From positions 1-37,074 of the IMG/VR virus record IMGVR_UViG_3300046171_000123: a stretch of DNA of 37,074 nucleotides; one strand, 5' to 3'. Source of the DNA: a virus. Shown piece by piece: positions 1-37,074 of the stretch. Each line of letters starts with the position of its first letter. The first letter of the stretch is position 1. The notes under the pieces are model-generated. The model saw nothing but the letters and a program-made list of their open reading frames with translations. It searched no databases and was not told where the DNA came from. Position numbers and translations under genes: made by a program.

Positions 1-85
1 CGCCAACGTCCTCGTTTCTGTTTGGGGGCAGGGGGGGGTCAAAATGTTTTTCAAAGCTCATCCAAGGCAGGTTAACGTGGACTTT

Positions 86-95
86 ATCGTGGACA
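86..95 (+). repeat. ATCGTGGACA motif, junction copy
   Basis: The motif lies inside CGTGGACTTTATCGTGGACA (76-95), which matches CGTGGACATTATCGTGGACA at 9379-9398 in 19 of 20 positions. The element thus has two half-motifs (CGTGGAC and CGTGGACA) in tandem about one helical turn apart. The other copies flank attP, so a protein acting at attP, such as the integrase or a directionality factor, is one possible binder. A regulator bound at both loci is the alternative. Confidence 0.6.
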
Positions 96-120
96 AGGCC
101 GTTATGGTCAGGAACCATGC

Positions 121-157
121 GGTGCTGCATCTGATCTAAACTCAGATGCCCTGCACC
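121..157. terminator. Long hairpin after the leftward zinc-ribbon/LacI gene
   Basis: GCATCTGA (127-134) pairs perfectly with TCAGATGC (142-149) around a 7-nt loop, and GGTGC (121-125) pairs with GCACC (153-157) across a small internal bulge. It starts directly after the leftward stop codon at 161-163. There is no T-run on the leftward strand, so it is not a classic intrinsic terminator. It could be a Rho-dependent 3' end structure, a processing site or a protein-binding site. CATGC-N6-GCAT (116-130) overlaps its left arm. Confidence 0.45.
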
Positions 158-160
158 AAA

Positions 161-661
161 TCAGGGTCGATTTCGTGCGAGATATTTGCTCTTCCGGAGT
201 CGCTGAGAGACCTTCTCACAACTACCCCCACAACTACTACCCCCGTTCCTTCCCCCACCGTCCCCATAATCATTAGCAACCACATCGACAACCAACCGAT
301 CACGGAAGTAGCGCCCCTTAACGCCAAGCAGTCGAGCAATCTCCCGAATCCGATCAGCATTCTCAGTGGTGACGAACTTATTCCGATTTCCGGTAAGGGT
401 AGCGGTTACAGCAGCAGGAGAGACATTGGCGAGTTGGGCAACCTGTCGACGTAGACCGAACTGACATCCACAACTGGAGGAGTTGCCACTGACCAGATTC
501 CCCCGCTCAATGGTCCGTTCTTGTCCACAGAGGGTACAGAGACAGAGCCAATAGGTACGACTCCCTGACTTGACAGAACGCTTCCTGCTATGGGAGTAAC
601 GAAGGACAATCAGACGTCCGAACTCCTCCCCAATGATACTCTCATCACGCCTTCTTCCCAT
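161..661 (-). CDS. Zinc-ribbon protein fused to a LacI-type HTH
   Basis: The N-terminal half (about residues 8-70) has the phage zinc-ribbon pattern found next to AP2/HNH domains: EFGRLIVLRY, then WLCLCTLCG, then NLVSGNSSSCGC. The Cys pairs probably bind zinc. Residues of about 72-112 (QVAQLANVSPAAVTATLTGN, then ENADRIREIARLLGV) read as a LacI-family helix-turn-helix with its hinge-side helix. The tail is Gly/Ser/Arg-rich. No HNH or nuclease residues are visible, so I infer a DNA-binding regulator rather than a homing endonuclease. The start is supported by AAGGAGG just upstream, which lies inside the end of the small terminase gene; the two overlap by 17 bp. A paralogous ribbon sits at 1455-1754. 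Confidence 0.7.
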   Translation of the reverse strand: MGRRRDESIIGEEFGRLIVLRYSHSRKRSVKSGSRTYWLCLCTLCGQERTIERGNLVSGNSSSCGCQFGLRRQVAQLANVSPAAVTATLTGNRNKFVTTENADRIREIARLLGVKGRYFRDRLVVDVVANDYGDGGGRNGGSSCGGSCEKVSQRLRKSKYLARNRP

Positions 662-1178
662 CGTCCTCCTTATCTTCCAATTCCTTCGTTGGATTAACGA
701 CCTTGATCTTCTGATCCAGTTGTTTCATGGAGAGTTCTCGTATGGCTTCCAGGTGGACCTGAGTCAGATCTGTGGTTTGGACATCGACCTTGGTCTTCTC
801 TCCGTAGCGATCAGGATCATATCTGCTGGCTAACCACTGGTAAGCATCGATGGCAATCTTGGCCTTCTTGGGATCAGGGTTATCAGCATCAGACTGATCC
901 AAGGCATTTGCATTATCAGTAATCTTCGAAGCTAAGAAGGCAGCATGATCTCTCATGGCTGCCTCATGGCGTTCGCCAATCTCTGGATGTTCCTTGAGGT
1001 ATCGATAGTATTCTCGATAGGGAATAGCGTACCCGTCGAGTAGTTTCCGAATGGCCCCAAACTGAGTGATCTGGTTAAACCAGTTGTCCCACCACTCAGG
1101 ATCTGCTGCCATTTCGTAGAACCGTGCAACCTTTGCTTCCTTGCGGGAGTGCCCTCCCTTCACTGGTCGTTGAGCCAT
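645..1178 (-). CDS. terS: Terminase small subunit-like protein
   Basis: This 177-aa protein has the layout of phage small terminases: an N-terminal helix-turn-helix region (about residues 30-75, with IPYREYYRYLKEHPEIGERH), a helical oligomerisation region, and the family's signature of a Trp-containing helix followed by SRYDPDRYGEKTKVDV (about residues 119-133). Small terminases recognise the packaging site and hand DNA to the large subunit. The gene follows the iteron-like, AT-rich region at 1187-1437. It is separated from terL by the circle junction and six recombination or unknown genes, whereas most phages keep terS and terL adjacent. No strong Shine-Dalgarno sequence precedes the ATG, so a start at Met23 is possible but less likely. 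Confidence 0.75.
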   Translation of the reverse strand: MAQRPVKGGHSRKEAKVARFYEMAADPEWWDNWFNQITQFGAIRKLLDGYAIPYREYYRYLKEHPEIGERHEAAMRDHAAFLASKITDNANALDQSDADNPDPKKAKIAIDAYQWLASRYDPDRYGEKTKVDVQTTDLTQVHLEAIRELSMKQLDQKIKVVNPTKELEDKEDDGKKA

Positions 1179-1186
1179 TAGAATCT

Positions 1187-1437
1187 GTCGAGTAGGTCGA
1201 CTAACGGAGAGTACCCTTAGTCGACACGTTAAGTATCTAATATTATTACTATAATATACTATATATTATAGAGAGAGAGTAGTATATATACCGTAGAGAG
1301 AGATGATGTTCTTTTTGGAGAGTAAAGGGATTTACTCGACTACTCGACAAATGTCCTCTTTCCATAACGTTATCAGTGAGTTAACGTGTCGAGTAAGGCA
1401 CTCGCCCTCTACTCGACTACTCGACAAATCTGTCGAC
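1187..1437. promoter_or_regulatory. Iteron-like array around an AT-rich palindrome (candidate origin or operator)
   Basis: Nine YTCGAS hexamers (GTCGAC, CTCGAC or GTCGAG) start at 1187, 1196, 1220, 1335, 1343, 1388, 1412, 1420 and 1432. A 20-bp direct repeat, TACTCGACTACTCGACAAAT, is exact at 1333-1352 and 1410-1429. TCGACACGTTAA (1221-1232) is inverted at 1381-1392. Between them is an AT-rich core with the perfect inverted repeat CTATAATATA (1249-1258) and TATATTATAG (1262-1271), followed by two GA tracts. ATAACGTTAT (1364-1373) is a further palindrome. The pattern of repeated protein sites beside easily melted DNA is that of a replication origin; a complex operator for the terS transcript, or a packaging site, are alternatives. 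No gene lies within 1179-1454. Confidence 0.6.
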
Positions 1438-1454
1438 TAGAGGATACTTTCCCC

Positions 1455-1754
1455 TCATTGTGTTTTGCTAAATCTCCCCTTGGAATCCCGTGCAATCAGA
1501 CGGTTTCCAAAGAAGTAATCCTTTCCTTTCTTTCGCCAATTCTCCCGTGTCAACTCTGCTGCGAGGCACCCACACGATTTGGAAGAACCATTTCGTAGTG
1601 CATATGCCTTAACGGTCCCGATCCACCCGCAATCGCACAGAGTTCGGTACATAACGTGCCCACATTCATCTGAATCGACCCGTCTGATCACTTTCCATCT
1701 GCCAAAGCGTTCCCCTGACAGATCCTTGTAAACACGTTGTCCTTTTGCTGGCAT
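1455..1754 (-). CDS. Small zinc-ribbon protein, paralogue of the ribbon at 161-661
   Basis: This 99-aa protein carries the same ribbon as the LacI-fused protein: ERFGRWKVI, then LCDCGWIG, then LRNGSSKSCGC, followed by a basic tail with RDSKGRFSKTQ. The family is common in phage AP2/HNH endonucleases, but no catalytic HNH residues are visible, so DNA binding is the safest inference. I chose the ATG at 1754 because GGAG lies six bases upstream; an upstream in-frame ATG at 1790 has no well-placed Shine-Dalgarno. The frame stays open further upstream to an amber codon near 1909. The gene ends beside the repeat array at 1187-1437, so the two ribbon genes bracket that array and terS. Confidence 0.65.
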   Translation of the reverse strand: MPAKGQRVYKDLSGERFGRWKVIRRVDSDECGHVMYRTLCDCGWIGTVKAYALRNGSSKSCGCLAAELTRENWRKKGKDYFFGNRLIARDSKGRFSKTQ

Positions 1755-1982
1755 AGCTACTCCATTTCTGGTGTCGGGAACAACGACCATCAGCTTTCGA
1801 GAGACTCCTAAGATCCTCGTTATTGCTTCACGCAGAAGTGTCCTGTTGCATGCGAAGGTTCCCGTGGAATCCTCATAGAGAAAAAGAACCCTCTTTCCGG
1901 TGGGCAGCTACATGCTGTGAGTGCGATAGCGTGAGCACTCAACGCTCCCCGTGTCCATGACCGTGTTCCCCAAGGACCACTC
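1755..1982. other. Non-coding stretch with an open remnant frame and a hairpin
   Basis: No complete gene is convincing here. On the leftward strand the frame of the 1455-1754 gene is open back to a TAG near 1909. Before that TAG the same frame holds a 16-codon ATG-initiated stretch starting MDTGSVECSR. This may be the decayed 5' end of a longer gene. TGAGTGC (1918-1924) and GCACTCA (1935-1941) form a 7-bp stem with a 10-nt loop. Confidence 0.35.
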
Positions 1983-2174
1983 TTACCTTGAAGAGTGTTC
2001 CAACCGAAACAGAATCATCCGACAGTGTTGGCAATACTTCTGATGCCTTTGGTAGAAGGGCATCTTGTTTGGTTTCTTGTCTCCACACCGTGGACAGGTT
2101 CGTAACGAGGAGGAGAGTTCTAACTCTCTCCTCTCGTTTCTCTCTTCTTCCTTTCGAACCGATTGATCACACAC
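1983..2174 (-). CDS. Small zinc-finger protein
   Basis: The C-terminal half holds two CxxC knuckles, RTCPRCGDKKP and YCQHCR, about 22 residues apart, preceded by a highly charged Arg/Glu-rich stretch. This resembles small phage zinc-finger proteins with a CxxCG-(K)KP-FY-CxxC pattern; the partner is unknown. The start is uncertain. The GTG at 2174 gives 63 residues. An ATG at 2309 would give 108 residues but would overlap the MazG-like gene for most of its length in another frame. Its position in the early leftward operon suggests a host takeover or DNA-binding accessory role, which is inference. Confidence 0.45.
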   Translation of the reverse strand: MCDQSVRKEEERNERRELELSSSLRTCPRCGDKKPNKMPFYQRHQKYCQHCRMILFRLEHSSR

Positions 2175-2371
2175 TCCAGGTAGTTGGCGAGATCCATTGC
2201 CTCTTCCTGTGCGTGTCTTAACCAGTCGATCACTGAGAAATCCTCTCTGGCGAGAGTATTCTCGTACTTCCGGAGACCGTACCTGGACCTTTCCCTCATC
2301 TTCCTGCATACCTCCTCCACCACTGGATCAATTATCTCAACATCCTTCTGAGAGTTCTCAGATCTTTCCAT
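2120..2371 (-). CDS. MazG-like/all-alpha NTP pyrophosphatase-like protein
   Basis: The 83-aa sequence reads RSRYGLRKYENTLAREDFS followed by WLRHAQEEAMDLANYLECV. The spacing of RYG-x2-KY-x-TL-x-R and HA-x-EE-x2-D-x3-YL is typical of small phage proteins annotated as dATP/dGTP or MazG-like pyrophosphohydrolases. In these the EE and D residues coordinate Mg2+ in a helical bundle. Such enzymes adjust nucleotide pools or alarmones during infection; which substrate applies here cannot be seen. It lies directly after the hairpins that follow the primase-helicase gene. Confidence 0.6.
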   Translation of the reverse strand: MERSENSQKDVEIIDPVVEEVCRKMRERSRYGLRKYENTLAREDFSVIDWLRHAQEEAMDLANYLECVINRFERKKRETRGES

Positions 2372-2390
2372 AACGTCCTTTTCTAGTTTT

Positions 2391-2448
2391 GCCTATGCAA
2401 TGGCATAGGTTGGATTCAAAAACGTCACTACAAGGCGTTTTATGAATC
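2391..2448. terminator. Tandem hairpins after the primase-helicase gene
   Basis: CCTATGC (2392-2398) and GCATAGG (2403-2409) form a 7-bp stem with a 4-nt loop. Next to it GATTCAAAAACG (2413-2424) pairs with CGTTTTATGAATC (2436-2448), apart from one bulged base, across an 11-nt loop. The second hairpin overlaps the leftward stop codon at 2440-2442 and has an A/T-rich stem. In the leftward direction its 3' arm contains five consecutive T, giving a terminator-like form. Partial termination between the replication genes and the following genes is a reasonable reading. Confidence 0.5.
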
Positions 2449-4566
2449 CTTCAGTTCTAGCACAGAATCCTTCTTGATCTTTGCCCTCTTGAAGACCAAC
2501 AGGTCTGCATTGACCAAGTTCTCAATAATCCGGTCATACTCCATCGTGTCTCCACTCAGCACCTTCGACCTGACTAACGTCCGGTACTCCACACTTCCGC
2601 CTTTCTTCGCAATGTATGCCCTTACCTTCTCGTTCTTCGTATCCACTGGACTTGCTCCAAAGTGCGAGTTGAGCAGAATCGTCGTCGATTGAATCGCATA
2701 CCAAAGCACTGCCCAGGCACTCCGGAGACTCTCCTCCGTTGGGGTCGGTCTCCGACGATCCAGCACCAGTTGCATCAGCATCGCTAACTTCAGCAATGTT
2801 GGACCCCACCTCTTAGCAAAGACATACAGATACTGCTGTATCTTTGGATCAGCACCCTCACACACATCATAGATTCGGTTAAAGTAGTCCTCATAAAGTG
2901 CCCGTGCCTCCTTGCTCATGTCCTTGATCAGCACTTCCCTTGGTTCTTCTGTCAGCATCTTCATACAGAGATCATGGAGAGTCTGATATGACCCCCATTC
3001 TCTCTGATTAACAACGACCCCCCTCTTCGGTAAGGGAGCGGGTCGTTTCCCATGATTCGAGGGAGGGACAAACCACAGGAAACGTGGAAGAAACCCGCTC
3101 AAAAGATCATCTTGACCAATGTGCCCTTTGAGGAACTCAATGGTCGACACTCCACAGATGGACATATAGGGCCGATCTATCCGAATCGACCCATGTCCTC
3201 TGGTCCTCTCTTCAATCACATCATCGACGTCATAGGCAGCAGTCAGTCTGCTCTTCATACCTTCGTTGTACTTGGCATTGACGTTACTCAACCAACTGTT
3301 GAACTCACTCAGTATCCAGACTCCTCCACCTTGCTCCTGCAAAGCATCCAAACAACTCTGCCAAGTAAACGTTCCTGGAAGTGTTCGCTTCCGTGACTGG
3401 TAAAGTGCTGCCTTCCCCTCTTCATTCCGTTGAGCAAACTGCTGAGACAACTGGTTGTTGTACCCATCGATGTCCTTTAAAAGTCGACTCCCTGCCGTCA
3501 ATCCCGTCGACTTAAATGCTCCACTTGGGGCAATAATCACAGACCAGATATTAGGATGAAGTTCCTGGAAGTAGTCACTGCACCAGACCCTGTGCATGGC
3601 ATAGCCAGAGAGAGTGGAGAGCATTGACATCGTGGGAATGATGCTGCTGCTCTCCGTGGAGGCACTCGCACTGGTGACGAACTCAGCGAGTGTGGCGGGA
3701 AGGACGTCTGGCTCAAAATCTGGCAGTTTCTGCTCCGTTAAGACCTTCTGAGCAATCTCCTTTAGGTGCTTCTGTAGCTTCAACTCGTTAACGTGGACCT
3801 GATGACGTTTCTCATCCGGTTCAAACAGATCCGCTTCCCTTAACCCCAATGCCTTGCAGATGTCTGTAAAAGAACATCCTGCATGGCAGTTCATCAGGAT
3901 CTTGTCATCTGTTAATGTAACGGTCAGAGAGGGTTCTTCATCATTGTGTGCAGGGCAACAACCCTGCATCACCCGTGGCCCCTTGGGTTTTGCCTTTTCC
4001 AACCTGCTGTTGATCTCTGCCCATCTCTCTGCCAGAGTCATTGGTCCCCTAGCATTCTCATTGTATGAGACATCCTTATCGTGACTAAGTGCCAGCATTT
4101 GACCCACCCTCCTCATGCTTTCATCGATAAGTATCGAATACCTTTGAGCAAAGTATTCCTGATAATAAGCAAACGCCTTTTCATGCGGAAGCGAACCCGT
4201 AAGCACCACAGCATGAATTCCTTTTCTAACTGACCAATGTCTTGATACGACATACGGATCAGTCCCCATCTTTTCATACGCTTCAGTATCGTCCTTACCA
4301 TCATAATCGACTCCCAGATACCCGCTATGTTCTTCCAGACATGCGGTAGAAACGTAGGAGAATCGTCCACTGTAAGCGACTGTGGGCAGGGATCTCTTTA
4401 AATCCCCTGCCTTCTTTGGCTCAGTCTTCAACAATGAACGAATCTGCTCCGTTACCCCTTTGAGCTTTCGACAGGACCGGATCTCCTCAATGACCTCCTC
4501 AAGTGTTTGATACTTTTCAACCTTGTGGTCTCGTACATTCCTAGTTCGTGTCAGCAGTTGGGACAT
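2440..4566 (-). CDS. Primase-helicase: VirE_N/BT4734-like + zinc finger + DUF3987
   Basis: This protein of about 708 residues looks like the replication initiator/primase-helicase. The N-terminal 65-165 region (SGRF, LGVDYDGKDD, VSRHWSVRKGIHAVVL) matches the VirE_N/BT4734-like domain related to archaeo-eukaryotic primases, with an acidic D-x-D pair. Residues of about 205-233 form a CHC2-like finger: CPAH, then LMNCHAGC. Residues of about 300-680 match DUF3987-type ATPases, with the P-loop IIAPSGAFKST at about 346-356. Together these suggest priming plus DNA-stimulated ATPase/helicase activity, feeding the host polymerase since none is encoded. The start is taken as the ATG at 4566; a TTG two codons upstream is possible. 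It overlaps the preceding gene by 26 bp. Confidence 0.75.
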   Translation of the reverse strand: MSQLLTRTRNVRDHKVEKYQTLEEVIEEIRSCRKLKGVTEQIRSLLKTEPKKAGDLKRSLPTVAYSGRFSYVSTACLEEHSGYLGVDYDGKDDTEAYEKMGTDPYVVSRHWSVRKGIHAVVLTGSLPHEKAFAYYQEYFAQRYSILIDESMRRVGQMLALSHDKDVSYNENARGPMTLAERWAEINSRLEKAKPKGPRVMQGCCPAHNDEEPSLTVTLTDDKILMNCHAGCSFTDICKALGLREADLFEPDEKRHQVHVNELKLQKHLKEIAQKVLTEQKLPDFEPDVLPATLAEFVTSASASTESSSIIPTMSMLSTLSGYAMHRVWCSDYFQELHPNIWSVIIAPSGAFKSTGLTAGSRLLKDIDGYNNQLSQQFAQRNEEGKAALYQSRKRTLPGTFTWQSCLDALQEQGGGVWILSEFNSWLSNVNAKYNEGMKSRLTAAYDVDDVIEERTRGHGSIRIDRPYMSICGVSTIEFLKGHIGQDDLLSGFLPRFLWFVPPSNHGKRPAPLPKRGVVVNQREWGSYQTLHDLCMKMLTEEPREVLIKDMSKEARALYEDYFNRIYDVCEGADPKIQQYLYVFAKRWGPTLLKLAMLMQLVLDRRRPTPTEESLRSAWAVLWYAIQSTTILLNSHFGASPVDTKNEKVRAYIAKKGGSVEYRTLVRSKVLSGDTMEYDRIIENLVNADLLVFKRAKIKKDSVLELKDS

Positions 4567-4858
4567 AGCCAAGGCATTGCTTCACAAAGGTCTCTCCAAA
4601 CAGGGCACGATCATCTGCAGACATGGTCATCACTTCCTGTTGAGTGTAGACCTCCTTGAACTTTTCAATCACACAACTGCACTGAAAGAATGCCATGTTA
4701 ATCGCAAACTGTTCTGGCACACCAGACATCGTCGGGTCTTTGTAAAGCGTTGCCGTACACTGGTGAACCCACTGAGCGACAAAGGCCACTCCGTAGGTAT
4801 TTGGACAAGCGAAGGCAATGCTAGGCAGCATCACTAACGTTAAAAGAAACTTCTTCAT
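4541..4858 (-). CDS. Secreted Cys-rich protein
   Basis: The 105-aa product begins MKKFLLTLVMLPSIAFA, a clear Sec signal with an AFA cleavage site followed at once by Cys; a weak lipobox reading is possible. The mature part has Cys residues in CPN, HQCTA, FQCSCVIEKF and KQCLGY, enough for two disulfides in the periplasm. I do not recognise the family. A secreted protein made from the replication operon is unusual and suggests a superinfection-exclusion or envelope-modifying accessory gene, by inference only. Its ATG overlaps the upstream stop by one base (TAATG), so it is probably translationally coupled. Confidence 0.65.
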   Translation of the reverse strand: MKKFLLTLVMLPSIAFACPNTYGVAFVAQWVHQCTATLYKDPTMSGVPEQFAINMAFFQCSCVIEKFKEVYTQQEVMTMSADDRALFGETFVKQCLGYVPTADTN

Positions 4859-5298
4859 TAGTAGTGTCCTTCTGTTGAGTGGTGCGTCATGGAAGATGGG
4901 TCGATGATCCACAGACCCTTCCTGGTTGGTGTCGGTGCCATTGAGATGTCGGTATCCAAAAAGATCGTTGCTTCTGGAGTCCCATTGGACCAGAAAGGGA
5001 TTGCTCCGGAGTAGCTGATACAAATGCCACTGAATCCAGTTCTTCTCTCCACGGTTGGGAGGTTCTGCAGTATCCATCGACCAAGCAGAGACAACCTGCT
5101 TGTATCGATCTCTATGTCTTTCCAGTCTCTTTTCTGTTGGAGATAAATGCTGATCGACTCTGCATGTCTCTCCTCCGTGTTGAAGACTTTTAATTGTTTC
5201 TTGGACAACTCCTGATCCTTCATGGCGTAGGTCATGGGGATGCCCACTAAGAGATAGTATTCCTCATACAACTGATGCCAGAGACGTTTCCGATTCAC
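4858..5298 (-). CDS. Hypothetical protein, 146 aa
   Basis: This protein is not recognised. The N-terminal half is charged and helical (KQLKVFNTEERHAESISIYL). The C-terminal half is rich in beta-formers (GICISYSGAIPFW, then EATIFLDTD, then KGLWIIDPSSM). No signal peptide, membrane segment or metal-binding motif is visible. It sits between the ssDNA-binding-like gene (10-bp gap) and the exported Cys-rich protein (1-bp overlap), so it is co-transcribed with replication genes. Coding potential is supported by the tight fit between neighbours. Confidence 0.6.
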   Translation of the reverse strand: MNRKRLWHQLYEEYYLLVGIPMTYAMKDQELSKKQLKVFNTEERHAESISIYLQQKRDWKDIEIDTSRLSLLGRWILQNLPTVERRTGFSGICISYSGAIPFWSNGTPEATIFLDTDISMAPTPTRKGLWIIDPSSMTHHSTEGHY

Positions 5299-5307
5299 TC
5301 TCTCTCT

Positions 5308-5877
5308 TTATCCAAAGTGCATCGGTTCTGGTGCTGACGATCTTTGTTGCTTCTCAAAAGATCCTGAGTCACTTGGTGGAGGTTTCAATTCCCCCTCTGG
5401 CACAGGGGGAAGCATGTCTTTCGTTGCACGGACATACTTCACCTCTGTAGCTGGATACCAGTTGCCCTTGCCAACACTCTTCTTCCATTCACCCGTGTTG
5501 CGGACTCCAATGGCAAAGTCCTTCCGCATGAACTCATTTTCAATGATGTGCATTGACAACCCTTTGACCTCACTACCAACAGCATCTCTGATTGCTCTCC
5601 ACATTCGCTTCCCACCCCAACCGTCATTGGCCTTGGGGTTCCTGGAAGCCAAGTACAACCACATCCGTGCAGTCCCATCTGGTCCTTCCAATTCCAGTCT
5701 GATCTTCTGATGCTTGAAACCTTGGTCATCAGAAACGGGTTGCAGTTGCTCGTAGGAAACAATCTGAGCAATGTAGTTCCCTTGTTTTAGTATTGGTTTG
5801 TAATCGGTCAGGTCATATGCTGGAGCATCATCCTCTTCCCCAAATTCCATAAAGACTAGATCGTGATCAGAACTCAT
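5308..5877 (-). CDS. DUF669-like single-stranded DNA-binding protein
   Basis: The 189-aa sequence follows the DUF669-type phage SSB pattern: an acidic N-terminus, LKQGNYIAQIVSYEQ, KHQKIRLELEGPDGTARMW, NPKANDGWGGKRMWRAIRDA, FAIGVRNTGEWKK, then WYPATEVKYVRA. A flexible Pro/Ser-rich tail ends PEPMHFG rather than in the acidic tip of bacterial SSB. Such proteins coat ssDNA and work beside Sak4- or Erf-type annealing proteins. The Sak4-like ATPase lies two genes upstream in the same operon, which supports the call. GGAGAAG precedes the ATG, and the gene overlaps its upstream neighbour by 11 bp. Confidence 0.65.
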   Translation of the reverse strand: MSSDHDLVFMEFGEEDDAPAYDLTDYKPILKQGNYIAQIVSYEQLQPVSDDQGFKHQKIRLELEGPDGTARMWLYLASRNPKANDGWGGKRMWRAIRDAVGSEVKGLSMHIIENEFMRKDFAIGVRNTGEWKKSVGKGNWYPATEVKYVRATKDMLPPVPEGELKPPPSDSGSFEKQQRSSAPEPMHFG

Positions 5878-6145
5878 ACGCTACTTCTCCTCTGTGAATT
5901 TCATACCTGTCTACGTTAATCGTCTCCCCACCATTCCCAGTAGGGTAGACCTTCACCTTGCCCCCTTTGCGGAGGAAGGATTCGACCTCCTCCGCAAACA
6001 TGGTTGGGCCACCGATCTCATGGGTCAGGGAGACCGGAATCTCTCTGGTGATGATTCGGTTGCAAAGAGTCCGAATCTCATCAATCTCCATGTTTCTGGT
6101 TTCCCTTTTTTTAAAGTTTGTGATGGGTATTGGTTTGATGTTCAT
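5867..6145 (-). CDS. Hypothetical protein, 92 aa
   Basis: This is a small protein of unknown function between the Sak4-like ATPase and the SSB-like gene. An N-terminal basic stretch (NFKKRETR) is followed by a helix (EIDEIRTLCNRIITREIP) and a beta-rich end (GGKVKVYPTGNGGETINVD). The start overlaps the upstream stop as ATGA, and the end overlaps the next gene by 11 bp, so it is part of a coupled operon. GGAG lies eight bases before the ATG. An internal ATG at Met19 is also possible. Confidence 0.55.
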   Translation of the reverse strand: MNIKPIPITNFKKRETRNMEIDEIRTLCNRIITREIPVSLTHEIGGPTMFAEEVESFLRKGGKVKVYPTGNGGETINVDRYEIHRGEVAYEF

Positions 6146-6891
6146 TGCAGTTTCTCCATGATGGTCTTCCAGGTTGGATCAGAGATCTCCTCTGTGATCC
6201 CAAAACGATTCTTTGCTGTTGCCCTTTCGGTTTGATGCAGTTGCAGCAAGCGTTGTTGATGAACTCTCGTCTTGGCTACTCCGTTCTCCATGTACTTCTC
6301 TTCCTTCAGCTTTAGGAAGCCAATCAGGTCTGCCCACTCCATCAAGGTCTGAGCGTACTTCTGAGTCATCCGGAGACGGAACTCCTTCTGGCTACTCTCT
6401 TCACCAGAAGGTCGTTCCTCCGCATGACAGTAAAGGAGAATGTTATTGCCATACTGTTCCTGGATTTCCCGCCAACGAGTAAAGAACTCGGTACGCAGGA
6501 ACTTCTGGACCTTGCGTCCTCCTTCTCCAAAACCTCGACCTATGTTGTTGATGTCCTTCTTCAGACTGCCTTCTGTCTCTGTGATGATGTGGTCCTCTAT
6601 CTGTTTGATCAGAGTTGTCGTCTCATCATAGTGGAGGTTCCCCTCTGGGGATTTGATGTAGGCATCCAAGAAGCGTAGGTGTGTCTGGATGTCCCATCCA
6701 GAGGCATCCATTCTGCGAGTCTTTAGGAATCTCGCCGATCTGCCACAGTCGACAAGAACTGCTTTAGAGTCGGATGAAGCGAGGGTCGACTTCCCTGTTC
6801 CCTCTTCTCCATAAATGATCCCGTTGATGGTGATCGTGGTGGTGGGGTTGACTTGAAGATAGTCCCTCCAGTCCTTTTCTTTCTCTGCCAT
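6142..6891 (-). CDS. Sak4-like RecA-fold ATPase (AAA_24)
   Basis: This 249-aa protein has a Walker A motif, GEEGTGKST, at residues 28-36, preceded by the short beta-strand INGIIY. An acidic/VLVDCG strand follows at about 44-49, then a long helical middle (IGRGFGEGGRKVQKF), NNILLYCHAEE at about 150-160, and a C-terminal region with WADLIGFLKLKEE. This is the layout of phage Sak4/AAA_24 proteins, truncated RecA relatives that promote single-strand annealing together with a phage SSB. It probably partners with the downstream DUF669-like gene and with the YqaJ exonuclease encoded across the circle junction. GGGAG lies just before the ATG, which is inside the preceding gene. Confidence 0.75.
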   Translation of the reverse strand: MAEKEKDWRDYLQVNPTTTITINGIIYGEEGTGKSTLASSDSKAVLVDCGRSARFLKTRRMDASGWDIQTHLRFLDAYIKSPEGNLHYDETTTLIKQIEDHIITETEGSLKKDINNIGRGFGEGGRKVQKFLRTEFFTRWREIQEQYGNNILLYCHAEERPSGEESSQKEFRLRMTQKYAQTLMEWADLIGFLKLKEEKYMENGVAKTRVHQQRLLQLHQTERATAKNRFGITEEISDPTWKTIMEKLQ

Positions 6892-7109
6892 TTTCTCCCT
6901 TCGTAAAAACTAACTTTGATGGCAAGGCATGTTTCGCCTTCTCGCCAAACTCTCATAATCTTGTTCCGTTTGCGGACAAGTCGGTCTGCTGCCTCCTTCA
7001 GATCAAAGATCTGATCCAGCAGATCCTCTGGTACTTCGTAGGTCTCTCCTGGCATTGCAGAAGTTACGAAGTCTAAAAGGTTTCGTGGTATCCCAATCTT
7101 TATGGACAC
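6723..7109 (-). CDS. First early gene, long overlap with the Sak4-like gene
   Basis: The 128-aa frame starts at GTG 7109, the first leftward gene after the operator region. Residues 1-80 look like a genuine small protein: RNLLDFVTSAMPGETYEVPE, then a Leu/Lys-rich helix (FDLKEAADRLVRKRNKI). The last 55 residues run out of phase inside the ATPase gene for 169 bp and are basic and Pro/Ser-rich, as expected for shadow translation. Either the stop codon was lost and the tail is passenger sequence, or the overlap is functional. The function is unknown; first-gene position suggests a regulator. Confidence 0.5.
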   Translation of the reverse strand: MSIKIGIPRNLLDFVTSAMPGETYEVPEDLLDQIFDLKEAADRLVRKRNKIMRVWREGETCLAIKVSFYEGRKWQRKKRTGGTIFKSTPPPRSPSTGSFMEKREQGSRPSLHPTLKQFLSTVADRRDS

Positions 7110-7149
7110 GTTGCTCTTTTAAACACTTTTTTTTGCTTAAAATTATCTC

Positions 7150-7171
7150 AACAAACTGATCCATGTTTGTT
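7150..7171. promoter_or_regulatory. Operator candidate, AACAAAC-N8-GTTTGTT
   Basis: Perfect 7-bp arms with an 8-bp spacer span 22 bp, the usual size for a dimeric HTH repressor. It sits just upstream of the leftward GATAAT at 7142-7147, so a bound repressor would cover the -35 region of the early promoter. Confidence 0.5.
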
Positions 7172-7333
7172 ACCTATAGAGATGTGTTGGAATAATGGGG
7201 GGGGGGTAGGTTGGCACAATTCATCCATGACAATTGCCGTCCAAGTTAAGGAAGTATGCGTATCCTTTCATGAATCACTTCCATCCCATGAAACACCACG
7301 AGTCCATAACGCTAGTGATAGAAAAATGGTGTG

Positions 7334-7348
7334 TGGACAAACCGTCCA
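7334..7348. promoter_or_regulatory. Operator candidate, TGGAC-N5-GTCCA
   Basis: The 5-bp arms are perfect. The half-site TGGAC also occurs at 7103-7107, 7360-7364 and 7815-7819, and CGCATGGACA is repeated at 7356-7365 and 7811-7820. These are repeated half-sites near the repressor and integrase promoters. Confidence 0.35.
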
Positions 7349-7431
7349 ACGGATACGCATGGACAGAATCTTGATATACTTACGACAAAGTCCAAGATAA
7401 TTTTTATGATCTTTTGACAATTGAAAGGTAT

Positions 7432-7731
7432 ATGTTGACAGAACACGTTAAGACCCACCTTGGTTGGTCTCAAAACGAGTTAGCCAGAAGAATGGGGATT
7501 TCTCCACAGAAACTGAGCTATCAGATACGCAATGAGACCTTCGAGTTGGAGAGAATTAACAAGGTTCTGGTGGAGCATGGTGCTCCGGAGTATGATCCCA
7601 GATGGGAGACAGACCGATCAGAAAGGTTGACCAAGCAGGATTTGGTTAACGAAAATAATGAATTACGTCAGAAACTTACGCAATGCGAAGCAAGGGTTGA
7701 CAAATTATTGGAGATCATCAGCAAACAATAA
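7432..7731 (+). CDS. Cro/CI-like HTH repressor with a coiled-coil tail
   Basis: The N-terminal half has the HTH_3 pattern LGWSQNELARRMGISPQKLS, where the Ser-Gln of helix 2 and the ISPQKLS recognition helix are typical of lambda-family repressors. The C-terminal 35 residues (ENNELRQKLTQCEARVDKLL) have leucine-zipper spacing, so dimerisation probably uses a coiled coil rather than a peptidase domain. At 99 aa it is Cro-sized and has no LexA-type cleavage domain. I start at the ATG at 7432, with GAAAGG just upstream; an in-frame TTG at 7414 would add six residues. It is divergent from the early operon and upstream of the integrase. Confidence 0.8.
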   Translation: MLTEHVKTHLGWSQNELARRMGISPQKLSYQIRNETFELERINKVLVEHGAPEYDPRWETDRSERLTKQDLVNENNELRQKLTQCEARVDKLLEIISKQ

Positions 7732-7753
7732 TTTTGACGAAACTTTACAATTT

Positions 7754-7791
7754 TTGTTGATCAGATGATCAGACTCGTATATATGTATAGT
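7754..7791 (+). promoter_or_regulatory. Candidate integrase promoter with two TGATCA palindromes
   Basis: TTGTTG (7754-7759) and TATATA (7778-7783) are 18 bp apart; TATAGT (7786-7791) is an alternative -10. Two TGATCA palindromes (7758-7763 and 7766-7771) lie in the spacer, where a repressor could bind. Downstream, CATGC-N6-GCATG (7801-7816) is another inverted repeat before the integrase Shine-Dalgarno GAAGGGAG. Confidence 0.35.
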
Positions 7792-7851
7792 TAGTTGATT
7801 CATGCAGATCCGCATGGACAACTGATTCGTTAACATAGAAGGGAGTCTGAT

Positions 7852-8901
7852 ATGACTAGAAGAGTCGTCAGAGTTGCTTATCACCCATCCAAGAATCGAT
7901 GGGTTGGTAAGTATATGATTGAAGACCAGATCCGCACTGTGCAACTATGCACAGATGCTGATCTTGATGAGAGAGGACTCAACAAGAAGAAGAACGAAGC
8001 AAAACGTTCTCTCTTCTTGGATGAGCTATATCTCAGAAAATATCCCACCCAAAAGGTTCAGCACCGACTGACCCCATTCCAAAGAAGTAGGAAGGACTTC
8101 CTCAAACACATTGAGGCAGTCTGTGATTACAGAACCCTTGTCTCTTACCGTGGCACCCTCAACCGACTGACCGACCTCACTGCTGATGCCATCAGCGAGT
8201 TCATCGTTACAAGTCGAGAGATGGGTCTCAAGGACTCATCTATCAACTCACATCTACGATGTGTGAAGAGGTTCTCCAGATGGGTAGCCGAGCGAGATAA
8301 CACTCGACCCGTCAAGATTACCTTCTTGCGGGAAAGCAAGAAGACGATCAAAGCCTATACGCCAGAGCAGGTAGAGACCGTAACGAACTACCTGCTCTCT
8401 CAGTGGAACAACACCGGAGAGAGACGGTACTGGATACAACTCAAGGCAGTGGCTTTTATGTCCTGCCTGGGTCTCCGTGGTGGGGAAGTCAACAGTCTGC
8501 ATTGGCAAGATGTGAACCTGCTTCGAAACACGGTTCACATCCATGATAATGAGTTTAACAGGGTCAAGGGTAGGAAGGACGTCTACCTGCCAATGCCTGA
8601 CAAACTCAGAGAGTTCATTCAGACCATTCCGGAGCAGGAACGCTTTGGATATGTGCTAGAACGTTACTACAAGGATGTACAGATCCTCTCCAGAGCATTC
8701 CACCGGATTCATGACAAGATGGAGTTCACTGGTGCGAAGTCGTTGCACGGGTATCGTGCGTATTTCTGCACCCAACTCTTCAACTCTGGACGACAGGCAC
8801 CAAAGGTTCAGAGGTTGATGCGTCACTCTTCATTGGTGACGACCAACCTCTACTTGGATGAAGAACAGGATCAACTGGCGGATGCCATTAACGTATTTTA
8901 A
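7852..8901 (+). CDS. int: Tyrosine-family integrase
   Basis: This 349-aa enzyme has the full catalytic set: Arg209 in CLGLRGGEVNSL, Lys242 in GRKD, His299 and Arg302 in LHGYRAYF, His325 in LMRHSSLVTT, and Tyr334 in NLYLD. Residues of about 70-160 form the core-binding domain, and the N-terminal 60 residues resemble an arm-binding beta-domain. It catalyses strand exchange between attP and the bacterial attB. The attP carrying a tRNA-Lys 3' half lies about 330 bp downstream. GAAGGGAG lies six bases before the ATG. Next to the repressor, it marks the phage as temperate. Confidence 0.95.
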   Translation: MTRRVVRVAYHPSKNRWVGKYMIEDQIRTVQLCTDADLDERGLNKKKNEAKRSLFLDELYLRKYPTQKVQHRLTPFQRSRKDFLKHIEAVCDYRTLVSYRGTLNRLTDLTADAISEFIVTSREMGLKDSSINSHLRCVKRFSRWVAERDNTRPVKITFLRESKKTIKAYTPEQVETVTNYLLSQWNNTGERRYWIQLKAVAFMSCLGLRGGEVNSLHWQDVNLLRNTVHIHDNEFNRVKGRKDVYLPMPDKLREFIQTIPEQERFGYVLERYYKDVQILSRAFHRIHDKMEFTGAKSLHGYRAYFCTQLFNSGRQAPKVQRLMRHSSLVTTNLYLDEEQDQLADAINVF

Positions 8902-8912
8902 AGGAGAGGGAT

Positions 8913-9176
8913 ATGAATATCGAAAAAGCACTAGAGCAAGAGAAGGGTCGAATCTTGAGACCAGAGCATGTCATCGAAGCAATGCAGATTTGCTATGCTT
9001 TGGCTAACTATGGTCCAGAGTCACCACTACAAGACAAGGTGAACCTAATCAATGCAGCACAGTCGTTAATGAAGAAGATGGAAGAAGCAGAGAAGAGGCA
9101 TCTGAAGAAGTTAGCAAAAGAGGAAGCCAAGAGGCAGACTCTGATGACCTTGTCGATGAATCGTGGACAAGCGTAG
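8913..9176 (+). CDS. Small unknown protein between integrase and attP
   Basis: The 87-aa product begins MNIEKALEQEKGR and ends in a Lys/Glu-rich helix (KKMEEAEKRHLKKLAKEEAK). I do not recognise it. Its position, 11 bp after the integrase and directly beside attP, is where excisionases often sit, but no winged-helix or MerR-like motif is visible. AAAGGAGAGG is well placed before the ATG. An ATCGTGGACA motif falls at 9160-9169, inside its last codons. Confidence 0.6.
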   Translation: MNIEKALEQEKGRILRPEHVIEAMQICYALANYGPESPLQDKVNLINAAQSLMKKMEEAEKRHLKKLAKEEAKRQTLMTLSMNRGQA

Positions 9177-9200
9177 CATATCGTGTCCTTATCGTGTCCA
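9160..9200. repeat. Left cluster of ATCGTG[GA/TC]C motifs beside attP
   Basis: ATCGTGGACA (9160-9169) is followed by ATCGTGTCC (9180-9188) and ATCGTGTCCA (9191-9200). The latter two are spaced 11 bp apart, one helical turn. Together with the right cluster at 9377-9402 they bracket the tRNA-derived core, the usual geometry of integrase arm sites. Confidence 0.5.
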
Positions 9201-9235
9201 CCACCCGCTAGACCAGTGTTTGCCTAGCATTGTAT

Positions 9236-9284
9236 TCGACTTTTAATCAGGTGGTCCAGGGTTCGAGTCCCTGTCAGCCCACCA
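9236..9284 (+). other. attP core: 3' half of tRNA-Lys(UUU)
   Basis: The sequence reads as the anticodon loop CTTTTAA (anticodon TTT), then a perfect T-arm with CAGGG (9257-9261), TTCGAGT and CCCTG (9269-9273), then TCAGCCC-A-CCA ending at 9284. The 5' half of a tRNA (a GGGCTGA-like acceptor and D-arm about 75 bp upstream) is absent. This is a tRNA fragment, as used by integrases that insert into tRNA genes and restore the 3' end. The host should have a tRNA-Lys(UUU) with this 3' end and encoded CCA. Confidence 0.85.
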
Positions 9285-9300
9285 GAAAAGACTAAGGAAT

Positions 9301-9325
9301 TCAGCGACTTGTCCTGAGTCGCTGA
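9301..9325. terminator. Perfect 9-bp hairpin between converging genes
   Basis: TCAGCGACT (9301-9309) pairs with AGTCGCTGA (9317-9325) around a 7-nt loop. It lies between the rightward gene ending at 9176 and the leftward gene ending at 9403. On the leftward strand it is followed by a T-rich but interrupted stretch. It may terminate the late leftward transcript before attP, or be a structural part of attP. Confidence 0.5.
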
Positions 9326-9376
9326 TCCTGCCTCCTACCTCTAAAAAATCCCATTACCAAAGAGTTTAAGGCTTTT

Positions 9377-9402
9377 ATCGTGGACATTATCGTGGACACG
9401 AT
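9377..9402. repeat. Right cluster of ATCGTGGACA motifs beside attP
   Basis: ATCGTGGACA occurs at 9377-9386 and 9389-9398, 12 bp apart. The second copy extends to ATCGTG-GA-CACGAT (9389-9402), a palindrome apart from its two central bases. CGTGGACATTATCGTGGACA (9379-9398) matches 19 of 20 bases of the element at 76-95. Confidence 0.55.
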
Positions 9403-10977
9403 TTAGTCATATAGCAAAGACTCTTGACCAGTTTCTTGCTGGCTTCCCAAGAGTCCTGCACTGATCAACGGCAGAGCAAACATCAGTTCTGGGAACTTCT
9501 TGAATAATGCTTTGCGTTCTTCTTCAGATCCGTATTCCAAAATTTTTCGTATTCCTGCTTTCTTTAATAATGGTTTTACTTTCTTACTAACATCCTTGGG
9601 AATGATTGCTCCCTCAAACTCTGAAAGCTCAACTCCTCTCTTTGGTTTGATCTCGAAGTATTCAGTAGGCATCTCTCTCAATTCTGTTCGCAATTCCTGC
9701 GCTTTGGTTTTTAGTTGATCTGGAACAGAATGAGGGAACCAATCTTTAAACGATCTGCCAGTAATTAAATCTTCAGATAACCCTTCAATCGTGTTGTAAT
9801 TTCGATAACCACTCGAAGATGGAAAATTGTCAGCTATGTAATCTTCAACAGATTTTTGAAAGTCTATGATTTTTTGGTCTGATTTTTCTCTTAAAATATC
9901 AAATTCTTCTGTTGATATTATTTTGTCTCTTTCACCTTTTATTTCAGAAAAACTTTTAAATCTCTTTCCAACTTTGGATCTAAGGTTGCCACCTCCAAAG
10001 GAATCAATCCCAACATCCCCCTGTTCTTTTTCTACAGACCTCATTTTTTTTACAATATTGGGCAATGTCGCAGAAGAATAAACTCGACCGTTGTCAGTTA
10101 TCCTTTGAAGAATTCTTTCATTAACACCCCCACCTTCTTGTAATATTTTGTTTCTCTTAGAAAGCACCCAGTCTCGGAACTCAGCAGATGGGATACGCTT
10201 TCTGATTTCTTCTTGGTAATCTAGTTTCCCCTTATAATCGTCTGGGTAATCCGATCTTTTTACTGATTGTTTTTTTGTTTTTAAAAATTCATTTCTTAGC
10301 AAGTCATCAATATTTGATTTATAATCACCAAAATCATTTGAAATTAGTTTCTTTGCTACACTCTCAGCAAAATATTCATTGCCTAACCGGAATTTTTTAT
10401 TGACTAACTTAATAAAATCTTCGTTTGGGGTTTTTTCTATGTCTGGAACTCTTACCGTATAAGCATCAAACCCATATACCGGATTCTTTGCACTTGGCTT
10501 TGCCATCTCAGGACTTGCCAACAGACTAATATCACCAAAGTCAGTCAGCGGATTCTCTGCCTTGCTGACTGCAATGGAGGGCATTGGCAATCCCCCAATA
10601 CGATTTGCCCTTTCTAAAGGTTCTACATTTATGTTGTGCTGCACAATCATCGGGTCATCGGGAGGAGTTACTGCTTTCTGTACTTTGGGCAGTACCTTTC
10701 TAACTGACCCTACTGCTGCAGTGGGCAACCCCTGCCCTGACATCCCTGCTTCTGTCAACAGAGACTGATACTCTGGTTCTTCCATCAAGTTATCGAAGCG
10801 ATCTCTTGGAGTTGCAAACGGAGTAGTTGGATACTCCTCAGAGTACAGCAGAGACTCTGCTGCTGGACGCATGGGAGACAGAAAGGTCAGAGAGTCGACA
10901 AACTCTCTGAACCTTCTGCCATAGTCGTCATTGGTGGCAATCGGAGAACGTCGAGAACCGTAACGTCGAGGAGTCAT
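9403..10977 (-). CDS. Large-polyvalent-protein-like protein next to attP
   Basis: The 524-aa product has two stretches that I associate with domains of injected phage polyvalent proteins. One is GGLPMPSIAVSKAENPLTDF, then FGDISLL and DAYTVRVP (about residues 128-178). The other is YFEIKPKRGVELSEFEGAII, then KKAGIRKILEY (about 440-485). The middle (about 180-390) is Lys/Asp/Glu-rich, and its DNA is visibly more AT-rich than its neighbours, with runs of T and A. Last in the virion operon, after the ejection proteins and the small basic protein, it may be packaged and injected. No catalytic motif is recognisable. It ends beside attP, a usual place for accessory genes. Confidence 0.6.
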   Translation of the reverse strand: MTPRRYGSRRSPIATNDDYGRRFREFVDSLTFLSPMRPAAESLLYSEEYPTTPFATPRDRFDNLMEEPEYQSLLTEAGMSGQGLPTAAVGSVRKVLPKVQKAVTPPDDPMIVQHNINVEPLERANRIGGLPMPSIAVSKAENPLTDFGDISLLASPEMAKPSAKNPVYGFDAYTVRVPDIEKTPNEDFIKLVNKKFRLGNEYFAESVAKKLISNDFGDYKSNIDDLLRNEFLKTKKQSVKRSDYPDDYKGKLDYQEEIRKRIPSAEFRDWVLSKRNKILQEGGGVNERILQRITDNGRVYSSATLPNIVKKMRSVEKEQGDVGIDSFGGGNLRSKVGKRFKSFSEIKGERDKIISTEEFDILREKSDQKIIDFQKSVEDYIADNFPSSSGYRNYNTIEGLSEDLITGRSFKDWFPHSVPDQLKTKAQELRTELREMPTEYFEIKPKRGVELSEFEGAIIPKDVSKKVKPLLKKAGIRKILEYGSEEERKALFKKFPELMFALPLISAGLLGSQQETGQESLLYD

Positions 10978-11132
10978 TTCTTCTTCTTTGCCGTCTTTGC
11001 TGCTGCCTTGAATGCTGCAGCAGTTGGTGCCCCCTTGGTTCCTGGCTTCCGCATTCGCTCCACCTTCCCGCCAGATGCTTTCTGTTGTTGAATCCTCTTA
11101 CGCTTCTTGTGAATATTTTTATAAAGAGACAT
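10974..11132 (-). CDS. Small basic protein, MSLYKNIH family
   Basis: The 52-aa product reads MSLYKNIHKKRKRI, then MRKPGTKGAPTAAAFKAAAK and ends in KKKK. It closely resembles a small basic protein found beside the ejection proteins of marine podoviruses. The strong positive charge suggests nucleic-acid binding, perhaps as a minor virion protein; that is inference. I start at 11132, where GGAG lies six bases upstream and the ATG overlaps the previous stop (TAATG). An ATG nine codons upstream would run into the previous gene. Confidence 0.65.
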   Translation of the reverse strand: MSLYKNIHKKRKRIQQQKASGGKVERMRKPGTKGAPTAAAFKAAAKTAKKKK

Positions 11133-11392
11133 TAGCAACTCCATTGCTTGCGTGACCAATAGTTACTTTTGAGCTTACTTGTCGACTTAATCCCACCGGA
11201 TCTAGCACAGTAGGACTTCTTCCTGCTTGGCTGATCCTTCTTGACAGACAGACCCCCCTTAACGTCTCCAAATCGGACTAGGCGGACCTTGTCACCCTCC
11301 TTTGCCAGTACCTCAAACTTCTTCCGCCCATCGGTTGCTCTTCTTGGGCGATTATACGCACTGAACGTTTTTCCACGGTAAGTGATGCTCAT
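11132..11392 (-). CDS. Conserved small marine-phage protein, DUF5872-like
   Basis: The 86-aa product starts MSITYRGKTFSAYNRPRRA, continues EVLAKEGDKVRLVRFGD and ends with KSYCARSGGIKS and SNYWSRKQW. This order (TYRGKTF-x2-YN-x-P, LAKEGDKV-LVRFG, K-x6-RSG) recurs in marine phages and is often annotated DUF5872-like. The role is unknown. It is basic and lies between the large ejection protein and the small basic protein, so a virion-associated or packaging-related role is plausible. The gap to the upstream gene is 1 bp. Confidence 0.6.
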   Translation of the reverse strand: MSITYRGKTFSAYNRPRRATDGRKKFEVLAKEGDKVRLVRFGDVKGGLSVKKDQPSRKKSYCARSGGIKSTSKLKSNYWSRKQWSC

Positions 11393-11393
11393 C

Positions 11394-13694
11394 TTATTCT
11401 CCGTACAGTAAGGGACTCAGGAACTGGTTCTGCAGCATTGGCGAGGTTCTTGGCAACATCCGGAGTCCATAACGTCTTGCCGCATCATCTGCTGCCTGGG
11501 ACCGTTGCAGTGCCTCCAGTTGATCTGTCAACAGGTCTGCAGGTTGCCCTGTGGACATCAACTGTCGACCCATTGCTGCCTTGGTGAGTTGCCCCTGCTC
11601 AAAATCAAGTGCATCCTGCAATCGCCTTGCGGCATTAGCACCTTCGTTGACTGCCGTGATTGCTCCCCCAGAGGGGTCGGTTGCGACCCGTGCCGCTACA
11701 TCAAAAGAATTTGGTGCCATGCCCCTCTCTGCTACGGTCAAGGATGCTGTTGGAGATCCGGAACGTGGCCCAAGAAACGATGCACTGGCAAACGCTTCCT
11801 CTACCCCTACCCTCTGCATCAGGTCGTCGACTGCTTCGTTACTGCTGACAGATCTGAGCTTCTGAACCAGTGTGTCGTTACGGAACTCTTTGGCAAGGTC
11901 TGCACTCTTGGCAGTGGTTCTGGAATACTTGTCGAGTAACGCCTGGACTATCCCAGAACGGTAGGCAAGTTTCTTTTCCCCTTTGAGTTTGTTGTACTTA
12001 TTAGCAACCTTCTGAGGAGTCATCTTGTTGCTCATTAGGTCCGACAGTCCTTCCTCAAACGGTTCCACCAGAGAACCTCTGGAATACAGTTGTCGAGCAA
12101 TCTGGTACTCCTTGACCAACCCTCCAGCTTCTGTGAGTGCATCATCCGTGATCCGGTTTAGCAGGGTTGACCTTCTCAGCATCTGCCCTTCTTGGTTTGC
12201 TCTCTGGTCAATCTTCATCTGATCCCGAAACGCTTTTTGCGTTGCATCCAACTGATCTACCGTTAAAGGAGTCGTCAGTTGATCAGGGACTGGAGTCTGA
12301 CGGTCAGCAGGACGCATCATGTTCTCCAGATCCAATGCCTCTCTTGCTTCTCCGTATGCCCTTTGCGTATATGGCAGGTTCACAAACCGTTGGATGTTTG
12401 GGCCATCCACGGGTTGTGTGCCCTGTTGCTGATAGAACTGCTTTGCCAGACGTCGAGACTCATCCTGGATACCCGTAACGTCTGCCTCATCGTAGGTTCT
12501 GCCCATTGTTTGCCCAATGTCTCCCTCAAAGCGTTGCTGAACATTGGGGGTAAGTTGGCGTTGTCCAATCGTGTTCCCGTATAACGTAGAACCTTCTCCC
12601 ATTGCCAGGGATGCTTTGGCATCAAAGTCAATTGGGTTGCCGATACGTTGAGTCATCGTCTCAGGGTTGATGTTCATCCGATCATAGAAGGTTGCAATGT
12701 CTCCCTTGTTCATGCCTTGGAGTCGTTGCTGCACAAAGCGCAACTCCTCCGGAGTGATGTTGCCTTCCTCCATTCTCTTCAAGATGTTGTCGAGTGCCCT
12801 CCTCTCATCATCAGGCATCCCTCTCATTGGCGCAGACACACTTGGGGGAATCATACCCCCTGATCCGCCAGAGAAGGCATCCTGCACAGATCTGAGCTTT
12901 GGAGCAAGGTATCCTCCTACTGCCTGACCAACCTTACCACCAACTCCACCAAGACCTAATCCAATGGCACTATCCGTTCCTAGTCTCTCTGCATCCAACC
13001 CTTGTGTCTGACCTTGCAGACCCAACGGGTTGTCTGGCGTTACGATATTCTCAGCAGTGCCAACGTTATAGGTAGCAGCATCAACTGCCCCTTGCACCGC
13101 TCCAGTGGTGACAGGAGATTTTGCGACTCCTGCCAGTCTTCCTGTCTTGCCTACTCCCAGACCTTGAACCCCTCTTGCTGCAAGGTTGCCTGGATTCAGT
13201 AAATTACTGAGTACCCTGCTGCCGTACTGAACTGCCTGACCTCCTCTTGCGATTCCGCCAGCAGGAGTGAGTGCAGAAGCAACTCCTCCTGCTAACTCTA
13301 ATCCAAGGGCAGTGTTTGGATTCTCTTGGGCAAACTGATCTTGCTCTTGGCGTATGATGTCCAACGCCACATCATACGGCAGATCACCCATTGAGAGCAT
13401 GTAACGAACCCCTGCCTCTGCCTCATCGCTAAACCCAAGGGTTGCCCCTTGCAAAAATGCTCTGGTTCCATCAAGGAGAGTCTTGCCAAGGGTCGGGTTC
13501 TTCCGACCCGCAACACTCTCCTCCAGTGCTACCTGTGAAGCAATCACCTGATCCAAGTCGTTAAAGGCACCTTTGGTTGCTTTCTTTACGAAGGTGTCGA
13601 TCTCCTTGGAGGTCAACTTCTTCCCTCGTTTCTCTTTTTCCTGCTTCAAGACCGTCAGGTCTCTCAGCACACTCTGAATCAGGGAGTTGTCCAT
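11394..13694 (-). CDS. Large internal/ejection virion protein, 766 aa
   Basis: The N-terminal 60 residues are charged and helical. The segment LDGTRAFLQGATLGFSDEAEAGVRYML (quoted in part: AFLQGATLGFSDEAEA) at about residues 70-95 is a hallmark of podophage internal proteins. A Gly/Ala-rich region follows at about 130-270 (ELAGGVASALTPAGGIARGG), which could insert in membranes. The rest is Gln/Arg-rich and helical. Such proteins leave the capsid with the DNA and build a conduit across the envelope. It overlaps the next virion gene by one base (TAATG), consistent with a block of three ejection proteins as in P22 (gp7, gp20, gp16), although no sequence match to those can be claimed. Confidence 0.65.
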   Translation of the reverse strand: MDNSLIQSVLRDLTVLKQEKEKRGKKLTSKEIDTFVKKATKGAFNDLDQVIASQVALEESVAGRKNPTLGKTLLDGTRAFLQGATLGFSDEAEAGVRYMLSMGDLPYDVALDIIRQEQDQFAQENPNTALGLELAGGVASALTPAGGIARGGQAVQYGSRVLSNLLNPGNLAARGVQGLGVGKTGRLAGVAKSPVTTGAVQGAVDAATYNVGTAENIVTPDNPLGLQGQTQGLDAERLGTDSAIGLGLGGVGGKVGQAVGGYLAPKLRSVQDAFSGGSGGMIPPSVSAPMRGMPDDERRALDNILKRMEEGNITPEELRFVQQRLQGMNKGDIATFYDRMNINPETMTQRIGNPIDFDAKASLAMGEGSTLYGNTIGQRQLTPNVQQRFEGDIGQTMGRTYDEADVTGIQDESRRLAKQFYQQQGTQPVDGPNIQRFVNLPYTQRAYGEAREALDLENMMRPADRQTPVPDQLTTPLTVDQLDATQKAFRDQMKIDQRANQEGQMLRRSTLLNRITDDALTEAGGLVKEYQIARQLYSRGSLVEPFEEGLSDLMSNKMTPQKVANKYNKLKGEKKLAYRSGIVQALLDKYSRTTAKSADLAKEFRNDTLVQKLRSVSSNEAVDDLMQRVGVEEAFASASFLGPRSGSPTASLTVAERGMAPNSFDVAARVATDPSGGAITAVNEGANAARRLQDALDFEQGQLTKAAMGRQLMSTGQPADLLTDQLEALQRSQAADDAARRYGLRMLPRTSPMLQNQFLSPLLYGE

Positions 13695-15553
13695 TAGTCC
13701 TCAAGTGCTTTAAGTTCTTCAGAGAGGGCACCTCCATCATAATTCATGGAGTCCTGCTCTACTGGAGCAAGTTGTATTGGGTCAAAACGTAGTGGGGCAA
13801 ACCCTGCATCCAAGTATTCTTGCATCGGGTCGATGTTGTAGCGACTTGTCAGAGGTTTTACGTTATCCAGGAGGTTGCGCTTTGTGGTATTAAATGATGC
13901 CATGAACGTTGCAACCGTGTTGAAGTTGTTACTGATGTTTGCCTCTGTTGGATCAGCAACCACAGACTTCATGATCTGCTCATCATTCCCTGTCAACACC
14001 CCAAGGTTGTACCCTCCTTCATTCTTTAACGTTAAGAGAAGATCATAGTAGTCCGACATGATCTCTCTGGTCTGAGGATCTTTCTTGAGTAGTCGGTCCA
14101 TGAAGTTTGGCAACCCATACTCTTCCAGTTTGTTTTGCAGGTTCTGGATCTTGTTGATGCTGGTGTATGCCTGATCAATCTTCTCTCGTTGTTTTGATTT
14201 CATTCCTTGGAATCGAACGAAGCGACCCGTGTCTGTCATCCGTTGCCCTGGTCCTGCTAAATCAATCTTGGTGATCACTCCTTCTGGAGCAGGGTACTGT
14301 GGTTTCTCATACTCAGTCCAAGATCCATCAGATGCAGAGTTGGTCTTCAATGTCCCCATGTAATCGATGAAGTTCTGACGATACAACGGGGAGTTGAGAA
14401 CCTCCTCGTTGATCGTCCTCTCTCCAGTCTCTGGATCTACGTTATAGACACTCTCCAGTATTGCGCCCCTACGTTCTCCTTCCGTGGGAGTCGGTTCCTT
14501 TGGTGGTTTTTTGGAATCATAGACATCGTCTTTGTACTTGCCATATCGTGTGATCAGATCTTCATCTGGTAACGCACGAAGTTCTCCCTCTGTGTACTCC
14601 CCATCAAGGGTCATCACGTTAATGATGTCAGCACGGTCTAGGGTTGCGTTCTCTTTGCCTCGTTCCAGGATCTGAGACTCGTAGTTTCGGACCAATGCAT
14701 CTGCCTGTTTGATCAGAGACTCCTTATACCTCTGATCCATACTCATCTGAGAACGTTTAAACTCCTCATCCAGCTTATCCTTCTCTGCCTGAGTCAAACG
14801 TTGCTTGGTTGATCCGTATCCTTGGAGGTATCCAGCAAGTCCTCCTGCCAGTGCCTGATTTAGTGATACTTGAGAGGGGTCTGTGCTGTACTTTGGTTGG
14901 GACATCAACCCAAGTCCAGCTTGGATCAGACCCATGCGTTGCGGGTCATCGTAGAAGTTTGTGTCAAAGTCGAGCAGACCGGAGGGAAGCGTGAAGCCCT
15001 TCGCTTCCCTTTCCGGTTGTTCGGTGAGTAGACTCGCTGGAGAGGGAGTGCGAGGTTTCTCACCGTAAGCAAAAGGTCGAGGTTGCTGTTGTACTGGTTG
15101 TTTTACTGCCTTCTTGGGCATTGGAGGTCTGATCAGACTTTCTGAGTAGTCAACAGGCACTTCTGTTCTTGGAGGTTGCGGCAACGGTGGTCGCAGACTC
15201 GCCAATGGGTTGTATGGTTTCTTCTTTAACGATACTGGAGTCCCTGCCTTCGACAGACTTGTCATGGTCTTCGATGTCTGCCCTGCCTGACTATTAATTA
15301 ACTTGTCAGGGGTCATTCGACTCTCTGCTGGGAAAATCCTCTCCATCGGACGATTCACAGCATCCATTCTCTTGGAATTCTGAATCATAAAATCCAGTGC
15401 AGAAGGCATTGCAGAGACATACGAAGAGTATGGATACGCAAGGTTGTCGAGATGTGCCTGATGGACTTGACCCGTCACAGGGTCAATCAACGGATACATC
15501 CCTTCATCGTACTCAGGGAAGTAAGGCATCCCTGACCGTGTTCCAAATGCCAT
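13694..15553 (-). CDS. Internal/ejection virion protein, 619 aa
   Basis: The protein is low-complexity and Pro-rich in its first third (PPLPQPPRTEVP), charged in the middle and helical at the end. The C-terminal part with SINKIQNLQNKLEEYGLPNF, LLLTLKNEGGYNLGVLTGND and EQIMKSVVADP (about residues 500-570) recurs in marine podovirus virion proteins. No enzymatic motif is visible. It lies between two other large virion proteins and shares a one-base overlap with the 766-aa one, so an ejection-complex role is the best inference. SQPKYSTDPSQVSLNQALAG resembles a segment seen in similar proteins. Confidence 0.6.
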   Translation of the reverse strand: MAFGTRSGMPYFPEYDEGMYPLIDPVTGQVHQAHLDNLAYPYSSYVSAMPSALDFMIQNSKRMDAVNRPMERIFPAESRMTPDKLINSQAGQTSKTMTSLSKAGTPVSLKKKPYNPLASLRPPLPQPPRTEVPVDYSESLIRPPMPKKAVKQPVQQQPRPFAYGEKPRTPSPASLLTEQPEREAKGFTLPSGLLDFDTNFYDDPQRMGLIQAGLGLMSQPKYSTDPSQVSLNQALAGGLAGYLQGYGSTKQRLTQAEKDKLDEEFKRSQMSMDQRYKESLIKQADALVRNYESQILERGKENATLDRADIINVMTLDGEYTEGELRALPDEDLITRYGKYKDDVYDSKKPPKEPTPTEGERRGAILESVYNVDPETGERTINEEVLNSPLYRQNFIDYMGTLKTNSASDGSWTEYEKPQYPAPEGVITKIDLAGPGQRMTDTGRFVRFQGMKSKQREKIDQAYTSINKIQNLQNKLEEYGLPNFMDRLLKKDPQTREIMSDYYDLLLTLKNEGGYNLGVLTGNDEQIMKSVVADPTEANISNNFNTVATFMASFNTTKRNLLDNVKPLTSRYNIDPMQEYLDAGFAPLRFDPIQLAPVEQDSMNYDGGALSEELKALED

Positions 15554-15563
15554 GAATTACTCC

Positions 15564-17726
15564 TTAACCATAAAGTAGACTAAGCAATGCCGCCCCACCT
15601 GCAGCATAGGGGTTCTGGGTCACTCCGTATGCACTGAGACCTGCTCCTGCGGCACCAAGGAGGGGGTTGCTCTGATACCGTGGTTGTGTCGTCTGGACAA
15701 TCGATCCGGTAGCTGGAGAGATGGCAGCATTCCTGAGATCAATCTGTCGTCCTGGGAAATCTAACTCCCTGTCAAATTCTGATCGTATGAAGTCGAGATC
15801 CTGCTGGTCTCTGCCTTGCTGTGCTGCTCCTGCTGCCAACATATCTGCGATCCGTTGACGCTCATCAGCAGTACCCATCTGAGTAAGGTTGCCCAATACC
15901 CCTCCTGCCTGGAGGTTTAGTGCTCCAGCATTGCGTAGGGCATTCTCTGCGAACTGCTGTTCTCCAGAGTAGAGGTTTCTCAGTTGTGCGAGGTCTTGTG
16001 CTTCCAGACCTCGACCCTGAGAAAGCAGGTTGGCATTGAAACCCATTGCTGCTCTATCAGAGGCAGCATCTAACCCTAACGCTTGACCTTGAAGTCCACG
16101 ATTGGCATTCATTGCTGCAAGTGCCCCTTGCGATTGGAGACCTTGTGCTGCAAGTCCACCCTGAGAACGGAGTCCTTGCGCAGCAAGTGCCCCCTGTGAC
16201 TGCAATCCTCTGACATCTTGGAGATCTCTGGCAGTCAGATTCTGCCCCTGGAGATTGCCCTGTGACGTTAGGCCACGAACCTGCTGGAGATCTTGGGCAC
16301 TCAGACCCAATCTCTGCAGGTTCTCCTGTTGAGCCATGTCTGCTGCTCGTTGGAATCCCTGACTCCTCAGTTGTCCAACTGCTGCTGCCGTTTGATCCAT
16401 GAAGTTGCGGTCTATTTCACTCTGAGCTAACTGAGACCGTGATCCGCCAAAAGCACCCATTGCTGCCGCTCGACCTGCTGCCTGATTGCTGGCAATCTGA
16501 CGAGATCGATCTAAATCTTTGATCGTCTGTCCAACTACCTGATCCATGTAGGGATCTTGATAGCGTTGCATCTGATTGCGGAACGTATTCTGCTGTTGAT
16601 AATCGACTGGTCCCGTAATGCCTTGATTGGCATTGCCATACGTTGCAGAACGCATGTTTGCATTGACGTTGCCCATCCCTGCATTGACGTTGCGGAGATT
16701 TGCATTGGGATTTGCAAAGTTGCCAATCTGACCTTGATATGATTGACCAGAGAACACTCCAGGGTTGTTCATTCCTTGGAAGTTTGTGTAACTCTGTCGA
16801 TCTGCTGTTGGATCAACCGTTGAAGCAAAGGAAGAGGAGTAGTCTGCCGCTTTCTGTGCAGCATCGGTTGCGCCAGCAAACGGGTTGTTTGAATCAACCC
16901 CGTTTGTAAACCGTTGTCCATAACGACCTGCCATGATCCCCTCGCCAGTCGTGATGTTTACGTTTGGATTCGCAAACCGTTGCCTGTCGTATGACTGGAA
17001 AGGTGTGGGCATCTCATCAGGCGTGATCGTGTTCTCATCGAACTGCTGTAATTGCTGATCAATCAGTGTTTGGACTTCTTCCTGAGACATTCCTGCAGTC
17101 GGTTGAGTTGTCTGAGTCTCGCTAGTAGTAGAGTTTTGAGTTGTTTGTGAGTTGCTACTGCTCCCCCCACTAGGTATCAATACACCCTCACCAACCGGAT
17201 CAGTTAGCCCACTTGCTGGATTTGTCGATTGATCGTACTCCTCTACCTCGTAACTATCACCACCACCTTCAACGGGGGTGTAACTTTGCCCTTGACCACT
17301 GCTTGGCCCTGGACTAGTTCCATACGTCCGACCTCCTCCTCTACTACGGAAACTATCTGGACCCATGTTCTCCACAGGTCTCCGCAAAAAAGGACCACCT
17401 GTCTGAAGATCAGGAGGAAGAACAGACAGTAGGTTGTCTAGGTTTGGAGACCCAAGTGGGGCAGGTCTGCCATCATTGGCGTTTGTTCTGCCTAGTTGTG
17501 CAGAGTTCGGATTTAACCCGAATTGCCCAACCTCAGAGTTTGGTTGTCCTTGAGCGTTGTAGCCACGAATTCCTGAGTAATCTTGGTCTAACGTGCTAGG
17601 TCGGTAATCCTGATTGTTTGTGTAATACCGACCCATGTCCACAGTATCTTGGGCATAGTCCATTGCCCAATCGGGAAGATTCTTTTGCGTTACGGTCTGG
17701 TTCCCGCTTGATCCTCCTTGACTCAT
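15564..17726 (-). CDS. Gln/Gly/Ala-repeat virion protein, 720 aa
   Basis: This protein is rich in Gln, Asn, Gly and Ala. The middle has Asn-rich repeats (ANLRNVNAGMGNVNANMRS). Residues of about 470-560 carry an 11-12-residue tandem pattern: LTSQGNLQGQNL, LQSQGALAAQGL, RSQGGLAAQGLQSQG. A conserved block with MGAFGGSRSQLAQSEIDRNF is typical of podophage internal or tail-needle-associated proteins. The repeats should form long helices or coiled coils. It starts the ejection-protein block, directly after the GNAT-like and hub genes, with a GTGA/ATGA-type coupling to its upstream gene. Confidence 0.6.
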   Translation of the reverse strand: MSQGGSSGNQTVTQKNLPDWAMDYAQDTVDMGRYYTNNQDYRPSTLDQDYSGIRGYNAQGQPNSEVGQFGLNPNSAQLGRTNANDGRPAPLGSPNLDNLLSVLPPDLQTGGPFLRRPVENMGPDSFRSRGGGRTYGTSPGPSSGQGQSYTPVEGGGDSYEVEEYDQSTNPASGLTDPVGEGVLIPSGGSSSNSQTTQNSTTSETQTTQPTAGMSQEEVQTLIDQQLQQFDENTITPDEMPTPFQSYDRQRFANPNVNITTGEGIMAGRYGQRFTNGVDSNNPFAGATDAAQKAADYSSSFASTVDPTADRQSYTNFQGMNNPGVFSGQSYQGQIGNFANPNANLRNVNAGMGNVNANMRSATYGNANQGITGPVDYQQQNTFRNQMQRYQDPYMDQVVGQTIKDLDRSRQIASNQAAGRAAAMGAFGGSRSQLAQSEIDRNFMDQTAAAVGQLRSQGFQRAADMAQQENLQRLGLSAQDLQQVRGLTSQGNLQGQNLTARDLQDVRGLQSQGALAAQGLRSQGGLAAQGLQSQGALAAMNANRGLQGQALGLDAASDRAAMGFNANLLSQGRGLEAQDLAQLRNLYSGEQQFAENALRNAGALNLQAGGVLGNLTQMGTADERQRIADMLAAGAAQQGRDQQDLDFIRSEFDRELDFPGRQIDLRNAAISPATGSIVQTTQPRYQSNPLLGAAGAGLSAYGVTQNPYAAGGAALLSLLYG

Positions 17727-18127
17727 ATAACCTCTTGTGTGTAGAGAACTGATTCAGACTGAATGTTGAGAACCTTTGACCAACCTTTTCGTCCTATGAC
17801 CTGGAAATAGTCTGCTTCTCTGCGTATTCCTAATTCTTTGCCAATCTTCAGCAAGTCCATCACCTCTGACATGACTCCTCCTGTGAGGAAGCAGTGATAA
17901 ATCCTTGCTTTTGGAGTGATGAGCATCTCTGAGACGGCAATCGACTGCTGTCCAATAAGGCAGTCGTATGTGCCGTCAAAAATCCCTTGCCAGACATGCA
18001 CTGGATCATGCGTGTTGTTGTTGTAACGGAGTGCCCTCTTGACCTGATCCTGTAGTCGAATGAATTCCTCAAAAGCAACTTGAGCATCGTTGATGGGTTC
18101 AAACTTGTCTCTGCAGTCATAGATCAC
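17723..18127 (-). CDS. GNAT-like small virion-region protein
   Basis: The 134-aa protein has the segment ITPKARIYHCFLTGGVMSEV, then a helix, then FQVIGRKGWSKVL near the C-terminus. Many tailed phages carry a similar small protein, with an FLxGG strand and a GRxGW strand, usually annotated as N-acetyltransferase-like. Whether it binds acetyl-CoA cannot be judged, because the classical Q/R-x2-G-x-G/A loop is not obvious. The start is a GTG that overlaps the upstream stop as GTGA, so it is coupled to the 73-aa gene before it. It may be a virion assembly factor. Confidence 0.5.
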   Translation of the reverse strand: MIYDCRDKFEPINDAQVAFEEFIRLQDQVKRALRYNNNTHDPVHVWQGIFDGTYDCLIGQQSIAVSEMLITPKARIYHCFLTGGVMSEVMDLLKIGKELGIRREADYFQVIGRKGWSKVLNIQSESVLYTQEVI

Positions 18128-18345
18128 GTTATGATCGTGGTGGAGAGGTTGCCACTGTTGTCCACTGTAATCTGATACTTTGTATCATTCGGAGAACGGA
18201 TGATCAGCTTCTGGTCTTTGTTCCCAAACTCAATGTCTGAACCTTTCGAATAGGTTCCTCGTAACGATTGAGCGATTTGCTCAAAGGCCCTGGCAAAAAT
18301 ATTAGCGTCATAGTCTTTTGGAGGTATCGGAAGGAAGTAGCTCAT
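18124..18345 (-). CDS. Small conserved virion-region protein, 73 aa
   Basis: A helical N-terminus (NIFARAFEQIAQSLRGTYS) is followed by a beta-hairpin-like C-terminus (DQKLIIRSPNDTKYQITVDN-SGNLS). The IRSPN-x-TKY-x-ITVDNSGNLS ending recurs in small proteins next to tail hubs of marine phages. The function is unknown; a small tail or hub accessory is likely. It is coupled at both ends: ATGA with the hub gene upstream and GTGA with the gene downstream. Confidence 0.6.
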   Translation of the reverse strand: MSYFLPIPPKDYDANIFARAFEQIAQSLRGTYSKGSDIEFGNKDQKLIIRSPNDTKYQITVDNSGNLSTTIIT

Positions 18346-20162
18346 CGATTCCCTCCTTGGAAAATCTCCAGTCTGGTAGCACCCACCGTGAAGTCGTTAA
18401 GTAACTTTCCAGAGATCTTGAACCGTACCTGACGACCCTGCAGTCGAGTATTGATGACTCCATCATCCTCGACTGGGAAGACTGCTGAAACGGTCTCTGG
18501 AGACTCTGCTGAGTCTGCTGTAAAGAACTGGAAGGAAACGTCTCCAAACAATGCTTGCTCCGTGTCTGAGTAGATTCTGGAAATTCTGCTGTAGCGTTCT
18601 CCTCGCATGATGTCAATGGCACCTGTTTCTGCAAATCCAACTTCTGCTTGATCTGGTGCTGTGCTTTCGTGCTGGTAAATCGTGTTGTCTGTTGGGTCCA
18701 CTGCTAGTGGGGCATTGGTCACATCCTTGTCGACCCAAGAGTTCCTGCTGATTCCACTCGTACTGGTCGAGTCGTACCAGATGTTGTCTCTGTAATTATA
18801 GACAATGTAATATTGGCACTTCCCTGCTTCCCCATTGACAGAGGGACACCACCACCAGATCTCGTTAAACTGAGAATTTGATCCTGATGTGATCACCCCT
18901 TCCTGAGTCCAGTCAACGGTTCTCAGCACCCTGTCTGCAATTGGACATTCCAAGACTCGTACATACCCGTCATAGGTCCAGAACCCTGACTTGTTCAGCC
19001 ATGCAGTGATTTCTGATGAAGAATGAACTGCATACGGAGAAGCAACCCCACTGGATTCCGCTTGCTTTTGAAAGGCATAGACCAATGGGGGTTGGACGTA
19101 CTGCATCAAGTGCGTATCTTGATCTGTGAAGAGTAAAATTCCACCTTGCACTCGACGACCACAGACGAGGTTCCCGTTAGTCTGCAACGGAAAATCTCCT
19201 GCCGTGTTTGTCGTCAATGGGTTCCAGACGTCAATGGTCTCCTGAGAGGACCATTTGACCAGTCTGGTATCGTTATCTGCACCCAAACAGACCAGATGAC
19301 GCTCCTGCGAGACCACCACTGCCAATGCTGTTGGAGCGGATTCGGTGAACCCGTTTCCTGTTGTGATTTCTTTTGCCAAGACTGCTGGATTGTTCTGCCA
19401 GACAAAGACCCCCCGATCTCCAGAATGGCACCCCACCAACCACTCGCCAAAACTGTCTAGAGTCCAGTGTGCTGTTTTGCTGAAGGAGACGGTCCCACTG
19501 CCCACAAAAACAGTCGAAAAATCATAATCTGGACCTCCGTAGCTGAAGTAACCATAGCCTGGGCGGAACTCTGATTCTCCTGCTGCTTGGTAGCCAGTAG
19601 GTGTGATGTCGTAGAAACGTTGTCGAGCAAATCTTGGGGTGATCGTTACCGTCTGAGAGGATGCTGTTTGTAAAGCATTTTCAGACATTGTGATTGTGTA
19701 TTGACCAGAACCGTTTGCAGTCGTTCCTACTGCTGTGATGATTGTGTTGGAGGCAATATTGGAGGCACTGACAACGACATCTCCCACTTCGTAGTATGTT
19801 GGGTTCGTTGTCAGGAATGTTTTTGTGCTGACTGTGAAAGCAGCAGTGGCATCTGTCAAATCCGTTGGAGTCGTTGCAATTTCGGCAACAAACAACTTCC
19901 CATATGCTGGAGAAACTCCCTTGGTCCCATAGGCAAGGTTGCCTACACCAATATTGTTCCGCCAGGAATGCGACCCCCTGACGGCAGAATCAAGGGTTGC
20001 ACTGGTTGAACTTAGTGGGAGAGGTTGCCATCCTCCAATGGGTCGGATTCTGCCGTTACGGAAACGAATCAGATTCCCTTGGACATAACGTCCTTTGACT
20101 TCCCGCTTAGTTCCATCAATAAACCCAGGAGGAATTGCGTACTCGACCAATCTACTTGGCAT
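18342..20162 (-). CDS. Tail hub/stabilisation protein, P22 gp10-like
   Basis: The 606-aa protein starts with EYAIPPGFIDGTKREVKGRY and NLIRFRNGRIRPIGGW, a start shared with podophage tail-hub proteins of the P22 gp10 type. The body has WSSQETIDVWNPLTTNTAGD, then GGILLFTDQDTHLMQYV and ITAWLNKSGFWTYDGYVRV, the repeated strands of a beta-propeller-like fold. Residues of about 100-175 (from ATTPTDLTDATAAFTVST to YTITMSENALQ) look like an inserted beta-domain. Such hubs join the portal/adaptor complex to fibres and needle. The ATG overlaps the end of the small membrane-protein gene. Confidence 0.7.
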   Translation of the reverse strand: MPSRLVEYAIPPGFIDGTKREVKGRYVQGNLIRFRNGRIRPIGGWQPLPLSSTSATLDSAVRGSHSWRNNIGVGNLAYGTKGVSPAYGKLFVAEIATTPTDLTDATAAFTVSTKTFLTTNPTYYEVGDVVVSASNIASNTIITAVGTTANGSGQYTITMSENALQTASSQTVTITPRFARQRFYDITPTGYQAAGESEFRPGYGYFSYGGPDYDFSTVFVGSGTVSFSKTAHWTLDSFGEWLVGCHSGDRGVFVWQNNPAVLAKEITTGNGFTESAPTALAVVVSQERHLVCLGADNDTRLVKWSSQETIDVWNPLTTNTAGDFPLQTNGNLVCGRRVQGGILLFTDQDTHLMQYVQPPLVYAFQKQAESSGVASPYAVHSSSEITAWLNKSGFWTYDGYVRVLECPIADRVLRTVDWTQEGVITSGSNSQFNEIWWWCPSVNGEAGKCQYYIVYNYRDNIWYDSTSTSGISRNSWVDKDVTNAPLAVDPTDNTIYQHESTAPDQAEVGFAETGAIDIMRGERYSRISRIYSDTEQALFGDVSFQFFTADSAESPETVSAVFPVEDDGVINTRLQGRQVRFKISGKLLNDFTVGATRLEIFQGGNR

Positions 20163-20391
20163 CTTTCGTCCTCTGTCTCCATTTACGCAGCATTTTTACT
20201 CCTACGATTCCCACAACTGGCACACCCAAGATCCCTGCTGCTCCCTCTGCCAACCCTGGGGTTTCCAACAACAGGTCTGCTAGTGCCCAAAGTGTCCCAT
20301 CAGCAGAAGTCTCTGCTGCTGAGCCCACTACGACTTCTGTGACTTTTTCGGTCACAGAGTCGGTGAGGAGATTCGTAAAAAGATCTTCCAT
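20152..20391 (-). CDS. Small membrane protein, holin or antiholin candidate
   Basis: The 79-aa product has a soluble acidic N-terminus, a mildly hydrophobic middle (TLWALADLLLETPGLAEG) and a hydrophobic helix, AAGILGVPVVGIVGVKML, followed by a basic tail (RKWRQRTKDAK). One clear transmembrane helix with a positive C-terminus fits a class III holin or another small inner-membrane protein. It lies directly after the M15 peptidase gene with an ATGA overlap, within the lysis cassette. Identity as the holin is inferred, because a second membrane protein lies upstream of the peptidase. Confidence 0.5.
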   Translation of the reverse strand: MEDLFTNLLTDSVTEKVTEVVVGSAAETSADGTLWALADLLLETPGLAEGAAGILGVPVVGIVGVKMLRKWRQRTKDAK

Positions 20392-20750
20392 CAGTAGCTA
20401 TAGATGATAGGGTCTTCTCTGTCGTCGATGTGGATGAAGCGTTTTGCAAAGTCTCCACGTTGCTGAATTCCACACGTTAGGCCCATGTCCATTGCAATCG
20501 AAACCAGTTTGTGGGCCATGTGCCCTGTGACATGGACATCAATGGCCCTTCCTTTGGCATGGTATCCTGGATTTTCCTTGACCCTCTCAATAGGGTGACG
20601 AGTTGGGTGTCGATACCCACTCGTCACAAACATTGGAGATCCATACTTTTCTCGTAGTTTGATGATCTTCTCCATAAATTCATCGTTCATCTGGCACTCA
20701 CCACTCGCAGAGCATTTGAGTTCCTTCTCTGCAAAAAATTTGTAATCCAC
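20391..20750 (-). CDS. Endolysin, peptidase M15-type
   Basis: The 119-aa protein matches the Peptidase_M15_3 pattern: FVTSGYRHPTRHPIE, then PGYHAKGRAIDVHV, then FIHIDD. His64, Asp71 and His107 are the expected zinc ligands, and the SGYR motif is typical. The enzyme should cut peptide cross-links of the cell wall, releasing virions. It has no signal peptide, so it needs a holin from the same cassette. The start is a GTG overlapping the previous stop (TAGTG), so translation is coupled to the coiled-coil membrane protein upstream. Confidence 0.85.
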   Translation of the reverse strand: MDYKFFAEKELKCSASGECQMNDEFMEKIIKLREKYGSPMFVTSGYRHPTRHPIERVKENPGYHAKGRAIDVHVTGHMAHKLVSIAMDMGLTCGIQQRGDFAKRFIHIDDREDPIIYSY

Positions 20751-21073
20751 TACTTCCTCTCCAACATGATTTTGAGTTCTTGGATGCTGCTGTGCAGATC
20801 TTGGAGAACTGTTGTGTTCTCTTTCATGATCTGCATTAAACTCTGATAACTCGTCTTCTGTAATTCTAAGATCCGGATGTCTGCTGCCGTATCTTTTTCA
20901 TCAAATCTTGTCCTCTCTTCTAATGCCTCCCTCCGTAACTCATCCCTTTCCTGACGATAGGAGTCTCTCTCTGTCTGGAAATTGGTCTGAAGCTTAAAAA
21001 TGTAAAAAAAACAAGCAAGTAGACTCCCAAGGGTGCCTCCTAAGTCAGAGAGGACTTGGACCATGTCAGGCAT
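20750..21073 (-). CDS. N-terminal membrane anchor with coiled coil, holin or spanin-like
   Basis: After a short start a hydrophobic segment (LGGTLGSLLACFFYIFKL) at about residues 10-28 is followed by about 70 residues of charged coiled coil (ERDSYRQERDELRREALEER). This layout fits either a BhlA/UviB-type holin-like protein or an inner-membrane spanin subunit. The neighbour upstream encodes a small lipoprotein, which could be the outer-membrane partner of a two-component spanin. The peptidase gene follows directly. Choosing between holin and i-spanin is not possible from sequence alone. Confidence 0.55.
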   Translation of the reverse strand: MPDMVQVLSDLGGTLGSLLACFFYIFKLQTNFQTERDSYRQERDELRREALEERTRFDEKDTAADIRILELQKTSYQSLMQIMKENTTVLQDLHSSIQELKIMLERK

Positions 21074-21081
21074 GACGGTAC

Positions 21082-21354
21082 TCAGTCAATCATTTTAAAT
21101 TCGTAATAGATCAACCCTGTTGTGTTGTCTATTGTTGTATCTGACTTCGACTCTGATTGAGATTCTGCATCAGACTCTGATTGTGAATCGACATTGATGT
21201 CAACGTCATCCGTTTCGTTATCAGGATGACTGATGGAGTTGTCGTTACGAATATCTATCTTGATATCAATGGGAGCATCCTCTGACTTTTCGGATGCTGG
21301 ATAGTCTCCACATCCGAAAGTCAGGAAGACAGAGAGGAGAAAATACTTAGGCAT
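21082..21354 (-). CDS. Small acidic lipoprotein, candidate outer spanin
   Basis: The 90-aa product begins MPKYFLLSVFLTFGCGDYPA, a lipoprotein signal with Cys15 as the likely lipidated residue. The mature part is very acidic, with a Ser/Glu/Asp stretch (DSQSESDAESQSESKSD). In a lysis cassette with a coiled-coil inner-membrane protein and an endolysin, an outer-membrane spanin role is plausible. However, o-spanins are usually Pro-rich, so a surface-exclusion lipoprotein is an alternative. I start at 21354, inside the end of the upstream gene (ATGCCTAA overlap). The longer upstream frame would lack a signal. Confidence 0.55.
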   Translation of the reverse strand: MPKYFLLSVFLTFGCGDYPASEKSEDAPIDIKIDIRNDNSISHPDNETDDVDINVDSQSESDAESQSESKSDTTIDNTTGLIYYEFKMID

Positions 21355-21892
21355 CAGGGAAGTTGTGAATAGGTGCTTTGCCTGTTGGTCTGCCGTCAGC
21401 ATCGACAGGCACAATAAAGAGATCCTGGAACTCTGTGAGGGTTGTACACGCATTGATTGATGTCTCTATCGTGTTTGATGCTGATCTCACGCTAGCTCGA
21501 TAGTCGAGGACATCTTGTGGTATCGCCAACGATGTCTCGACTTGCCGTACTGAATACCAATCCGTATCTCTCAGCAGAGATCCTGCTGTCTGCTTGGTGC
21601 GCTGAATCCAGTGATTTTTTAATCCTTGTTGAATCTGTTGATTACCATCTATATCTAGCACTGGATTACCTTCAGTATCTACAACTTGTATATCCTCTAG
21701 ACTTTTGGGGTTATTAGCTGACCAATAAAAACGTTCATCATACGATTCAACAACTGGATCATCTACCCAGACGAGGCCCATTGCTGTTTTAACGTCATCG
21801 GTCCAGCGACTCCAGACACTTGGATGAGTAATGCCATTGACGTCTGTCCAAGAACGCCCAACCGTTATCGTAGTGTTGTTGTATTGCCACAT
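21347..21892 (-). CDS. Tail fibre assembly/DUF4376-like protein
   Basis: The protein starts MWQYNNTTITVGRSWTDVNG, and the C-terminal third has LLRDTDWYSVRQVETSLAIP, then DVLDYRASVRSASNTIETSI. This DW-Y-x-R-x2-E…IP-x2-V-x2-YR-x2-VR pattern is seen in fibre-associated proteins of many phages and marks DUF4376-type fibre chaperones or tips. At 181 aa it is short. It follows the last fibre gene and precedes the lysis cassette, consistent with a fibre accessory. Confidence 0.6.
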   Translation of the reverse strand: MWQYNNTTITVGRSWTDVNGITHPSVWSRWTDDVKTAMGLVWVDDPVVESYDERFYWSANNPKSLEDIQVVDTEGNPVLDIDGNQQIQQGLKNHWIQRTKQTAGSLLRDTDWYSVRQVETSLAIPQDVLDYRASVRSASNTIETSINACTTLTEFQDLFIVPVDADGRPTGKAPIHNFPDA

Positions 21893-21914
21893 AGTATTCC
21901 TTAGTTATTATTTA

Positions 21915-23696
21915 TCATCTGGCGTTCGTTGCTGCGTATTTTTGGGGCATTTCAGCAAAACATGCGTAGATGTATGTATAGCTCCCGTTCACACCAAAAT
22001 TATTATTTCGTACTTTAAATCCGTTGGATAAGAGGTCTCTTCCAAAAACGGAAGCGCCAACATATTCCGTACCGGATAAATTGGGATACAGAACTTTCTC
22101 AGCTACGTTATATGTGTCTCTTGTCGTATCCATCAGCCACCAATCGCCATCGAGATCTATATTTTTTAGCAACAGCCACGCAGGTTTAAATCCCGTATAA
22201 ACAAAAGGCCCATCAGTAGACCCGTTACCTTCATACGAACCGAATGCGGAGTAGCCTGCAACGCTGTGCCAGCAGTAATTTATGTACTCAGAACCACTAT
22301 TATTATAATTATTATTTGAAGAACCACCCGTTATAAAACTAAATGTAGAGGATGTAATGTTATTATAATCGACAACACCATTTGTCCCACCACCAGTACC
22401 TATAATTGATGTGGCATTTAGATGTAAAAAACCTAAATCTTTAAAAGTAAAATTCCAGTATCCACCACTGGTGCTGGTCGAAGTAATTTCTTTAGTAATA
22501 ATTATATCAGGAGCAGCACTAAGTCCGTGCGGAACTGTAGCAGCACTACCCGTTCCGGTGTATTTAACAATACTAAACCCAGCTTTTGTATTAACGGACA
22601 TCCGCTTTGGGTAAATTGTTGGTGATCCGCTAGGTGTGTAGCTGCTTTGTAATGTCCCGTCTACTGAAACACTATTTGCTGTCATAGCGCCAGATGTATT
22701 ACTGTTGTCTGCCGTTGGCGCACCACCGGCTTTCCAGCACCAAGCTACTATTTTTTCGTTACTGCCATTAATATTTCCGTGAGATCCTAAAGAAAATCCA
22801 GAAGAATCAAAACTAAGAACTAAACCAGTGGATGTTGTGTTAGTATTCTCCGCTTGAGTAGATGATGAAAATATAGTTTTCCCTGCACCTCGTACACTGT
22901 CTATTATCACACCGTGAGCAGAAGCGTCACGATTTTTTGCCCAAACCAAATCTGGTTGAAATCCAACACTAGCAATCGACTGTGTGCTACCGTTACCAGT
23001 ATACGTCACTGCCTTCATATAATCGCTAGGCAAATCATCTACTGCTGGATCAATTGCTGGATTTGGTAGGTTTGCTGTGCATAAAGCTCTTGCACCACTA
23101 GGAACTGAAAATGCGAATGTGCCGATACCATTATCTGATGTATTAGATCCAGCACCTGAAGGTAATGTAGCGCCACCAAATAGATGATCTTGGCCAAAAT
23201 TTGCATGAGCAGTAACTGTCGCGTGGCCGACTGCAAAATGATAAAATTTACCAGACGGTGAGAACGAAACTGTATAGGACTGCACAGACCCGTTTTTGTA
23301 AAATTTTATTTGTTGGTTGTCAAAATCCAAAAAACACCCAACAATATCACCAGATCCGTAGGTATTTACCGTTGCTACAATAGAGTTATTAACTATGATT
23401 TCGCCGGTATAGTGGTTATAAGCGACATTATAAGGAGATGTAGCGTAGCCAAATCTTGATGTGCTATTAAAACCTAGTTCAACGACTCCGACTTGTGTGT
23501 TCCCCAGATGCTCAAAAAACCATTTACCACTGGAAACACCAATAGTAGATACAACTGTATGATAGTTACTACCCATTGCGATTTTAAGATTGCCCTCGCT
23601 AAATGTGTTATTTGAAGTATCGTTAAATAAAGGATTCAACGTAGCAAAAGTATTCGTTGGCGAATCTGGTACTTGGTCGTGGGTAGAAAATGCCAT
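21915..23696 (-). CDS. SPRY-domain tail fibre protein with DUF7483-like repeats
   Basis: Residues 1-200 hold a B30.2/SPRY-like domain: SEGNLKIAMGSNYHTVVSTI, GVSSGKWFFEH, VGCFLDFDNQQIKFYKNG. From about 220 to 590 come two beta-rich repeats with YTGNGSTQSIASVGFQPDLV and the later YTGFKPAWLLLKN, of the kind called DUF7483, seen in marine phage fibres. These likely bind host surface glycans. In related fibres the N-terminus is continuous with a LamG-like domain. Here it begins one base after that gene's stop, without a Shine-Dalgarno, so it relies on reinitiation or a frame break. Its DNA is more AT-rich than that of the structural genes. Confidence 0.7.
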   Translation of the reverse strand: MAFSTHDQVPDSPTNTFATLNPLFNDTSNNTFSEGNLKIAMGSNYHTVVSTIGVSSGKWFFEHLGNTQVGVVELGFNSTSRFGYATSPYNVAYNHYTGEIIVNNSIVATVNTYGSGDIVGCFLDFDNQQIKFYKNGSVQSYTVSFSPSGKFYHFAVGHATVTAHANFGQDHLFGGATLPSGAGSNTSDNGIGTFAFSVPSGARALCTANLPNPAIDPAVDDLPSDYMKAVTYTGNGSTQSIASVGFQPDLVWAKNRDASAHGVIIDSVRGAGKTIFSSSTQAENTNTTSTGLVLSFDSSGFSLGSHGNINGSNEKIVAWCWKAGGAPTADNSNTSGAMTANSVSVDGTLQSSYTPSGSPTIYPKRMSVNTKAGFSIVKYTGTGSAATVPHGLSAAPDIIITKEITSTSTSGGYWNFTFKDLGFLHLNATSIIGTGGGTNGVVDYNNITSSTFSFITGGSSNNNYNNSGSEYINYCWHSVAGYSAFGSYEGNGSTDGPFVYTGFKPAWLLLKNIDLDGDWWLMDTTRDTYNVAEKVLYPNLSGTEYVGASVFGRDLLSNGFKVRNNNFGVNGSYTYIYACFAEMPQKYAATNAR

Positions 23697-23697
23697 A

Positions 23698-24471
23698 TTA
23701 GTTTACTGTCCAATCATTATTATTGCCGCTACTGTCTTCACCAAGATCACTAGCATTACTAAATGTTAATCTAAACCCGTTCGTGCCGTAACTGTCTGTT
23801 GCAGTATCCCCATCTGATGCGGTGGCAGTACCCGATCCTGCCGTGCTAAATGCATTGAAAGGTATCCACAGACCGTTTTTAAATTCCCCGAAAAAATACT
23901 GGTCTAATGCTTGCCCGTCAATAAATTGGATGTTGGCTAAGTAGCCATCCAAATAGTAAGTATTTGCGAACCATCCACCAATTTTGTGTATTATGGCACT
24001 GTTTACTAATGTCGATGTAAAAGAGGAAGTTATGGCATTATCGCCGATTGAAGTTTGAAGCACTCCGTTTATATATGTTTTAATTTTATCAGCACTTGCT
24101 GATTGATTTAAATCAATAGCTAATACTATATGATACCAACTGTTAGTATCTCTCAATAATGCTGTAGGCTGTTCCCAACCAAGACCAGTATCATTCTGCT
24201 TGAAATAACTGTAAATAGTATCTGAATAAAAAAAGAAAATATCGTTATTCTGTTCAGTAGAACCACTTGACAAAAGCGCCTGTCTATCCACTGTAGCTGT
24301 ACCTATACGTGAGCGCTTTACCCAACAACTCCAAGTCCAAGTCGTTGTGTTTCCGCCACTGCTGAATGTTCTACTCAATGTGCTGGCCCCATCGAAACGT
24401 AGCGACTGATTAATCGGAAAGTCGTAAAATCCGCTATCTGTACTATTTGCAGTACTGCTGATTATACTCAC
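23698..24471 (-). CDS. LamG/concanavalin-like fibre protein
   Basis: The 257-aa protein is a LamG-like beta-sandwich: NQSLRFDGASTLSRTFSSGG, TWTWSCWVKRSRIG, NSWYHIVLAIDLNQS, IKTYINGVLQTSIGD, and YYLDGYLANIQFIDGQAL. It ends with SSGNNNDWTVN, which in related marine phage fibres continues directly into the SPRY part that here is a separate gene (DTPTN-FATLNP start). It probably binds carbohydrate on the host surface. The start is a GTG overlapping the upstream stop (GTGA). Confidence 0.7.
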   Translation of the reverse strand: MSIISSTANSTDSGFYDFPINQSLRFDGASTLSRTFSSGGNTTTWTWSCWVKRSRIGTATVDRQALLSSGSTEQNNDIFFFYSDTIYSYFKQNDTGLGWEQPTALLRDTNSWYHIVLAIDLNQSASADKIKTYINGVLQTSIGDNAITSSFTSTLVNSAIIHKIGGWFANTYYLDGYLANIQFIDGQALDQYFFGEFKNGLWIPFNAFSTAGSGTATASDGDTATDSYGTNGFRLTFSNASDLGEDSSGNNNDWTVN

Positions 24472-25142
24472 GTTAGCGCCTTGGTCGTAGATACCAGTAT
24501 ATTGGTCCCGTCTGTGTAGTAAGATAGCCAGTACAATCCAGTAGCGCTGATGGTTGTCAGATCCGCTGAAGCGATCTTGGTTGCTGATGCACTACTAACG
24601 GTGTGCCCACCAGAATTATCTAGATAGATGTTCCCGCTTTGACCGGCTGCTGGATTCGTAAACGTCAATGTGATGTTCCCAGACGGTGTGCATTTAAAAT
24701 TGTTTGTGACGCTCAAATCAAATGACCCGTCATTATCAGTAGTTTGCGTACCTCGTGCTGGTGCGGAGAACGTATTGGTCCCGCTAAAGGTTTGCGTACT
24801 CGCCAGCAGTGCTGGATTCGTTGGCAGGTCTGAGTCCTTTGCAAGCGCAATCCATGACCCACCGTGCGAGTAGTACATCTTCCCTTCACTGTGAGCATGA
24901 GCAACCCGTCCGTGATGGTCTGCTGCAGTTGGTAGATTGGCAACTGCCGCATAGTACGGAGGTGCAATCTTGGTATCATCAATTGCTGCTGTGCTGGAAA
25001 CAGCAGCATTGACAATGATCCCATCTGCCACCTTTGCTGCTGTAACGGCATCGTCCGCCAACTTCACTGTGGTTACGATGCCGTCTGTAATATCTGCAGC
25101 AGTTAATGCAGAATCTGCTGGTGCTTTTCCTAGATAGCTCAT
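24468..25142 (-). CDS. Tail fibre protein with MSYLGKAPAD start
   Basis: The N-terminus (MSYLGKAPADSALTAADITD, then VTTVKLADDAVTAAKVADG) is a familiar start of marine phage fibre proteins, with a repeat of the A-x-VT-x-AKVAD kind that forms a trimeric stalk. The C-terminal two thirds are beta-rich (GNITLTFTNPAAGQSGNIYL, LTTISATGLYWLSYYTDGTN). This is a structural virion protein probably assembled as a trimer near the distal part of the tail. It is coupled at both ends by four-base overlaps. Confidence 0.65.
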   Translation of the reverse strand: MSYLGKAPADSALTAADITDGIVTTVKLADDAVTAAKVADGIIVNAAVSSTAAIDDTKIAPPYYAAVANLPTAADHHGRVAHAHSEGKMYYSHGGSWIALAKDSDLPTNPALLASTQTFSGTNTFSAPARGTQTTDNDGSFDLSVTNNFKCTPSGNITLTFTNPAAGQSGNIYLDNSGGHTVSSASATKIASADLTTISATGLYWLSYYTDGTNILVSTTKALT

Positions 25143-25474
25143 GTGATCTCCAAAACTGATACAATGACATCAGAGTTTGCTGTTGTACTCGTTACGCTGA
25201 TCTGATCCCCTGCCTCCAAAACAACTTTTTGATCTCCACCGATTGCGACCAGTGAACCGTTGACGGGAACAGGTGCGCCTTTAACAATGTGAGCAGTCAC
25301 ATCCGGATCAGGAGAAACATCAACCACCTGGACATCAACACTTGCCACATTAGAGGTGTCGATGTTGCTGACGGTACATCCAATGACCGTTGCAGTCGTT
25401 GCTGCTGGACAAGTATAGCAAGCAGTTGCTGTTGAGACTCCTGCTGTTACTGAATTTTTAAATGTATTAGTCAT
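25139..25474 (-). CDS. Conserved beta-sandwich virion protein
   Basis: The 111-aa protein begins MTNTFKNSVTAGVSTATACY and has TCPAATTATVIGCTVSNIDT, VDVQVVDVS and a C-terminus with KVVLEAGDQISVTSTTANSD. Similar proteins (TFKN-x5-GV, PAATT-x-VIG, VLEAGD-x3-VTS) are common beside fibres of marine phages. All segments look like strands of a small beta-sandwich. It may cap or decorate the tail. No catalytic residues are seen. Confidence 0.6.
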   Translation of the reverse strand: MTNTFKNSVTAGVSTATACYTCPAATTATVIGCTVSNIDTSNVASVDVQVVDVSPDPDVTAHIVKGAPVPVNGSLVAIGGDQKVVLEAGDQISVTSTTANSDVIVSVLEIT

Positions 25475-25476
25475 AT

Positions 25477-26142
25477 TTAGCCTAGTGCGATTGCCATTGC
25501 TGTTGCCGTCCCTGCTTGATCGACATCAAGGTTGGTTCTTGCCGTCGAAGCAGATCCAAGATCAGATAAATTGTTGTTTGCAAACAATGCAGAGGAAGAA
25601 GTGTCTGCTACTGTCACCCAACTATTGTTGTAGATTTTTAGTTGATTGGAGGTGCCGTTGAAAAACAGATCCCCGTTGGTCATGCCACTTGTTGGGTCTG
25701 TCGCTCCACTGGTATAGCTGAACTGGAATCCTAGAGTAGCCCACTCTAGCGTTGAGCCTCCTGATGCGATTCTAAGAACCTCACCCACCTGTCCATATGT
25801 TGGTAGTAGACTGACCTGTGCCTGTGCTTTGGTTTTATTAACCCAAGCACTTCCTGAGTAGACTAGAAAATCATTGGTTGCTACAGACGTTATCGTGACG
25901 TCTGAGGCAGTAGAGAGAACCGTGTTTGCTGTGGTCGTATAATTTGAAAGGTTCGATGTGGTGATCGTTACATACGAACCCAAGGAGGAAGTGTCTGCCT
26001 TACTGAGCAAGTCTGTCTGAATCGTGTTAATCGTAGAGTCGAGTGTGTCTGCATTTTCGTTTAAGTATTGGCCCCACAAATCTGTACTTCCGCCAATCTC
26101 AGGTTTTTTTAAAGATAGATTCGTTGTGCTGGTAAAACTCAT
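25477..26142 (-). CDS. Fibre protein C, third of three with the same N-terminal module
   Basis: I start at the ATG at 26142, which overlaps the upstream stop as ATGA; a longer open frame upstream is only the out-of-phase shadow of that gene. The N-terminus has LSLKKPEIGGSTDLWGQYLN, matching the P-x3-G-x4-WG-x2-(L/I)N module of the two genes upstream. The rest (221 aa in total) is beta-rich with NDFLVYSGSAWVNKTKAQAQ and GDLFFNGTSNQLKIYNNSWV, short repeats typical of fibre shafts. Confidence 0.65.
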   Translation of the reverse strand: MSFTSTTNLSLKKPEIGGSTDLWGQYLNENADTLDSTINTIQTDLLSKADTSSLGSYVTITTSNLSNYTTTANTVLSTASDVTITSVATNDFLVYSGSAWVNKTKAQAQVSLLPTYGQVGEVLRIASGGSTLEWATLGFQFSYTSGATDPTSGMTNGDLFFNGTSNQLKIYNNSWVTVADTSSSALFANNNLSDLGSASTARTNLDVDQAGTATAMAIALG

Positions 26143-27347
26143 GTATAAGAACCTGATGTAAAGTGTGGACCTCCAGGGTTCGTGTCGCAGTAGGAGACAT
26201 CTGGCGTTCCGTAGATGGTCTGCTCCGCAATTGTGTGTTGTGACATCCCAATCTCTACCGTCCCACCAATAATGGTAGGTGCTAAACTGCTGGCACTGAC
26301 TCCGTTCACTTGCGACTGAGTCGAAGACCCTGTTGGCACATATTGGGCACTCAAAATTAGCCCATTGGATAACCATTTAATCTGCATCGTTGCATTCTGT
26401 ATTTGCATACCCACCGTGCCAACTGAACCATTTGTGAAAAACGGATTTTGCAACGGACTATAATGGCCAATTAAATTGATTGTTGTGCCGACAGAAAACC
26501 CCGAAAGATCTACAAAATTCGCATAGATATTTACAAATGATCCACTCGTTAAGTATCCGTTTGATGTAAATCGGTTATGTGCCTGGAGATTCGTGGAAGC
26601 AGAAGTCCCGTACGGATATACTGGGTCACTGACTAATGCGTATGTTGCGGTGAGAAGGCCATTAGTATACGAATAACCAGCGAAACCTGCAGAAGTCTGG
26701 CTAATTGTATAGATTGCTTTTTGTAGATAAGAACCACTACTTGCCCCATTATCTGGATTCACCCAGAAGTATGTTGCTACATTTCCCAAAACTTTAACTG
26801 TCGTTCCACCAGCATTGTAGGCATCAATGTATGCTTTTGCCTTACACACATCGATTCGTGCCTGGAGAATATCTGCCTCTGTCTGAGCCACCCTTGTTGA
26901 AATAATGCTCAAAATGCCATCTAGGGCATTTCGGAAGGCAACATAATCAAAGTTTAGAATCTCTGACTCTGTCTCTGGCGGATCTATGTTCTCCAATGCC
27001 TCTCCGGTCCCTGTGAAAGCAGGAAACGTTGAGGTGGTGCTATAGTTCCCAGAGTAGGGGTCAGGTAAGAGAGTTGTGCTGGTCCCTGTTAACAGTTTGT
27101 CACTGGTCACTCCATCTGCTTGCAACAAAGAATTGATATTGGTCACTTGAGTAATGTTGTACAGAATCGTGTTTGCTGTGGAGGTGTCTCCAAGAGACGC
27201 CTCTGCTGCAGAGATTCTGGTTGCCAGTGCCGCAATCTTGGTTGTAAGACTCTCAAAAAATTGATTAATGATCACACCGTAGGTCGTTGGATCTCCGTTA
27301 GGCGTTGGGATCTCCAGGTCGGTGTAGGTCGTTAAGCTAATCGGCAT
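26139..27347 (-). CDS. Fibre protein B, second of three with the same N-terminal module
   Basis: The 402-aa protein starts LTTYTDLEIPTPNGDPTTYG, then VIINQFFESLTTKIAALATR. This matches the P-x3-G-x4-(W/Y)G-(L/I)N-x3-(D/E)SL-T module of its neighbours, with Tyr replacing Trp. A helical coiled region (about 40-60 and 150-180) precedes a Gly/Ser/Thr-rich beta-domain. No enzymatic motif is visible. Probably an intermediate fibre or adaptor with a receptor-facing C-terminal domain. Its start overlaps the upstream stop (TAATG). Confidence 0.6.
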   Translation of the reverse strand: MPISLTTYTDLEIPTPNGDPTTYGVIINQFFESLTTKIAALATRISAAEASLGDTSTANTILYNITQVTNINSLLQADGVTSDKLLTGTSTTLLPDPYSGNYSTTSTFPAFTGTGEALENIDPPETESEILNFDYVAFRNALDGILSIISTRVAQTEADILQARIDVCKAKAYIDAYNAGGTTVKVLGNVATYFWVNPDNGASSGSYLQKAIYTISQTSAGFAGYSYTNGLLTATYALVSDPVYPYGTSASTNLQAHNRFTSNGYLTSGSFVNIYANFVDLSGFSVGTTINLIGHYSPLQNPFFTNGSVGTVGMQIQNATMQIKWLSNGLILSAQYVPTGSSTQSQVNGVSASSLAPTIIGGTVEIGMSQHTIAEQTIYGTPDVSYCDTNPGGPHFTSGSYT

Positions 27348-27739
27348 TACAATAAACTCGCAGCATCTGCTTTTGCTTGGGCAGCATCTGCTGCTGCCGT
27401 GGTTGCATTCGAACTTGCTGTTATCGAACTGGAGTTCAACGAATTGACCGTGCTGACCAAGTTGACCAGATAATTATTTACCATCTTCACAGCAACCGAT
27501 CTGGCAGTGGCAGCATCGGCAGCAGCATTCGTTGCATTCGTCCCTGCCTGATCCAGTGCATATGCCAAAGAAGTTGTGTCACTGACCACACCCAGAGTGT
27601 TATCAGCGTTGTAGGTGCGGGTTGCCAATGAGTCCATTGCGGAGTTCAAAATGGTACCCCAAACATTTCTGGATCCGTTTACCGTTGGCAGTTCAATACT
27701 GTATTGCGTAGTCGTTGGGGGTGAGTCAGTGATTGCCAT
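27347..27739 (-). CDS. Fibre protein A, first of three with the same N-terminal module
   Basis: The 130-aa protein begins MAITDSPPTTTQYSIELPTV and NGSRNVWGTILNSAMDSLAT, the canonical form of the module shared by three consecutive genes. The remainder is an Ala/Asn/Ser/Thr-rich helix with a regular pattern (AADAATARSVAVKMVNNYLV), probably a trimeric coiled-coil stalk. A short protein of this form could be an adaptor docking the other fibres to the hub. Its ATG lies inside the end of the preceding 42-codon gene. Confidence 0.6.
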   Translation of the reverse strand: MAITDSPPTTTQYSIELPTVNGSRNVWGTILNSAMDSLATRTYNADNTLGVVSDTTSLAYALDQAGTNATNAAADAATARSVAVKMVNNYLVNLVSTVNSLNSSSITASSNATTAAADAAQAKADAASLL

Positions 27740-27854
27740 GAGGACTTCTCTTGCTCCAATTCTCAGGGGTTGGATCTGTTTGCTTGGTCCATTGTTTCCC
27801 TTTCACAAAGGGGCCAATGCCAAAGCGTTGTTTGCCGAATTTCTGGAAACTCAT
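27726..27854 (-). CDS. 42-aa protein in the gap between adaptor and fibre genes
   Basis: A 42-codon frame, starting MSFQKFGKQRFGIGPFVKGK and ending SKRSPHGNH, fills the otherwise empty 111-bp gap. Its ATG overlaps the adaptor stop as ATGA and its stop lies 14 bp inside the first fibre gene, the same coupling as its neighbours. The sequence is basic and aromatic, with no known motif. The exact fit supports a real gene, perhaps a small head-tail or fibre-joining peptide. Confidence 0.55.
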   Translation of the reverse strand: MSFQKFGKQRFGIGPFVKGKQWTKQTDPTPENWSKRSPHGNH

Positions 27855-28474
27855 CCGATTGCTTCAAAATAAAAAACGTGTCGACTACCCTTGTTCTTTC
27901 TCCTCTCACTAGACCCCTGGACCTCTGCCACGGCACGGTCAGCAAATGACTGCCAGACAGGGATTCTCTCATCAGATCCAAGATAGGGTTCTGCTGCGAG
28001 GAGGGAATAGTAGAGGTACGCATCAGGGTGAGAGTCGATCAACCAATTCGTGGTCTGCGTCGAGTCGTTCAATGCTGGCAACTTGGCATAGTAGTACATC
28101 TCGTACTCAATGCTTTCGGTAGGAGCAGGGAACACTCGTAGAGTCTGATGATATACAAAATATCTGGGATAAGTATCTGGTAGAGAAGCAGTAAAATTGG
28201 AGTCATTCGCCTCATTGATTTGACTGGTCCCAATCTCCAGTAATTCTCTTTCCTTTGGTGCCGTTGTCCGTAAGTGAGACATCTCCAGAAAGTCATCAGG
28301 CATTGACAAATAATTATCTGCTGTGGTCAGGGTTGATCTGGTGTACTGATCTGTTGTCCGTAACTGACGATTCAATCGACTCTCTGCCAATGTGACAAAC
28401 GTTGGGATCACACTCGTCAGGTCACTTCGATTGAGCCAATTCCCAATGTTTGTCTTTAGTTCAGAGTAGGTCAT
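27851..28474 (-). CDS. Head-tail adaptor, P22 gp4-like
   Basis: The 207-aa protein begins MTYSELKTNIGNWLNRSDLT, then IPTFVTLAESRLNRQLRTTD. This is the usual start of phage adaptor proteins (T-Y-x-EL-x5-WL-x-R-DL…IP-x-F-x-LAE-x-R-x-R-LR). The middle has SMPDDFLEMSHL and YPRYFVYHQTLRVFPAPTES, also typical. It should form a dodecameric ring under the portal and connect to the tail hub. It starts four bases inside the 3' end of the preceding gene. Confidence 0.75.
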   Translation of the reverse strand: MTYSELKTNIGNWLNRSDLTSVIPTFVTLAESRLNRQLRTTDQYTRSTLTTADNYLSMPDDFLEMSHLRTTAPKERELLEIGTSQINEANDSNFTASLPDTYPRYFVYHQTLRVFPAPTESIEYEMYYYAKLPALNDSTQTTNWLIDSHPDAYLYYSLLAAEPYLGSDERIPVWQSFADRAVAEVQGSSERRKNKGSRHVFYFEAIG

Positions 28475-28788
28475 ACCCGACCCTCGTAGACACGGAATGG
28501 TTTGTTGTTGTAGTCATTCAGCCATGCCTTAAACTTCTTCTTGTCTTTCGTTATTCCTGCCATTTCCAACTGGTCCCAGATCACTCTGGGAATCTCTGCA
28601 ACATGCTTCATTCCAGATGCCTTGTCTGCAAAGGAATGCTGTTGGTTTTCTCGCAGGACTTTTGCCAATTTTAGTGTTGGCTCAACGTCCTGCGATACCT
28701 TATGGTGGATAAGCAGGTTATTAACGCCTTCCTCAAAATACAGTTCGGAGAGTAAGTTCCCTCTATGATCCAGTATCTGTCTGAGCAT
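28471..28788 (-). CDS. Conserved small virion-region protein, 105 aa
   Basis: The C-terminal half (KASGMKHVAEIPRVIWDQLE, then KKFKAWLNDYNNKPFRVYEG) has the pattern seen in small proteins between capsid and adaptor genes of podophages, usually described as head or neck proteins. The N-terminal part is helical and Leu-rich. I start at ATG 28788; a TTG directly before it would add one residue. The function is not established; position suggests head-neck assembly. Confidence 0.55.
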   Translation of the reverse strand: MLRQILDHRGNLLSELYFEEGVNNLLIHHKVSQDVEPTLKLAKVLRENQQHSFADKASGMKHVAEIPRVIWDQLEMAGITKDKKKFKAWLNDYNNKPFRVYEGRV

Positions 28789-28803
28789 CAATAACCCTAT
28801 CCG

Positions 28804-29784
28804 TTAAGAGGTCGTTAAGTCGAAGATTCCACCTAGTCCAGCTTCCTCTGTGACTTCTAGTCCAAATTCACATCGGACGACTGCCGTCTCTTCGTCTCCA
28901 ATTTTTCCAAGTCGTTCTGTTTCAAAGTTTCGTAGATACGCAACTTTGCACATCGAATCGTCCACGAGATAGGCGTCCCGTTCTCTCATAAACCGATTTG
29001 GCTTCACCGCCAAATCTCCAAAATCCGTAGCGAAAACAGATACATTGGCCCCTGCACGATCACTGTCAATTAGTTCTCTGGCAATGCTTCGACCTGTCAA
29101 TGTGGAGACCACCGTTTTGTTATATGGACCCACCATCAACATATCCGGTTCGCCACCATTGGTGAAGCAACTTTGGGCAACTGTATTGATCAGTGTTGCT
29201 GTCAATGCCCGTTGTGCAGAAGAGTCTGTTCGTGCGGTAGATCCAACCGTAACAGGGTCTGCACCAGAGGTAGAATCAAAACTGGTATTGGTCGTTAGCC
29301 AAGCACCTAGTGTTGCTGTCGTTCGTGCTGTACCAGAGGCACCATTGTTCCGTGCCTGATTACTGGTTAAGACTGCCTCCATTGAACGCTTGAGTTCCTT
29401 GGATCTCTTGGTTAGCTGATATGCAAGTTGCCCCTCAGATTTCCCGTAGATAGCAATTCGCTGTTGAGTACCAGATACACTGGCGTTTCTGCTCATGATT
29501 TGGCAAATGTTGCTCAAACGAGTTGCATGAGTGATTGCTGCTCTGGTTGTCTGATCTGCTTCGACATCAGCAGTGGTTGAGGTCGCTGCAAGATCGTCCG
29601 TTAACCACTCGAAAATAGTGTTCTGACAGTCCCTTGTACCAATAGCTGAAACGAAGGGGGTCTCTGTAGGCGAAATATTCATGATGAGCTTTGCCACATC
29701 CGGCATTGCTTCATCTGCAGATGAGCTGTAAACCTTCTTGTCTCCCATGTCGTATGACAGGGAGGTATTTGAAATGACTGCCAT
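28804..29784 (-). CDS. Major capsid protein, DUF5309/SU10-like
   Basis: This 326-aa protein has the hallmark order ISPTETPFVSAIG, SNICQIMSRNASVSGTQQRI, IYGKSEGQLAYQLTKRSKEL, EPDMLMVGPYNKTVVSTLTG, and FATDFGDLAVKPNRFMRERD of the DUF5309 (SU10-type) capsid family with an HK97-like fold. It assembles into the icosahedral shell around the scaffold encoded by the preceding gene. AGGAG lies well placed before the ATG. It needs no obvious proteolysis, because no prohead protease gene is visible. Confidence 0.85.
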   Translation of the reverse strand: MAVISNTSLSYDMGDKKVYSSSADEAMPDVAKLIMNISPTETPFVSAIGTRDCQNTIFEWLTDDLAATSTTADVEADQTTRAAITHATRLSNICQIMSRNASVSGTQQRIAIYGKSEGQLAYQLTKRSKELKRSMEAVLTSNQARNNGASGTARTTATLGAWLTTNTSFDSTSGADPVTVGSTARTDSSAQRALTATLINTVAQSCFTNGGEPDMLMVGPYNKTVVSTLTGRSIARELIDSDRAGANVSVFATDFGDLAVKPNRFMRERDAYLVDDSMCKVAYLRNFETERLGKIGDEETAVVRCEFGLEVTEEAGLGGIFDLTTS

Positions 29785-29800
29785 TTCAGTCTCCTAAACT

Positions 29801-30748
29801 TTAGTTTCCTAATAGAGCAGCAAATGCTGCCGTTGCATCTTCTGTGGACCCTGACTTCTCCAGACGACCCATTGCTTTATTAAAGTTGGTCTGTCTACGA
29901 GTCGTTGGACCCTGTGGAGACCGACCACGGACCCTTGCTGTTTTCACAGTGGGTTCTTGTGCCTCCTTAATCGCCTGTTTGCCCTGGGCCAAAGATTTAT
30001 TGGCACTGTAGGCATCATATAAAATTCGTACTAAACGATGATCGTATGCGCTTTGCAGATCAGAATCAGTCAAACCGTAATGCGATTTAGCAAAATCTCT
30101 GATCTCACTCTTCTCTTGCTTTGCCACCTCCGGATCTCTCCAGGAAGGAATGACTTCGTTGAGTAACTCTCTTTCTTTCTGAAGAGTTTCGTTAAACTGC
30201 TGCTGTTGAATTTGCTGTTGTTCCTGCTTGACTGCTTCCAACTGTGCTGCCCGTTGTGACCTGATGTTGGCACGGTCCTGTGCTAGCTGACGTTGTTTGA
30301 GCCACTCCACCGGATCAGCATGTTGCAGTCTCTCCCAATCGATCTCTGGTTCTGGAATCGACGGTTCCTGCTGTAATTGGTAGGCAAAGGTATTCAGTGC
30401 ATTGACCCGTTGAGCATAGTCCTGCTGTAAGGATTCTAACTCTTTGCGTTGTGCTGACAGTGCCTGAGTCTTTCTGGTATAGTCTGCATTTCTACTGTAT
30501 CCCTGTTGAAGTTCACTCAGTGGAACTTCAACCTCTTCTCCATCAATCTTGACGACATAAAGAAGTTCCTGGTCCTCTTCAACTACTTCTTCCGCTTCTT
30601 CTTGTACATCTTCCTCTAAATGCTGTTGAGGAGTCTCCTCCTCTGGTTCTGGAGTCGATTCTTCTGGTTGTGGAATTGGTTTTCCGGAGAGCAGTGCCTC
30701 AAATCCGTCAACGGTTGCTTGTTCACTGGCTCTTACTTCTTCACTCAT
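29801..30748 (-). CDS. Scaffolding protein
   Basis: The 315-aa protein is acidic at the N-terminus (PEPEEETPQQHLEEDVQEEA), has the conserved DGEEVEVPLSELQQGYSRNA-DYTRKTQ segment at about residues 70-95, and then a long Gln/Arg/Glu-rich coiled-coil region. A basic C-terminus follows (TARVRGRSPQGPTTRRQ). This is the standard scaffold layout in marine podophages, where the positively charged end binds capsid protein. It starts four bases inside the upstream gene (ATGA) and directly precedes the capsid gene. Confidence 0.8.
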   Translation of the reverse strand: MSEEVRASEQATVDGFEALLSGKPIPQPEESTPEPEEETPQQHLEEDVQEEAEEVVEEDQELLYVVKIDGEEVEVPLSELQQGYSRNADYTRKTQALSAQRKELESLQQDYAQRVNALNTFAYQLQQEPSIPEPEIDWERLQHADPVEWLKQRQLAQDRANIRSQRAAQLEAVKQEQQQIQQQQFNETLQKERELLNEVIPSWRDPEVAKQEKSEIRDFAKSHYGLTDSDLQSAYDHRLVRILYDAYSANKSLAQGKQAIKEAQEPTVKTARVRGRSPQGPTTRRQTNFNKAMGRLEKSGSTEDATAAFAALLGN

Positions 30749-30984
30749 TTATTTCCTCGTCTGCCTTGTTTTGCTTGCTGAATCCCTCGTTGCGTTTGTG
30801 TATTCAACAACTGCTTGAGTGATGTCAGTGCTTCGAGCATATGCCATTGACGTTCACGGACTTCTGTCGTTTCCGCCTGTTTCCAGAGTCCTATATGGAA
30901 CTCCTCTAATTCTTTAAACGCTTCTTGTACACTTTCATTGGCAAGAACCCGTTTTGCTTCTTCCCCAATTCGAATCTTATCCAC
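30745..30984 (-). CDS. Small conserved protein between portal and scaffold, 79 aa
   Basis: This helical protein (IGEEAKRVLANESVQEAFKE, then HIGLWKQAETTEVRERQWHM, then LKQLLNTQTQRG) has the layout of small proteins found between portal and scaffold in many phages. The role is unknown. The start is a GTG with AAAGGA upstream, a Shine-Dalgarno that lies inside the 3' end of a 34-codon gene, so the two are coupled. Confidence 0.6.
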   Translation of the reverse strand: MDKIRIGEEAKRVLANESVQEAFKELEEFHIGLWKQAETTEVRERQWHMLEALTSLKQLLNTQTQRGIQQAKQGRRGNK

Positions 30985-31081
30985 GGTATCCTTTCTTGCG
31001 GCACCGTCCTAACTTCATGCAGACCTGTGGCGTTGGACACGAAACACACGGTTTGAAACGTCCACCCATCTTGTTAGGCAT
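30977..31081 (-). CDS. 34-aa Cys-rich zinc-knuckle-like peptide
   Basis: This 34-codon frame starts MPNKMGGRFKPCVSC, continues PTPQVCMKLGRCRKKG and ends before the next gene. It fills the gap between portal and the 79-aa gene with overlaps at both ends. Four Cys (CVSC, then VCMKLGRC) in a basic context resemble a small zinc finger. Function unknown; a small head or packaging accessory is possible. Too short for standard gene calling. Confidence 0.5.
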   Translation of the reverse strand: MPNKMGGRFKPCVSCPTPQVCMKLGRCRKKGYRG

Positions 31082-33158
31082 TCGGCACCTGTTGTTTTTG
31101 TTGATAAAGTTGCTCCTGGACACTCATATCCATTCGCTCCAATTCACGGTTACGATTGACTGCTTGGACTAAGGGTCCAGCGTCAATCTGAGTGTTGTAC
31201 TTCAACTGAAGTTCTTGAATATCAAGGAAAGTCTTTGCCTCAAACTTGTCCCTCTCCAAATCATCCTTCCGCCTCATTTCTTCCGCCTTCTGTTGCATCT
31301 CAAACTGAGTTTTCTGGATCTCACTCTGAGCTAGGATCTCTTCTGGAGATGGTTTCGGTTGCTGTTGCTGTTGTGCTTGCTGCATCTGCTGTTGAAGCAT
31401 CTGCTGCATCTCCTCCGGAGATCTCAGGTACCTTGCGCCATCAATCAACCCTTGCTCCTGGAGCAAACGCTGAAGGGTCTGATAGTAATTCTCTACACTG
31501 CAGATAGGGTTGTTTGGTCCAAACTGAGAAATGATCTGCTCCTGTTTGGCAAGCAAGGCGAGAAGCGTTTGTGTGCGCTTCTCGTTGTTGCTGTCCAAGG
31601 AGAGAGAAATGCGGACGTCATAGTCCGAAAAGGTCGAGGGATTGACTGGAATGTATTGACCCCTCAACCTCATCAAGATGGGTTCGGCAGTCATATACGT
31701 TAAGGCAAGATTGAGCAGTTTCTTGTAGAGGGGTTTGAAACCAGACTCTGCCACATTTCTCGCAACGAGTTCCAAACGGGACTGTGCAGCTTTTTGAGAT
31801 GCTGCCAGTCCTACCGCACTCGTCGACTGTAAGTGTTCCAACTCCAGTCCCTGCGATGCTCGTCCAACGCCAACCCTCTCTTCCTTGATCGTGTCGAGAT
31901 ACTGAATCAGGGGGAATGCCTGTTGTCCTGTGAACGGCAGCGTCAGCATCTGGAGTGCTTTGGAAACGTCTCCACGGACATTGATCAGAGATCCGATCTT
32001 GTCCTGACTGAGTTGATCCCAATCAATGTAATTTTCATTGAACATAATGCGTGGACGGGTCGACAGAGATAAACTGTCGAGGACGTTACGCATTACAGCA
32101 GACTTGATCCGTTGGATGTCCTGTAAAGCATCATAGACCGACAACCCTTCCCAAGTGTGGGGTCGGTTGTCGTACCGTAACAGCAAGAAGGGGGTGTCTG
32201 TAACGACTTCGTTGGAAAGCACCTCGTGAGCAGAGCCAATCGTACAGATCCGTCTTAGTTCCCTGACTCCGTCTCCGTCTTGGTCCACTCGACAGAATGC
32301 CTCTGCATAGTGGACGAATCGTCCTGCTGGATCTGAGGAAGTATCCTCATCTTCTTTCCAGGCGGGATGACGTAACAACCACTCAGAATTGTTGCGAACC
32401 TGATCTTTTGTTCCGCCAAACTCGACGACTTCTTCATAGTCATAACCCAACTCCACCAGATCTGAGACTCTCAGCAGCATCCTGTGCGCTACAATGGTTG
32501 CATCCTCGACAGACTTTGCTGTTCGATTGATCAAGAACTCCTCACCTGGGAGACACTCCATCTTGATCTGACCATTTGGAGTCTTCCTTGTCAGATGGAC
32601 ATCAATCAACCCTGTCTCTGCATCCGTCTCACTGCTGCTTACCTCAAACCCCTCCTGGAGAAAGAGGTTGATCTGCATCTCATTTAGTCCAGAAAGTCGA
32701 CGACTTTCGACGTTAAAGGTCTTATCGTAGTAAACTTTCAAGATGCCTGTGCCACTGATCAGCATGTCCTTGATGGCATCACCAAAGACCCCATAGGCGT
32801 CTGACTGGTCCAAGAACCAGTTGGCTAAGTCTGTTGCCTGTTTTGCAGGTTGAACATCTTCCGGACCCCGTGGCACAAACTCACAGACCTGTTCTCCGCT
32901 GAAAAACACCCTCATCAAGGACGGGACCATCGCATTTACGGCATCAAAGACGTCCCTGCTCACCACCTGGGAGCGACCCTTCTCCTCATACGGAGAGACA
33001 TCAGACTCGCTGAACGGTTTCCCAAGGTAAAACCGTTGAGCGACAACTCTGCGATTACTTACATCGTTGTCGATGTAGTCAATGGCATCATCTAGTGTGG
33101 ACTTGACCCATGCCTGGAGTTCTTCCTCCGACATGGGTTCTAAGATTTCGTTACTCAA
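31074..33158 (-). CDS. Portal protein, P22-like
   Basis: This 694-aa protein has the portal start SEEELQAWVKSTLDDAIDYI, then GRSQVVSRDVFDAVNAMVPS-LMRVFFS, and FGDAIKDMLISGTGILKVYY. These are typical of P22-like portals (P22 gp1 is 725 aa). The C-terminal 120 residues are a Gln-rich coil (QQMLQQQMQQAQQQQQP), the barrel-like or crown region, which varies between phages. It forms the dodecameric DNA entry channel and binds terminase. The start is a TTG, after which an internal ATG follows at residue 9. Confidence 0.85.
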   Translation of the reverse strand: MSNEILEPMSEEELQAWVKSTLDDAIDYIDNDVSNRRVVAQRFYLGKPFSESDVSPYEEKGRSQVVSRDVFDAVNAMVPSLMRVFFSGEQVCEFVPRGPEDVQPAKQATDLANWFLDQSDAYGVFGDAIKDMLISGTGILKVYYDKTFNVESRRLSGLNEMQINLFLQEGFEVSSSETDAETGLIDVHLTRKTPNGQIKMECLPGEEFLINRTAKSVEDATIVAHRMLLRVSDLVELGYDYEEVVEFGGTKDQVRNNSEWLLRHPAWKEDEDTSSDPAGRFVHYAEAFCRVDQDGDGVRELRRICTIGSAHEVLSNEVVTDTPFLLLRYDNRPHTWEGLSVYDALQDIQRIKSAVMRNVLDSLSLSTRPRIMFNENYIDWDQLSQDKIGSLINVRGDVSKALQMLTLPFTGQQAFPLIQYLDTIKEERVGVGRASQGLELEHLQSTSAVGLAASQKAAQSRLELVARNVAESGFKPLYKKLLNLALTYMTAEPILMRLRGQYIPVNPSTFSDYDVRISLSLDSNNEKRTQTLLALLAKQEQIISQFGPNNPICSVENYYQTLQRLLQEQGLIDGARYLRSPEEMQQMLQQQMQQAQQQQQPKPSPEEILAQSEIQKTQFEMQQKAEEMRRKDDLERDKFEAKTFLDIQELQLKYNTQIDAGPLVQAVNRNRELERMDMSVQEQLYQQKQQVPNA

Positions 33159-33197
33159 AAGAGAGTCCTGTTGTTGGTTTATAGATATGTTGACGCT

Positions 33198-33215
33198 ATC
33201 AAAACATTTTTTGAT
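33198..33215. promoter_or_regulatory. AT-rich hairpin between terL and portal
   Basis: ATCAAAA (33198-33204) and TTTTGAT (33209-33215) are perfect 7-bp arms with a 4-nt loop in the only real gap (66 bp) of the head region. On the leftward strand TTGACA lies just upstream (33217-33222), and TATAAA follows at about 33178-33183, too far apart for a standard promoter. It may be a partial terminator or control point before the head genes. Confidence 0.35.
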
Positions 33216-33224
33216 CTGTCAAAG

Positions 33225-34625
33225 TCAAACCACGTTGCCAACAAAAGGTTGTTCATACCCACCTCTGGCACGATACCTGCCGTCAGGCAAAACGGAACTC
33301 TGGGCAAACGTTAAGGAAAAGCTGTCTCCATAGTCCGGAGATGCCCCAATTCTCTTGGAAAGTTCTTCCTTACGCTCAACAGCGATCTTGCCATTGGGAC
33401 GATAGATGTACCTGATGGCAAGCAAGTCCCTCAGTAGTTCCTCCTTGTCCGGAATGCTGACCTCGTCGTCAAACCATTCCTTGGCCTTGAAGTATAACTC
33501 TGCTCTCAGATTGGCATAGGTCTCGCCCAGGGCAGGAGACTCCGATACATTGACCCCCCTTGCAGGAATACCCCAACTCCGTAAAGCATCCAAACAACCT
33601 GCGCCAACGCCAATCGAATCCACCAACACCTCTGCACATTCGGGAATGCACCCCTCGTAAATGTCGAGGACTCTTCCTGCTAACTCAATCAAGTCCAACT
33701 TCTGATAGCTGTAGATGCCCAACACCTGACGTCCCTGCCTCACTGTGACCACACTATGGTCTGAGCCATACCTCGCAGGATCAACGCCCATGACAATCGG
33801 GTAGTCGTCCGGAATGACGACCTCCCGATTGATGGCATCTGTTACCCTCTCTGCACTGAAGACCGTGTCATCATCCTGAGTTGGAAATTCGCCAATGACT
33901 CTTACTCTCCACTGATTGCTAGACTCCGGATACTTCGACCTCATCTCCTCAATGAAGGACTCACTGACCAAAGGGTTGTCAAGGCACGATACCGTCATCA
34001 GTTTCCAACCCTTCTTTGACGCATGGAAGACATCGTAAAAGAATCCACTGCTGTAGACGGGGTTCCCAAACAAAAGACAACAACTGTTCGGTGTAGAAAG
34101 GCTGCCCACTGAAGCCTCCCAGACCGAAATGGGTACGCCACTGGCTTCATCGATGACCAACATCACTCCACCATGCGGAGGAGCATGGACCCCCTGCAGG
34201 GCAGTCGGAGACTCTGCCCTGGCAACACGAAAACTAATAAACCCCCTCTCCGGTGAAGCAGTGAGTTCTAACCTCTCCTGCTTCACTGTGATCAAGTCTC
34301 TCAGTGCTGCTGGCAACATCCCATGCCACTTCTTCACCTCTGCTGCCAGGGCATCCTGCAACTGAGCAATCGTCGGTGCCGTTACGACCACCTTGACGTC
34401 GATTCTTGTTAACAAGAACCAGAGCATCAAAACACTCGCACAATGGGATTTTCCCACCCCGTGTCCACTTTTTGTTGCTACGAGACGTTGTCCAGAAGCT
34501 ATTGCTTCCATCACCTCCTGTTGCCAAGGCAACGGTTCTACGTTCAGCATGTTCCTGGCAAACCCTACCGGATCATCCCGATAGGTCTCCATGAACAATG
34601 CTATGGGGTTCTTTTGATTTTCCAT
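33225..34625 (-). CDS. terL: Terminase large subunit
   Basis: The 466-aa protein has Walker A (SGHGVGKS, 53-60), Walker B (VMLVIDEAS, 154-162) and the nuclease acidic triad in VMGVDPARYGSDH (Asp282), VLVDSIGVGAG (Asp336) and SPDYGDSFSL (Asp431/434). It packages DNA through the portal and cuts it at headful or at specific sites. Overlap of 25 bp with rusA upstream and a 66-bp gap to the portal gene. Its partner small subunit is encoded far away across the circle junction. Confidence 0.95.
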   Translation of the reverse strand: MENQKNPIALFMETYRDDPVGFARNMLNVEPLPWQQEVMEAIASGQRLVATKSGHGVGKSHCASVLMLWFLLTRIDVKVVVTAPTIAQLQDALAAEVKKWHGMLPAALRDLITVKQERLELTASPERGFISFRVARAESPTALQGVHAPPHGGVMLVIDEASGVPISVWEASVGSLSTPNSCCLLFGNPVYSSGFFYDVFHASKKGWKLMTVSCLDNPLVSESFIEEMRSKYPESSNQWRVRVIGEFPTQDDDTVFSAERVTDAINREVVIPDDYPIVMGVDPARYGSDHSVVTVRQGRQVLGIYSYQKLDLIELAGRVLDIYEGCIPECAEVLVDSIGVGAGCLDALRSWGIPARGVNVSESPALGETYANLRAELYFKAKEWFDDEVSIPDKEELLRDLLAIRYIYRPNGKIAVERKEELSKRIGASPDYGDSFSLTFAQSSVLPDGRYRARGGYEQPFVGNVV

Positions 34626-34966
34626 AATCTCTCAATCGTTACGACTGTCTTTCCGCCTTTTACGACTTCTCGACGCTCCAGATACAACTCATCTACCTGA
34701 TTGTCGTTTGGGAACACTCCTGCACTCTCCAAAAGGTCCAGGACACTCTTAGCGTAGTTGTCAATGTCAAAGCAACGTCTTGTTGGTGGAAATATCTGCA
34801 GATGGACCCGTAAACGGTCCTCTGCAGCAAATGGTTGGAATTCCGGAAGTTCGGAAGCAAATGCTTTGAAGAGACGGCCCTTCCTGCTCAGAAGAGTCCT
34901 CCCATTCGGAAGATGTCGATAGTAGGTATTGACAGACGGGGGGAACGGTAACGCTAAGGTGATCAA
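34601..34966 (-). CDS. rusA: RusA-like Holliday junction resolvase
   Basis: This 121-aa protein has the RusA start (LPFPPSVNTYYRH) and the catalytic acidic/basic pattern FDIDNYAKSVLDLLESAGVF (Asp67, Asp69, Lys73) and NDNQVDELYLERREV (Asp88, Asp92). RusA cuts four-way junctions, which resolves branched DNA before packaging; it fits directly before terL. The start is a TTG that overlaps the upstream exonuclease stop (TTGA), with no Shine-Dalgarno, so translation depends on coupling. Confidence 0.9.
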   Translation of the reverse strand: MITLALPFPPSVNTYYRHLPNGRTLLSRKGRLFKAFASELPEFQPFAAEDRLRVHLQIFPPTRRCFDIDNYAKSVLDLLESAGVFPNDNQVDELYLERREVVKGGKTVVTIERLWKIKRTP

Positions 34967-35883
34967 CGATAGGAACGGAAGACTCTGTGCTGCGACTTAC
35001 AAGTCAACGCTTCAACTAGATCCGGATGCTGTTCTTTGAGTTTCTTCGTGTCGAGAGACGATCTCTCCTGCACTTTCCAAGTACAGAGTACCTTGCCTGA
35101 TGAGGATTGCAAACCTGCGTGGTCTGCCACCCTCGACTTCAAAAACGTCTCCAACTTCTTGATCTGCTCGTCATACTGCCCTCTCTCCCGCTTCAACTCC
35201 ACATACTCCTGCAGTGCATGCTCCTCCTCAGAACTCGCTTCACGCAAGTCCTGATGCTCCTGCGGATACTTGTGATCAAAGTCTACCGCAAACATCAACT
35301 CCGGTTCGTTGCCAGACTGGACGTCTGCCCAATAACTCAATGCTCTGCTCAGGATCTCTGCCTGTGCTGCCTTGTTCTCCAAACACTTCAACACCCTGAC
35401 CTCCCTGTTATCCAACACCCCAACGGCATAGTAACAAACCGACTTCTTCGTTAAGAGCAAATACCACTGCATCTGATAGAAGTGAGAAGGGGGACACAAC
35501 CCCCCTTCCACTTCCTCAATCAAATCCCCATGATTGCCATACTGCGACAACATCCTACTTGTCGTTGTCTTGCACTCCAGCACCGCATCACTCCGGATGC
35601 CATCGACATGCGCCACCAGGAAGGGATAGTCCGGATGCCGATACCTCTTTCTCGACCTCCGGAACGTTAAGCCCGTCAAGCGTATCGCTTCTGACCGGAT
35701 GAACTCCTCAAAAGCTGTCCCCCAACGCATGGCATCATTCTCCCCAGGAGGGTCCAACTCCCCTCTCTTCTCCAAGAAGAGTTGGTACGGAGTCTTGTAG
35801 GGATTTGCTCCCATCAATACTCCAATGTCTGATCCTCCAAGGAATTGCTTCCTCTCCTCAACCAGAAACTGCGGATTTAACAT
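34963..35883 (-). CDS. YqaJ-like viral exonuclease/recombinase
   Basis: The protein of about 306 residues has FLGGSDIGVLMGANPYKTPY at residues 15-34, RWGTAFEEFIR at 53-63, HVDGI with Asp94, and LECKTTT with Glu103 and Lys105, the active site of the lambda-exonuclease-type family. These enzymes chew one strand from dsDNA ends, leaving ssDNA for an annealing protein (here the Sak4-like ATPase). I start at the ATG at 35883, after GAGGAG; an ATG at 35901 six codons upstream is possible. It overlaps the preceding gene by 26 bp. Confidence 0.9.
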   Translation of the reverse strand: MLNPQFLVEERKQFLGGSDIGVLMGANPYKTPYQLFLEKRGELDPPGENDAMRWGTAFEEFIRSEAIRLTGLTFRRSRKRYRHPDYPFLVAHVDGIRSDAVLECKTTTSRMLSQYGNHGDLIEEVEGGLCPPSHFYQMQWYLLLTKKSVCYYAVGVLDNREVRVLKCLENKAAQAEILSRALSYWADVQSGNEPELMFAVDFDHKYPQEHQDLREASSEEEHALQEYVELKRERGQYDEQIKKLETFLKSRVADHAGLQSSSGKVLCTWKVQERSSLDTKKLKEQHPDLVEALTCKSQHRVFRSYR

Positions 35884-36352
35884 CTCCACTCCTCTGTACA
35901 TAATTGACTTTCTGAAACTTCCTCAACGGGATCATCCGCATAACGACCCCAGACCCCTTTGTGATGCGACAACGGTCCTGCACCTGCTCTCCATGTAACC
36001 CCCGAAAGGGTGAGTAGAGCCAATACTCGCCCCTTTCGTGTGTCCGCCATCGATGCACGAACGTGGTCGGAATCAACCCGTGAGACCACGATTTACACGC
36101 ATATAGCCATTTCTTGACTTCTATCGGTATCAGGATCTCGTCCAACTTCCCCTGCTCGTACCTCCTCGTCTCCTCTACAAAGGTCTTCAACTCAAAATAA
36201 CTCTCCACATTCCCATCAGCACCAATCGATACAAAGTCCATGATCTGAGAGTCCTGCAACTTGATCAACTCCTTGCCTGTTGCCATCAGGTAGAAGTCCA
36301 TGAAGTCCTTCTCCTCTGCTAAAGAGTGCAAGTCACTGTCTGGATAGGCCAT
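35858..36352 (-). CDS. PD-(D/E)XK-like protein, unknown role
   Basis: The 164-aa product has MDFVSIGADGNVESYFELKT followed by a helix and IEVKKWLYACKSW. Asp at DFVS, Glu in VESYF and the ELK triplet are spaced as in a PD-(D/E)XK nuclease core (D-x9-15-ExK). The C-terminal half has FVHRWRTHERGEYWLYSPF, beta-like. It may be a small nuclease or a nuclease-like accessory of the YqaJ exonuclease that follows. The match rests on a few residues. GGAG before the ATG at 36352 decides the start; ATG 36364 and TTG 36367 lie upstream. Confidence 0.4.
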   Translation of the reverse strand: MAYPDSDLHSLAEEKDFMDFYLMATGKELIKLQDSQIMDFVSIGADGNVESYFELKTFVEETRRYEQGKLDEILIPIEVKKWLYACKSWSHGLIPTTFVHRWRTHERGEYWLYSPFRGLHGEQVQDRCRITKGSGVVMRMIPLRKFQKVNYVQRSGDVKSAVSG

Positions 36353-36372
36353 CCATTGCTCCATCAAAAAGT

Positions 36373-36588
36373 CTAGAGTGCAGACTCTCTCTCAGAGTCC
36401 CATTGGTTAAACTTCGAAACGATTACCTCCGCTTGCTCAATCAGCTCCATCGGGTAGGTGTCCGGAGACCTCTCCAAGAGTCTCAGGACCACCTCCCAAA
36501 CCATCAACGTGTATAAGTTCTCCACCTCCTGCAACGTGACTCCCACTGGTCTCTCCAACATCCTTTGCTGCAACATCGACTGAATCAT
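36373..36588 (-). CDS. Hypothetical protein, 71 aa
   Basis: This helical protein (VGVTLQEVENLYTLMVWEVV, then LLERSPDTYPMELIEQAEVI) has no recognisable motif. The ATG at 36588 overlaps the upstream stop as ATGA and is preceded by GGAGG; a GTG two codons upstream is also possible. It lies between the YozE-like gene and the PD-(D/E)XK-like gene in the recombination cluster. Confidence 0.5.
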   Translation of the reverse strand: MIQSMLQQRMLERPVGVTLQEVENLYTLMVWEVVLRLLERSPDTYPMELIEQAEVIVSKFNQWDSERESAL

Positions 36589-36800
36589 CTGCACCCCTCC
36601 TCGTTATCATCGTTATCTAAATCCTCTGCATCCGACCACCAGTCCACTGTGATCTCCGGTACCCTCGTGCCCATTGCCCAGGCATACCTCCATTCCCGAT
36701 AGGCATAGCCCATCACCTCCATCTGCTCCTCGTTCCTCGCAAAGACTCCAATCGGGTCGTCCCTGTCGATTTGCCTCGTTAGCCATCTGTAAAAATTCAT
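36585..36800 (-). CDS. YozE/SAM-like small protein
   Basis: The 71-aa product begins MNFYRWLTRQIDRDDPIGVF-AR, close to the FY-x-WL-x2-Q-x-DRDDPIGDLA start of YozE/SAM-like small proteins in phages and bacteria, then has MGYAYREWRYAWAMG and an acidic end (DAEDLDNDDNEEGC). The function is unknown; the fold may bind a partner or DNA. It is the first gene after the circle junction for leftward transcription, with a 66-bp A/T-rich leader before the terminal repeat. Confidence 0.55.
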   Translation of the reverse strand: MNFYRWLTRQIDRDDPIGVFARNEEQMEVMGYAYREWRYAWAMGTRVPEITVDWWSDAEDLDNDDNEEGCR

Positions 36801-36801
36801 A

Positions 36802-36860
36802 AAAATTTAAAATTGGGGTTGGTCGGGAGTTTTTGCTGAAAATTAAAAGTTGAGGTTGGT
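36802..36860. repeat. Imperfect direct repeats in the leader of the YozE-like gene
   Basis: A 22-bp unit at 36802-36823 recurs at 36839-36860 with 19 of 22 positions identical, 37 bp apart (AAAATTTAAAATTGGGGTTGGT and AAAATTAAAAGTTGAGGTTGGT on the plus strand). On the leftward strand they read ACCAACC-x-CAA-x-TTTTAA twice before the start codon at 36800. They could be binding sites or part of a promoter; no gene is convincing in the region 36801-36866. Confidence 0.5.
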
Positions 36861-36866
36861 GGACTA

Positions 36867-37074
36867 CGCCAACGTCCTCGTTTCTGTTTGGGGGCAGGGG
36901 GGGGTCAAAATGTTTTTCAAAGCTCATCCAAGGCAGGTTAACGTGGACTTTATCGTGGACAAGGCCGTTATGGTCAGGAACCATGCGGTGCTGCATCTGA
37001 TCTAAACTCAGATGCCCTGCACCAAATCAGGGTCGATTTCGTGCGAGATATTTGCTCTTCCGGAGTCGCTGAGA
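36867..37074. repeat. Terminal direct repeat, right copy
   Basis: This is an exact copy of bases 1-208. Features described in 1-208 (hairpin, GTGGACA motifs, the end of the zinc-ribbon gene) occur here a second time and should be counted once in a circular genome of about 36,866 bp. Confidence 0.97.

Follow-up and report, generated by a model that had tools for sequence, protein, structure and literature searches.

A repeat array 3′ of a primase-helicase gene as the probable replication origin of a temperate phage

We identified a dense array of short repeats in a 37,074-bp virus contig (IMGVR_UViG_3300046171_000123; hereafter the window, meaning the whole stretch of DNA that was analysed). 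Judging from a comparison of sequences across about 35 related phages, this array is probably the replication origin of the phage, recognised by its own primase-helicase. It would most likely be an origin of the known SaPI type, in which iterons lie 3′ of rep, here about 1 kb past the primase-helicase gene. For the window itself, the case rests on synteny and anatomy. Across the wider family, we found a positional rule and a pairing between iterons and the primase-helicase (Rep), which are a more interesting outcome than the window's proposed origin, an origin of a known kind.

The phage is temperate, and nearly all of its genes point leftwards. Along the direction of transcription, a Sak4-like annealing protein is followed by the primase-helicase, small genes, a zinc-ribbon gene (ribbon 2), the array and terS. 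After terS come a ribbon-HTH gene (ribbon 1), a RecE-type exonuclease, RusA, terL, the portal gene and the remaining structural genes. The features that bear on the argument are the following.

161-661, minus strand: ribbon 1, a protein with a zinc ribbon and a LacI-type HTH (Pfam/PHROGs); array neighbour
645-1178, minus strand: terS, terminase small subunit (PF20901, Sf6-type; Pfam/PHROGs); array neighbour
1183-1440: complete array of nine TASTCGAC iterons on either side of an AT-rich core; putative origin of replication
1183-1232: left iteron module, with sites at 1187-1194 (-), 1196-1203 (-) and 1218-1225 (+)
1226-1332: AT-rich core with two GAGAGAGA tracts; proposed unwinding region
1249-1258 and 1262-1271: arms of a perfect AT-rich palindrome (10-bp arms, 3-bp loop)
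1333-1440: right iteron sets, with sites at 1333-1340 (+), 1341-1348 (+), 1388-1395 (-), 1410-1417 (+), 1418-1425 (+) and 1432-1439 (-)
1455-1790, minus strand: ribbon 2, the second zinc-ribbon gene; a better start, with a Shine-Dalgarno sequence, lies at 1754 and gives 1455-1754
2120-2371, minus strand: small gene between the primase-helicase gene and the array; PHROG family of unknown function
2440-4572, minus strand: primase-helicase, with a BT4734-like N-terminus, a weak DnaG zinc ribbon and a DUF3987 helicase part (Pfam, PHROGs)
2443-2640, minus strand: last ~65 residues of the primase-helicase; candidate winged helix for iteron binding, based on the sequence and on relatives
7852-8901: integrase

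The first and last 208 bases of the window are identical (1-208 and 36867-37074, an exact terminal repeat that leaves a unit of ~36,866 bp), so the genome is circular or terminally repeated. This end repeat, which lies about 1 kb from the array, either stems from overlapping reads in a circular assembly or is a direct terminal repeat physically present in the DNA. In phiM5, a terL relative, a terminal repeat of 357 bp is annotated. Elsewhere in the window, a protein with a PBECR5 nuclease domain is encoded at 9403-10977, where the genome is richest in AT.

The repeat unit of the array is TA[C/G]TCGAC, usually followed by A, and its nine sites start at 1187, 1196, 1218, 1333, 1341, 1388, 1410, 1418 and 1432. 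An earlier note on this DNA had described nine YTCGAS hexamers. Only six sites in 1187-1437 match that word, which is not enriched genome-wide (71 found versus 70.5 expected); the count of nine is correct for TASTCGAC. Nine such sites fall within 260 bp, compared with at most three in the best 260-bp stretch of 200 dinucleotide shuffles, and GTCGAGTA alone occurs 10 times (0.68 expected). Among the repeat clusters of the genome, the array ranks first by score, and the TASTCGAC unit clusters at this one location only.

A ~50-bp sequence at one end of the array (1183-1232) recurs in inverted orientation at the other (1381-1429, 82%). The finer repeats that the earlier note had listed are all present: a perfect 20-bp direct repeat (1333-1352 and 1410-1429), a perfect 12-bp inverted repeat, TCGACACGTTAA (1221-1232 and 1381-1392), which lies within a 28-nt pair at 82%, and the AT-rich inverted repeat at 1249-1271. 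The array also contains no credible gene, in agreement with its description as a stretch without a gene. The AT-rich core has iterons on both sides and an 80-bp GC content of 24%, a value within the lowest 0.15% of windows genome-wide. The start codon of terS lies 9 bp from the outermost iteron site. We found no DnaA box in the window array, and Rfam and tRNA searches in the follow-up of the array returned no match. The GC-skew check that had been proposed showed no extremum at the array, and this check is low in power because nearly all genes are co-oriented.

The array is real and functionally constrained. Its conservation can be followed in the sole close relative, contig IMGVR_UViG_3300025769_001510 (L007), where the region is 81-89% identical at the DNA level. 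The earlier note had suggested looking for the repeats in related phages, and L007 keeps the array at 93.9% identity, whereas terS stands at 82.5% and ribbon 1 at 69%. Across 11.4 kb of alignment, the longest stretch free of changes measures 92 bp (1214-1305), most of it AT-rich core. Thirteen of the 16 differences within the array fall outside the nine sites; of the three within the sites, two swap C and G at the third, degenerate position. Relative to the window, where small ORFs occupy the place, L007 also carries a cytosine-5 DNA methyltransferase gene (L007:2675-3613).

Comparison with L007 also bears on the neighbouring genes. The earlier note had placed terS and the ribbon-HTH gene on one side of the array and a second ribbon gene on the other, and had regarded the zinc-ribbon proteins as a bracket around it. 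The three genes are indeed so placed in the window, but ribbon 2 is missing from L007, and the bracket is accidental. Ribbon 2 (window 1441-1769) adjoins the outermost iteron; in L007, the counterparts of 1-1440 and 1770-3022 are directly joined. Since L007 bears the array without it, ribbon 2 is an insertion beside the array (or was lost in L007) and not a needed partner, and we discarded it as a candidate array partner. A further relative that carries an array, L212, has no ribbon-HTH gene between terS and terL.

The primase-helicase, which had been left aside with the remark that no other canonical initiator gene is present, is now the best candidate initiator. Its DUF3987 part scores above the cut-off, and it matches PHROG primase/helicase families. 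We infer iteron binding by this protein, melting of the core and a start of replication at the array. The initiator, in all likelihood the primase-helicase (2440-4572), would bind in several copies to the TASTCGACA iterons that flank the AT-rich core, by way of a C-terminal winged-helix domain. The core would then melt, the helicase part would load and the primase would begin synthesis. Downstream of the primase-helicase stop codon, the distance to the array is 1.0 kb in the window and 645 bp in L007; residues 518-710 of the protein are 98% identical between the two.

The proposal of a winged helix draws on relatives, where the Rep C-terminus is predicted to adopt this fold with pLDDT above 90 over most of the domain. 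These predictions match the winged helices of CRP, MCM, ORC and Cdc6 with Z about 7-8, which indicates a shared fold only. No P4-alpha structure stood out among the winged-helix matches listed, an absence that is uninformative. For the window protein, the single-sequence fold of the C-terminus was unusable (pLDDT 45), and this C-terminus did not match the C-terminal profile of the relatives. The whole window primase-helicase matched no PDB sequence, and a search of the other related contigs found no DUF3987-type primase-helicase homologues.

Three known systems resemble the proposed arrangement. The alpha protein of phage P4 is a primase-helicase fusion that binds its origin, at type I iterons, through a C-terminal winged helix. 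The window protein is likewise a primase-helicase fusion, and the L212 relative has a P4-like Toprim and D5-type build. P4 differs in its iteron word and in having crr in addition to ori, compared with one array here, and the helicase part of the window protein is DUF3987. The structure of the P4 alpha winged-helix origin-binding domain is credited to Yeo et al., 2002 in PMC4234260. In plasmid pRN1, the origin is contained in the 166 bp that follow the primase-helicase gene orf904, and thus also lies 3′ of such a gene, but pRN1 uses a stem-loop and iterons were not found there (PMC4234260). In SaPI and SCCmec elements, the C-terminal domain of the Rep helicase binds iterons directly downstream of its gene (PMC7581432). 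The likeness to these elements lies in several short non-coding iterons 3′ of a primase/helicase gene and, among relatives, in a C-terminal domain that co-varies with the iterons. The differences are that the present genome is that of a tailed phage, that its primase-helicase is a putative iteron binder of the DUF3987 type, and that rep and the array have the inserted ribbon gene and one or two small genes between them. In the loci L204 and L207, a small gene occupies the corresponding place.

About 150 further loci were added by aligning the terL and portal proteins. A repeat cluster in the top 2% was located at the primase-helicase 3′ end in 31 of 34 non-independent loci, many with a common Rep type, that have a primase-helicase gene upstream of terL (in 23 it was the very top cluster), compared with 2 of 82 control ORFs of at least 350 codons from the same loci. 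The loci cover at least five Rep builds (Toprim-D5-DUF5906, D5-DUF5906, PriCT_2-AAA_25, Prim-Pol-AAA_25 and AAA_25). Origins of uncultured phages are seldom located, and the rule of taking the densest repeat cluster at the primase-helicase 3′ end places candidate origins in dozens of genomes without culture.

The family arrays share several aspects of their anatomy with the window. Two oppositely oriented iteron sets surround an AT-richer core in L212, L204, L207 and L205. In L205, as in the window, the array departs from the rule in not lying directly at the primase-helicase stop codon, and in both the window and L212 it lies between primase-helicase and terS. Repeat words are lineage-specific, and ACAAA often ends the units (GTTGGAACAAA, GGGAACAAA and GGAGACAAA; CTACTCGACAAAT in the window). 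The arrays of L122 and L165 contain DnaA-box words (TTATCCACA). In a freshwater clade, arrays occur near terS and no primase-helicase gene is seen beside them. This clade weighs against the origin reading, as do, for the window, the distance between the primase-helicase stop codon and the array and the lack of a DnaA box and of a skew extremum there.

Within the best-sampled clade, Toprim-AAA_25 (16-17 loci), we set the similarity of repeated words in the arrays against protein identity, taken separately for TerS and for the core and C-terminus of Rep. Array similarity tracks the Rep C-terminus when the core and TerS are controlled (partial Mantel r 0.43-0.48, p 0.0005), and this co-variation holds if the comparison is restricted to DNA 3′ of the stop codon. 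We tentatively suggest that the iteron word and the Rep C-terminal domain may turn over together fast while the Rep core and structural genes stay, which would leave relatives with origins that do not cross-react; this is possible, at somewhat less than even chances. If true, phages would form replication-specificity groups comparable with plasmid incompatibility groups, and these could decide which phage replicates in a co-infected cell. The paired variation of iterons and Rep C-termini also supplies ready pairs for studying origin recognition and replication compatibility among related phages.

The earlier note had left a choice between a replication origin and a packaging site. As a packaging initiation site (pac- or cos-like), the array would be bound by TerS upstream of its own gene, and the large terminase would cut nearby. 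The pac repeats of phage SPP1 span the terS promoter and start, and in P1 pac a bent or AT-rich centre has a group of repeats on each side. The window array recalls both, in that its repeats lie immediately upstream of terS, with the outermost site 9 bp from the start codon, and in that two repeat groups surround an AT-rich centre. SPP1/SF6 pac repeats occupy the same place (PMC4737164), and repeat clusters upstream of terS are frequent among the relatives. However, the arrays of the compared phages track the primase-helicase C-terminus and not TerS. In the Toprim-AAA_25 clade, no association with TerS is left once Rep is controlled (r about -0.2). L179 and L186 have similar arrays (0.88) and identical Rep C-termini (1.0) with a TerS identity of only 0.70, whereas L170 and L179 have TerS proteins at 0.96 identity, a C-terminus identity of 0.46 and no array words in common (array similarity 0.0). 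L193 and L212 have TerS proteins at 97% identity, but the 985 bp upstream of the L193 gene contain no array, and L223 and L132 encode the same TerS protein beside different repeat words. Moreover, in SF6 the DNA-binding domain of TerS showed no specific binding to the repeats (PMC4737164). Comparative evidence thus supports the origin, and we consider packaging initiation at the array unlikely; the terS product is not the likely binder. The idea that terS-upstream arrays in general are pac sites looked strong at first and failed on L193, L223/L132, L239, L204/L207 and the Mantel test. Repeats adjacent to terS need not be packaging sites, and caution is warranted in reading them as such.

The position of the array directly 5′ of terS could also suggest an operator or late-promoter region of the terS operon, with ribbon 1 (through its HTH) or another phage regulator acting by looping between the inverted modules. 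The LacI-type HTH of ribbon 1 passes the Pfam cut-off in L007. The terS leader would contain three sites, and the terS start codon (1178) has no Shine-Dalgarno sequence, while several other phage genes have a clear one. This regulatory role nevertheless appears improbable. In L204 and L207, the array is located at the 3′ end of a convergent terS; in L239, a gene of 238 codons separates the two; and the ribbon-HTH gene is lacking at its place in L212, as described above. In the window, no sigma-70-like promoter was found in the core on the terS strand, and the unit forms no clusters elsewhere. The gene between array and terS in L239 (L239:5815-6528) encodes a 237-residue protein with a HELTHA motif (protease-like).

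A centromere-like parS for maintenance of a plasmid-like prophage is very unlikely: a similar octamer precedes a ParA gene in L020, but no ParA or ParB was recognised among the window proteins scanned, and the phage has an integrase and an attP. The octamer cluster of L020 (L020:6405-6445, in a 53-kb contig) lies directly before the ParA-like gene and is reminiscent of mycobacteriophage parS.

That the array is itself attP, with arm-type repeats for the integrase, would fit repeats around an AT-rich core in an integrase-encoding phage, but is largely refuted, and hardly credible, given a better candidate that adjoins the integrase gene. This candidate attP comprises 47 bp of a tRNA-Lys 3′ end (9238-9284) and has flanking repeats, TTATCGTGGACA (region 9150-9400). 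The 47 bp have an exact match in two Deltaproteobacteria MAGs, which hints at Deltaproteobacteria as the host group. A search of 52 genomes of the possible host's class, run without a positive control, found no prophage relatives. A paired repeat of the attP arm (9375-9398) recurs at 72-95 and 36938-36961, inside the 208-bp terminal repeat.

Other repeat arrays were encountered in the course of these comparisons. We considered GTCGASTA pairs as a marker of shared function and dropped them, as 112 stretches in viral contigs contain such pairs and mostly belong to unrelated phages. One 65-kb virus carries a pair of similar arrays (L033:2833-3100 and L113:1-290), both made up of GTCGAGTAGG-like words and GA tracts, one of them beside a terS of another type. 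This proximity is unsurprising, since it is one case among about seven dense arrays. In the freshwater loci L223 (3087-3190) and L132 (1566-1630), which share their TerS protein, the different words (GGGTTTACCC or GCACTCACTAAC) lie at the early/late divergence. In phage DSL-LC05, palindromes resembling TGACCCACTGGGTCA form an array immediately ahead of terS (L120:3218-3750). Finally, a 23-kb viral contig contains a very dense array of palindromic TAGTCGACTA words (L022:108-868, 33 octamer matches), and related clusters are present in L058, L075 and L101.
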